A DNA stretch of 64,000 nucleotides from Lunularia cruciata (Eukaryota > Streptophyta > Marchantiopsida > Lunulariales > Lunulariaceae): positions 3,038,001 to 3,102,000 of the forward strand of contig OX419760.1 in assembly GCA_948567375.1 (NCBI GenBank), written 5' to 3'. Below are positions 1 to 64,000 of the stretch, piece by piece. A model generated the notes under the pieces. It ran no database searches, had not been told where the DNA came from, and was given only the letters and a program-made list of their open reading frames with translations. Position 1 is the stretch's first letter; each line of letters starts with the position of its first letter. Position numbers and translations under genes: made by a program.

Positions 1-113
1 TTATGTTTGTGGAGTTACACCTGGCATAGATTTTGAACTTAAACCCTTTCATATAATCAAAAGTTACGGGACTAATTAAGAATTACCGAGGATGCTTAAT
101 CCCCTAGGAAATA

Positions 114-489
114 TGAGAAAAAGACGACCGTGTGGGAAAAATGAAGGATGGGAAGACCCCATCAAGCCGTACAAGGGAGAGACAAAAAAAGTAACATGGG
201 GCTAAGCCCCAATAGAGTCTGTATGAGAAATCTGCCCTACCGCACCTAAGATATCCGAGCTATGCAAGTCGTACGGTCTACACACAATTGGAGCATCCAA
301 AGAAACATCACCTAATGTGATTGCTCTCCTATGGATTGCACCAGCCACTGCCCTCTGTAGAGCAATGGACACACGCTGTCTAAAGTAAGCTACAAAGTAT
401 GAGAATGAGAGTGGTACCCCTAACGCCTAACATGATAAGCTCTCGTGCACTCCCTGACAAATGTGTCAAATGCCGTGTCCATTGCTCCA
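114..489 (-). mobile_element. LINE family R, 5'-truncated 3' end
   Basis: On the minus strand this fragment matches the last part of the coding region and the 3' tail of the family-R LINE seen in fuller form at 1111-2430. Both tail hairpins are recognisable: GGGGCT/AGCCCC, and GATGGG/CCCATC at 147-163. The match stops abruptly near 489, as expected from 5' truncation during target-primed reverse transcription. No intact ORF remains. Confidence 0.85.
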
Positions 490-1089
490 AAAATATGTGG
501 GAAATAGGAACTAAACTCCATCCAAGGAAATATGTGGGATACCTATTAGGATTTATGTTACCGGAGGCACTCCCGTGACCAAATTTGGGTACCCTTCCAC
601 CCTACCTACCGTAGTAAAACATTTTCCACCCTCCCATAGTAAAAGATTACAGAGGTGTTACAGCGGCAAAGAAGGTGTTCTTGAAACCGCCCATTCTATG
701 TGTGTCAGGTAGTGGACCCCAGCAAATCGCTTTCTTAATTTAGATATTATTTTCCTCTTTTTTTTGAAAATTTTATACCTCCTCATTTATATGCGTGCGC
801 ATTGAGACAACAAGCACAAAATTGACTCACTGCCAAAGTAATTCTGTAAAGTATATAATTGAAACCCCCTAATATCAATTGCAAGGGCGTCGAACGTGTA
901 TGGCATAGAGAACGCTTGTACAAGGATAGGCTAAAACGTTACGGTGGATGTTACAAGGTAAGAAGAGGACTTCCGACAAATGTGAAGAAGTTAATTACTT
1001 GACTAAACAAAAATTATATATTATTATTATATATTTATAATATAATTATTATATAATTATTATATAATTATTTATATAATTATATATAT
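490..1089. other. non-coding, ends in an A/T-only tract
   Basis: I see no gene here. Positions about 1014-1089 are almost pure A/T with repeated TATAATTAT-like units, next to the 5' junction of the family-R LINE copy. Confidence 0.6.
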
Positions 1090-1120
1090 CTCTGGTCCAA
1101 TAGATATTATTGGACCAGAG
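1090..1120. repeat. perfect 13-bp inverted repeat at a LINE 5' junction
   Basis: CTCTGGTCCAATA (1090-1102) and its exact reverse complement (1108-1120) are separated by 5 nt (GATAT). The right arm seems to be the first LINE-derived sequence. The left arm may be an inverted snap-back copy made when reverse transcription ended. Confidence 0.8.
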
Positions 1121-1132
1121 ACTTTTGAGTGT

Positions 1133-2338
1133 GTGACAGGGGATTTGGCACGTAGACAGACGGCTCTACCGATCTCATGTGGTGGGGTTGGCTTGCTTTC
1201 TATGGAGGAGATGGCACCTATAGCGTTTTTGGGTAGTTGGGCTCTCTCGGCACCCCTACTTGCATCTCGTTTTGTGGTTGCTGATAGGCCGGTTTTGGAG
1301 ACTTATGTGATAGAGGTGGAGGGAGGATCCTTTTCTCTCCAGGTGTTATTGCGGCAGACGAGAGATAGTCTATCTCCACGAGCACGAGAGGGTTTTCCAC
1401 CGTTTGCTTCACTATCGTCAGATTGGACTAGAGGTCTACAGTCTTCCTTGATGGAGCGACAGTGTGAGCATACGCTACATTCTCTCTTAGTTGACTCGTC
1501 CATTCCTCAGGCTACTAGAGCACGTCTACGCTCTTGCTCCGGCAAGGGTGCATGCTCGTGGATCCTAGCTCGACCATGCATTAGGGCTTTCCGACTCGCA
1601 CCGGCTACTTTCTCTACAGCGATGAGGTTTTGCCTAGGTTTGGTCCACCCATCTGCATCTTCACTACTCACTTGTGAGTGTGGTTCTACACTAGATGCAG
1701 TGGCGGTCCACATGACACGGTGTCCTTTTGGAGGATAGAGGATAGCTACCCATGATGCCATTAGAGACATAGTGTTTGCTATGGCACGAGAGAGTGGATA
1801 CTTGGCTGGGAGGGAGCGTTCGTATGCGTTGCAGACGACACGTGTCAGGGCAGACTTATACTTGGTCCGAGATGATCAGGTGACAGTAGCGGATGTCGTG
1901 GTGACGGACCCTACGCGAGATACAATTTCGGAGGGAGTGATTACCCATCCCCCTGGATGGGCGGCGAGTGCAGCAGCAGGTCGCAAGGTCTCCAAGTACA
2001 GGGGCATGCAGCGAGGTCACCTCTTTGTTCCTCTAGCCTTGGAGTTATATGGAGCGATGGACACGGCATTTGACACATTTGTCAGAGAGTGCGCGAGAGC
2101 TTATCATGTTAGGCGGCAGGGGGTACCACTCTCACTCTCATACTTTGTAGCTTACTTTAGACAGCGTGTATCCATTGCTCTACAGAGGGCAGTGGCTGGT
2201 GCAATCCATAGGAGAGCAATCACATTAGGTGATGTTTCTTCGGATGCTCCAGTTGTGTGTAGACCGTACGACTTGCATAGCTCGGATATCTTAGGTGCGG
2301 TAGGGCAGATTTCTCATACAGACTCTATTGGGGCTTAG
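1133..2338 (+). pseudogene. family-R LINE polyprotein C-terminus: zinc knuckle plus restriction-like endonuclease motif
   Basis: One reading frame runs 1133-2338, broken by a single TAG at 1736-1738. Family copies at 8.7 and 55.4 kb have CAA or CAG there, so this is a C-to-T nonsense change. The N-terminal part has the GGVGL..S...A..LGSWA-like segment found after the RT core in many LINEs. A CxC-x9-H-x3-C knuckle follows, then THDAIRD, then RADLYL...ADVVVTDP with aspartates at codons 1853 and 1892, 13 residues apart. That spacing matches the catalytic D...D of the PD-(D/E)XK endonuclease of R2-type LINEs. The assignment is motif-based inference. The RT core itself is missing through 5' truncation. 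Related DNA at 35-37 and 50-52 kb (family S) shows the same motif order. Confidence 0.75.
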
Positions 2339-2394
2339 CCCCATGTTACCTTTTTTGTCTCTCCCTTGTACGGCTTGATGGGGTCTTCCCATCC
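2329..2394 (+). promoter_or_regulatory. structured 3' tail of family R (two hairpins)
   Basis: Hairpin 1 is TGGGGCT-T-AGCCCCA (2329-2343). The ORF stop codon TAG (2336-2338) lies in it. Hairpin 2 is GATGGG-GTCTT-CCCATC (2377-2393). Both recur in most R copies and in isolated tails. In R2-type elements the reverse transcriptase recognises a folded 3' UTR, so this is probably the RT-recognition structure. That role is inference. Confidence 0.7.
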
Positions 2395-2659
2395 TTCATT
2401 TTTCCTACGCGGTCGCCTTGTTCCTTTCACTAAACAAAAAGTGGGGAACAATTAGTAAAACTGACCCACAGTTGGAAGTTCATTATTTACGTGGCGATTG
2501 CAACCGGTAGATACTTTTACTAGTTTAATATTTCTGAAACAGTTTTACACTTTATGATACTACTTTAGTTCACGCACAACAGCAAAATCGATTGAAAATA
2601 AGAAGTTGGTGCTAAATTCATTCCCATCCCTCTAGTTGATATTCACTCCTATCAATAGA

Positions 2660-2915
2660 GGAATTGGATCTTCAATCATCAATTTACAATTAGACATTGC
2701 TCTACTGAATGCACTGGCTATTACAATCTATAGGTGCCATTTCTTTAGATACGGCATCTATAGATACTCCAATAAGATATAAAGCATACAATTTACATAG
2801 TCCAAATATCAGATGATGTAGGACAGATTTCTTATACTATTATTAGTGGGACTTAGTCCCATTTCACCTGGTGTTTTATCCTTGTACAATTTGGTTTGAT
2901 AGTTTTCCCATCCTT
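2660..2915 (+). mobile_element. old, degenerate family-R 3' end
   Basis: The sequence follows the last ~230 bp of the 1111-2430 copy with many substitutions: the 'cattgctctac' block, the 'ctatagg' block, then the tail. The first tail hairpin here is GGGACT-T-AGTCCC, a paired change relative to GGGGCT-T-AGCCCC. There is no usable ORF. Confidence 0.65.
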
Positions 2916-3260
2916 AGGTGCTGTAGTACCGATTTCTCATACCGAAATGTTTATTCCTTGTGTTTTATCTTTAGATAGTTTGGGTTTGAGACTATTTTAC
3001 CCTTTTCGTTTGGGCTTGCTGCGTGTTCTAGGGTGTTGTTGATCACATATCTCATACCTTCGTGGGTGTTGGTACACAGATTTCTCATAGCGAAATTACT
3101 GGGACTTAGCCCCCTTTAACACTTTGTTTTGTCCTTGTAGGCTTGATGGGGTCTTCTTGTGAGTTTCTGAACTATTAGGACTTATTTCCATTTGGGGTTA
3201 AAATGGAGGTAAATCCCAGTATTTTATCCTTGTACAGCTTGATGGGTCTTCCCATCATTC
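2916..3260 (+). mobile_element. cluster of partial family-R tails
   Basis: Three overlapping or adjacent fragments of the R tail occur around 2925-3000, 3055-3150 and 3165-3256. Each keeps parts of 'gatttctcat', 'cttagcccc' and 'gcttgatggg'. At 3241-3256 the second hairpin is intact (GATGGGTCTTCCCATC) with one G fewer in the loop. Confidence 0.55.
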
Positions 3261-3376
3261 TTATTATCCTGCCGATCCTTCTTGTTATCGTACTGGATCG
3301 CCCTTTTCCAATCGGGATCCGTCTTCTGTCTCTTCTGTCCCATCCCCGGCACCCATCCGTTCAAATCTCTTCCGTC

Positions 3377-3670
3377 TTTAGTCTCCCGTATTCGCCGAAC
3401 TGCCTTGGCTGTGTGTTCGCGGTGTCCTATGGTTTGCCCGACATATATCTCGAGAAACAGGCGACCACAGAGAACGCATGAAGGATGGGAAGACCCCATC
3501 AATATCTCTGTTCTCTGTCTACGTATACCTCTGGTTATCTCTTCACGTTTAGAATATTCGCGCACTGACTTGGCTGCGTAGGAGGTGTTTTATGTTTTTT
3601 TATTGTTTGTCCAACATATATCTCTTCCGTGTTTAGAATATTCTCGAACAGCCTTGGCAGGTACGGGCTG
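3377..3670 (+). repeat. diverged direct repeats with an inverted R-tail fragment
   Basis: A unit containing 'ttcgc(c/g)...ctgccttggctg...tttgcccgacatatatctc' occurs three times, at about 3377-3450, 3546-3625 and 3627-3670. Between copies one and two, at 3479-3503, sits a minus-strand piece of the family-R tail, with hairpin 2 intact at 3484-3500. Confidence 0.5.
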
Positions 3671-4222
3671 CTTTTAGGAAGCCGTTCACCTCCACCTCCC
3701 CATCCTCCTCGTTATTCTACGCGGTTGCCTTTCTTTTTCCTCCCGGTCGCTTTGCCGGTGTAAGGCGTGAGAGGCAAGCCTCCGTGAAAACCGAACCTTA
3801 CTTTCAGGGTCCCGTATCAGATCAGTGTGCGAACACGACCACGTTTGTGTACCGAATGTTCTACTGCCGGGTATTTGATTCAGATAGGAAAAGCTCAGCA
3901 TGGTAACAGATAGCAAGTCCGAGAGTGTATGTATGTTGGATGAAAGTCTTTTTATTGAACTAAACTGTACAATGAAGGGCAACTTCCCCAATCCCCCATC
4001 ATAATAATCAAGAAAGTTGATCAAAGCGGAAGGGAATGCATGTTTGTATGAAGTAAATATACTAGGAGTAGATGGACTATATATACAGGGGCCACTCTAC
4101 AATATGAAATAAACATCACCTCTGATTACAAAGCGCAAGAACTTGTACGAGACGCTATCAGCATGGAATGATAATCATGATAAGGGGTCTGCTAGAGAAA
4201 TTATTTGCTTCGAACCCCAATT
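3671..4222 (-). other. 3' flank / probable 3' UTR of the glutathione peroxidase gene
   Basis: No ORF with family features. The part next to the stop codon at 4223 is presumably 3' UTR of the minus-strand peroxidase gene. I cannot place the polyadenylation site. A short stretch near 3765-3800 resembles one at 53638-53675, so part of it may be repeat DNA. Confidence 0.4.
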
Positions 4223-6509
4223 CTACAGCAATTTCTTGATGTCCTTCTGCATTTACACATGAGTGATCAGGAAGCAAGTAAAGCATGCCGTATGAATCAC
4301 CTCAAAATGGTCGGCGTGACGCTAATACCTCAAGGAAAGGAAGAACGGTCTCATATACCAGCCACTAAACTTGAAACTGGAATGCTTCCTACTTTACATC
4401 ATTACATAACTTATATGCTCAACGAGAATAACCATTGCAACCTTAAACGAAGAAGACCAGAAATGGCAAAGGTTTAGATTTAGTAGTTACCTCGATTTTT
4501 GAAGGAGCTGTTGTTGGGGCGTATCTGTCAACGACTTTCCCTTCCTTGTCAACCAAGAATTTTGAAAAGTTCCACTTGACACTTTCTCCTAATATGCCGC
4601 CGCCTTTGCTTGCCTTCAAGAATTTATATAAAGGAGCGGCCTCCGCTCCATTCACATTGACCTAAGGTGCCAACGAAACCAGTACATGGACACTAGTTTC
4701 AATCAGACTGCCTTGCAGTACTTCACTCGAATGGCAGCGATGGTAGTCTTGAGTAAAACAGATCTCAGACAGAAAATTAAATCCTCTTCCTACCTTGTCA
4801 AAGATTGGAAACTCGGCCTTAAACCTTGTACAAGCAAATTCTTTAATCTCCTCATTGTTTCCAGGTTCTTGACCACCGAATTGATTGCAAGGAAACGCAA
4901 GAATTTCAAAACCTGTCACGGGGCCCACAGTTTGAGGACCACAACTCGTATCAGTAGGAGTCACTGGAGAAATCAGATGAACACACGGCCCAAAGGTAGC
5001 TCTGCGTGTTCACATCTTAAAGAACCCAACGACTGAAAGCGCAGAAGGACAATCTTTTTAAAAATTTCCTGAAGGTCGAAGAGCAGCCTTCCTCAAACGA
5101 GCAGGAGGTTACCTTGGTCTTTGTACTTGTTGTGCACCTCAGTCAGCTCCTTGTAGTTAGAAGTGGTTAGGCCGCTGAAAATGTCATGAAACAATCACAA
5201 TATTAGAGATCAACAAACCCCCGTTCATTAACCCGACATGCACGGATAAGACTGCACGGGCCTCAAATTAAAAGTTAAGAGCTTGCAGAGAAATCTCTCC
5301 CTGATTGAAGAAACGTACCACTGTGAAGCAACGTTCACAATAAGCAAAACCTTGCCCTTGTAAGAGCTCAAATCGACGTCATTCCCGGAATTATCCTGAT
5401 AAGTAGAAAGGTATGAAGATAGCAGGGGATGTTAGACTACAAATGTCGGAGGTATGTTGTAACAAACACGAGCCACGAATCTCTACCTAAAACGCTCTAT
5501 AATCTAGAGTGAACTCTATCGGCCATGGTTGATGTATGACTAGAAACACCTGACGCACGCATGTCCATGACTAAAATTTTCTCATTAGGTAGCTCCCAGA
5601 TCACAACCGGTACAATCACATCCTAAGTCACATCATTTCCACTTTAACAACTGACATACTTGAATCTCTAGTCCATGTCGAGAATCAAATCACCAAGAAG
5701 AGATCATTGACTATGACGACCCACAACTCTGAGAGACATGTAGACTAGGAGAGAGCTCTCAGACAGTTCAAAGTTATTTTTGGTTCTAATCCCCGGTCTA
5801 TAAATTAACATCTATCATGAGTAGGTTTGACTCAAAAACAAAATTCTTTTCTACAACACATCTAGAAGGACCAAACTTTTGACCTCAACGTCTTTACACA
5901 GTCTAGACGTGAAGAAAAGGTGAGAACAAAAGGGTGATAACGCGAGCAATATGCGCCAGATATGGAGCCGACGAAAGAACAGATTCAACTCTAAAACCAA
6001 ACTATCCCACTCGGCACTCGAGAAGCTGATGACACTATCATTCAAATGCAGGCACTAAAATCTGCTACAGATCGCAATTTCTATCCACTTCTACTCAGGA
6101 TTAGACCAGATCAGAGACCAAGTTCACTATCGACATGCGCACCACATACCTTTACGGTGAACTCATGCACGCTTTTCTGAGGCATACTAGCAGCTGTAGA
6201 GGAAGCGGATCCCATGACTGCACGGACAGGCTGAAGCAAGTGCTTCCCGACAATCGTCGCAAAAGTCTGGACAGTCGTAAACGCACCCTTGACAGTACGA
6301 GGAGAGATGAAATCGGCAGCGGTCTTATATGGCGAAGTGGATGGGAGAATAACCAGAGGAGCTATAAGGCCGATTAAAAGAACCGCCACAAAGGCGAGAG
6401 GATATCTTGAAGTGGTCATGTACTGAAGCCCAAAGCAACCCCGAGCCCATTCGGGAATTTCTGAGGAAAGCCGGCCAAGAAAGAGACGTTGAGATTGCAG
6501 AGACCGCAC
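4223..6509 (-). CDS. GPX: glutathione peroxidase (thioredoxin-dependent type), six coding exons
   Basis: Reduces H2O2 and lipid hydroperoxides. Plant enzymes of this type use thioredoxin. Exons on the minus strand: 6150-6509 (first), 5319-5395, 5113-5174, 4794-4912, 4491-4661, 4223-4246. All introns are GT-AG and phases join cleanly to the stop at 4223-4225. Numbering from the ATG at 6419 (240 aa), the peroxidatic Cys116 is in NVASQCG, with its codon split by an intron. FPCNQ (Cys145, Gln147), Cys164 in CTRFKAEFP and Trp206 in WNFSKF follow, so the Cys-Gln-Trp site and likely resolving Cys are present. The last exon encodes only KDIKKLL. An earlier in-frame ATG at 6509 gives 270 aa with an Arg-rich leader. 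From 6419 the protein starts with a hydrophobic stretch ([15 protein letters not shown]) like a membrane anchor or targeting signal. A third Met begins MGSASS. The true start and compartment are uncertain. Intron 1 (5396-6149) is long and shows nothing recognisable. Confidence 0.92.
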
Positions 6510-6760
6510 AAGAATCGCGGAGGATTCGAAGAAGGATGCGATATGGGTTGCAAGGCCGGGGTGCGAGGATCACATGGAGACACGACAGTTTGTAAACTCG
6601 TCGTCCGTCATTTTACATGCACATTAAGGGGTTTCAAATTCCAGATTTTCAGAATAGTACGGGGAGTGGTATGAAATCCGTACAATATGTGGATGGACAC
6701 ACAAGGTTTGGTTGAAAAATGAATGGTCCCATAATCAAATTAGGGCCTGTAAATTTGATT
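6510..6760. other. upstream flank of the GPX gene
   Basis: Should hold the 5' UTR and promoter of the minus-strand peroxidase gene. I see no unambiguous TATA box or other conserved element. Confidence 0.3.
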
Positions 6761-6885
6761 ATAAAATCGAAGTGGAAGGAAAAGCGATCGCGTCGGAAAA
6801 ACGAAGGATGGGAAGACCCATCAAGCCTCACAAAGAGAGAGAAAAAAAATAACATGGAGCTAAGCCCCAATAGAGTCAAGGTGAA
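6761..6885 (-). mobile_element. family-R LINE tail, tail-only copy
   Basis: Minus-strand copy of the R tail about 500 bp upstream of the peroxidase start. Hairpin 2 is intact at 6807-6822. In sense orientation hairpin 1 reads GGGGCT-T-AGCTCC, still pairable with a G-U wobble. The conserved 'gatcgc' end is present. Almost no coding sequence is attached. Confidence 0.75.
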
Positions 6886-8671
6886 TAGATTTTATATAAC
6901 TGAACTCTGCAGATCATCCCGTAACTCCAAAAAAGCTACGCGTCATGTTTTCAATTTCCCATGGAGATACTTATGGCTACCGACATTTACCCATATAACT
7001 TTCCCTACTCTTCCACGCGACACATACAATTTTTACATGGGGGTTTCATAAATAGTTTTACAAAGCGCTTTATATTTTCATATATATTTTTTATATAGAT
7101 TAATTGTTGCTTTGACTAAATTGGTACGGGATGCAGGGCGGGAAGAAGAAAGAGTCCCACTATAGAGTTCCGGCCAAGTTCTTTATTATTAGCAAATTCC
7201 ATAAGAGGTGGTTCGTAGAAAAAAAGGGATATGGAGTGATCCGTTGTCATACCGTAATACATTTATTACATATAAGGGTTAATAAAATGCCTGGTTTAGG
7301 GTGAATGTGGTCTGCACCCAGTGTTGCCCGGTGCAATGTGTTAATTTAGTAATATGTTAATTTAGGATTAAATGAGATTTTTCCCATCGTTGCTTGATGT
7401 TGCTAGTAGCCACCCAAAGCTATTCATTACTATCGTTAGTCCGCTCGTCATTGCTCGTAGTTGCCCGTAGTTGCTCGATGGCGCTCATAGCCACTTGTTG
7501 CCGTTGTTAGTTTGCTCGTTGATGTTGGTAGCCACTCAATAGCGCACGTTGATTTTGCATCCAAATGTGAACTTGCATTGCAATTAGGCTCTTGATTTCC
7601 TTTTGCTAAATTTTAGTTGCTCTTTTGGAGTAAAACTCCTTGAACTTCAATTAATCTCTTGGTTACAACAAGATGATACTAATTTTACCATAACTTGCAC
7701 TATCTCCCTTGCCAGACTAATCTATGGAAATGAACCATCACACCAATGAAAAACTACAAAACACACCGGTTCAGTTTATTGACAAGAGCATTTGCACATA
7801 ACATTCACATGTGCCCATGGTGAATTTGAATTCAAAGAGTTTAGAGTAGCATTTTGGATCCACCAAAAAATTCATAAATCCCATTGTAAGAATCACCCAC
7901 CAAAAATATGTGGCAACACTCTCAAGAAGACACATCATCTTTTTGACAATCATTTATTTCACTAAGCAATCCTAAACATACAAAATATAGTGCCTGATTT
8001 TTATAAATGAATGCAAATTGTATGTGATATACATAAAACAAATTGTGAGGCATTCATTTATTAGCACCTCATCTCCTTACATAGTTCACTAAAAATAGTT
8101 ACAAAGTTTACTATTCATCCTATAGACATCCGTCAAAACTATTTTTGAAATCTCTTATTCTACCCATAAACTCATTCATATGGATACCCCACAAGTCTAA
8201 ACCCACCCTATTATTATTGACGTTAGAATGTTTTCTCGTAAGAAACTACAAGTTGGGTTTTATGCAATGCATGAGCTAGTGTATCTTTTGTGTCTTGGAG
8301 ATTTGTCCAAATTAATTTTGAAAGTTATTGCTGAAATATTAAGATCAACCTAGTTTATGAAGTTATATTCAAACTTATTAATTTTGAAATATATATAATC
8401 TAGTAAGTGAATCTAATATTTTATAAATTTTCATATTAAAATTTGAATAAATAGATGATATTATTAATAGAAAGTATTTTTCTCTTTAAATATATCATAA
8501 TTTTATATAATATATAAAAAATCATTAAATATTTGTTATCTTTTACATTTTGAAAGAGTCAAGTTAAGATATTTAAATTTGGATTTATTTGGACAAAAAA
8601 ATTAATAAAATGTCATCCCTAAATGTTAAATTTTATTTTTAATGCATTTCTTGAAAAGAAGCGTTCTAATA
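6886..8671. other. AT-rich non-coding stretch
   Basis: No gene seen. A degenerate short repeat built on 'gttgctcgtagttgcc' and 'gtagccac' fills about 7390-7550. The rest is low-complexity, AT-rich sequence without recognisable coding motifs on either strand. Confidence 0.55.
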
Positions 8672-10195
8672 AAAACCCATCTACATCTTCATTACTCACT
8701 TGTGAAAATGGTTCTACGCTAGATGCAGCAATCTATATGACATGGTGTCCTTTTGGAGGACAAAGGATAGCTACCCATGATGCTATTACAGACATAGTGT
8801 TTGTTATGGCACGAGAGAGTGGATACTTGGCTTGGGGAGCGTTAGTATGTTTTGCAAACAACACTTGTTAGTGCAGACTTATACTTGGTCAAAGATGATC
8901 AGGTGATAGTAGCAGATATTGTGGTTAAGGACCCTACATGTAATACTCCGAGGACAAGAGAAGAGAGAAAACACAAATTTCACACTCAATCATTCGATGC
9001 CCCAAAATAGCACCTTCTCTTTATTATATAAACCAAAAGTATCAACTCCAAGGAAGCTCCACCATAGGATTAGGCACACAGATAAGTGACATGTCAGCAA
9101 GCTCCACCCTTGGATTACTTACTTGGATGGGTGACATGTGTTCCAGGTCTTATTTGGTTGGTCAAACAAGCTTTGACCGGAGGGAATCTTTTAGCGAATC
9201 TTTTAGAGAATCTTTTAGAGAATCTTCTTGTAGGAATCTCAAAATCACGTGGGTAAGGTACCGTTGGAAAGCTCTCAAAGAGACAAACCAAGGGGGAAGG
9301 AAGGCCAACATTTCCTCTATTATGTGGGGAACTTTCACATTTTTGAGGCCTAATTCATCCGTTTAGGCCTCCAAAATTGCCTTAAAGATTTTAAGGCATA
9401 TTTCTATTCCTACTCTATTAGTAGAATTCCCCTTTTGGTGATACCTCTTTCTGATCTGTTTATTCCATCATGTGTAAAATTCTTCCAGATGTTACCAAAC
9501 TAATTCTCACCTTTAAATCATATGTCTAGCTATTGATTCTAAGGTCTTCAAGTCTATTTTGGTTTCTGCCCTATTAGTAGAAGTATTCTTTTGGTGATAC
9601 TTCTATCTAATCTATTTTGGCCATCATGTATAACATCATTCCTGATGTTACCAAACCAAATTTCACCTCTAGATCATATGGCTAGCTCTTGGTATCACAC
9701 TACGTGTGATACAATTTTAGAGGGAGTGATTACCCATCCCTTGGATGGACATCAAGTGCAGCATCTCCAAGTATAGGGGTAAGTAGTGAGGTCATCTCTT
9801 TGTTCCTCTAGCCTTGGAGTTATATGGAGTGATGGACATGGCGTTTGACACATTTGTCAAGGAGTGCATGAGAGTTTATCATGTTAGGCACAAGGAAGTA
9901 CCACTCTCACTCTCATACTTTGTAGCATATTTTAGACAATGTGTGTCCATTGCTCTACCGAGTGCAATGGATGGTGCAATCCATAAGAGAGCAATCATAC
10001 TAGGTGATGTTTCTTTGGATGCTCTAGTTATTTGTAGACCATAAGACTTGCATAGCTCAAATATCTTAAGTGCATTAGGGCAGATTTCTCATATCAACTC
10101 AATCAAAGTTTAGCCCCATTTTGCCTATTTTTTCTCATCCTTATACGGCTAGATGAGGTCTTCCTATCCTTTGTGTTTTTTATACGGTCACTCTT
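8672..10195 (+). mobile_element. LINE family R copy split by a solo LTR
   Basis: 5'-truncated R copy (8672-8938 and 9705-10195) interrupted at 8939-9699 by a solo LTR. Coding remnants include the knuckle (8690-8760), DLYLVKDDQ...VADIVV with both aspartates before the insertion, and the conserved VPLSLSYFVAYFRQ block after it. Frameshifts and stops occur in both parts. The tail is present but hairpin 2 is damaged (GATGAG...CCTATC). Confidence 0.85.
8939..9699 (-). repeat. solo LTR of gypsy family A with target duplication
   Basis: The 761-bp unit has TG...CA ends and no internal domain. It is flanked by CTACA (8934-8938) and CTACG (9700-9704). The uninterrupted LINE copy at 1.9 kb reads CTACG at this site, so this is a 5-bp duplication with one later change in the left copy. 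Orientation (minus) is inferred from the family-A 3' LTR at 40858-41464. A solo LTR is the product of recombination between the two LTRs of a former full element. Confidence 0.85.
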
Positions 10196-10921
10196 TTCTC
10201 TAATAAAAATCCATTAGAATGTTTAACATACGGTTTGAATATAACAAAATATCAATTATCTACAATGTTCCATAAGTTCTTAAGTTCCATAGGTGGTTCA
10301 ATAGGGTCCCTTAACCATTCCAATATTTAGAATTTGAAACTTCCTAAATGCTTGTTCCAAAATACCAAAATAAAACAAAGATTTTTTTTTAAAATATAAG
10401 AACCAAATTGTACTATAATTTTCACCTCAACCAATGTATAAATTCTTCTTATAGTCAATCTTAAGTCTTGCATTTACTAAGTTATATCAGTTTTGCTGAT
10501 GATAATATTTTTGATGGTTTGTGATTACCTTTCTATGTTTTGGATGGTGTATCCTATTTCCAAAATTATCAGAAAAAAAGCATCTCCTTTGCATAAGGCA
10601 AATTGAGGAAACCAAAGTAAGGGATTGAATCTTCTACCACTATTATGCAAAAATAGGGCCAATGAATTAAAAATAGAAATATGCCTTTCAATATATTTTG
10701 GGAACAAAAATTATTTACCAAACTCTTTTCAAGTAGCTTTGAAAGAAAACCAAATTAAGATAACATTTGGAACTTCAGATTACTTATAAATGCTTTGTAA
10801 TATATTTTTATAATAATATGTAAAAAAAGGAAAAAATTTGAAATTGAAATATCATATATAGAAATTTATTTAATTCTCTTTTTCAAATAATTTCTATATA
10901 TATGGACTAACATGAATTTTT
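10196..10921. other. AT-rich non-coding stretch
   Basis: No coding motif, RNA gene or clear repeat recognised. Confidence 0.5.
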
Positions 10922-11217
10922 AACAACCATAAATGATTTTGAAAGGTTTAACATCAAGGTTAGTTTGAGAAGCATACCAAAATTTAAAGTTATGAATTGA
11001 AAAATTATTTATCTAATGTATCTATTTTATTATTTAATATGATAAATAGATAAAAAATTTAATTTGAAATATCCAAGATTCAATCTATCAAACTTGGTCT
11101 TTTACTTATAGTAAATAATAATTTCAAATCTCAATTTATGCCGGAAATCATACAATAAAATATACTTCTTAAACTAAACCTTGATGTTAAACCTTTCAAA
11201 TCATTTATGGTTCTTGA
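10922..11217. mobile_element. foldback / MITE-like element
   Basis: About 55 bp at 10922-10975 (core 'aaaggtttaacatcaaggtt') recur as an inverted copy at 11161-11217, with a ~185-bp AT-rich centre. Size and structure fit a non-autonomous DNA transposon with terminal inverted repeats. I could not fix a target-site duplication, so the superfamily is unknown. Confidence 0.65.
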
Positions 11218-11411
11218 AGGCAAAACTAAAGAAAAGTGTAATAGTGTACATGTGGATCTTAGACCGTTTTACTAACATAAAGGACCAAGCAGCATTATGA
11301 TTGAAAAATTGTTTGGTGCTAAGTAAAAACAAGAGGCATTATGTGTGCAAAATTATCTAGCAGATAATTGTACAATTGGATGGCTTTGTACACATAATAC
11401 ATAATCAAAGT

Positions 11412-12583
11412 AGAAGCAACATTTTTAAGAAGTAAGTAAGATTTATTGTTTCAAACTAGTGCTTCTTGTTAGAAGTATTTTGTTGATTGCACTTTCTTTG
11501 CACCGAACTATTTTGTGTGCATAATGCTACACACATTTCAGCAAAAAATTTGCACAAGATCTAGTTCAAGAATAATTGCACAATTGGTTTTTTACACATA
11601 ATGCACAATCAAAGTAAGTGTTATATGTGAAAACCTCCCAATTGTATATTAGCATTTCTAGACCAGATTTTGTGTAAATTGTTTACTCATTTGTGAGTGT
11701 GGGTCTACACTAGATGCATCAGCGGTCCATATGACACATTGTCCTTTTCGAGGATAGAGGATAGCTATCCATGGTGCTATTAGGGACATAGTTTTTCATA
11801 CGGCATGAGAGAGTGGATACTTGGCATGGAGGGAGTGTTCATATGCATTGCAGATGACACGTGTTAGGGCAGACTTATACTTGGTCTGAGATGATCAGGT
11901 GATATTAGCGGATGTCATGGTTACAGACCATATGCAAGATACGCTTTTGAAGAGAGTGGTTCCCTTCCCTCTAGATGAGCAGCGAGTGCAACAGCAAGTT
12001 GCAAGGTCTCCAAGTATAGGGACATGCAGCAAAGTAACCTCTTTGTTCCTCTAGCCTTGGAGTTATATGGAGCATGAACATGACGTTTGACACATTTGTC
12101 AGGGAGTGCGTGAGAGCTTATCATGTTAGGCTCCAGGGGGTACCACACTCACTCTCACTCTCATACTTTGCAAATTTTAGACAACTTGTGTCCATTGCTC
12201 TATAGACGGCAATGGTTGGTGCAACCCATAAGAGAGCAATTACATTAGGTGATGCTTCTTTGGATGCTCCAGTTGTTTTTAGACTATACGACTTGCATAG
12301 CTTGGATATCTTAGGTGTGGTAGAGCAGATTTCTCATATAGACTCTATTCGGGCTTAGCTCCATTTTACCTTTTTTGTCTTTCCCTTGTACGGCTTGATG
12401 TGGTCTTCCCATCCTTTGTTTGTTCTTCGTAATTGCCCTTTGTTTTTTCTTCTCTCATGTATGGAGCATTGTGCACACCAAATGGTTTGGTGCAAGAAAA
12501 ATGAAATCAACAAAATACTTCTAACAAGAAGCACTAATTTGAAACAAAAAATCTTACTTAGTTCTAAAAAATGGTTGCTTCTA
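11412..12583. repeat. ~120-bp inverted repeat arms flanking a LINE insertion
   Basis: The arm at about 11412-11530 is repeated in reverse complement at about 12461-12583, sharing 'aacaaaatacttctaacaag' in the second arm. The family-R copy at 11683-12440 lies between them. A further diverged direct copy of the inner sequence lies at about 11290-11400. This may be a second foldback element into which the LINE inserted. Confidence 0.6.
11683..12440 (+). mobile_element. LINE family R copy, 5'-truncated, degenerate
   Basis: Starts inside the knuckle ('cttgtgagtg') and runs to the tail. It carries the same TAG as the 1.1-2.4 kb copy just after the knuckle, unlike the copies at 8.7 and 55 kb, suggesting these two share a defective source. 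Hairpin 2 is GATGTG...CCCATC, with one mismatch. No continuous ORF remains. Confidence 0.8.
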
Positions 12584-12737
12584 TTTCACTAGCTTTTTTA
12601 TGCATGACTTCATCTTGACCCAATACACTGCAAGATCACAACTCAAGATGCAAAAGAGTGCTAAAAGTGCAAAATTCATAATAATCAAACTCTCCATGAT
12701 GCACTTTGCAATAAAGCAAATTTAATATATGTGGTTC

Positions 12738-12968
12738 TTTTGCTTCTAGATATCATACAAAAACAAATATTATAGTTATTTCTATAATTTACTCATTACC
12801 TTCCACTTAGAATCTTTGATGCATAACATTAGCATTACTATTATATTACACAACTATTTTGCTTCTAGATATCATACAAAAACAAATAGTTATGGTTAAT
12901 TTTATTTATACATTACCTTCCACTTAGAATCTTTAATGCATAACATTAGCATTATTATTATATTACAC
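12738..12968. repeat. 119-bp tandem duplication
   Basis: Two adjacent copies of a unit containing 'gcttctagatatcatacaaa' and 'ccttccacttagaatcttt' sit 119 bp apart. They are diverged by several substitutions and small indels. Confidence 0.75.
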
Positions 12969-15286
12969 ACAAAAAGCAAGGAAACATCTTGACTTTTTAG
13001 CTTGATGAGTGCTATTTTTTGAGATTATGATATAGAATTAAGAAACATATAATAACATGAACGGTATTTTGGAGGAAAGAGGATTTGGATTTTTCAATTA
13101 CATAATAAACCAAAGAAATTAGAAAATTTAAGGAAAATTCAAGCTAGGAGAACATGCAAAGGGAAGGGAAATTGCAAAAGTGTAAAAGAGAATAGTGCAG
13201 AAATAAGAAGCTCATAACTTGATTGTTTAATTCATAGAAAATATTCCTCATAAGTGCTCTTAATTCTAGATTAAGAACTTATTAGGGAAAATTTGAAAAA
13301 CTTTGCTATTTATACCTAGTATTTTACAATACCATAAGTTAACTATCATATCAATTTGAACTCAAAATATTTTATTTGTGTCAATCTTCATTTTTCAATT
13401 CATAATCCAACTTACCCAACAATAGATGGTTCAAATTCAATTGATCAACATGTACAAAGTATACATTACAAATTTGTTATATTTGTCCTAGTATGCTCAA
13501 TCTATTTTGTATTATTTCTCTCTCATAATTCTAATGTAATCATCATTTGAGTAGTAAGTTTAGTACACATTTTGATTATTCATTTTCTTTATTCTATTTT
13601 AGTAATATGTACCATGGAAAGATGGAAAATAGAGTCATTGCTAAAATGGTCCAATTTGTCTTTTATCAAGCCTTTCCAAATTCATACAATTCTAAGAGTT
13701 TACTTGAGCACCAAAATAAGTCCCTTCAAGTGGCAATTTTGAATTTAAAATATATTGATTCTTATGATCTTATAAGGAGAGAATAAGATATATATCAAAT
13801 TGTGGATAATATATGGTATATCAAAATTTTGAACCTAGATTACTTCAAGGGTTACTTTGGGGTCCAAAGCATGATTCATAATAGAGAAAGCATAATTTAC
13901 AACCTACTTTGAAGGATTTTTGTATGAAAGGTCTAACTCTAATTATGTTGCTTCATTGAGGTTTAGAATGAAGACAAGGAAGGAGATATTTATTTGTCAT
14001 TTTAAGGTTCTATGTCCTATCTAGATGCATTAAAGTACTTAAGAAATAACAAAAAGTTATTTCTTAAGTAATGATGTTTTCTTTGACATATCATACAAGC
14101 ATAGATATATTTGGAGGAGACAAAAATTATAATCTTAGACATAATCATTTTGCATAGGATGATAAATATTGAGATGATGTACAATCTCCTCTAATTATGA
14201 TACATCAATGAAATTGCCTATCTCTTAAGAAAATACTTTGTGTGGATCTAGAACAAATTTAGTACATGTTAGAATAGGTAAAGAATTCAATAATGCTTTT
14301 ATCTTATAGTCTATTACCGTATCAAGACACTTAAACATGTGTCATAGTGCAAGAATAATTTCTTGACAACCATACCTATCAAACAATTTATCACCACAAG
14401 GGAATCCAACTTTTGCTAGGTGATGAAGTTCAAGAACTTGTTACTCCAAATAAGATTATGAAAGAAGCAAAGAGAAGATATAGTTTATGAGGGGACTTCT
14501 TAGAAGTGCTCTTTTTAAGGGAATGTTGTAAGATAAAAAATAAAAAAGATAGCAAGATTAATCATGTTAAAAGACAAATATGATAGATTATATTGATGGT
14601 TGGCTAAGTATTCACATTGGTACTCAAAGAGTTATTTGAGGTTTTGGAGATTTTATGTTCATAAGATATATAGTATTTTGTTGGGACTTATATTTTGAAT
14701 TCAAGATTTAAATATACATTAGGATAAAATTTCAAATCTTCTAAAACATCTTTAATGATATAAGTTAATTAGAGAATTTAATTGTTTTACATGCATAATA
14801 TCAGTTTCTATATAGAGTATCTATTAGTTAATACTGACATTTCTTCTGATTGAAGGGTTCCAATTTGAGTACTTAGAGTCACTCTTTATTTCAAGTATAT
14901 TTATTAGATAATCAGAACAATATTCATATTTTGGCTATTTTGTTACTTTTTCCTAGTAGGTTTTTCTCAACCTTAATATACATGTAATAAAGAAAATACT
15001 GATAAATAGTAGTAATAATTTATATACTTGTTTTCTAGTGAATAAAATCCATAAAGAGCTGGAATATATGGCCACTCATCCACTATACTCAACAGAATAA
15101 AATGCACCAAAATTTTGTTGCAAGTCCATTCTACTCAAGAGAATGTGATTTTTATTACAACATATAAAGAGAAATTATGATGCAAAATTGGAGAATAAAT
15201 TTCATATTTAATGTGATATCAAAAAATTTAAATTCCACACTGAATATTTAATTTTAAATTTGGAATTAAATATGCACACAACAAGA
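12969..15286. other. AT-rich stretch without recognisable genes
   Basis: Short ORFs occur but none shows family motifs. A purine-rich run followed by TGTAAGATA near 14515-14535 could be the PPT/LTR junction of a very old element. I cannot support this further. The complete chromovirus at 15292 is inserted into the end of this region. Confidence 0.45.
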
Positions 15287-15361
15287 ATTATTGTAACAAT
15301 ATGGAGTTTAGTGACGAAGTTAGTCGGGCTTACGAAGTAGAGAATAAGACAAAATAGCCTA

Positions 15362-15570
15362 GAATATTCTAGAAGCATCTAAGAAACTTCTTAGGAAGCT
15401 TCCCAACTAGTAACTTGCGCCCTAAGCAGGTAGCTTCTAGAAGGAAGCTTCTAGAAGCTTCTAACTAGCTTAGCTTGCACGCCAAGTAGGTGACTTCTAG
15501 AAGGAAGCTTCTTGAGAAGCTTCCCAGTTAACTTGGCTTGCACTCCAAGAAAGCGGCTCAAGGAAACTTC
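15362..15570 (+). promoter_or_regulatory. heat-shock-element arrays in the LTR U3
   Basis: Alternating nGAAn units define heat-shock elements. Perfect arrays: GAA-ta-TTC-ta-GAA (15362-15374, three units) and GAA-gc-TTC-ta-GAA-gc-TTC (15444-15461, four units). Imperfect clusters are at about 15495-15525 and 15563-15572. All lie upstream of the TATA box. Heat-shock factors bind such arrays, and the heat-activated copia element ONSEN of Arabidopsis uses LTR HSEs. Heat induction of this element is inference from sequence. Confidence 0.75.
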
Positions 15571-15601
15571 TTGAGAAGCTTCAAGGGTCTTGTATGCTAC
15601 C

Positions 15602-15609
15602 TATAAATA
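15602..15609 (+). promoter_or_regulatory. TATA box of the LTR promoter
   Basis: TATAAATA sits 141 bp downstream of the four-unit heat-shock element. Transcription would be expected to start about 25-35 bp further on. The same sequence occurs in the 3' LTR. Confidence 0.75.
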
Positions 15610-15714
15610 CCAAGGCCGAAGCTCATGCTAGGCATTCGGAGTTTTCCCTCATTCAAGTGTCCCAATGTGAGTTTCCATTCTCCTATTTCTCTCCTCGGTT
15701 TTGGTCTTTTACAT

Positions 15715-15726
15715 TGGTATCAGAGC
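15715..15726 (+). promoter_or_regulatory. primer-binding site, initiator tRNA-Met type
   Basis: TGGTATCAGAGC begins one nucleotide after the end of the 5' LTR. It matches the tRNA-Met PBS used by many plant LTR elements. Confidence 0.9.
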
Positions 15727-15984
15727 AGGAATGGGATGGATGGAATTTATGGACCACCAAATCCACTTCCGCCAAGCCATTGGGACTTTCGTGTCCAGAT
15801 ATTACCAAAGCATCGTTTCACACAATTCATCACCTCACGCTTTGGGCAGGATTTTCTACATATGATCACCGTGTCAGAGGAACCCTTGATACTTCCAGTT
15901 GTAACTTATGGAGAACGGTGGACGTGTTGTATTTACGTGTTAATCAACTAGATAAATTGCAGGTAGTGGAATAGAGTAGTAGCG

Positions 15985-16884
15985 ATGGCAGCAATACCGG
16001 ATGTTATCCTTGCAATGCAACAACAAATCGAGCATCTTACTCGATTGTTGGATGAACGAGACCAGCAACGACGAGAACAGATAGAGAGAGCGCCAGTTCG
16101 AGATGGAGAAGATCGCATTCGATTTCCAAAACCCAAGGTGTTTGAAGGCAAGAATCTTCCAGGCACAGTGGAGAATTTTGTGTTTGACTGTGAACGTTAC
16201 TTTGAAGCCACCAATCTTCAAGATGAGCGGAAACAAATTCTCTTGGCTTCTAGTCAATTGGATGGAGTGGCAAAACTTTGGTGGCGATTCCGAGTAGAAA
16301 GAGCTGAACGACAAATTGTTACACCAATTTTTACATGGGCAGAATTCAAGGATGCAATACTTGGTCGATTTCAGACTATAAATGCCACCCGAGCTGCACG
16401 AGATAAATTGGCGGAGTTGAGGCAGATTGGCTCAGTGAGAAGCTACATCACACAATTTCAGAATATCATCATGCAAATTCCAGATATCCAAGAAGGTGAA
16501 GTTCTGGATCGATTTGTGCGAGGATTGAAGTCACGAACCAGATTGGAGGTGACCATGCGAGAGCCACAGAATGTAGAACAAGCCATGCAATTGGCTGAGC
16601 GTTTTGATTCCTTAGTTGCGACAACTTGGACTCGACCTCGACCTACACAAAACCCACCAGTACCACAAGTGGAAGAACCGGTACCAATGGAGATTGATGC
16701 TATCCAACGAAGACCACTTGGCACAGCAGATAGAGAAAGATTACGACAAAATGGAGGTTGTTTTTATTGTCGCCAGTTGGGGCATCGCATTGCTGAATGT
16801 CCACTCAAGAATGGACGACCTCGACAAGTTGCCCAAGTGGAGGTTGTGGAGCGGAATGATCAGGGAAACGAGGAATCCCAGTAG
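15985..16884 (+). CDS. gag: chromovirus Gag
   Basis: 299-aa capsid/nucleocapsid precursor that packages element RNA. The ATG at 15985 is the first in-frame start after stops in the leader. It has a coiled-coil-prone N-terminus (MQQQIEHLTRLLDERDQQ), a retrotransposon Gag core around FVFDCERYF...LWW.F...W..F, and a CCHC zinc knuckle near the C-terminus (CFYCRQLGHRIAEC, CX2CX4HX4C). The frame is intact. It ends at TAG 16882-16884, inside the stem of the frameshift pseudoknot, so most translation should stop here and give free Gag. Confidence 0.93.
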   Translation: MAAIPDVILAMQQQIEHLTRLLDERDQQRREQIERAPVRDGEDRIRFPKPKVFEGKNLPGTVENFVFDCERYFEATNLQDERKQILLASSQLDGVAKLWWRFRVERAERQIVTPIFTWAEFKDAILGRFQTINATRAARDKLAELRQIGSVRSYITQFQNIIMQIPDIQEGEVLDRFVRGLKSRTRLEVTMREPQNVEQAMQLAERFDSLVATTWTRPRPTQNPPVPQVEEPVPMEIDAIQRRPLGTADRERLRQNGGCFYCRQLGHRIAECPLKNGRPRQVAQVEVVERNDQGNEESQ

Positions 16885-17390
16885 GAGATTTCGAGCCGCC
16901 TACTGGGAGCTTGATTAGTTCCAATGGGATTGAAGGCTCGACCTATGCAAGTTTGCTTCACTTGCAAGGTATGATATCTAATCGGGGTTGTAGAATTTTG
17001 GTTGATTCTGGAAGTTCAAAGAATTGCATGTCTATGCAAGTAGCAAAGGAATTGGGTATTCCTATCAAGCCAGTGATTGGAAGTAGTTTGATGATGGCGG
17101 ATGGTAGAAAGGATTCTGCATTCCGCACCTTGCATCCTGTTACCTTCAAGATTGGGAAGGAGTATTTGGAGTGTATGAGGTTTGTAGTGGCACCTCTACA
17201 CTATGATATCATTCTGGGTCTACCTTGGCTTGAATGTCATAAGGTTCAATTTGATTGGACCCGACACCAAATTCAAGTACAACACCAAGGTAGGAATTTC
17301 CGATTAGGTTGTCTGGCACCTCTGAGTAAGACACCTAAGAATAGTCAGTCCCAAGATGGGAAGTTTGTCGAGAAGGTAGCCATAGAGTGA
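16860..17390 (+). pseudogene. chromovirus protease and linker (pol, first part)
   Basis: Aspartic protease that would mature the polyprotein, read in the -1 frame relative to gag and entered by frameshifting, not by its own start codon. The catalytic motif is VDSGSSKN (Asp codon 17004-17006). The family hallmark ILGLPWL lies downstream near 17210. The frame ends at TGA 17388-17390 inside the first unit of the 60-bp tandem repeat. Unit two reads CAA at the aligned position, so the TGA is likely a later lesion. A 1-nt deletion in the third unit then moves the rest of pol to another frame. Confidence 0.85.
16863..16941 (+). promoter_or_regulatory. -1 ribosomal frameshift signal: slippery site plus H-type pseudoknot
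   Basis: GGGAAAC (16863-16869) is in the gag phase G GGA AAC, the X XXY YYZ form. The spacer GAGGAA is 6 nt. Stem 1 pairs TCCCAGTAGG (16876-16885) with CCTACTGGGA (16899-16908), ten perfect pairs. Loop bases TCGAGCC (16891-16897) are complementary to GGCTCGA (16935-16941), giving a 7-bp stem 2. Loops are 5, 1 and 26 nt. The protease frame is -1 relative to gag and open from 16860, so the 25-nt overlap contains the slip site. Frameshifting itself is inference from this match. Confidence 0.88.
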
Positions 17391-17519
17391 ATCTGGAAGG
17401 GAGATGAGTCCCAAGATGGGAAGTTTGCCAGGAAGGCAACCATGGAGCAAGCTCGGAAGAGAGATGAGTCCCTAAAAGGTAAGTTGTTAATGAAGCAGCC
17501 ATAGAGCAAGCTTTAGAGG
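17341..17519 (+). repeat. three 60-bp tandem units in the protease-RT linker
   Basis: Units at 17341-17400, 17401-17460 and 17461-17519 share 'gatgagtcccaagatggg' and 'ggaag..agccat.gagcaagct'. The first two are 60 bp, 20 codons, so repeat number can vary without changing frame. The third is 59 bp, causing the frameshift, and is the most diverged. They would encode a charged, flexible linker. Confidence 0.85.
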
Positions 17520-17539
17520 AAGATAAGTCTGTATTCGCA

Positions 17540-18733
17540 GTGTGGATCAAGCCAATTGCACAAGAACAATCTAAGGAGGGCCAAGTGCCGCATCAAGCGA
17601 CGGTTGATTGGATAGTTCAAGAGTTTTCAGATGTGTTTCCAGATGATCTGCCAAAGGGATTACCCTCTGATCGAGGTATGCCCTTCAAGATCGAGTTATT
17701 GCCAGGGAGTACTCCAGTGAGTAGACCAATCTATCGGCTCTCACCAAAGGAGTTGGAGGAGTTGCGAACAACACTTACAGAGTTGTTGGAGAAGGATTTC
17801 ATACGACATAGTACCTCTCCTTGGGGAGCACCGGTACTATTTGTTCCAAAGAAGGATGGAGAACTTCGTTTCTGTATTGATTACCGTGGGCTCAATAAGC
17901 AAACCGTGAAGAACGCATATTCCTTGCCTTGGATCGATGACTTGCTTGATCAATTAAGTGGAGCACGATACTTTTCCAAGCTAGATCTTCATAGCGGCTA
18001 TTGGCAAATTCCTATTGAAGGAGAGGACGTGAAGAAGACTACCTTTCGTACAAGGTATGGACATTTTGAGTGGAGAGTTCTACCTTTTGGACTCACTAAT
18101 GCTCCAGCAGTCTTCATGGATCAGATGCATCGGGTGTTGGAGGGCCTATTGGATCAGTCTGTGGTAGTGTTCTTAGATGATATCTTAATCTATAGTAGGA
18201 CAGAGGCAGAACACATGAATCATGTGCGAGAAGTCCTAAGACGACTACGACAGTGGAAATTTTACTGCAAGAAGTCAAAGTGCGCTTTTTGGCAAAAGGA
18301 GGTTACCTTCTTGGGTCATAAGATCTCATCAGAGGGGATCAAGATGGAAGAAGAGAAGATCAAGGCCATTACTAATTGGCCTACCCCGAAGGATGCTACC
18401 AAAGTACGAGCGTTCAACGGATTGGCCAGTTTTTACCGACGGTTCATCCACTATTATGCTCACGTGGCTGCACCATTGACTGACCTCTTGGGAAAGAACT
18501 CGAGCTTCCAATGGACCACCAAGCATGAAGAAGCATTCCAGAAGTTAAAGCATATGGTGTCTTCAAGACCCATTCTTCAACCATATGATCCTCAACTACC
18601 TTGTGTGGTTGATTTTGATGCTTCTAACTTTGCAATTGGAGTTGTGTTGCAACAAGAATTTCCAGATGGACTACATCCTATTGCCTTTGTGTCTCGCCGA
18701 CTAAATACAGCTGAAAGAAATTACTCTGCTTGA
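17540..18733 (+). pseudogene. chromovirus reverse transcriptase and start of RNase H
   Basis: 397-codon open stretch; the frame is open upstream to about 17500. RT motifs in order: the [14 protein letters not shown] lead-in, [32 protein letters not shown] and the catalytic FLDD (18170-18181). The connection contains LGHKIS. RNase H begins with VVDFDASN near 18610. The frame stops at TGA 18731-18733 between 'YSA' and 'DRE'. This is one of several nonsense codons in this otherwise young copy. RT catalytic residues look intact. Confidence 0.92.
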
Positions 18734-19615
18734 GATCGGGAACAACTTGCAATGGTATATGCCACCAAGGTATGGAGGCATTATCTCTTGGGGAAACAAG
18801 TGATCATGCGAACTGATCACAAGCCATTGTTGCAGACCTTACACCTAGAGCACATGAAGAGTCGACATCATCGATGGGAAGAGCAACTCCAATTGTTCGA
18901 CATCAAACTTGAGTACAAACCAGGTTGGTTCCATGTCATCCTTGATGCTCTATCACGACGACCTGATTTGAAGTCTCTTCCTCTCATCGCGGCAGCAATT
19001 ACGACAGTGTCAATTGATCCCAAGATTCATAACGAGTTTCGGTTAGCCCTGCAGCAAGATCCCTTCTTCCAAATGGTACACGGTCGTCTAACAGCACGCG
19101 ACAAGGAGTACAACACCTTCTCCTTCAAGGAAGGCCTTTTATTCCATGCAGACCAGATCTATGTTCCAACCAAAGGTGATCTTCGACTTGTGCGCCTTCA
19201 AGAAGCCCATGATTTACCAATAGCTGGTCACATGGGAGTGGACAAGACCTTGGGCACCCTCCAATGCCAATGGTGGTGGCCCAACATGACACGAGATGTT
19301 CAAGACTTTGTCCGATCATGTGAGAGTTGCCAACGGAACAAGGCCAGCAACCAGAAGCCGAGTGGACTCCTTCAACCACTCGCCATTCCATCCGCTCGTT
19401 GGGAGCATGTGAGCTTGGATCTCATCACATCCTTGCCAAAGACAAAACAAGGACACACCGCAATTGTGGTGTTTGTGGATAAGCTTAGTAAGCAAATCCA
19501 CTTGGCACCAACCTGTGATACCGTGGATGCTCCAACCTTAGCGCAAATCTACTTCGACAATGTCTTCAAGCATCATGGGATGCCACGTGTACTCATCTCC
19601 GACCGTGATCCTTGA
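18734..19615 (+). pseudogene. chromovirus RNase H (C-terminal part) and integrase (N-terminal part)
   Basis: Continues in the RT frame after the TGA: RNase H motifs MRTDHKPL and DALSRRPD, then integrase. The HHCC zinc domain is intact (HDLPIAGH...CESCQRNK). The first catalytic Asp is in SLDLITSLP and the second in LISDRDP. The stretch ends at TGA 19613-19615 directly after LISDRDP, where the family usually has Arg. CGA to TGA is the simplest explanation. Confidence 0.9.
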
Positions 19616-20575
19616 TTTACCGGGAAGTTTTGGCAAGCACTCTTCCAGATACTCGGCACCAAGCTTGCTTTGTCCACGGCCTATCATCCTCAAACTGATG
19701 GACAAACCAAACGCGCCAATCGTACATTGGAGGATATGTTGCGGGCCTTTGTCAATGTCCACCATACCAACTGGGATGAATGTCTTGCAGCTACAGAATT
19801 TGCCTACAACAATTCCAAACAGGCAAGCACTGGATTTTCTCCCTTCTTTCTCAATTTTGGCCAAGATCCGCTTGTTCCAGATTCTCTTCTTGCTCCCCCT
19901 CCCTCTCAGGTTCCTCATACTTCTACATTCTTGACCACTATATCCCAATCTCTCCAACAAGCCAAATCTCACCTCCTTGTTGCTCAGAATTGCCAAAAAC
20001 AATATGCAGACCATCATCGTCGTGATCTCACCTTTGAAGTTGGTGATAAAGTCATGCTATCCTCTAGTAACCTCCCTCTCCCACTTGATACCCAAGTTCG
20101 TAAACTTGCTCCTAATTGGATAGGACCCTTTGATATCACCCACATTATCTCTCCTGTTGCTTATCGTCTTGCCTTACCTTGTCACATGCGTATCCATCAT
20201 GTCTTTCATATTTCCAAGTTGAAACCCTTTGTTCCTAACCCTTCTTCCTTTTCCTCTCGAGTCCAACCTCCCCCTCTTCCTGTCCCTATCAATGATCATG
20301 AGGAGTACAAAGTTAATTGTATCCTTGCGTGTCGCCATATTCAACGAGGCCGTCACCAACATCCGGAGTACAAGGTCCTTTGGAAAGGGTATCCCCTTCA
20401 TGATGCTACATGGGAACCCCTTTCTCACCTCCAGAATGCACAGATGGCCATCAAGGAATTTGAAGCTTCACTGGCGACGAGGACGTCACCAACTAGCGGC
20501 GGGGGAATATGTAACAATATGGAGTTTAGTGACGAAGTTAGTCGGGCTTACGAAGTAGAGAATAAGACAAAATAG
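19616..20575 (+). pseudogene. chromovirus integrase C-terminus with chromodomain
   Basis: Same frame as RT. The segment HPQTDGQTKRANR has Lys (AAA, 19709-19711) where gypsy integrases have the third catalytic Glu (usual QTE), so the enzyme should be inactive. The GPF..I module and IHHVFHISKLK follow. A chromodomain lies at about 20300-20478 (EYKVLWKGYPLHDATWEPL), which in chromoviruses directs insertion by binding modified histones. The ORF runs into the 3' LTR to 20575. Confidence 0.92.
20494..20509 (+). promoter_or_regulatory. polypurine-type tract before the 3' LTR
   Basis: A GCGGCGGGGGAATA-type purine-rich run ends directly at the TG of the 3' LTR. It would prime plus-strand DNA synthesis. 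Confidence 0.7.
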
Positions 20576-20931
20576 CCTAGAATATTCTAGAAGCATCTAA
20601 GAAACTTCTTAGGAAGCTTCCCAACTAGTAACTTGCGCCCTAAGCAGGTAGCTTCTAGAAGGAAGCTTCTAGAAGCTTCTAACTAGCTTAGCTTGCACGC
20701 CAAGTAGGTGACTTCTAGAAGGAAGCTTCTTGAGAAGCTTCCCAGTTAACTTGGCTTGCACTCCAAGAAAGCGGCTCAAGGAAACTTCTTGAGAAGCTTC
20801 AAGGGTCTTGTATGCTACCTATAAATACCAAGGCCGAAGCTCATGCTAGGCATTCGGAGTTTTCCCTCATTCAAGTGTCCCAATGTGAGTTTCCATTCTC
20901 CTATTTCTCTCCTCAGTTTTGGTCTTTTACA
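20510..20931 (+). repeat. 3' LTR of the chromovirus
   Basis: 422 bp, apparently identical to the 5' LTR except for one base near the U5 end. The perfect heat-shock elements are at 20580-20592 and 20662-20679. Confidence 0.95.
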
Positions 20932-20936
20932 ATTAT

Positions 20937-21430
20937 CATTTAGGTTGTTCAAAAGTTGATTTAAACAACTTGTTGTTTATCATCAAATTCATATGTACAC
21001 CTTGAACTAATAGAAATTTTGAGAGAAGAGATTTTCATTATTCTAAATTGTTATATAAAAATTAAAAATAGCAAGAGTTAGACTATCAAAAAATATAGAA
21101 TAAATTCTATTACATGTGAACTTTAGGATCATTTTAGAATTCAAGAGTTCTTTATGAAGTTTTACATCTTCATAAAAATTATGTATATGTTCATAATCTT
21201 GTATACTTGTCATTTATGTTTATATCAAAATAAATAGAATAATTTGATGAAATTTAACACTATGTTTAGGCAAATATTACTTTACTCTATCCAAATAGCT
21301 TAGATCAAAAGATTCCAATGAAAAAATTGGTTTTAGAAGATGTTAATGAATTATTTATTTGATCTTTTGATATATAGGAAATGAGAGGTGATTTAACATG
21401 TAAAAAGTACTTAAGAATAAGTTCTTTCCA
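20937..21430. other. AT-rich flank of the chromovirus insertion
   Basis: No gene or recognisable repeat. It continues the DNA interrupted at 15287-15291. Confidence 0.45.
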
Positions 21431-21765
21431 CCCCATTGTTCCTCGGCTTGGCATTTTCTTCCAAGTCTGAGGAAGAGCTTGATGAGGTGGATGATTTGTT
21501 TGAAGAAAAGGAGGTACTACAAGATGCTCTTGTTCTCACTTTTTTGCCTTTTTGATTCTCCTAATTTCTTTGGTTGCTGACCAAATGAGAGTGGGCCACC
21601 TCATAGTATGCAACATGTTTGAGTACTTTGTCTAGGGAGTTTACATTCCTCTCCTTGGCAAAAATCTCAATTTACGATGACAGTCCGCCAAGGAACTAGG
21701 TGATAGCTTGGGCACCCTAAAACTCCCCCATATTGTTTTAGCACTCAATTCAATAACACCATGAA

Positions 21766-22503
21766 TGTAATACTCTGAGGATAAGAGAAGAGAGAGAAAC
21801 ACAAATTACACACTCAACATTTGGTGCCCCAAAGGAGCACCTTCACTTTATTATATAGACAAAGAGGATCTACTCCAAGGAAGCTCCACCATAGGATTAG
21901 GCACACAGATAGGTGACATGTCAACAAGCTCTACCCTTGGATTATTTACTTGGATGGGTGACATGTTGGTCTAGGTCCTATCTGGTTGGTCAAAAAAGCT
22001 TGGACCGGAGGGAATCTTTTAGGGAATCTTCCTGTAGGAGTCTTAGAATCATGTGAGTAAGGTACCATTGGAAAGCTCTCAATGAGACAAATCAGGGGGA
22101 GGGAAGGCCAGCCTTGTCTCTTTTGGGGGGGGGGGATTTGCATATTTTCAAGGCCTAATTCATCCGTTTAGGCCTCTGAAATTGCCTTCAAAGATTTAGG
22201 CATATGTCGGTTCCTACTCTATTAATAGAAGTCCACTTTTGGTGATACTTCTTTCTGATCTGTTTAGTCCATCATGTGTAACATCCTTCCAAATGTTACA
22301 AAACCAATTCTCACCTTTAAATCATTTGTCTAGCGATTGGTTCTAAGGTTCTCAAGTCTATTTTGGTTTTTGCTCTATTAGTAGAGGTACTCTTTTGGTG
22401 ATACTTCTATCTAAACTATTTTGACCATCATGTATAACATCATTCTAGATGTTACCAAACCAAATTTCACATCTAGATCATATGGCTAGCTCTTGGTATT
22501 ACA
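21766..22503 (-). repeat. solo LTR of gypsy family A, perfect target duplication
   Basis: 738 bp, TG...CA, flanked by ATGAA at 21761-21765 and 22504-22508. It is homologous to the solo LTR at 8939-9699 and to the family-A LTRs at 40858-41464 and 61183-61785. It splits the family-B gag. A run of 11 G lies at 22125-22135. Confidence 0.9.
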
Positions 22504-23485
22504 ATGAACCACTTAGAATAGTCTCTCAACTTCTCATTCTTCCCATGATCCAAATTATTGAGTGTGGCAAAGACACTTGTATCATAATCAACTTCTCAGA
22601 ATCCTTCTATGAATTTGACCCAAAGTCCCACCTAAATAGTTGGCTTGAACTCTTTTTGAGTAACATGGTATACCAACTCTGAGCTTTCTTTTAGAGCAAA
22701 CTCAAGAAAATTTGCAATCTTTCTACGAAGCCGTGTTCCTTATTGGCAAAGGAAATCACTTCAAACTCCTGAATGAATTCATCAAGTTCTTCATCACGTT
22801 CAGTCCACTTATAATTTTGGTAGGCTTGCCTTGTAATTGTCATGTTTATAGGTTGCTAAGATACCAAACTTGCTTGATCCAAGTCATTTGAAGGTGAATG
22901 TACTTTGCATTCAGGCCAAGGGTCCCAAAGTACCAAATTCAACATTGGATTGTTGATAAGAGGTAGTTCATCTTTGACTTGAGATTGAGGAAGAGGGTCA
23001 ATATCATCAAATTTCTCTATAAGATCCCAACAAACCAATCAAGGAATCATATGTAAGATGTATTGGCACTCTTCTTTTGTCAAGATTCATGATATCTTCT
23101 TGTGGATTAGTTCTTTCAAATAACCAGCTCCCTTCACAACTTTGGGAGAAGTTTGTGTATTGTGTCTTGATGGATATGTTTGTCCAATTGCATCCTTCTT
23201 TCATTTAGGATTAGGTGGTGTAAATTAATCTCACCACTTGACTTCTTGTTTCTTCTATTCAAGTTGTCTCAAGGCTTCTTGCATGTTGTGAAGAAGTTGT
23301 AGGGCCAACACCTCCTTCTCTAATTCTTTAGTAGTGAGTTGGCTCTTCTGGCTTTCTTCTTCTTCACATTGTGAATTTTGTCTACGGACCCTCTCCTCCT
23401 ATTGTTTTCTAGGCATAGACATTCATATTCAATGGACAATCGGCTTACAAAGCCTCTTTTCATTCTTCAACTCCCAAGGTTTGTA

Positions 23486-23503
23486 TCCCTAGCAGTAGCA
23501 CCA
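23486..23503 (-). promoter_or_regulatory. primer-binding site of gypsy family B
   Basis: In sense orientation TGGTGCTACTGCTAGGGA follows the LTR end by a few bases. It resembles the TGGCGCCGTTGCCGGGGA class of PBS found in Tat/Athila-type plant gypsy elements, with several differences. Confidence 0.55.
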
Positions 23504-23510
23504 AAAATCA

Positions 23511-24400
23511 TGTGATAACCCAACAAGTATCACCTTTGCAACAATGGGTAAATAATTGTTTGCTCCCATAGAGATACTAGTCAAGATTGGTCAAATACAA
23601 AGTAAAAGGTAACAATTCAGTTCTTCTTGATTTTGTCTTTAATCTCTTGGGTAGAAACCACACCCAAAAGAGAGTAACAAGCACTCAATATCAACTCTTG
23701 TCATAATTACAAGTCACTAAAAATCACAATTCTTCAAACTCTTTCCAATTCAATCTTGATTGTGATGATTTAGTTGACTCAAAGAAAACTACTACACCAC
23801 AAAGTGACTTCACCTTGGAATTTCATTCCACATCTCCATTGAAGGTACAACTTCCTCAATCAAAGTGACTTTGCATCAGTCTAGTACTTGCAATCATAAA
23901 CGTCAAATAATAACAACACTATAGTTCTCAAAGATCCATCAAAACATTGCTTTGATTGCTATCCACTCAAGATCAAACATACTAAATGGAAATCAAAGCT
24001 ACAAAATCCAACATCTAACACACTCACTACAATACAAATTTCTCCACACACTCACAATCAAATACAAAAGACTCACATTTAAAATTAGCAAAAACAACGA
24101 GCATTGTGTGTCAGCACTTTGCTCTACTCAACTTCAATATTAAATACATATACTATGAATGATTGTTTTAAATATGTAGATCACTCAATAGTTAGAGAAT
24201 TGCCTAAAATACTTCCTACAAATCTTTAGATCCAAAGCATCATTCTACCACTTCAAATCTGAAATTGGTTACTCCTAATCCAATCTGAGTACTACTTCAA
24301 CTTTGGCTTCTTGATCCAAATTACCCACAAGTGTCTCTTGCACTTCAAGTTCATCAACTATTTCTACATCTTCTTTTACTACTATCATATCTTTAGTTTG
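23511..24400 (-). repeat. LTR of gypsy family B
   Basis: Begins TGTGATAACCCAACAAGTATC and is collinear with 63122-64000. Both copies share 'cccatagagatac', 'gtagaaaccaca' and 'aaagagagtaacaagca'. Its low-coordinate end abuts the PBS, so orientation is minus. The upstream end is not resolved; the similarity continues to about 24340. Confidence 0.7.
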
Positions 24401-27140
24401 AACTAAAACTCAAGTCATAATGATACTAACTACTTCTTCCTTCTCTAACCTAATTGATTCAGATGACTCAAGTAACTCATTCAAAGTCACTTGCACTTCA
24501 ATCTCAACTAATTTTGATTGGGTCATTGTACCTTTTCTCAAAAATCCTAGTGAGGTTATCTATATCACTTCTTACTAAATCTAAGCTAACACATACATTA
24601 TTACCTACCTCTATCATCTTCCTATCTACTATATCCCTAAAGCAAATTAACAAAGTATTTAGGTTGGTGTACTGTCCTTTGCCCTACATTTATAGGTCTC
24701 TTGCCCTAATAACTTCAACTTGTGCAAGTAGGATTCCTCCAATTTTTCCTTGGTCATAGGATTGAGTACTACCTTCAATTGTGTAACAATCTTACTTTCT
24801 ATACCCAAATCACTCTTCTTTGAGTGTGATTTGCCTCAAGTCACCTCTTCCTCCAACTTCTTACAAAGTACCTACAACTCCTCAACATACTTCACCTCTA
24901 ACTTCCTACACTCTTCGTTTTAGTGAACAACCTAAGCTTGAGCAATCTTAACTAAGTCTTGCAACCATTGTTCTTCTTGCACTCCATTGGCTAATTCTTG
25001 TTGCCAAGCCCAATCTTTGTCTGTAATAACTTGCTTGAGTTCACCTAAAGCTTGTTCATGCATCTTGAGTTGCTCTTTACAATGATTCAATTCAACTTAG
25101 CCATGCTCAAAGAACTTCTTATATTTCTTGAGCTCCTCCTTCTGCTCTCTCCATTCCTCCTTCTAGTGCTCTAGATAGCCACCATGTTGCTTGAAGCTCC
25201 CCTATAGATCATCAAGGCAATGTTGATGAATTTTTGCATCTACCCAAAGTACTTTGGCTTCCTCCTTGCTCTTTGACAACCTTACCTTCAACTGCAAGGT
25301 CCCTTCTTTGAGCATTGTTCACCAATTGAAGCTCATTCTTTACTTCTTGATACTCCTTCTTTTGCTATAACATCCACTCTTGCAAATACACTAACAACAA
25401 ATAAACTACACTTAATAGATAATTCATTCCTTGGAACGTGTCTTTGTCCTTGTCTCCTTTATCTTTTGCAACTATCACTAGCACTCCAACCTAAAGTCTT
25501 GATCTTCTCACCTTTAGGCTGACATCCTTTGAGCTCTCCTCTCCTTTGACCTTAAGTTCACTTGGTCTAACTTGGGCAGCTTTGACAGGTCTTTGAAATC
25601 AGGCTCTCTTCTAGAACATCATCTAAAATTTATCCTCCTCCAAAATATCTTGCTTTGGCAAATCTATGCAAGGGTTGTTGCTTCCTTCCATGCGGTCAAT
25701 CTTTTCATGGAACTCATGATCCAAACCTTCTTCATCCTCCTCTTCCATTGGCTGCTCTACCTCAAGTTCACCCTCACTTCCATTGGTTGACTCCTTACCC
25801 TTTTTTGACAACACAATGTCCTCGGGTTGGTTTCTCTTCTTTGATCAAAGGATTGGTACTATCATCATCTTCTCCCTACTAATCCTAGCAAAGTTTTGGT
25901 CATTCTTTCACAGTACCAAGTACCATTCCTTGTCCTCATCCACATCCCAATGCAAGTCTGGGTGAAGATGAGACACCATCTGTCTTCTCTCCTCAAGGCT
26001 AAAAAAATTCAATATAAGAAACCAATAAAACCCAATACAAATGGGTTGCAAAAGGCATAAAGTAGTGAGACGACCAATCATTTCTCCAATTCCAAATCAT
26101 TTGCCTTATCCTCAAATAGAAATACCTCACTTAGTTCACACTCTCTCCTACAAACATGAGGTGGAAGAAGACTGCTTGCTACTTCATCCCATATGTAGGC
26201 TGATCTGGCTTCATCATTGCCATCATAGTCTTGATAATGCTTTGCCTCATTGGGTCTACATATGTATCTACCTTGTAGTCATTCTTCTTTTGAGGTTGGT
26301 TGAAGAAAGCCTTTAGTTCCTCTATTTCTTTTGAAGAATTGCACTAGCAATCAAAGGCAATTCCAATGTGCTCTCTTGCCCCTCTCTCCAATACTAATCT
26401 CTAGTATGCTTGGGTCCAACAAGCATGATTTCCTTCCTTACCTTTCTCAATCAAACCATCCTCACAATTATTGGCTACAATCTTAGTCATGAAAACTAGA
26501 AAATTGACATTCTAATTCCATGCTAAGAAGGTAACCTGGCTAAAGACTTTGAATCTTGCAACCATATCAACTCTCTTGATCATAGAGTTTTAGACAAAGA
26601 TACCCAAAACTAATTTCCCACCCTTCAATGATATCATGCTCTTCTCTACACTTGGCTTCTTGCACAAGAATCCTACGATTCTCATATCAATTCTAACCCA
26701 AGTTTTGAAATTGCACAAAAGGACATAGTAATCACTCAACATTACAAATTCTTGTTGGCAAAGTCTTGATTTTATAGTCAATTAATTCACCATCATTCTT
26801 TTAGTCAAACTTTGATCAAGAATCACATCTTCTACATGCCTTGCTCCTGTCACTTTCAAATTTATCCTCACACAAAGTAGCCATTTGCAAGGGTACTTTC
26901 TTGGTTGGTATGGCTTGGGTGAAGGTTTTTCAAGATACTTGGATTAGGTTACTCGTTCCAATGCAAAGGGTCCTTAAATTGGGTCTTCCGTCCTTCCAAG
27001 TCCAATCTGAGTCTTCATCTCCTCCAATCCAAAGTCTACTTCCTTAAGTTAGATTGGACTTCTTACTTTGGCTCCAAAACACTTCTCTTCTCCTCATCTA
27101 TCTTCCTCTTTGTACTTTAAAATACACTTTTAGTCCTAAA
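24401..27140 (-). pseudogene. unidentified degenerate minus-strand coding stretch, coiled-coil rich
   Basis: I do not recognise this. The minus strand reads as long protein-like segments broken by many stops. One part near 25000-25130 is Glu/Lys/Gln-rich with heptad character (for example HCKEQLKMHEQALGELKQVI). Another at 25623-25814 is acidic (MEEEDEEGLDHEFHEKIDRM). A more globular part is at 26400-26780 (LCNFKTWVRIDMRIVGFL). It lies upstream of the family-B LTR in the same orientation. It could be an extra ORF of a retroelement or a decayed host gene. Confidence 0.35.
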
Positions 27141-27242
27141 AACAAAAAACCAAAAAATATGGGCATCACAAACACACTTGGACTTCTTGTAGTAGAATTT
27201 CCTTTGTCATGATCGTCTCAAGACTTATGGGATGTTGTTCTT

Positions 27243-28303
27243 TTATTTTGCTTCCATCTTTCTATAAATCCAAATGTCATCCAAGAACACTAGCATGTAC
27301 CAATATAATAGCCCATTTAACACCCAATGCATTTGATCCATGAAGACTATTGGAGCATTAATGAGCAAAAAAGGTAAAACTCTCCATTCAAAATGCACAT
27401 ACCATGCAAAAAAGGTAATCTTTTGCATATTTTCTCCATCAATTGGAATCTACCAATAATTACTTTAAAGATACAAAATTGGAGAAGTATTGTCTTCTAC
27501 TTAATTGATCACACAAGTCATCAATTTGAGGTAAGGGATATGCATTATTCATAATTTGTTTATTGAGACCTTAGTAGTTATACAAAAGCAAAGTCCTTAA
27601 TCCTTCTTTGGTACAAATAGTACTAATGCTCCCCGAAGGAATGTATTATGTTGTATGAAATTCTTCTCCAACAATGTGATCTTGTTCAAAAAGTTAAGCC
27701 TAAAATGTAAAATATTTACCTAAGTGAAATGTCACTTTGGTAGTACATGGACACAAAAATCCTAATAGTTTAGGGAAAATAAATTTGGTAATCTATAGAT
27801 TCCATCCATTCCATTCTTGCTCTATTACAAATGTAAAAGACCAAAGAAAGAAATAAGAAAATAGAAGTTTAGAGTGGAAGATCACATTAGAACTCTCACG
27901 TGAGTGAAAATCCAAATGCCTAGCATGAGCTTGGGTTTTGGTAATTATAGTGAAGAAATATAAGGTTTTTGAGAACCTTCCTTCTCAAAGCCGCCTTCTT
28001 TGCATGCAAGCTAAGTTAACCAAGAAGCATCTAAGGAAGATTTCTTTTAGTAGCGGTATACTTGGAGAGCAAGCTAAGCTAGCCAAGAAGCTTCCTTCTA
28101 AAAGCCATCTAATTGGTGTGTAAGCTAAGCTAGTTATTAACTTGGTACACAAGTTACCCAATCCTTGAAAGGTACATAGATGCTTCTCACCAAGAAGTTT
28201 CTTAGGTGCTTATACAAAATTATACCAAGATACTTTCAAGATGCTTCTAGAACATTCTTAGAATTCCTAACTCATTAGTCTTTGCTATCTCCATAGTACT
28301 ACA
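27243..28303 (-). mobile_element. internally deleted chromovirus relative: LTR, PBS, leader, RT fragment
   Basis: The minus strand has an LTR at 27832-28303, a decayed tRNA-Met PBS next to it (27819-27831, TTTGTAATAGAGC) and a leader like that at 15720-15850. Then a jump to the RT region, at about 27700, bypasses all of gag and protease. The RT fragment at 27243-27428 reads [10 protein letters not shown]...FMDQMHWVL...VFLDD, so the catalytic DD is still visible. Stops are present. The deletion junction is direct LTR/leader-to-RT, as in derivatives made by template switching or later deletion. Confidence 0.8.
27832..28303 (-). repeat. diverged LTR of the chromovirus family
   Basis: 472 bp; TGTAGTACTATGGAG start and CTTTTACA end in sense orientation, collinear with 15292-15713. 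The first heat-shock element is intact on the plus strand as TTC-ta-GAA-ca-TTC (28245-28257), although flanking sequence has diverged. The four-unit array has decayed. Confidence 0.8.
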
Positions 28304-29139
28304 ATAGCTCTTTGCTTAATATCTTATACCAAAATTATACAACCTATGCCTTAGTAACTCCACTAAGTAAACCTGATCAACCATCCTATGTGAGTATATG
28401 CCTTGTGTTAGCTCTCTCCAACATTTTGTTGGAACTCCTATAAGCTCTTTAGCTTGTCAATCTGCACTTCATAGTAGTTTTTCCTCAAGAACTAGAAGAA
28501 CTCCTTTATTGGTTAAACCACATGCAACAATGGTATTGTCACTTGTAATAGCACCATCTCTAACTAGTGCACCACCATCTCATGGGTATTGCCTATTGAC
28601 CTCTAGAAACAAAGCTTGAGGTGATGAAATTGTAGTGTGGAGATCAATATTATTTCAACATGTGGATCTATTTCAAGTGTGCTTGCTTGAACTCATTGTA
28701 GTCATCCATAAACACACCCTTTAAGTGTTGGAACAATCCTTTCCTTGCCGTGAAAGGTGTGAACAAAGTTGGGTTCTATATTTGCTTTAGATTACATCAA
28801 CTATCAATATCTTGGATGAAATCATACAAATCAATGATACACATTGTACAAGAGTAGTGCTTGGAGCCTTTGGAGATCCCATAAATCTTATCCATGTCTA
28901 ACAACAACGGTATGGACACATAAAGTGAAATCTCAATTGGGTCAACTCCAATATCAAACTTAGAACTAGCATCAATCTTTTCTCTCACTAAGGCTTGAGA
29001 TATTGGTTGTTATCATATGCCACTCTACATGGACCTATTGCATATTGTCAAAAAATCCATGCTAGAATCCTTAGAGAACTCCATTATGACATTGCATCCC
29101 AAACACGACAACCTTAATCATTGAGTGCCATCACTAATT
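28304..29139. other. no recognisable gene
   Basis: Short ORFs only (for example 28398-28619 plus and 28797-28988 minus), without family motifs. Confidence 0.4.
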
Positions 29140-29790
29140 AGTAACCCTAACAACCAAACACCACCTACTAGTATCACTTAAGTACATCTAACCGTGATAA
29201 CTATACACAAGGAAAGGACAACCTATAATCTACCATCACAATATGTATTCTCATGGTCTGCAAGTCATCACTTTGTGCCTCATTGAAGAGAAACATAAGT
29301 AGTGTAATTGGTCATGACTCTAGCCTCACTATTAAGAGTACACTAGAGCACCAATGCTCCAAATATTAGGGTGCACCAAAAAGACATAGTGTACAAACAA
29401 GAAATAAAGAATGGAAGGGATCCAATCACAAGAAGCCTACATGATAAATTTCCAACTCACAAAAATCCACATGGATTGACTCCACTACCATTTGGCATTT
29501 TAACATAATCAAAACATCTATCTACTTCTACCTTGCTAAGATCACAAAGGATGACATCAAATGTCCTTTTCTAATTAAATGTAAACTTGTATAGGTAGGA
29601 GTACACCAATCTCTCAGACAACAAGAAAGTGTGGACTAGTTTGCTAAGGAGCTAGTTCAAGAACCAAAGGTTTAGTATTCAAATCCTATTGTTATGCACA
29701 ATATTTATGGGTGGTCTGATTTTGACAAACTACTCTGTAAAATTGACTAACTTGGCTAGTCTCATGCTTGCAAGTTTGCTTTGTAGGCCT
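29140..29790 (+). repeat. dispersed repeat with tRNA-like segment (copy 1)
   Basis: Collinear with 56440-56960: shared blocks around 'atgg(t)ctgca', 'cactctagcctcacta', 'catttgg(c/t)att'. Near 29625-29690 a segment resembles tRNA promoter boxes (TAGTTTGCTAAGGAGC, later TATTCAAATCC), so it may be a tRNA-derived SINE or contain one. Ends not defined. Confidence 0.45.
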
Positions 29791-31737
29791 TTGTAGTCTC
29801 TCGAGCCCACAACCACATGCCTAGAAGCCTCAAAATGCCAAAATGAGTCAAATGAACCATTTTTTGCCACTTTGAACCCTCTCCAAGTGTGGTCTATCTC
29901 CACTAACTTTCACCCTATCTCAAGAATTCTAAAAGGTGTGTGCTCCTAAATCGGGCCAATCCAACCACTAGACCTTCTTATCTGTCAAAATCCGTACTCC
30001 AATTTGTCCAATTTGGTTGATTTGTATCCTTAAATCCTTAATTTGGGAAGATGAATTCACAAATCTAACTTCAATTTTGGTTTTGGCTCTAATTTGTAAG
30101 TACCACTCACCAATTTGACTGTCCAACTCTCAAATTAAGTCTACAATCAATAAAATTGGACATCTGTTACCTCAATTTCATGAAATTTGTGTAACACTTC
30201 CACATACAATGCAACTAACTAACAAATCTACAACAAACTCAAGAGCATTTAGACACAACATCACTCAATTATTCAACTATCAAACAAAATAGAGCAACAC
30301 AATAGAAAGTACAATCTATCACATCTGGTTTATAGATATCACAAATTACTACACTCAGTTTCTCCTCTCAATTCTTCTAGGTAACTTGGAAAAAATATTT
30401 TAATCTCTATACACTCTACCAATGAGCATTGATTATATTCATGGAGCAAAACTCACTCATAGAGAATCTAAGTTGCACTCACAAGCTCTATCTACATAAG
30501 CCAAGAGATCTACAACTCAACACAAAAGAAATGAACTCCTTGGAGTTCTACTTCAAAATATACCCTTCCTGGGAGGCTAGTGAATTTAATCTTATTGAAC
30601 GAATCTGACCATTGATGATGCAAATAGTAGTTTTGTTGTCCAATAAGAAATTGTATTTATAATTCTATTAATTCTGTCCAATAATCTATTAGTCTACACT
30701 AATATAAAAATAGTCCTTACATCTTACAAAACTAGATTCTGCATTACAAATATCATAAACAAACATGAGTATTAGTCTTATGTGAACCATGACATATTTC
30801 GATCTATGACAGCATTTGGAAATGGCATAAGAAATAAGTTTTAAGGTTTAGTTGAAGACTTGATGCCGGAAGTCAACACGCATATTATCAAACTTCAATA
30901 ATAGGAATGGCTCAGTTCATAATGGAGACTTATCATACCCAAGCTTACATGCCTATTGAAATCCACAGAGTTTATTCAGAGTACACTAATTTACCGCTTG
31001 TACTTGACTCCATCCGGCCTTGCATGGCAGGTCACCATTCTCTGAGAAACGGCAGAGGGAGCAATCTGCCAGATCACAGATCCGTGCAAAGGTAAATAAT
31101 TGTACGGTGAGAGCAGCTACAACACGCGCAGTCTGAAGGATTGACCCGAGAAGTTAATGTCTCCGTTGTTCATGACAGTATGAATAGTTGATTTGAACTA
31201 CAGATACAAACTTCGAATCGTACGCGACATCCTTACTTGTCTGGATATTTTGACCGCCAATCTCTCGATCGCATAGCCAATCTCTACAGCAAGTGTGATT
31301 GTTCCGTTATTCCTGGTTGACAATGATATGTAACCATGAAACCTTGCAAGAATTAGCAATATTCGTCTGCAGATGTTCAATTTAGCAGACAAAGTAATGA
31401 CAGAAACACTTTAAACAGATCTAGAACCAACGAATACGCTTCAGAGTTTTACAACAGAATTTAAAGAGAACGTTCATGAAAAGAATCGGGGACCGTGGAG
31501 AACACAGGCGCTGGAAAAAAAGAGAATGTATTCCAGTCTCATATATATGGCACTAGGAGTCATTTGCTCAATCTAATAATACGCAGATTTCTTTTTTTAT
31601 TTACCGATGTTCATTTGCTTGGCCTAAAGATAAGTATGCGTTTGTTTTATGGCTGAATCGCCGCCTCAAATATCTCGAACAATGCCTCAATCAACTCTCG
31701 ACAATGTAAAAGCCCAGCTCCTACATTACTATGCCTA
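29791..31737. other. non-coding DNA up to the PPO 3' end
   Basis: AT-rich, no coding motif found. The part above about 31100 has a more balanced base composition, like the genic region, and probably includes the 3' UTR of the minus-strand polyphenol oxidase gene. Confidence 0.4.
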
Positions 31738-32982
31738 TCAGTGCAGTAATCTTCTAAGAAAGCTGCGAGTGTCAGCAATCGCCGTTATTCCGGGAGAATC
31801 TGTCATATCAGCAGCTGGAGGAGCGATGCCAGACTCTCCCTTCCCTTGGGTTAACCATGCAACGCCTGGTACATCTTCGTATACATATCCAAAAGCAGTC
31901 ATGTCCAGCGCGTCCCTCGCTTTCATCCTCCTCAGAACAATATTCTCATCGTAGAAAAGGAACTCAGCATCTAAGAAATCAGTGTCCGTAGGATATGAGT
32001 TGTTTGGAGAAAGATTGTGCCAGACATCCCATAATCTATCTATGTTTTCATGATGGGGATAAAATAACGGATCCCCTGCAGCGGTCGAAAAGTCATCCAT
32101 ATCTACTCCGACCCACTTGTGGAGAGCTCCGTGAGCGGCGACCTCCAAGGTTCCAGCTCCAACATATGGCGTTACCCTTGGGTATCCAGCTCTATATGTT
32201 CTACCTGAGAAACCTACCGTCCAATTATTCAGTGTGATCATACTCCAGCGCATGACTTCCAAATTTCTGGCCCTGGTTACCTCTTTACTAAATCCTCCGG
32301 GAAGCTTTGAAGGATTCCAAGCATCCACCCATAAATCTGCAACCAAATCAGGATCATGACTCCTGTTGTGCCGCATGTGATGATAGGTTGACTTGGTTGG
32401 ATCATTATACATTTGAGGTAGAAGATCACCAGGTTTTTTGCAGCCACCCTCACCAGCATTATCCCAGTTCCAGAAGTGGAGCGTGAACGTGGGATCGTCG
32501 AGCAAAGTTTGGAGAATACGCTCGTGAAAGTAGAGGAAGAATCGGTGAAAAGGATAGAAGAGCCAGCCAAAGTGGATATCGAGTCCAACGCCTTGATAGG
32601 TGTATGCACCGGTAGAGTGCGCACAGTGAGTCATCCGATGTTGTTCCAAATTTCGAGGGTCGTCAACCGGCAGAGCACGCATCAGCTCATAACCTCTCCT
32701 TAGCTTGGTGACATAAATCTCGAGCTCCTCTCCTTCTAGACATTGTACAGCTTTTCTAACTCTGAGGGGCTGCGACAAGTTTCGGACGGGTTTAAACTCG
32801 ACAATTGGCCCTTTGGGCATAGGAGGACAACAATGCGTCAGGGGTCCGTCGTCTCCAAGTCCTACTCTACCAGGTCTACATCCCTCGAAAGTAATTTTCA
32901 CAGGTGCTCCCTGAACCCAAGACGAGAATGCGATAGCGAGGAGAAGGCAAACCCATGTGATTCTACTGGACAATCTGTCCAT
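31738..32982 (-). CDS. PPO: secreted polyphenol oxidase (tyrosinase/catechol oxidase), intronless
   Basis: 414-aa type-3 copper enzyme oxidising phenols to quinones. Residues 1-25 form a signal peptide (VCLLLAIAFSSWVQG), so secretion or vacuolar targeting is likely and no plastid peptide is seen. N-terminal Cys35, Cys51, Cys52 and Cys120 match the conserved disulfide Cys. CuA ligands: His119, His137, His146 (IHFGWLFYPFHR). CuB: His284, His288 (HGALHKW) and His310/311 (DPLFYPHHENIDRLW). The putative water-keeper Glu280 is present. Odd points: the family's thioether Cys in HCAYC is Ser123 (HCAHS). The protein ends soon after a DWL-like segment (LFYDENIVL...GYVYEDVPGVAWL), without the C-terminal KFDV shielding domain, so it is about 150-180 residues shorter than typical plant PPOs. 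N-glycosylation sequons occur (for example Asn206, Asn253). The ORF is unbroken. A spliced 3' exon was not found. Confidence 0.93.
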   Translation of the reverse strand: MDRLSSRITWVCLLLAIAFSSWVQGAPVKITFEGCRPGRVGLGDDGPLTHCCPPMPKGPIVEFKPVRNLSQPLRVRKAVQCLEGEELEIYVTKLRRGYELMRALPVDDPRNLEQHRMTHCAHSTGAYTYQGVGLDIHFGWLFYPFHRFFLYFHERILQTLLDDPTFTLHFWNWDNAGEGGCKKPGDLLPQMYNDPTKSTYHHMRHNRSHDPDLVADLWVDAWNPSKLPGGFSKEVTRARNLEVMRWSMITLNNWTVGFSGRTYRAGYPRVTPYVGAGTLEVAAHGALHKWVGVDMDDFSTAAGDPLFYPHHENIDRLWDVWHNLSPNNSYPTDTDFLDAEFLFYDENIVLRRMKARDALDMTAFGYVYEDVPGVAWLTQGKGESGIAPPAADMTDSPGITAIADTRSFLRRLLH

Positions 32983-35160
32983 GTCTTCGACGTTTGGAGA
33001 CTTGAGTCGCCCTTGTAGAAATCTGAACTCTCTATTTCGCTCTCCCTGTCGGTCTGATTCACCGAGGCTGCAGCCACGGCCACCTGTGCGTCTGATGCAT
33101 CAACTGCTAACTACAAAGGTTACTGCAGAAGTCGCAGGGAGTTGCCTGAGAAATTGGTTCACTTCTTGTAGGAGCGAATTCGTGTGAGAAAACGTGACAG
33201 ACTCTGTAAATCTTGTTTGTACCCGACAGTCTCATTCAGCGACCTATCTTCATGAAGCAGCAGCAAGCACAATGGCTTGAAGGATAAGTAGAGGTTGGAA
33301 ACTCAAGGTGGGGCTTATTTACAAAGCCTGTGTTTCAGCTGCTTGCGTGCAAATATCAATGCACAGACCTCAGTCCCACCATCAAACGCTGTTTCGATGG
33401 ACCCCTCTGTTCCTGACCAACCCTTTCTTCCTTTGCCTCCCAAAACACCTTCACAGTTCTGTACATTGAGAGGGTTCAAGGTTCAGGGTGGTCGACGTAG
33501 ACAGCGTCGAGCGTCTCGTAGGGGTTTTGCCCATGCTGATCGCTTGCCTGTAAGTTATGTAGACAACCCCGGCGCATGGACAGTTACTATTTACAACACG
33601 TTTGAAAATGAGGCTGGCAAACCTCAAGGCTCTTTCAGGGATTGTAATTACGTTGCATCCACTACCGACAGACGCGGCCTACCATGTGCCGTCCTCCTAT
33701 AGGTGCATCTCTTGGTCGTCATGAGAGTCAAGAAGCTACCGACCACGTTTTAATTTTACCTTTTTAACAGCATGAGGTAGATCTTCTCAGTGGCAGGCAT
33801 GTTCAGAAATATGTCACTGCCCTGTTTGACTGGTAAATGGCACCGGGAAATTTGAAACTAAAGCTACCTCATGTAAATTTTTTAATGCAAGTAAAACTTC
33901 ATCTCCATAATACAGGGGAGTGGGTGCGTTTCTAGTCTCTTGGGAACCGAGCCCGTTAGCTCCTCTAATGATACTGTTAACGCTTTTTTGCTCATGTAGA
34001 GTTTTGCTCACGTCCGTCAAATTTTATGGGTAATGTGATGGGAGCACGTGAAGTTGATGGGAAAATGTCCATAACCAAACAATATTTTGAGAAAAATGAT
34101 TTAAAAGGTTTTACTGGGTTACGTGCAGTTCGTATAAAAATTATCTACAATTTCGCGCATAATAACTTTCTTCACCCAAATGTTTGACGGCGATTATTTG
34201 ACCCGTTATATTTTTACCGGTATAATTATTTTACCCACCGAAATCCGTCCAAAACGCTATCTGAAACTCTCTACTGTATGTCCAACCATAGCCGGCGATC
34301 GATCACAACTCGTGCACAGAAAATGAAACGATGGATGAAGCAATAGGGATCTCGTCCCTCTCCCAAAACTTCGTGACTAAGTCTAGATTGACATCCCCAT
34401 TTGCTTGGTTGACCCCCTTACAATATTATCTTCTGATTCTTCGCCATTTGCTGCGTAAACGACTTGCCTTGTATCAATGAGCTATCGTGGGTTTTTGAAT
34501 AGCAGCGTGCGCTTCATCCACACGATTATTCGCGTTTGCTGAAAAGGAGGCATGTGAAAGGTATATTCTAGTCACTTTCCACGACTCCTCAAAACAGGCA
34601 GGACAGTTTGCTTTAAGCTTCGGACTCATTCTTCTATAAATTTTATTATCAGGATCAATTCAACAATAAATTGTTCGTCTTCAGAAAAATGGAAGACAGA
34701 CTCGTTGAAGAAACGTCTGTGTCCGCTAGAGTTGAGAATCTTTCGAGTTGCTCAATCTTACAGTTCCTTGCCTAGTCCGTATAGGGCGGAGCCCGCCCCG
34801 AAAGTTGTACTTAGGGACTGGAAAGGATAATTACTACCAGGGGGTGTCAACCTAGCAAATGGATTCGTCAACCTAGACGCTCCCCTATTTTTTACTTATA
34901 CTCATCTTGGTCGTCTGCCCGCACGACCGTCCAAACTTCAGGTGAACCAACTTCGCATCATTTGAACACCTTCCAGTGTAAAATTCTGAATGTCCTCAAA
35001 ACTAATCCTTCCAGATATTCTGAGTTCTAAAAATATGTACAGACAAAAGAAATCAACAACATATTTGACCTGCGGTGTTGATTGGTTTGCAACCGAGAGA
35101 ATTAAATCTGATAATTTGTTCCAATTCAAAGCGTCCGAGATTGATTAGATTTGAGATCGA
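32983..35160. other. PPO upstream region and gene-free stretch
   Basis: Contains the presumed PPO promoter just above 32983; no clear TATA box seen. An open frame at 33295-33702 (plus, 135 codons) has no recognisable domain and I do not call it a gene. A short GC-rich hairpin GGGCGG-AGC-CCGCCC lies near 34788-34802. Confidence 0.4.
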
Positions 35161-35405
35161 TTTCGGCCTCAGCGGCTTGACCAACAGGCCCAAATAAATA
35201 CCCTGGAGGAAAAGGAGAAATGGAATACAAGTGCACCGGGAAGGTGCAAAAACATAAAAAGAGGCACAAGACCCGCTAGAATGGCCAACAAAGGGGCAGA
35301 GAAACCAAAACAAAAGCCTAGCCGGTAACAAGAACAACGCACCAAGAAGAGAAATCAACCCCGTAGAAAGAGAAAACCAAACCAAATGGGAGCTTATAAC
35401 TGCAC

Positions 35406-35443
35406 GGTGTGATATAGGTCCTCCAAAGGACCTATATCACACC
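35406..35443. repeat. perfect 17-bp hairpin with 4-nt loop
   Basis: GGTGTGATATAGGTCCT (35406-35422), loop CCAA, then its exact reverse complement (35427-35443). It lies between the coding end and the tail of the S copy. The S copy at 50 kb has only the left arm recognisably (near 50250), so the right arm is probably a local inverted duplication. Confidence 0.85.
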
Positions 35444-37217
35444 TATATTTCAGGCAAAAGTGATGGGGGCTGTGGAGTGAAATGGCATCCAGAGGTACAT
35501 CACCTTTGTGGAGTGCCGGAGACTCTCTGTCAAAGATAAGAGGTAAGCATGGTAGGTGAAATAGACAAAGCGCCTCTCTCTATAGAAAGCCCCATGTCGC
35601 CTCTTGAAAGAGACCATCAAACTGATGATGAAGGTGGCCAAACATCTCCACTACTAGATAGACAAAGGTACCAGAAGCAAGGCGTGGGGCATAGTGGTCC
35701 TCCTTCCCCCTAGTGCGATGGTCATTGCTACTCTTGCCTGGATATTGGCTCGTGCTAAGGACTCTAGTCAAAGTGGGTTTGCCATCACCACATCATATAA
35801 TGTATGTCAGTCATCCTTGAAGGTGATAATATCTCTCCACACCATCCTATGTGGTGGTCCTAGTAGGACCATCCATTGCTCAATCTGGACCTATGAACGT
35901 GTAGAATGTAAGATATAGGCCACCATATCTGTAATGACATCATGGACTCTAGTAGGCTCTCCTCCTATGGTACATCATAAAATGTGTACACACTCAATAT
36001 CAAATGAAGAACCACAAGGGCACTGGTCTAATAGGCCCAAGAGTGTTGGATGTGGTAGACCCAACCAAAGTCAAAAGGATGTGGTGAACTACTCCAATGT
36101 GAACCTAAAATCCTTAATCAAAGGAGAAGCATGAAGCCAAGCTCCGGCAGCCTTATCACTGCAAGAGAGGATCCTACCTCTATCAAGTAAAGGCACATCT
36201 AGAAGGATGCTAGAAAGGGTGTAAGTGTGCATACGCTCACCAAGAGCCAACTAAAATTTCCTAGAGTCTAGGGATAAAATGTCCGCAAATGAGGTAATGT
36301 TGTATGTGTTGTGCTTGGCAATAAATTACAAGCCAAATGGAGAGATATCAAGAAATCATAGGTACTTGATTCAAAAATTGCAATAAGTGGCAATAAAAAT
36401 GGATGACCCTCATGTAAGAACCTCTCAGCCAAAAGAAGGACCACTATTACGCATGGTCCTAAGTAAGTTGGGGGTGTAATGGTCTCTTGAGATGTGATAC
36501 CATATCCTCCCATAAGTTATAAGAAGAGAAATTTGTAACCACCACCAATCATCTGAGTCCTAATTGTGAGAGCATACAAGGTCCTAAGAGTGTGGAGAAG
36601 GTGCACCACATGGAACTATCAAAGGACCATAAATATGGAAAGAGCACCTATGTGGAAGGATATGTACGTGCCAAATAGGATGCTCTTAGGACATAACATC
36701 TCAAAAGGAAGGAGTAGGCCACTTATGTGTTCCCCAACCTAGGGAGGAGATGAGCATGGGTAGTAGCTTGAATCAAAGTATTCAAGATCAAGGAGCTACA
36801 AAAGTCTTCATCTTTGAGAGGAGTGCCCAACACTCTCAAACCTTGCATAGAAACTGGAATCTTGATGGGAAGTCAAAGAGAGTAAGGATTGTGTGTAGGC
36901 TCTAGACCTTGCATTTACAAGTCTAGGCTAATAAACCCATGGTCTCAAGACTAAGCATAAAAGCTTGCATTCCACAAACTACTTCCTCCAAGGGGCCCAA
37001 GATGTGGGTGTCCTCTTATAGGGATGGAAAAGACTGTGAGAAAGGTGGCAACCACCTCACTCAAATTTGTGTAGTGAGCTATGGCAAATAATGGCCCTCC
37101 CACCTAAAGGATCTCCAATATATTTACTACCAATCTTTGTTTAGTGGCCTTCCTAAAGGCTCAACATTTGTTTTTGAGATCAAGGAGCACAACCGCTCTA
37201 AGGAGGACCGGGATGGG

Positions 37218-37527
37218 TCAAAGAAAGGAGAGATGGAGTCTCAAGAAGAGAAGGGATGACCTCCATATAAGTGACCTTTGAACAACTTGGAGAGATAAAT
37301 CAAAGAAGAGGATGTTGAAATCACATCAAAAAATTAAGATCACCAATAAATGTACCTCATGGCTTTATTAGCTCAAAGAAAGGAGAGATGGAGTCTCAAG
37401 AAGAGAAGGGATGACCTCCATATAAGTGACCTTTGAACAACTTGGAGAGATAAATCAAAGAAGAGGATGTTGAAATCACATCAAAAAATTAAGATCACCA
37501 ATAAATGTACCTCATGGCTTTATTAGC
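37218..37527. repeat. perfect 155-bp tandem duplication at an element junction
   Basis: 37218-37372 and 37373-37527 appear identical by eye. The duplication lies exactly where family-S LINE sequence gives way to the truncated gypsy-A element, suggesting it arose in the rearrangement that joined them. Confidence 0.85.
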
Positions 37528-37559
37528 TCAAGAGAGAGGAGTAGAAGCAGAGGGAGGAA

Positions 37560-40500
37560 GACAAACACACAAGTGATTGTTGTAAATGGAGTCTTAGAAG
37601 GCAATAATGTGAGAATATTGATAGAATCTAGAGCAATAAAGATTTTTTGGGGATGGGATTTGAAAAGGATGAGAATGAAAAAGTAGAGTTATCTAATAGT
37701 CATTTAGAGAAGATTGAGTTGTTACCTAAAAAGATAGCTCTCTTTTTAAGAGAGTATCAAGGAGAAATTGAGTGGTGAGTGATATGACTAGCTCATTATG
37801 ATATGATCTTAGGCAACCCATAGATAGAGTACTACAACCCCTACAACAGATTGGAGAAAGAAAATAATGAGAACTAGCCAATGGAAGATAATTGGAGGTA
37901 GAAGAAGATTGCAAAGGCAAGAATTGCCTACCAATGTAACAAAGACAATAGCTACTGATAAGGCAGACAAATGTTTCATAGGTCTAATAAGAGAAGTCCA
38001 AAGTGCACAACTCGATGTGCAAAAATATGGTCAATGAGTTTCAATATGTCTTTCTTGATGATTTACCCTCCAGATTACCACCAAAAAAGAGACTAGATCA
38101 TAAAATTGAGATACTTCATAGGAAGACACCTCCTTGTAAGGCCCCATATCAACTATCACTTCATGAGTTGGAGGAGTGCAAAGCCCAAATTGAGGATATG
38201 CTACAAAAAGGGTTTATCCAACCTGGCATATTACCATATGAGGCTCATGTCTTGTTTGTGAAGAAAAAGAACAAGGCCAAAATCAACAAATGGTGAAGAA
38301 AAAATACCCATTACCTTGCATGGATGACATGTTTGATCAACTCAATGGGGCAAAACACTTCACCAAATGTGATCTACAAAGTGATTATAACCAAATCAAG
38401 ATTATGGAGGAAGATGTACATAAAACTGCCTTTCAAACAACGTATAGTCACTTTGAGTACCTAGTGATGTAGTTTGACCTTACCAATATACTTGCCACTT
38501 TCATGAGTTTGATGAATGACATATTTCATCCATACTTGGATAAGTCTGTTATCATTGTTTTTGATGATATCTTAGTCTATAGTAGGACAATGAAAGAGCA
38601 CAAACAACATCTTTGAGAAGTCCTCCAGATTTTTTGAAGAACCAATTGTATGCCAAAGTCTCAAAGTATGAGTGTAGAAAGTATGAAGTATTTTAGTTGA
38701 GGCATAGATTAAGTACGGAAGGTATCCAAGTTATAATAGATAAAATAAATATCATTTTAAAATGGGGTGCTCTAGAAGACCAGACTCAACTCAAGAGTTT
38801 CTTGGGATTGATTGGGTTCTATCATAAATTTGTCAAGGTTTTCTCTAAGGTCACACAACCCCAATCACTACTTGGCAAGGTAAAGAAGTGGATGTGGGGG
38901 ACGGCATAAGAATTGGCCTTTCAAGAATTGAAAGGTGCATTACTACATGCACCAATCTTGAAATGATATGACCAACAGATCCAATCAATTTGGCTATGGA
39001 TGAGATGCATGTAGATGCATTAGGCATGGTGAGAAGAGCAATCCTATAATAGGAATAAAGTGGTAGATGACACCTAGTTGCATATTTCTCTCAAAAGTTG
39101 TTTACCGACAAAGCGTAACTATCACACCATTGAACAAGAAGAGTTGACCATTGTCCTTGCAACCAAGCATTGGAAGCATTATCTCAGCGAGAAGGCATTT
39201 GGAGTGGAGATGGACCACAAACCACTAGTCTACCTTGAGACATAGAAATATTTGTGCTGTTAATAGACTCATTAGGCAGAGTGAAGACAATTGTCTAACA
39301 TGATGGTCACATATGTGGAGTGCAAGAAGCAACTTGTAGATTCATTCACCCAAATACCTATGGTGAACAATTTGGTGATAGAGGTCAAGATGAACCCAAA
39401 TTTCCAGCCAAGGAGTCTTACTACTATCAAGACTAATAACCCATAGATTGTAGGACCTCAATCATCTAAAGGGGTAACTAGTACCCAAGGACTAACTTTT
39501 TTTGATGGCAAGTTATGGATCTTGGATGCTCTAGATCTAAAAAGGACCATCCTAGCAAAATGTCACGATTTTCACTATTGCAAGTCACGTTGGAGTGGAC
39601 AAGACCTTAGATACAATCAAATGCCATTACTATTGGCCCAAGATGAGCAATGATGTGATGGAGTATGTTCAAAGCTACATACTTTATCAACAAAATAAAA
39701 CCTCTAATCAAGCTCTCATATGACTCCTTCAACCCCTCCTTACTCCTATACAACATTGGGAGCATGGACCTAGTTTGTGAATTGCCCAAGACCACCTCAG
39801 GTTTTGACTCCATTGTAATCTTTGTAAATTGACTCAAGAAAATGATTCATGTGTGTCCTACGACCAAGGATGTGACTGCTCCAAAATTAACTCAATTGTA
39901 CTTAGTTGTGATCTTTTCTCACCATGGCATGTCTCAAGTGCTCATCACCAATTGGGGCATTCAATTCACCAGTTTGTTTTGGAGAACACTCTTCAATGTC
40001 TACTAACCAAACTTGCCATGTCCACAACATACCACCTCCAAACCAATGGAAAAATATAGTGGGCCAAATGCACTATTGAGGACATGCTTTGGGGCTTCAC
40101 GTTAGAGGAGCAAGAAAGGTGGGGTACTTACATTGGTGGAAATTTTCCTTACAACAATTTATTGAATGCATCTACACATGTCACACCATTCTTCCTCATC
40201 TATGGAGAACACACTTTTACACCTTTGAGCTTAGTAAAGATCCACCCAAAGCTTATTATAGTTGATGTTGTCAACACTTTTGTTGCTAGAATCCAACAGA
40301 GTGTGTAGAACGCCAAGCACAATTTGTAGATAGTCCAAAATTGATAGAAACAATATACAAATGCACATCATATACACATAGAGCTTGTTGTTGGGGATCA
40401 AGTGTGGCTATCAAAAACCAACCTCATGTAGTTGGCTCCTTGTATGCTTAGACATGATTTCATTGGCCCTTTTCCCATCATCCATCAAATTGGTGCAATG

Positions 40501-40800
40501 GCCTATCACCTTGAGCTACTACCACACATGAAGATCCATCCAGTGTTCTATGTTTCCTTGTTACACTGGATGGATCCAAATATGCATCCCTACGCCCCAC
40601 TTTCCTTCCATACAAGAAGCTTGACCTTATCCAACATTCATTGATGGTAGGGAGGAATACAAAGTTGAATGCATTCTCTAGAAATGCATGTGGTACTTGT
40701 TATCCATGTGTAGAATATCTCATGTATTGGACAGTGTATCCATTATATGAGGCAACATGGGAAGCCATAACTGACTTGACTAATGCATTGGTGTTAGTGT
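37560..40800 (+). pseudogene. gypsy-A pol remnants: protease, RT, integrase, chromodomain
   Basis: Protease: NVRILIESRA (catalytic DSG replaced by ESR) and VLGNPWIEYYNP after frameshifts. RT: 38003-38296 (PYQLSLHELEE, HVLFVKKK), 38290-38472 (HFTKCDLQSDYNQI), then a [16 protein letters not shown] segment near 38545-38585. Connection at 38697-38909 (FLGLIGFYHKFVK). Integrase: YVQSYILYQQNK near 39662-39700 has Tyr in place of both zinc-binding Cys of C..CQ.NK. Later LPHMKIHPVFYVSLLHW (40432-40644) and a decayed chromodomain (EYKVECIL, ATWEA) to about 40800. Many stops and frameshifts; no function expected. Confidence 0.85.
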
Positions 40801-40857
40801 AATCTTTTGAGCAACAACTTTGCAATGAAGATGTTGCGTCTTAAAAGGGGAGGGGTT

Positions 40858-41464
40858 TGTAATACCATTAACTAGACAGATTATCTAGATGTGAAAATTG
40901 GCTTGGTAATATCTGTAAGGATGTCATGTATGATAGTCTAAGTAGATCAGATAGAGGTGTCACAAGAATAATACTTCCACTAATAGTGCAGAGGCCAAAA
41001 ACCCCTTGACAACTTTAGAGCCAATTTTGGAAGCCTAAACAAATGAATTAGGCCTCAAAAAATGAAATTATCTCATCTCCTTAGGGTGTAAAGCCATTGC
41101 ATTCTCCCACCCTTGTCTTGCCTCAGTAAGAGCTTTCCAAGAATACCTCATTGATGTTGTTTTGAGCTTCTTACAAGAAGATTCTCCAAATATTCCTTAG
41201 TGAAACTTGTTTGACCAACCAAATTGTACAAGGATTGACATGTCACAAACTCATGCAGCTAATCTAAGGGTGGAGCTTGTTGAAATGTCACCAATCCATG
41301 TATTTGATCCAAGGGTGTAGCTCCCTGGAATGGATCTTCCTTGCTATATATTAAAAACGAGATGCTCCTTTTGTGCATTGGAGTATTGATGAGAACCTTG
41401 AGTTTCTCTTGTGTTTCTTCTCTTGTACTTCTCTTGAGATTTCTTCTGTCCTTGGAACATTACA
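40858..41464 (+). repeat. 3' LTR of gypsy family A
   Basis: 607 bp, TGTAATACC...GGAACATTACA, directly after a purine tract. It defines the orientation of the two solo LTRs of this family. Confidence 0.88.
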
Positions 41465-42085
41465 AGAGCAAGGAGATGTGATGCATCAAAAAAATGAACA
41501 ACACTCAAGGGCACCAAACCCAAGGCAATACACTTGAAAAATCAAAAAGGAGGAAGCCTGAATGTGGCATATCAAGGGAGAGACAATCACATAAATGCTC
41601 AAAAATGAGTCTTGAAGGACCAATTGTTGAGAAACAAGGATAGTGGAGTAAAGCATGGGAAAAGAAGGACTCTATAAGTTGTAACTCCTCATCAAGGTGG
41701 TAGTCATGGACAAAGAATGGAAGGTCAAGTGTGGCTGATGGATGGAGGTCTTGTAAGGCTGATAAAGTATTTTACCAAGAAGGATGCTTGTTGTGAGGGT
41801 GATAGTGCATAAACTGCTTGTTGATACTCCACAACCTGGCCTAGCATCAAGGAGCAACATAAATAATGATGCTCTAGAGGTGGAGCATGGGTCTATAGGA
41901 ACTCTATGATGCGTCTAGTAGTTGCTTGGGCTTGGATGATGTACTCCTCTTGTAAAGTCGGCCAATCTCTACAAAGGAACCGATAAATCCGAGAGATGGT
42001 CTCTCTATGTCCACATGCACCTCCATGAGGAGGAAGAAGTAAACTTCACAAAGGAAAGAGAGCTAGTATGATCCATGTGGAGACA

Positions 42086-42137
<52 letters not shown>

Positions 42138-42690
42138 GTATCTGCCAAGATGGCACTTTAGAGTATGGAAAACGTGGAGTCTACTAGATGGCGGAGGGGC
42201 ATGGAGATCCTAGTATACATGCGTGGACAGGGCAAACCTAGTAGGAAAGCCTGAAGGGGATACAAAGAATGAAGCCAAGACTAAGAGTATGGTGGTGCAT
42301 GTTATAGAGGATTGGAGTTGAAGAGGGTCTAATGGAGTAGGCAAAGATGTGGCCTTTGCTATCATCCATAAGCATCTAACTCGCTCTTGATGGTGCGCCA
42401 ACCAACTCCCACCCATGGGCAATCTGGGCATGATTGCATAGGGTGCTGAAGGTACTAGAGGAGGGATGTTGGTCGGTGATGGTGGAGGGTGGAGGAGGAG
42501 GTGGATTCAAAGCAAATGGTGGTGGTGGTGGAGCGGACACTAGGGGGAGAGAATGTGGGATAATGAGGAGGAACGAAGGGGATAGTGGATGGTGGTCCTC
42601 CATAAGAGAGTCTATTAAAGTGGGTTCCTTGCCCAGGAACAGTGGAGGCTATGGTAAAGGGATAGATGTGGCTCCATCAGGAGGAACTTG
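41465..42690 (-). mobile_element. LINE family S, 5' part (pre-RT region)
   Basis: The minus strand reads, with stops, through a pre-RT-like region (for example IGPSRLIFEHLCDCL near 41610-41560, like the GGPSG..Y..L motif of such LINEs). Higher up, around 42430-42370, a short His-rich segment (GGSWLAHHQ) may be the relic of an N-terminal zinc finger. It was presumably continuous with 35165-37530 before the gypsy-A insertion. Confidence 0.5.
42089..42134. repeat. (CT)23 microsatellite
   Basis: An uninterrupted 46-bp CT run within the S LINE region. Confidence 0.98.
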
Positions 42691-43042
42691 AGCCCCTATG
42701 GAGCTTGTTAGAAGAGGCGGCACCTACATCTATGCTCTAGATGCACATAAGGGGTATGGGGTGCTAGATGAGGGGCGGTGCTTATTGTAGTTCCCCCAGG
42801 TGCCCTTGCTAAAGAACAAAGTGTTGGCATCACAAAAGACTCTACAAAATGATCGCTTATGTTCCATGAGGTATAACTCAATATATAAAGAGAAGAGAAA
42901 ACATCCAATAACAAATCCTAACAATCTGACACCAAATAAGCATATGAGCAAAACTAAAGATAGAAAAATATGGAAAAGATGTAAGAAGTGCATGCATTAA
43001 AGGAGATTTGTAGTTATATAAGGTCCAACAAGTATGGTACTC
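42691..43042. other. no recognisable gene
   Basis: Possibly the 5' end of the family-S element; no motifs identified. Confidence 0.35.
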
Positions 43043-43225
43043 AAGCCTTCCGGTGCAATAACTCTCAAGTACACGACCCATCCGAAACATGAACTTCCGG
43101 TACAAAACATATGGTGCAAGAGCCTCTGATACAAGAACCACTTAATACGTGAACCTCATGTACAGGAACCCTTTGACACAAGAACCTCCAGTACAGGAAC
43201 CTCAAATACAAGAGCCCTGCAGTGC
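43043..43225. repeat. 15-17-bp minisatellite
   Basis: About ten degenerate units of the form 'tacaagaacctc(c/a)(a/g)g', differing by substitutions and 1-2-bp indels. Confidence 0.65.
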
Positions 43226-45299
43226 TAGAACTTTTTCCACAGGGACTGATCGAGCCAAGCCAAATCCCAAATCCCACTGAACCAAAATCTATAATCAAAC
43301 CGAGCCAAAGACCATATGGAAATTGGTCCGGAGAGGAGCGAAAGAGTAGGATGGGTCGATAGGCTACGTGTAAAACCTGCTATTGGAAACCGTGTTAATT
43401 GCAGGTTTCTAGTCTCAAAGAACCCAGCTCCCTCTATTACCCGTATTGCCGGAGTGGTGGAGAAGACCCCTTTTGAATAATCAAAGTATTGCCAATAGAG
43501 TTCAAAATGACAGGAAGGCTACTCCGACCATAGAGAAAATGAGAACCATATGAAGAAGTTTGATCTCACTTGACCATCCAAGTATGGACTTCTGTAGTCG
43601 AATGCACTATATAATATTCCCTTTCCGAGCCTCCCACCAAGAATTTACTCTCCCACAACGGAAAAGCTCACTACTCGGCACCAATAATCAACTATAGCTA
43701 ATGTGTTAAAGCCACTGTTCGTCAAAAAGGGGCTTCTCTATATTCACATGCTCAATCACCGTGTACCAGTTGCTAGGCCGACAAAGCTTCTAATAGCCAA
43801 AATGGGGACCTTTCCATTTTTACGGGCTCAGTCGATCTGTCCCTCGTTCTACAAAGCTATCTCTCTCAACTATCGCCTCGAATTACTCACGGTCGAAATC
43901 CCCACAGCTTTTTAGCGGTGGGGATTAGCTCACTACCATCGCTCACCCCAGTAGCTCGCCACCATCATTCACTATCCACTATCACTATGAAGGGAAACGA
44001 GCGCACATAGGATGGGAAATCTCATCAAATTCATGTAAAAGACCAAATCCAAAGAATTTTGTCCCCTTTTACCCAAAAAAAAGGAACTAATTGATTAGTG
44101 GTGAGAAATTATTCTTGGAATGTCGTGATCATGTAAATCAAATAGTCTACGTATCATTGAATTAACCAAAATAAGTAGTATCAACTAAGAGGATCGTTTC
44201 TCTAGGGAGCCAAAGTCCTATTTAGAGTAATAGCTACGTATTATATAGAGTAATAGCTACTAAGAAAGATATGATAAGGTCTTGTATCGTTCATATCCTT
44301 CACGTGCTCCCAGACAGAGGCCTATAGATGAGATGACACGAGTGATTTTACCTGATATTCTCGTGCTGTACAACATCTGTAGAAATAGCTGGAAGCTTTA
44401 GGGGTACCGGTTGTTATGTCTCACATATTCTAAGTCTTTTTTCCGTCGGTAATCTCTGCTGCAAAGAAATGTTAGTAATTAACAGAGAGAAGAAGCGACC
44501 GCGTAGGATAACAAGTCGCACAAAGATAAAATATAAGAGATTAAAATGAAGCCAATCGTAAATAGAATCCGTGGAATTAATAATAGTAATTAATATATTA
44601 ATAATAATTAAAAATCAGATATCTTAAGTGTAACTTTTTAAAGAGTAATATAGAGTAACTCTTAGAGTAAATTTTTAGAGTAACTAATAGAGTAACTTTT
44701 TCATATCAAATTTATTATCATTTAAACTTTTTCACCTTTTTTTCTCATCCATCTGTCTGTTTCCTGCGCGATTGCCATTTTCTCATTAACTGAAAAGTTT
44801 TCTGCGCGGTCGCCTTTTCCTCATTATCTGAAAAGTTGCTTATTCTTGGCAGTATTCACAAAGTGGCAGTGTTAGAGGAGCACAAATAATAGAAACAAGC
44901 GTAAATGATCAACCATGATTGCTCTGACTGGAGTTGGCCAATAGAGGAAGAAATCAGAGTCAACAAAACTTGGAATTAGAGCAAACGCACCTGCCATAAC
45001 AAAGCCAGCCAGTCAATTCCTCAAGACAAGCATACGTAAGCGGTATTGAGGATCTGCTAAACTGAATATCTACAACTGGTGGCTGTGATTATAATGCGCA
45101 CGAGATGATAATTCCCTCTGAAAGGAGCAACTGCAGTGTTCTGTCATTTGGTCAAGGAGGGAGCATGATGGCGAGGACTTGACGGTAACTTACTAATTAC
45201 CATTGTAATGTGAAAAGATGGCGCAAAGTGGTGTGTTGTAAAGAAGAGTGTTGTAAAGACTAGAACAATATCAGTGAGTAAACTCTCTTACATGCATTA
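43226..45299. other. gene-free stretch with decayed R-tail pieces
   Basis: No coding motif. Family-R tail remnants are at about 43995-44040 (minus), 44488-44570 (minus) and 44735-44835 (plus). The plus piece holds two adjacent copies of 'ctgcgcg(a/g)t(t/c)gcc...ctgaaaagtt', about 45 bp apart. Confidence 0.5.
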
Positions 45300-47425
45300 G
45301 GGCGTTTCGAATGGGAATTTTACGAGTCTTCATGGAATTTTGTCAAATCTGGAAAGATTGTATGGGTATGCATAAAGAAAAATTGCCACAACAGTGAAAC
45401 ATCCTAACAATAATTCACGGGTAATCGGTGGGTTTACGGGCAGTTTCACATACCCCTCGTGGTGTCCCGTTGGAGAAGGGTTATAGGTTCCCTTTCGTAT
45501 TCCCCAACTCACTAATTTGGGGATCGGGAAAGAGGTCGGATGGGGATTCACTGGGAGGTCGGGAGTAGAAGAAGGATCGTGGGGTAGTGGTTCACCAATC
45601 TCAAAATTTCTCATTCAACTCTCTTCTTATAGTTTCTATCTTGCCCTTCTTTGTTAGAATCACTTCTCACAAATTCGGTGAACAAATTAGAGATGGAGAA
45701 TTTTTGCAAATTTCTGTCTTGCCTTTCTTTGTGAGATTGTCTCCTCACAAATTTGGTGAACAAAAGGGATATGGAGAAATTCTTCAAACAATCCCCAATG
45801 TCTTGCCTTTCTTTGTCAGATTCTCTCTTCACAAATTTGGTGAACAAACGAGAAATTCTTCAGGCAATCCCCAACGGAGAAATTATGTGAACAAACAATC
45901 CCGAGACATTGAGAAAATCTGTGAACAAATGATCCTCGATAAATCTATGGAAAATGCAAGGTGAATGATCCCTCAAAGCTCAAGTATTTAACCGTGTGCA
46001 ATCAACCATTTAAAAAATATCTGCCAATACATGTAGTGATATTTTATCACTTCGGATACTTTCCAAAGTAAATTTTGATTCATGCCACCAAAAGAATAGA
46101 TATCCATTCACATAGTATAACTGCTCTCTCAACAAAAGTTGATATCCAAGCCAAAAGAACCAAATACTTTTCATACAATAGTTCAAGTTTTTCAATGCCC
46201 ATCATCTCTTTCAATTTTCTCCACACCCATTCTCTTTGAACTCTATGAATACGTAGCATCTTGTGAAGTAATGCCCATAACCCACATGCAACAACCATGG
46301 AGTTAAAAATTGGTAAGAAACTTTATTAAGGATTCAAAAACACCGTCTTGCCAATTGTAGGCAATACAAATATTTATCACAACTTCTCTGGTTTCTTCTT
46401 TAGTAAGAATCCTTGGGTGATCAATTACCTCATGCTCATCCATTGGGAGTAAACTCTATATCCTCTTTCTCCTTTTCTATCCATACACACACCAGTTTTA
46501 TTTACGAGAAAATTGTGCAAAATGATACATCAACTAATCCACTTCATCAAAAAGGAATTTCTGTTCCTACTTTTAAGTTGCACCTTGAGCTCCCTTTGAA
46601 GCTCTACTTTGAGCTCTCGCAACAAATGCCGTCGTGTCTTCAACAAATCCAATGCTTGTTCAGTATTTGTGCTCTTGTAACATATTTGTTCAAATCAATT
46701 TCATCATTTGTACAGGGCTGCTTGAATGAGCACATAAGCACATAACCCCGAGTCACTCAACAAATATTGATGTTGATTAAAGAAATTAGTAGATTCTCTT
46801 CTATTTATATCATACTCCAATGGTGACTCCTTGATACAATTCATGTCATGATAGTGACGTAGTGACACTCTGACATTCCTACAATGATAACGTACCCTTT
46901 GGGCAATTAAAATCTGCCCACACTTTGGAACAATGATAAGAGAACCAAATTTTGCACACCTTTTAAAATGGGGAATTCGTACTATTCGTTCATTTGAAAC
47001 ACCATCGATGAACCCCTCGTCTCCTGAAAAATAAACAGATTTTTCAACTGTGCAATTGCAAAATCTGTAGGGAAGACCCCAGTTCAGATTTTAGATATTT
47101 CATGAGTGAATAAATTTGAAATGTTTTGAATATGTTTGGTTCATACACTCATTTTCTCTCGAATTCAAATTCAAGTTCAAATTATCATTAAGAACCCTCC
47201 TTAATACTCATGGGTTAATCAAGACTTACGGGGAGAGCCCGATAACGCTTAAAACTCTACGGGTAATGGAAACCATGACCTATAAATATTTTACAGGGAC
47301 GGGGAGTTGCCTGTACACTGTTAGAATGCCCCTTCACTCTACCCTGGAAAGAATTTTATGGATATCCATAAAAATATATTTTATGGACCCTCTCCGGGTT
47401 CTAAAAAGCCTATTTGAAACGCACT
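45300..47425. mobile_element. possible TIR-bearing DNA element
   Basis: The left end GGGCGTTTCGAATGGG follows TTA. The right end, in reverse complement, is GTGCGTTTCAAATAGG. The ends recall the GGGNGTTTGG termini and TTA target of PIF/Harbinger elements, and weak similarity continues inward ('tatgg(g/a)tat(g/c)cataaa'). The right target copy is not a clean TTA and no transposase is seen. Tentative. Confidence 0.3.
45640..45875. repeat. three tandem ~80-bp units
   Basis: Units starting at 45640, 45718 and 45802 each contain 'cttgcctttctttgt.aga', then 'tctt/cctcacaaattTggtgaacaaa'. The plus-strand ORF over them merely reflects the repeat. Confidence 0.75.
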
Positions 47426-48690
47426 ATTGTTACAAACCATAACTCTTAAAAAAATTCTCGTGGGTTGACAAGGTTTATTTTCAGAAATTAAACAACAGTC
47501 GTTTGGAGACGTTTGTTCCACCTCTTGCATTTGTGGAAGAAAGAAACGTCTCTTGATGCATGCTGATCTTTTAGACTAAGGAAACCTAATCGTCATTGGA
47601 CTGCCGTGACTAACCTCTTTACCTTTCTAAATTTCCATTCTGCTGTGTTGATGTGGAAGGAATTCATGACGTATGTACATGCGAATTTGCTTTCACCTCT
47701 CTCTATCACCTGCAATGATTTTTGTTGAAAAGGAGCAGGCCGGATGTCCGGTCCACACTTCCTGATTCCGCCTTCGAGTCTGTGGCCATTTTGAAGAGGA
47801 GCTTTTGTTTTGACATTGGTGATTTCTTGGCATTCTGATAGACCCAAATACGGGTTTTATCCTAGTTCTGTCGAGGATAGGAAGATACAGGTTAGTAGCA
47901 GCCTTACAGTGGAGCAGACGCGGTCAACATGTCAGCCGCTTTGGTCCAACATTCCAGCTTGGCGTCTCCGGTTGGAATTGAGTGCTGACTAATTTCTTTC
48001 ATCTAGCTCCATAAGCCTAAAGTAAAAGCTATACCACTCGACTCCACATAAGTGCTTTACCTCGTTTCTGCTTGAAGATTGAACGCACAAGGCAGTTACA
48101 TTCCATCGAACTTCCATATGTGTAACTTCACGTTGTATCAAGCATATATAAATATTGTATGGTACTTATCAAAAAGCAGGGTTCATTAAGGTAAATTATG
48201 ATTTTGAAAGTACATCCATCAAGAGTTCCAATAAATATTATCGTCCTGCTGATAGATCATGTAACATATGAATATACATGCATATATAATTGTGTACAAT
48301 TGACTTTATTAGTACTCGAGATTATATGCACGTGTCCTTGCAGTTTTGTGTCATCACATTCATGTAGATGTAACTCTGAACACATATGCCAGGCAAACGC
48401 TTGTGGATACCATGGACATCTAAAATAGATTATTAGTGTCTCTTCTGTTCCATATGAAAATCGTCATGTTTGAACTATACTTAAATTGAAATGGTGCCAA
48501 TGAAGCAATTGATCACAATATCAATTTTTTCTTAGATCTTACTGTATAGGATGAAGAAATCGATAAATGAATTTTGCCAATATTCTAGATATTGCACATT
48601 CCTTCGTTCTTTCGGTTTTCAATGATATAGTAGCCCACATGGTGTGGGTCATGGATATGTCATTTAGGAGGACTAGTTACTAGGAGGACT
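47426..48690. other. no recognisable gene
   Basis: Short ORFs without known motifs; no RNA gene seen. Confidence 0.4.
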
Positions 48691-48699
48691 AGTTAACTT

Positions 48700-49060
48700 C
48701 ATATTTGCTGATATCTTAGGTGCTGTAGGGCATATTCCTCCTACTATTGGGCTTAGCCCCATTTTACCCCCTTTCTCTTTTCCTTTGGCGGGTTGATGGC
48801 GTCTTCGGATCCTCCTTGTTTTCACGCGCGATCTCGTTTCTCTCTACTTCATCTTTGCATGATCTGGGACTTGCTAACATTCTGTGCTCTACTTCTGAAA
48901 GGTACCCAGGTGCGGTAGGGCAGATTTCTCATATAGACTCTATTGGGGTTTAGCCCCATTTCACCCTTTCTGTCTCTCTCTTGTCCGGCTTGATGGGTTC
49001 TTCCCCTCCTTCGTTTTGTATCCGTGGTCGTTTTTTCCATTTCATTTCTGAACAGACGTT
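48700..49060 (+). mobile_element. two family-R tail-only copies in a row
   Basis: Copies at about 48709-48845 and 48908-49040 begin at or near 'gatatcttaggtgcggtagg' (last codons of the ORF) and run through the tail. Hairpin 1 is present in both with small changes; hairpin 2 is degraded (GATGGG...CCCCTC in the second). They carry no RT or endonuclease sequence. Confidence 0.75.
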
Positions 49061-49734
49061 TATGTTATCGAAAGTTTTTCAACTCCTACATGTAGATCTA
49101 CTTCATCTTTGCATGTTCGTATTAAAGTAGATCTGAAACGTGCTAACATTCTGTACTCTACTTCTGAACAAACGTTTATGCTACCGAAACTTTTTGAAGT
49201 CCTACATCCAGATCTGGTTGTGGCAAACCTGGAGTATCTTGATTATTATTCCAACATGTTAAACAAGTTGAAAAGGATTCAATATGAAATATCCTACCAG
49301 AGATGTCCGTCTTCAATGGATTTCTCATTCTAATAAATTTTTTATATTACCCTTGTACGGCTTGATGGATTCTTCTATCCTTCTTGTTATCTGGATCAAT
49401 CACCATTCATCTTCAATGGAAAGCATAGAGAATCTTCTATGGGACATTAAGAGAATATTTTTCAAGCATGGGAATCCTCTTTGCTGGATCCCGAAGGATG
49501 AGTTATGAGGGCGACTCCAGTACTTTTAAACGCCGTACTACAGGATATTTAAAGTCAACGTGTACATCGAGAGTTGTCGGGATGGAGCTCCTACCTAGCT
49601 CCGCTGTATATGGTGTGTGTAGAAGGATCCCAATTTTTACTCCCTGATCCTTGTCCGATTCTTGTCAATCAGGTTTAATTCCGGTGTTTAGTTTTATGGT
49701 AAAGTAAATTGATGGAGTCCTACGCCATCTTCGT
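49061..49734. other. non-coding, with one more R-tail fragment
   Basis: A piece of the R tail ('cccttgtacggcttgatgga') lies at about 49348-49385. The segment 'cttctgaa(a/c)...acgtttatg(t/c)ta(t/c)cgaaa' occurs twice (about 49047-49080 and 49160-49192). No gene. Confidence 0.5.
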
Positions 49735-50137
49735 TGATGTGTACCTGGATTCTATACCTAAGAATGATATATATATAAAATAAGAAGGAAAGAAAGAGAG
49801 AAAAAGAGCAAAAGGCACAACAGTCCCAAACACAAGACATCGGAGTAGAAAGAAAGAAAACACAAAAATATATACCCTGAAGGAAAGAAAAATAGAATAC
49901 AAAGTGCCAAAGACTGCTAGAGGGAAACTGAGAACGTTGATGTGTACCTGGATTCTATACCTAAGAATGATATATATATAAAATAAGAAGGAAAGAAAGA
50001 GAGAAAAAGAGCAAAAGGCACAACAGTCCCAAACACAAGACATCGGAGTAGAAAGAAAGAAAACACAAAAATATATACCCTGAAGGAAAGAAAAATAGAA
50101 TACAAAGTGCCAAAGACTGCTAGAGGGAAACTGAGAA
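49732..50137. repeat. 203-bp tandem duplication in the family-S tail
   Basis: 49732-49934 and 49935-50137 appear identical by eye. The duplicated block is the 3' tail of the S LINE copy. A minus-strand ORF over it (49720-50157) repeats the same peptide twice and is not a gene. Confidence 0.9.
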
Positions 50138-51940
50138 CGGAGCCCAATTAAACCCAAGGGTCACAAACTGCAGCAAGACCTAGATCCCCAAGCGGGACCA
50201 AGGAGGCCACAAAGGAACTAGCAAAAAAGCAACAAGAACACTACTTCTGAATTGTGTGATAGAGTTCCTCTAATGATATATTTGATAAATGAGGAGGAGG
50301 GCCCTAGATGTGGTGTGCACTCCTGTTACTGCTGCTTGTCTATGAAGAGCCTAGGCTTGAGAGCACTCTAGTGTGATGGAGCCTCTTTTGTTGAAATTAG
50401 GAGGTGAGCATGGCTTGGGAGACAACCATTACTCCTCTCCATCGTGAAAACTCTCATGTTGCTTCCCTAACCAGGCCATCAAAATGGTGATGAAGGTGCA
50501 CAAAAATCTCCACAGCAAGAGGAATGAAAGTGTCGGATGCAAGCTGTAGTGCATAGTGATACTCCTTTCCTTGAGCTGTGATGATCACCACTACTCATGC
50601 CTAGATGCTTGCTCGTGCTAATGTCTCTACTCGTAGGGAGTTTGCAACCACCAAATCATACAAATTATGCCAACTATTTGTGAATGTGATGATATCTATT
50701 CTCACCCAATGCGGAGGTGATCTTGGTAAGTCCACCCACCATTCAAGCTATACCTAGGACTATGTAGATTGGAGGACCATTATAACCTAAATCGGATTAT
50801 GTACTCTAGCGTGTTCTCCTCCTACAACACACCGTAATAGATGTGTGTCCTGTTTGTCATATGTGGAACCACATTTGCATAAATCTGGAAGCCCTAGCAA
50901 GACTGGATGAAGGAGAGACCTAAACATAACAAAAGTGAAGTAGAAAAATCCTTGGATGTGAAACCAAAGTCCTTTATCAAAGAGGAGGCATGGAGCCAAG
51001 CTCTAGAGCCTTTCGCTCCATAGGAAAAATCCTAGCTCTATCAAGTAATGGTGCATCAATGAGGATGTTTAAGAGTGTGTGGGTATGCATATGCTCATTG
51101 ATGTTTGCTTGAATCTTCTTGGAGTCTAGTAAAACAAAATTGGCAAATGATGGGAGTGTTGTGTGTGTAAGACTTGGTAAAAGGTCACAAACCAACCATA
51201 GATAAATATGAAATCATGGGTACTTGAATCCACTATCATGGTAGGTGATAATAGAAAGGAACACCATGGTATAAGAACTAATTGATCAAGTGAGGGGCCA
51301 CTAGGGCCCATGCACCTATAAAGGTTGTTGGTCTAATAGTTCTTGTAATATGTGACCACATCCTCCTATGGCTATAGGTAGTGTTATTTGTAGTCTACAC
51401 TACTCTTTTAATAGTTGTGGGAGCATAAATGGCACTAAGAGCGTGGAGAAGGTATGGCGCATGGTGCTATCAAAAGTGCATAATTGTGACAAAAATGCCT
51501 CTATAGGAGGGTATGTATGAGCTAAATAGGAGGCTCAAGGAGATAACTATGTACTAAGATGGAGTAGGCTACCTCTGCATTCTCCAACTTTGCAAGTAAG
51601 TGAACATGGGCTATGGCCTGCACTAGTATGTTGGAGATGAACATTTTGTAGTAATCCTCAGTCCCTAATAGAGATCTCAATACCTTAATGCCTTTTATTA
51701 GGAATTTGAATCTTGGTGGAAATTTTGAGGGAGTGAGAACTACACATGGGCTCTATATCTTTCATTACAAGTCTGGACTTGTAAACCCAAGGTCTCTAAG
51801 CTGTATGTGAAAGACGTCACAACATGCACCACATCCTCCAAGGGCCTAAGATGTGGGTATCATCAGAGAGGGATGGAAAGGCACTACTCACTCAGATGTA
51901 TCATACCAGCAATAGTTTTTTAATTGCCTTTCTATTGGTT
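49735..51940 (-). mobile_element. LINE family S, second copy
   Basis: Minus-strand degenerate LINE collinear with 35165-37000. Recognisable parts: the knuckle LCKCGSTYD...H.LRC with GGEHARVH (50890-50790), RIDIITF...WHNLYDLVVAN (about 50715-50640) with two Asp 13 residues apart, TFIPLAVEIFVHLHHHFDG (about 50540-50470), and the tail, duplicated. Stops and frameshifts throughout. Confidence 0.75.
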
Positions 51941-51944
51941 GCTT

Positions 51945-52130
51945 TGAGACCTTCCCTTGGTCCTTGGTGGGCTTGGGGGTCTAGGTTTTGCTTCGATTTC
52001 TTACCCGGGTTTCTTTGGACACCTTGCTCGATTTCCCTTTTGCACCCTAGGATTCTAGGATGCTTTGTTTGTTTTCTATTTCTCTTTCCTTTGGGGTAAA
52101 TATTTTGGTGTGTTCTCCGTTGAACCCCCC
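51945..52130 (+). mobile_element. family-S tail-only copy, opposite strand
   Basis: Plus-strand sequence matching the S tail in sense orientation ('ccttggtcc...gggg(g/a)tctaggt', 'ctttccttt/ca.ggg'). It abuts the minus-strand S copy head to head and carries no coding region. Confidence 0.6.
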
Positions 52131-53889
52131 AAGTTTATTTACACAAGTTCCATTCTGATCGAGGTGTTTACGTACCAGGTGATCCAATTACTCATACTGC
52201 TGACCGATGCTTGTAGGATTGTTCTTTATAGTACCTTGCGGCTTCTGTGCTGTGGTCATATATATTACCAGCACAAAAGGATGCGTGTAACTTCTGGCAA
52301 CACGTGTAGTAGGACGAGTCTACTTCGATGACTGGTAGTAGGCATTGCAATCATTTTATCGGCCGATATGGACGCGCTGTATACCTCGTGCTATTTGAAG
52401 ATCTCTTGGATCGTTGTTGTCATGATAGTGAGACACGACTTGAAAAGCTAAAAGCTGAACCCCCAAAAGAGTTTAACCGTTCAGCACTACAGTACCTCCA
52501 CATTCTGAAGTTCAATCTTTCCTGGATAAGTGGTCAAGGGCGCAGTACAATATCCCGAAGGAAAACGAAAATGAGTTCTGTAGTGTGTGATTCCTAGGCA
52601 TATAGCCCTCCCCGTAAGCTTGTTTTGTCGTTGAGAAGATCCTGAGGGCCGTGTTCCAGCTCATCACAGACTGATGTAAGCTGCCTATTATTTATGTACA
52701 TTGAGCAAGTAAAGGTAATGGGCATATCGACCATGATCTGCTACAATTGTGGGAGAAGGTAAGTACTTGTTAGCTCCATTGGAATAGGAGACTAACTGAT
52801 CGGAGTCTTCAGACGACAAAATTATAGAAATTTATGGGAAAGGAAACCTTAGACAGGCCCACCTCATGCGTCTATAATTTGAGTTCATGTAAACTTATAT
52901 TAGTAATGCTGTTCATGGCTCGTATGATGTCATTTGGACAAAAATTCTCTATTTTGATGGCAGTTCCAAGCCAATTTGGGTATTTACCAGACTGACCGGA
53001 GACTTATAGGTTCTACCAATGTGTAGATTAAACCGCTTCGAATTTCTGTTGTAGGTTTAACCATTCGAGGATCGTCGCCAACGACGAGATTACGATCGAA
53101 CCTGACGGCACCTTCTCTCAGGACCATAAATTGTGGGGATCTCGCAAAGCTACTTCTGGTTTCATAACGTCCACAAGTCCTTTGCAGCAGTGCTGGGATC
53201 CCAGTTCCCAAATGCAGTAAATACCACCAAATTGCGCGCATTTGATTCACATCGTCCAGAATATAATCCGTGTCATTCTTATCTCAGATGATCTTCCAGG
53301 TGCGTGATGCTCGAAACCGTGAATATCCTCTGTTTGTTGTATTACCCCCGCTGACCTAGCTCTAAGGTTCTGTTTCCATGAGAGCGGAAACGCCCTATCC
53401 AGTCGTCTTTCTGACATGAAAGACTCGGCGCTTTGTCATTGCACAATTCAGAGTGTGAATCGCTCTTCTCAGAGAGGCGGAAATACCCCACCTCTCACCT
53501 CCCAGACTTTAATCTTTTATCTGATGTTCTGTTCTGGCTATGTCATGCATCTAAATATAACCATACTTACAAATCCGTCCATGAGTGGTTCCAGGAAGGT
53601 TCGGCTCCTCTTTCGAAACCCATACCCATGATATGAGGGCTGAGAGGCAAGCTTCGATGGGAACCGAGCCTAAGAAGAACCTAGGCGGTTCTTTCCATGA
53701 CCCTGTGCCGTCACCTTGTTTCTCTTACCTTGTTTCGGGTTGTCGAGAACTTCGTGTAAGAGAATTACAAATTACAGCCATGGCTACTATGTACGCGCCG
53801 ACCCCTTATAACCTCGGGAAGTGGGAGCACGAGGATGCGCTCAACGTGCTTGTTTATCAAGCCACACATGTGGAAGGTCTTTTCTGCTT
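52131..53889. other. no recognisable gene
   Basis: Several open frames (52328-52597 plus, 52984-53250 minus, 53585-53899 plus) have no domain I can name. About 40 bp near 53638-53675 resemble 3765-3800, so some of this is repeat DNA. Confidence 0.35.
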
Positions 53890-53894
53890 CGATT

Positions 53895-54340
53895 ACTAGA
53901 TTCCTAATGGGGCTTGGTTCCATTTTACCTGTTAATGTCTTATCCTTGTCAAACCGTACAAGGACGGGTTCTTCCCATCCTTCATTTTATCCTGCGCGGT
54001 CGCCTTCTCATCCTTCGTTTGCTACTTTATTCTCTAAACTCGACTGTCAAATAGACCCTGCCGGGGAATTCAAAATGCGCACGTGCTCAATCGCCACGTG
54101 ATTGAGCACGTCAAGGGTTTGTCCAGCACGAATAAGAGAGCTGACACACGGTGACGCGTGTAGTTATATAACAGACATATTGATGTAGAGCAATGTGAAG
54201 CGAGTTCCTATCTGACTATAACATAAAAATTGTCGGTAGTAATCTACTGATTTATCGATAGGTTCTTTCCTTGTACGGTTTGACGGGGGTCTTCTCATCC
54301 TCCCTGTGATCTTATGTGTGTCGTTTTTCTTTTCTATTAT
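53895..54340 (+). mobile_element. two more family-R tails
   Basis: Tail fragments at about 53905-54010 ('tggggcttggttccattttacc' through 'gcgcggtcgcc') and 54255-54335 ('cttgtacggtttgacggggg' through 'tgtgtcg'). Hairpins are partly decayed. No coding sequence attached. Confidence 0.65.
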
Positions 54341-54756
54341 ATAGTGACGATCAAGTTGGCATTGTTGAGTTTCACAATGCACTTTAATCTGCAATGTCAG
54401 CTCATATTCCACATCAAAAAGAATGTTCCGGCATAGATTATCAGATTGTGCAGAGGAAGCTATAGTATTTGAATGACGTGTCGTGTGAAAAGTCTGTCCT
54501 AAGTTCGTACATGACGTAATCGTTAACCTAATTTACTGGAGCTCTTGTGATCAGGAGGCGGAATAAGAAAGTGGAAACAAAACACATGGGCAAGGCGCTC
54601 TCATGGGACATAAAGTGAAGGGACCCCGAAGAACACGCTAGAGCCGATATCTTAGCTATGTGCACACATAATGTCAAAATGGCTATTCGCGATCATTCCA
54701 GGAAGCATACTCATTACGATCCATGAAAAAAAAAATATAAAAAAAATATAAAAAAT
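54341..54756. other. no recognisable gene
   Basis: Ends in an A-rich run (about 54725-54757) at the 3' end of the minus-strand R copy. Confidence 0.4.
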
Positions 54757-55832
54757 AAGGCGACCGCATAGGGAAAATGAAGGATGGGAAGACCCCATCA
54801 AGCCTTACAAGGGAGAGACAAAAAAGGTAACATGGGGCTAAGCCCCAATAGAGTCTGTATGAGAAATCTGCCCTACCGCACCTAAGATATCCGAGCAATG
54901 CAAGGTCTACACACAACTGGAGCATCCGAAGACACATCACCTAATGTGATTGCTCTCCTATGGATTGCACAAGCCACTGCACTCTGTAGAGCAATGGACA
55001 CACTCAGTAAGCTACAAAGTATGAGAGTGAGAGTGGTACCCCCTGACGCCTAACATGATAAGTTCTCGCGCACTCCCTGACAAATGTGTCAAATGCCGTG
55101 TCCATCGCTCCATATAACTCCAAGGCTAGAGGAACAAAGAGGTGACCTCGCTGCAGGCCCCTATACTTGGAGACCTTGTTGCACTCGCCGCCCATCCAGG
55201 GGGATGGGTAATCACTCCCTCCGAAACTGTATCCCGCGTAGGGCCCGTGACCACGACATCCGCTATTGTCACCTGATCATCTCGGACCAAGTATAAGTCT
55301 GCCTTGACACGTGTCGTCTGCAATGCATACGAACGCTCCCTCCAAGCTAAGTATCCACTCTCTCGTGCCATAGCAAACACTATGTCTCTAATGGCATCAT
55401 GTGTAGCTATCCTCTGTCCTCCAAAAGGACACCGTGTCATGTGGACCACCGCTGCATCTAGTGTAGAACCACACTCACAAGTGAGTAGTGAAGATGCAGA
55501 TGGGTGGACCAAACCTAGGCGAAACCTCATCGCTGTAGAGAAAGTAGCCTATGCGAGTCGGAAAGCCCTAATGCATGGTCAAGCTAGGATCCACGAGCCT
55601 GCACCCTTGCCGATGCAAGAGCGTAGACGTGCTCTAGTAGCCTGAGGAATGGACGAGTCAACTAAGAGAGAATGTAGCGTATGCTCACACTATCGCTCCA
55701 TCAAGGAAGACTGTAGACCTCTAGTCCAATTTGACGATAGTGAAGCAAACGATGGAAAACCCTCTCGTGCTCATGGGGATAGACTATCTCTCGTCTGCCA
55801 CAATAACACTTGGAGAGAAAAGGATCCAAGGA
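54757..55832 (-). mobile_element. LINE family R, second well-preserved copy
   Basis: Minus-strand 5'-truncated copy, collinear with about 1325-2430. The tail is nearly perfect: hairpin 1 intact, hairpin 2 intact at 54783-54799, and the 'gcggtcgcc' end. The flank beyond the tail is T-rich in sense orientation. Confidence 0.88.
54875..55830 (-). pseudogene. family-R LINE C-terminus (knuckle and endonuclease motif)
   Basis: The main readable segment, 55126-55530, holds LTCECGSTLD...HMTRC, THDAIRD and ADLYLVRDDQVTIADVVV, with the D-x12-D spacing kept and no stop after the knuckle, unlike the copies at 1.7 and 11.7 kb. A small deletion near 55175-55190 shifts the frame. The FVPLALELYGAMDTAFDTF block follows in another frame (55004-55195), and a second deletion near 55000 removes part of YFRQRVS. 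Non-functional. Confidence 0.8.
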
Positions 55833-56439
55833 AACAAAAAGAAAGAAACAAGGCTGCGGCATCCACAACACTTAAGATGATGAAATTTATTTATTTATTT
55901 TCTAGGTGTGTAGACCATGCCAACGTGGGGACGAGGCGCATTGTAGAGGTACCAGGAGTCCATTGAACTTGTTAGCGCACCTATTAATACCTTGTTTCAA
56001 ATAGTTCTACACAATCCATAGGATCAAGCCAAGAGGATCGAAAGAGAAAGGTGACCACGTAGGAAATAAGCAAGATGGAAGATCTCATTAAACCGTACAA
56101 GGAGAAGACATAAAAGGTAAAATGGAGTTAATATTGAGACATAAAAGGTAAAAGAGCTTAAGTACAATGTTATCTGCTTTATCAAACCTAAGATGTCTAA
56201 GCTTAAGAGGATCTAAGTAAAAAGATAAAATTCTCACAGTCCAAGTTTTAGACGACATTTTCTTGTCTTCATCAATTAAATATTTATTGATACCAATCCT
56301 TTTTACCTTGTCATTTTTTTATTATTTAACATGTTTGATAAGATGGATTACTTTTTACTTGTTTTATTTATTTATTTGATTATTATTTTTATCTGAAATT
56401 GTGATAATTAGACTAACCACAATAACTGTATTAGGGGAA
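55833..56439. other. non-coding, with a degraded R tail
   Basis: A minus-strand R-tail remnant lies at about 56045-56155 ('gtgaccacgtaggaaa', 'aagatggaagatctcatt'). The rest is AT-rich with no gene. Confidence 0.5.
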
Positions 56440-56960
56440 ATGGAAATATGTAACTTGTCATCACACATGCATTCTAATGGTCTGCATCTAAGCACTTGTT
56501 TTACAAAAGAGAAATATACATAATTTGATTAGTCATCACTCTAGTCTCACTATGGAGAGCACACCAAAACACCAATACTCAAAATATCAATGCATCTCAC
56601 CCAAACATGATGCATAAACAAAAAGTAGGTAATGGATTGGATTCAATCATAAGAAATCCAAAAGGTAACTCTCCATCTCACAAATCTAATTGGATTACCT
56701 CTACCACCATTTGGTATTTCATATAATAGAAACATCTATGTATTCTTACACAACAATTGGATTAATTGCACTCTCCTAGCCAAGGCTACATAGATATAAA
56801 TATGTACACCAATCTCTAGGACAACAAGTGAAGATGTACCAATTGGTTAAGGCATCCATTTAGGAACCAAAGATCCAAGGTTCAAACCCTTCTACTCACA
56901 CTATTGAGGGGTGTGCTAATTGCTAAAAATACTACCAAAAACTCCTTTGAATTGGCTAGC
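56440..56960 (+). repeat. dispersed repeat with tRNA-like promoter (copy 2)
   Basis: Collinear with 29140-29790. At about 56845-56890 the sequence GTACCAATTGGTTAAGGC, then about 25 nt later AAGGTTCAAACCC, resembles the A and B boxes of a tRNA-derived pol III promoter. A tRNA-derived SINE is possible; the ends are undefined. Confidence 0.5.
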
Positions 56961-57049
56961 CTCATGCAAGCTTGCTCTCTAGCCCACAGGCCTATACCTC
57001 AAAGAGACAATTGAGGCCTTATTTATTGCTACTTTGGACCTAAATAACC

Positions 57050-57530
57050 TTCCCCAGCTTGATATAACTCACTTTGAGGCCTCAAAAGCCTCTCCAACTG
57101 AGGCCAAGCTCATAACCTTATGCCTCAAAGCCTCAAAACACCAAATTCAACAATACTTTCCAACTCAAGCCGAGCTAAAAAATTGAGCTTGGCTCACACA
57201 ACACATGCCTCAAAGCCTCAAAACACCAAATTGAGCCAATTGATGCCTTCTTTGTTGCCACTTGGAGATCTCCAAAGTTTTCTCCAACTTAGGTTTAACT
57301 TGCTTCAAGACCTCTAAAACCCTTACCGACTCAAGCTGACTTCCAAAACTCTGGGAATTAAGAAGAGTAGTGCAAGCCAAGCTCACAACCCCATACATCA
57401 AAGCCTCAAAACACCAAATTCAAAAACCTCTCCAACTTAGGCCAAGCACACAATCTAATGCCTCAAAACACCAAATTGAGCCAATTGAGACCTTCTTTGT
57501 TGCCCTTTGAGACCTCCAAAACTATTGGAG
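57050..57530. repeat. ~110-190-bp direct repeats
   Basis: The block 'cctcaaagcctcaaaacacc' plus 'aaattgagccaattga(g/t)(a/g)cct' plus 'tttgttgcc' occurs three or more times (about 57117, 57207, 57402, 57462), with intervening diverged sequence. Confidence 0.65.
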
Positions 57531-57700
57531 GAAGAAAATTCAAATTGGAATTGAGAGAGCAGTCAGAATATAAATTTGGGTATTCTATGGAGAAAAAGTC
57601 ATTCATAAATCTGGTCAAGAATATCATGCATAAGAATTGTGCCAATTTTGTGTGGTTTACCTAAAATTTTCATACATCCATAATTGCACAAGGTTTTTTT

Positions 57701-57876
57701 ATTCAAGAGCTATCAAAAGTCACACCTGATTGTGGACTTTACAAATATGTATGCACTTGCACTTATAGTCCCTAATCTCATTTTTTTCTGTATTCAAGAG
57801 CAATCAAAAGTCACACCCAATTGTGGACTTTACAAATATGTACACATTTGCACTTATAGTCCCTTATCTCATTTTG
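57701..57876. repeat. 91-bp tandem duplication
   Basis: 57701-57791 and 57792-57876 share 'attcaagagc(t/a)atcaaaag' and 'gtggactttacaaatatgta', with about 10 differences. Confidence 0.8.
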
Positions 57877-59149
57877 GAATGTGTGGTCTGTGAGCCGGCC
57901 TGTCTCTCACTCAGGATGAACCTCTAATGGCTATTATGGTAACGCACCATGGCTAAGAAGGCAAAGAACCCCAACTCCATCATACTCCTCCAAGGCTAAC
58001 ACTCCAAGACTCAAGCCATTGCTCACTAGAGAACTCAAAGAGAGAGAGATAGTTGCAAATCAAAGGATGATGAGTAACTCCTCACCCCTTGTTTATGTAC
58101 TTGTGAAATAGCTATGCACTAAAGTTACTATTTACCATAGTAACTCAAGTTACTAGGCTAAAAATCAAGTAAAGTCAAAAAGTATAAAGGAATAACCATC
58201 CACATGGGCATATTCTACTAAGTATGCAATCTTATCTTGACCCAACCACTAAGTCAAGGATTCCTTCACATAGGCTATCTTTGTACTATAAAAGAATCCA
58301 AAACAAAAAGACTTGCGGGCCCACGAGTTCTCAACTCTTTCCTCAAAGCCAAACACCTAGGAATAATACCAAGTCAACACACTAGAATCTAAAAGAATGG
58401 TGCTCATCTTTTCTACTTCCTTTAAAGTAAGGTCCCCATTATCTTAGCTATGACTAACTCTAGCCAATCATGACTAATGTAGAACCATCCTTTATCTCTA
58501 TATAAATAATATCTCTCAAGTATTTATACCAAGCTAAATATCACAATACCATACACATGCACAAATGAGTGCTATAGGTCCTAATTCATTCCATATCTAA
58601 AACCTAGATTTTTTGGTACCAATTGATACACATTACCACACTTAGTCTCACAAGTGGGAACCATCCCGGTAGCTTCTCACAATTTCTATGCTGGAAAGTC
58701 CCATAGCCATGCCAATAGGAGCCATTCTCACTACCATTCTCTTAGTTTTGGAGTAGAATCTACAACTCCCATAAGACATATTTGTCCCAAACTTTAAGTG
58801 GATGTAATTTCTTTCCTAGAGTTTTGTTTTCTATGATCTTTTTGTCTATGAGAAGACCTTGAGTAGATGCTCCCAAGGAGATAAGACATGCTCCATTTTT
58901 GCATCTATATTCACATAGATATGGGTCCCAATGTGAACTATATCTTTTTTTTACTCCCATAAATGGAATTTTGTAATATGAAGATCTGTCCCATACTTAC
59001 ATTACTACTCTCCCTTAGAAATTCTATCCTATAGTGGCTCTTCAAAATTCTACAAGTGCATTTCTTTACTTAATCAAACTCCATTTTAACAATTCTCACC
59101 AGGAGTTTGACATTACTTGTCACTCCAATGTACAAGACAATCAATTTAA
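57877..59149 (-). other. probable 3' non-coding region / LTR of the copia relic
   Basis: Lies downstream of the minus-strand copia RNase H. No second copy is present in the window, so the LTR boundaries cannot be set. Confidence 0.35.
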
Positions 59150-61182
59150 CTTTGAAGTCCAATTGCAACTATGCATTGCTTGAAATTTTCAATTATGACT
59201 ACCTTTGTAAACATATCTTCATGATTGCTTACTCCAAAATCTTCAGCTAAGTCAATACTCCACCATCTATCAATTCACAAATGAAATAATTCATAAATTG
59301 AATATGTTTTGTCTTGGCATGAAACACAAGATTCTCTGAAATATTGATAGCACTCTAGCTATCACTATGGAGTATATTGTCATCTTGTTTCTTGCCTAGC
59401 TCTACCATAAAGTTTTTTCAACCAGGTCATCTTTTTTCTTGCCTTTAAGATGGCCATGTACTCAACTTCTATGGTAGAAAGAGCATCACTCTTCTACAAA
59501 CAAGATATCTAACTAATGGTAGTACTACCCAAGGTAAACACATACACTATAGTGATCTTTTGATTATCCAAGTCTCCTCCCAAATTTTCATATCAATGAA
59601 GCCCTCTAGAATAGAATATCTTTGCTTGAAGCAAAGTGCGTTATCAAAGGTACTTGTCAAGTAGCATAACTACCATTTTATTGTTTCCCAATGGTCTCTT
59701 CTTGGGTTTGACATGAATCTGCTCACAACTCATACAACATGAGCAATTTCTGGCTTATTGCATACCATAGCTTACATCAAAATGCCATTTGCTGATGCAT
59801 ATGGTACTCTGCTCATGTAGTCTCTATTTGCATCAATTCTTGGTGATTGCTCCTTAAAGAGTTTGAAGTGACTTCCCAAGGGAGTAATTCAAATTGTGGC
59901 ATTCTATAGACCAAACTTGTACATCAATTTCTTGATGTACTTTTGTTGAGGTAATTTCAACATACATGTAGATATATCTTTGGTAATCCTTATTCCAAGT
60001 ATTTATTGTGAAGGACCTAGATCTTTCATTTCAAATACATCAGCAACTAACGCTTTAGCTTGCTGATTTTCTCATGTTGGATCCAACAGCCAACATGTTG
60101 TAAACATAAACAGCAGGATGATGTATGAATCAAAAAATTACTTAATGTACCAATAATGGTCCATTTTGCATCAGGTGTAACCATTGTTGGCCATAAAGCC
60201 ATCAAACTTCAACTACCATTGTTGAGGATCCTATTTCAAACCACATAGACTCTTCTTCACTTGCAGACCATGTCTACTTTGTTTGTGATCTGAAACCCCT
60301 CAGGCTACGCCATATAGACATCCTCCTCAGGTCTCCATATAGAAACATTGTTTTACATCTAGTTGCTCTAGATGCATATCCTTTGTAGTCACAATACCCA
60401 TGACCAATCTGATGGTAATCATCTTAACTATGGGAGAGAAGATCTCATTGTAGTCTACCTTTGGTCTATAAAAAACCTTTGCCAGAAATCTGACCTTGTA
60501 TCACTTGCTTCCATCATGTTCTTATTTGATTTTGTACACCTATTTTTTTGCAATGCCTTCTTTCCCTTTGGCAGCTTGGTCAATGACCAAGTCTCATTCC
60601 TTTTAAGGATTACATCTCTCCCTTCATTGCAAGCTCCGATTGCAATGAGTACTCCTTTTGCATTGTGTTTGAGTAGCATTTAGGTTCACCATTTTCTATC
60701 AAGAATAAGTAGTACATAGATGGGGAACACCTCTCTACTAGTTCTCATATTCTAGTAAATCTTCTCAAATCAATTGTAGGCATTTTGGTAGAAAACACAA
60801 AGATCTGGTATGACCTTTGTGTTTCTACCAAACTCCTATTTCCTAGAACATCATTCTTTGAAACACTTCTTCTTGATGTTTTGCTTGTTCTTCTAAAAGC
60901 TCAAAACATGATCCAAGCTTATCTTTGTAAATAACATTTTCACATTTCAACACTTATTCTCTTGATGTTTTGCTTGTTATTCTAAAACCTCAAAACCTGA
61001 TCCAAGATTATCTTTGTACATAACATTGTCATGGAAAATGACACCTGTACTTCTTAGCACTTTTCTATAATCTTCATTCCAAAGATGATAACCCATGTCA
61101 TCTGATCTGCAATTGATGAAGAAACACTTCTTTGACTTTGAATCAAGCTTGTCCCTATCAAAAACTTGAATCCTTGCATATG
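59150..61182 (-). pseudogene. Ty1/copia polyprotein: integrase C-terminus, RT, RNase H
   Basis: Minus strand, high to low coordinate: integrase C-terminal LDSKSKKCFFINCRSDDMGY and RKVLRSTGVIFHDNVMYKD (61140-61000), RT start (TWSLTKLPKGKKA near 60610-60560) and ASNGSIMYAMVCNKPEIAH (about 59810-59745). The RT box reads VYVYNMLAVGSN near 60120-60085, so the catalytic YVDD is changed to YVYN. RNase H region: HSDS.SAINISENLVFHAKT (about 59380-59310). Stops are frequent. The 5' part was cut off by the gypsy-A insertion at 61183 and would lie beyond it. Confidence 0.85.
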
Positions 61183-61785
61183 TGTAATATTCCAAGGACC
61201 AAATAACCCCTAAGAGAAACACAAGAGAGAAAACACAAGGCTTCAACACTAAATACTCCAATGCTCTAAAGGAGCACCTTGTCTTTATTATATAGTAAAG
61301 AAGATCCCTCAAAGGAAGCTCCACCCTTGGATCAAATACATGGGTTGGTGACATGTCAACAAGCTCCACCCTTAGAGTAGTTGCATGGATGGGTGACATG
61401 TTGGTCCTTGTCCTATTTGGCTGGTCAAACAGGTTTGACCAAAGGGAATGTTTAGCAAATCTTCCTATATGAAACTCAAAATTGCATGGATGAGGTACCA
61501 TTGTAAAGTTCTCAATGAGATGAATAGTGGAGAGAGAAGGAAAGCCTTCTAACTCAAAATGATCATATATATTTGTTTTTGAGGCCTAATTCATCCATTT
61601 AGGCCTCCAAAATTGGCTCTAAAGTTTTGAGTGTTTTTACCTCTTGCTCTATTAGTCAAAGTACTCTTTTGGTGACACCTCTATCTAATCTACTTAGTCC
61701 CTCATATACTCATATATAATATCACTCTAGATGTTACCAAGCCAATTTCCACCTTTAGATAATATGTCCAGCTATTGGTATTATA
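61183..61785 (-). repeat. 3' LTR of gypsy family A (minus strand)
   Basis: 603 bp. In sense orientation it starts TATAATACC (TG mutated to TA) and ends GGAATATTACA, collinear with 40858-41464. Confidence 0.82.
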
Positions 61786-62599
61786 AACCTCCCTCCTTTT
61801 AGGATACAACATCCTTGTTGCAAAGTTGTTACTCAAAAGATTGCACTAATACCAATGCATGGTTCAAGTTGCTTGTTGGCTCCATGTTGCCTCATACAAT
61901 GGGTACCCTTTCCAATGTACAAGATATTCCATATGTGGATGGTAGGTACCACGGATGCATTTTTGAGAATACATTTTACTTCATGTTCTTCTATCTCGTC
62001 ATTGAGTGTTGGACAAGGTCTAACTTCTTGCATTGAAGGAAAGTGAGGCGGTCAGAGTGTATATTTGCATAATAGGGAAACATGGAACATTAGATGGATC
62101 TTCATGTGTGATAGTAGCTTGAGGTGATAGGCCACTATGCCAATTTGATGAAGGATGAGAAAAGGCCCAATAAAATGAGGTCTAAGCTTACAACAACCAA
62201 CTAATGTGAGCTTGGTTATGGATAGCTAGACTTGATAGATTTATCTCCTTGTGCCATTGATGCGTATCTACAATTTTTTGTCAATTTTGGGTGATTTGTA
62301 ACTTGTGCTTTGTGTTCTCCACACCATATTGGATTCTAGAAACAAAAGTGTTGACAATATCAACCTTGGTAGCCACAAGGTGGATCTCCATCAAGCCCAA
62401 AGGTATGAAAGGATGCTCTTCATATTTGGGAAAGAATGGTATAGCCTATGTGGATACATTCACTAAATTGTTGTAGGAAAATTCCACTAATGGAAGGAAG
62501 GTGTTCTAACTCTCTTGCTCATCTAAGGTGATGCACCGGACCATGTCCTCAATAGTTTGATTAGCCCACTCTATTTTCCTAACATCATTGGTGGTAGGA

Positions 62600-62840
62600 T
62601 ACACATGAATCATTTTGCTAAATCAATCAACAAAGATTACAATGGTGTCAAACCCTAAGGTAGTCTTGGGCAATTCACAAACCAGATCTATGCTTACATG
62701 TTCCCAACATTGTGTAAGAGTAGGGAGTAGTTGAAGGAGTCCTATGGGACCTTGATTAGAAGCTTTATTTTGTTGATAGAGTAGGTAGCTTTGAACGTAC
62801 TCCATCAAATCATTGCTCATCTTGGGCCAATAGTAGTAGT
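62600..62840 (-). pseudogene. gypsy-A integrase core fragment
   Basis: Reads YVQSYLLYQQNKASNQ, SIDLVCELPKT and IVIFVD in one frame (62623-62820). The first catalytic Asp is present. The two zinc-binding Cys of the C..CQ.NK motif are Tyr, exactly as in the copy near 39680. Confidence 0.85.
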
Positions 62841-63121
62841 GTTTGACTCATCTAAGGTCTTCTCCACTCCAACGTGACTTCCAATGGTGCAATCATGACA
62901 TTCCACTATGATGGTGGTTTTTATATCTATGGTATGCAAACTCTATAACTTACCATCATAAAAAATGAGTCCTTAGGTATTGGTTATGTTTTTGGATGAT
63001 TGAGCAGCTACATTCTATGGGTCAATTTTTGAAGTAGCAATAATCCTTGGCTAGAATTTTGGGTTCATCTTGACCTCTACAACCAAATTTTTTTCTATAG
63101 GCATCCAAGTGAATGCATTTG

Positions 63122-64000
63122 TGTAATAACCCAACAAGTATCACTTTTGTGGTAACCAGCAAGTAACAATTTGTTCCCATAGAGATACGAGTCAAGAAGT
63201 ATTAAATACAAAGTAAAATGTCACAATCAGTTCTTCTTGAGTCTCTTAGGTAGAAACCACATCCAAAAGAGAGTAACAAGCATTGGATTCATAGTCTTGT
63301 CACAAACAAATCACACTTACAATCATAATCCATTAATATCTTTCCAAATCAATCTTGATTGTCATGATTCAGTTCTTTTGAAGGAGGCTACTTCACCATG
63401 AAACTACTTTTCCTTGGACTTGTGTTCCACCCCTCCACTAAAGGCACAACTTCCTCAATCAAAATTGCTTTGCATCAATCTAGCATTGTGATCACAATGC
63501 AAAATACTACCAACACTACAATTTCTCATAAATTTGTCAAGGCATTACTTTGATTGCTATCCACTTAGGATCAAATACACAAAATAAACATCAGCACTAC
63601 AGAATCCCACACCCAACACCCACTAATTGCAAATTGAACTTCTCCAAACTCTCACAAACACACACACACAAGATTGATATTTGGAATTAAGCTAAAACAA
63701 CAAGCACTAAGTTATTGCACTTTGCTTTACTCAAATTCAAAATATGATATTGAACAACAATATACTGCAAAGGCCTCCTTTAAATAGGCAAAGCACTCAA
63801 CTACATCCTATAAATCTCCAAATATGAATCATCTTACTATTGCTTCAAATCTCTACTTTCAAATCTGCAAATCCAAAATTACACTACACTTCTTCATATC
63901 TACACTTTTAGATCTCATAAATTGTTGACTAATCTAATCCAATGTCTACTTCTACTTCGGCTTCTAAACCCAAATTACCTTCAATTTTTTCCTCTACTTT
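63122..64000 (-). repeat. LTR of gypsy family B (runs off the window)
   Basis: TGTAATAACCCAACAAGTATC start, collinear with 23511-24340. It directly interrupts gypsy-A sequence, so it is a solo or terminal LTR of a later insertion. Confidence 0.75.

Follow-up and report, generated by a model that had tools for sequence, protein, structure and literature searches.

The chromodomain Ty3 element in the window (the whole stretch of DNA analysed, 64,000 nucleotides of Lunularia cruciata contig OX419760.1) very likely uses programmed -1 frameshifting at a GGGAAAC heptamer near the end of gag. This reading is drawn from the rarity of the frameshift module, the lack of indels in it among close genomic copies, the split of the gag and protease frames in every copy compared and the tail shared by Gag homologues. 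We hold with good confidence that production of Gag by ordinary translation, and of Gag-Pol by a programmed -1 frameshift, would best explain the arrangement, as far as sequence can tell.

The element measures 5,640 bp overall, LTR to LTR. Its 5' LTR (15292..15713, + strand) and 3' LTR (20510..20931, +) are each 422 bp long, run TG...CA and show one mismatch, and a 5-bp target duplication, ATTAT, lies outside both (15287-15291 and 20932-20936). The sequence after the 5' LTR holds a primer-binding site, TGGTATCAGAGC (15715..15726, +), which we take to be of the tRNA-Met type, and a purine-rich tract precedes the 3' LTR. The gag ORF (15985..16884, +; 299 aa, stop TAG 16882-16884) encodes a capsid and one CCHC knuckle, with Pfam matches to Retrotrans_gag, Ty3_capsid and zinc knuckle. 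It is followed by the protease frame (16860..17390, +; -1 relative to gag, stop TGA 17388-17390), the reverse transcriptase / RNase H part of pol (17540..18733, +; stop 18731-18733) in a frame that differs from protease, the RNase H end with the integrase start (18752..19615, +; stop 19613-19615) and the C-terminal part of integrase (19670..20575, +) with a chromodomain at about 20306-20467. Pfam domains in pol are aspartyl protease, RVT_1, RNase H, integrase zinc domain, Tf2-type SH3 and chromodomain, and the order PR-RT-RH-INT-chromodomain between the LTRs is that of a chromovirus (Ty3/gypsy). When the chromodomain is aligned to solved chromodomains, the aromatics of EY and LWKGY align (Group I, aromatic cage), at what we presume to be the positions of the cage residues.

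The pol of this copy is broken, with stops at 17388, 18731 and 19613 and reverse transcriptase out of the protease frame. A near-tandem repeat of ~60 bp marks the end of protease (17347-17512; 79% over 108 bp), and the integrase-chromodomain frame ends inside the 3' LTR, ~66 nt in (20510-20575). The LTRs differ at 1/422 bases despite several pol stops and the frame break; a source element that was itself damaged may have given rise to this copy by mobilisation in trans.

At the gag/protease junction the slippery heptamer G_GGA_AAC (16863..16869, +) stands in gag phase, its Z base not being G, and a 6-nt spacer (16870..16875, +) separates it from stem 1. The 5' arm of stem 1, UCCCAGUAGG (16876..16885, +), contains the gag stop and forms 10/10 Watson-Crick pairs with the 3' arm (16899..16908, +) across a 13-nt loop. 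Within this loop lies the 5' arm of stem 2, UCGAGCC (16891..16897, +), which makes 7/7 pairs with its 3' arm downstream (16935..16941, +). The predicted geometry is that of an H-type pseudoknot, with an S1 of 10 bp, an L1 of 5 nt, a junction of 1 nt, an S2 of 7 bp and an L3 of 26 nt. The -1 frame is closed by a stop at 16857, just upstream, and then stays open from 16860 to the following stop at 17388; gag and protease overlap by 25 nt (16860-16884), and the first base of the gag TAG lies 13 nt past the heptamer. The initial annotation had described a GGGAAAC heptamer in exact X XXY YYZ phase with a 6-nt spacer, a perfect 10-bp stem and 7-bp loop-downstream pairing, a gag stop inside stem 1, an intact gag and a -1 protease frame open across the overlap. 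This anatomy was confirmed letter for letter, the arms of both stems being fully complementary.

In the proposed mechanism, most ribosomes would end at TAG 16882 and yield Gag, while a minority would go on to Gag-Pol. GGA would occupy the P site and AAC the A site as tRNA-Gly and tRNA-Asn slip back together by one base to pair with GGG AAA, and RNA structure starting 6 nt downstream would hold the ribosome during this tandem slippage. Stem 1 would be the most likely stimulator, and stem 2 would probably join it to form an H-type pseudoknot. After the shift the product is predicted to read ...DQGN-RGIPVGDFEPPTG... (DQGN-RGIPVGDF) and to continue into protease and the rest of pol; its tryptic transframe peptide would begin GIPVGDFEPPTG, with NDQGNR before. 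The junction anatomy, the frames and the conserved gag end can be read directly; the shifting, its rate and the fold responsible are what we infer from them. According to the available text of two papers, G_GGA_AAC is among the shiftiest heptamers on mammalian ribosomes, with G_GA a natural first triplet (PMC5009743), and a spacer of 5-9 nt is usual in plant viruses (PMC5382211), a range that includes the 6 nt seen here.

We examined how often such a module arises by chance, allowing a spacer of 4-10, a loop of 3-25 and a downstream reach of 60. Both strands of the window hold 445 X_XXY_YYZ heptamers. An S1 of at least 10 follows 2 of them, and an S1 of at least 10 with an S2 of at least 7 follows 1/445, the GGGAAAC at 16863. 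When the next 106 nt were dinucleotide-shuffled with the heptamer fixed, this pair of stems came up in 0/20,000 shuffles, an S1 of at least 10 alone in 2/20,000, and an S1 of at least 8 with an S2 of at least 7 in 1/20,000. The combination of slip site and stems is far beyond chance, in agreement with the very small probability that the initial annotation had assigned to all parts arising together.

Copies in the same genome display the same arrangement. A 1-kb junction used as query against the genome (565.8 Mb) gave 5,608 first-look candidates, 40 of which were scored. All 40 matched over the full length at >=99%; 37/40 are 1,001 bases long and 3/40 are 1,000 bases, two of the latter starting at query base 2 and the third (L030) lacking one base outside the module. 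Gaps between 16850 and 16950 occur in 0/40. Over the 1-kb stretch 17/40 have an unbroken gag frame up to the junction TAG and 23/40 meet an earlier stop; copies with the early stop are decayed and give no testimony for function. All 8/8 copies available with longer flanks, among them that of the window, have gag and protease in different frames; copies with both in one frame, named beforehand as evidence against the reading, were looked for in these eight and found in none. Together with the 0/40 module indels, this supports the -1 gag/protease architecture claimed for a plant chromovirus. Protease and reverse transcriptase share one frame in 7/8 copies, the exception being the window copy. 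A second -1 shift between the two, suggested by the window frames, was accordingly rejected, as the frame is shared in 7/7 other copies.

We extended the survey by 43 further junctions (20 via a P0001 search, 20 via an older relative, plus L044, L057 and L059), giving 83 rows in all, 66 of them distinct. The gag stop is retained in 82/83, and a gap falls inside the module in 3/83 rows. The heptamer reads GGGAAAC in 52, GGGAAAT in 8, AGGAAA[C/T] in 19 and otherwise in 4, so GGGAAA[C/T] is present in 60/83 junctions and lost in 23/83. In the codon ahead of the slip codons, CCG replaces CAG in 10/60 family junctions, with the G retained. The 8/8 copies, the 0/40 indels and the 83-junction survey indicate that the gag/protease frame arrangement is a family trait and not the property of one damaged copy. 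Decay or an assembly error in a single copy could break the frames as well, and the window pol is visibly damaged (two in-frame stops, the pro/RT frame break and the near-tandem repeat at 17347-17512). This cause is refuted by frames alike in 8/8 copies and by 40/40 indel-free modules, and homologous Gags end at a matching place; we give it hardly any credence.

Other elements and genes are visible in the window. An old Ty3 element at about 37-41 kb has a junction too broken to read. On the - strand at 27171-28135 a related element shows an LTR-like stretch (about 71%) adjoining an RT fragment (52% aa), with no gag or protease match beside the fragment. Positions 31738-32982 on the - strand hold an intact single-exon polyphenol oxidase ORF with, by eye, a likely signal peptide; the best solved relatives of its product are plant polyphenol oxidases, which by itself points to a plant host.

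Homologous Gags carry the trace of the junction at their C-terminus. The first protein search returned 4 homologues and a profile search 58, taken from the best 8,000 candidates sharing most words; these searches cover proteins up to a certain length, and the counts therefore under-represent full gag-pol fusions. The window Gag ends Q-G-N-E-E-S-Q-stop, where G-N corresponds to the slip site, E-E to the spacer and S-Q-stop to the 5' arm of stem 1. A tail of the form [E/G]N-x-x-[S/P]Q-stop occurs in 21/58 homologues on other contigs, and P0023 ends in the looser GKDWTQ, making 22. All 22 of these tailed relatives have the same spacing between slip codons and stop. Their spacer dipeptides take 15 forms while the other tail positions are nearly invariant, and the residue before the tail is S, Q, P or E, every one of which has codons ending in G. 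Since the spacer residues vary and the rest of the tail is constant, the slip codons and stem arm seem to be fixed and the spacer free. The conservation, seen among distant relatives at the protein level, may also stem from the protease frame that overlaps the tail or from a requirement of the Gag protein. E-N in distant relatives would mean G_GAA_AAC rather than G_GGA_AAC, with a first triplet, G_GA, that is a known variant (PMC5009743). Scans of viral contigs yielded no DNA of distant relatives, and when P0002 was used as query against the genome that holds the window, none of the matches listed fitted it better than 53% along the main stretch, and loci of the known family came up among them again.

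The tail is missing in 36/58 homologues, namely the near misses P0010 (ENYTPL) and P0033 (GNASQE) and 34 others, many of them cut short or from other lineages. By Pfam, at least three homologues (P0027, P0030 and P0049) are single proteins that hold both gag and protease, so the frame split is not universal in the superfamily. Two genome-contig loci, L001 and L002, were dropped from the counts as they share just the zinc knuckle with gag and resemble a non-LTR ORF1. Both are filed under an uncultured Trichormus genome; their sequence is like the ORF1 of a non-LTR retroelement, with CCHC knuckles, and perhaps represents contamination from a host plant. P0005 and P0050, whose longest contig is 2,727 bp in both cases, stand for a relative in which the protease ORF is predicted to start near the gag stop, which may hint at an overlapping start.

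Pol could also be reached without a frameshift, if ribosomes reinitiated past the gag stop or began at an internal site. A downstream ATG in the protease frame is available for this (HLQGM in the window and in P0005; P0006 is predicted to start there), but predicted ORF starts are mechanical and reinitiation would yield Pol without Gag. Furthermore, it leaves unexplained both the in-phase X_XXY_YYZ heptamer at a fixed distance from the stop and the conserved EN-x-x-[S/P]Q tail, and we consider it very improbable. Splicing, in the style of Ogre or EVADE/BARE, might likewise join gag to pol or make a short Gag message, and the text available for other plant LTR lineages describes its use there (PMC6317226; PMC12786077). 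Here, however, the frames overlap by ~25 nt with no gap, and the constant slip-to-stop distance in the 22 tailed relatives argues against splicing as well, so we rate it even lower than reinitiation. Frameshifting at the heptamer remains our preferred reading.

Which RNA structure would stimulate the shift is less clear-cut. A competing nested fold spans 16874..16931 (+), with an outer helix at 16874-16880/16925-16931 and a helix at 16884-16887/16919-16922, and pairs the 5' arm of stem 1 differently. The nested minimum fold reaches -27.3 kcal/mol (z -2.62), and the S1 and S2 stacks total -38.1 kcal/mol; the pseudoknot therefore comes out ahead only with a loop cost of less than about 11 kcal/mol. 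In the nested ensemble 8/10 stem 1 pairs have a probability of ~0.62, and the outer two 0.14 and 0.28. Among the 66 distinct copies, pairs are kept in 630/658 cells for stem 1 (95.7%) and 438/461 for stem 2 (95.0%); when the partners are slid, only 216-388 cells pair for stem 1 and 61-205 for stem 2. Such retention is expected, because the structure was derived from one among these close copies. In the same 66 copies the nested fold keeps its two outer helices in 97.8% and 98.9% of cells and the inner one in 96.2%. The nested fold is thus about as stable and as well kept as the pseudoknot.

The initial annotation had proposed a search for covariation across genomic copies, and this search disclosed no excess at paired sites over background: over 946 variable-site pairs, pairing partners change together no more often than unpaired sites do. 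By double changes 16893/16939 ranks 326, 16881/16903 ranks 470 and 16892/16940 ranks 751 of 946, with a median log odds of 1.40. G>A and C>T make up 556/849 changes counted, which we read as decay by cytosine deamination. The G-C to A-T replacements at 16881/16903 and 16893/16939 looked compensatory but are not counted as such, as unpaired sites associate as strongly and G>A/C>T dominate. From these ranks, shared age together with C>T/G>A decay would be enough to account for the double changes at stem sites. Per site, distinct changes other than C>T/G>A come to 0.29 (heptamer), 0.83 (spacer), 0.40 (stem 1), 0.71 (stem 2), 1.0 (L1/L2) and 0.19 (L3), with 0.52 and 0.41 for the flanks. L3 is therefore the most conserved part of the module, and stem 2 columns are no better conserved than the flanks. 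A search of Rfam gave no match at the gathering score.

These data bear on whether the shift at GGGAAAC could do without a pseudoknot, its stimulus coming from the hairpin of stem 1 on its own or from the longer nested fold. The stability of the nested fold and its slightly better kept helices favour this, as does the old relative L059, where the nested helices retain 6/7 and 4/4 pairs and stem 1 9/10, against 3/7 for stem 2. Moreover, the 3' arms of the nested fold sit in L3. L3 also encodes the protease-frame residues SNGIE, found in P0005 too, which could by themselves explain its conservation. The nested fold is, besides, incompatible with the perfect stem 1, whose like came up in just 2/20,000 shuffles, and the pseudoknot is comparable once stem 2 stacks, given a loop cost under that limit. 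We regard stimulation without a pseudoknot as a serious though less probable alternative. Stem 1 is a likely stimulator, and for the full pseudoknot we see somewhat better than even prospects. Of the pseudoknot first annotated, then, both pairings stand as sequence, whereas its role as stimulator is plausible at best, with no covariation excess in its favour, stem 2 reduced in L059 and the nested fold in competition.

In size and two-ORF plan the window element resembles SM-Tcn1 of the Tcn1 clade, to which it may or may not belong. In the text available on SM-Tcn1 of Selaginella, that element measures 5,704 bp with 440-bp LTRs and a 323-aa gag, against 5,640 bp, 422 bp and 299 aa here; its plan of gag in ORF1, PR-RT-INT-chromodomain in ORF2 and a 5-bp TSD matches that of the window (PMC2864245). 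No PBS was found in SM-Tcn1, in contrast to the presumed tRNA-Met type of the window element, and the word 'frameshift' is absent from the main text of that paper in its available form (PMC2864245). Most Tcn1 clade members are described, in the accessible part of another source, as self-priming and devoid of a tRNA-type PBS, and the chromodomain aromatic cage as reported in plants from non-seed species only (PMC6317226). The window element, with its TGGTATCAGAGC primer site, departs from the self-priming trait.

Plant LTR elements are mostly described as having a single gag-pol ORF, from which a -1 signal would depart. Sugar-beet chromoviruses of four clades, CRM and Galadriel included, are likewise chromodomain Ty3 elements, but their gag-pol is given as one continuous ORF in the available text (PMC3605345). 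Sireviruses and one other plant type keep gag and pol in separate frames as the window element does, with pol, however, in +1; the accessible portion of a 2016 review, referring to a 2003 survey, knows of separate frames in just these two plant types, +1 in each case (PMC5009743). The open-access literature, as far as its text was available, yielded no earlier account of -1 signalling for any plant LTR element. Such a signal in a high-copy family would explain how the Gag:Pol ratio is set, and the Gag-tail signature offers a simple route to further cases in protein data.

The heptamer itself is familiar from plant RNA viruses, as poleroviruses use GGGAAAC. Luteovirus and polerovirus -1 signals resemble the window module in having X_XXY_YYZ with a stem-loop or compact pseudoknot 5-9 nt downstream; these are, by the available account, RNA viruses with compact knots, whereas the window module has a 10-bp S1 and a 26-nt L3 (PMC5382211). 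The module also resembles that of PEG10, a domesticated sushi-ichi-type Ty3 gene of mammals, for which the accessible texts describe GGGAAAC, a downstream pseudoknot and gag followed by a -1 protease (PMC2800197; PMC5009743). The PEG10 spacer is 5 nt (PMC2800197) and that of the window element 6 nt. PEG10 is a mammalian gene whose shifting has been measured and is very high, as these texts report, while the window signal is a predicted one in a plant element. Tentatively, and with considerable doubt, we suggest that the GGGAAAC/GGAAAAC module with its fixed slip-spacer-stem-stop spacing could be an old shared trait of a chromodomain lineage of non-seed plants, inherited in common with the sushi/PEG10 branch. 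If so, plant LTR retrotransposons would have a first -1 case, and the PEG10 frameshift signal would be traceable far back in element history. A -1 signal in the family of the window element would offer a natural test case for frameshifting on the ribosomes of non-seed plants and a plant counterpart to the PEG10 signal.
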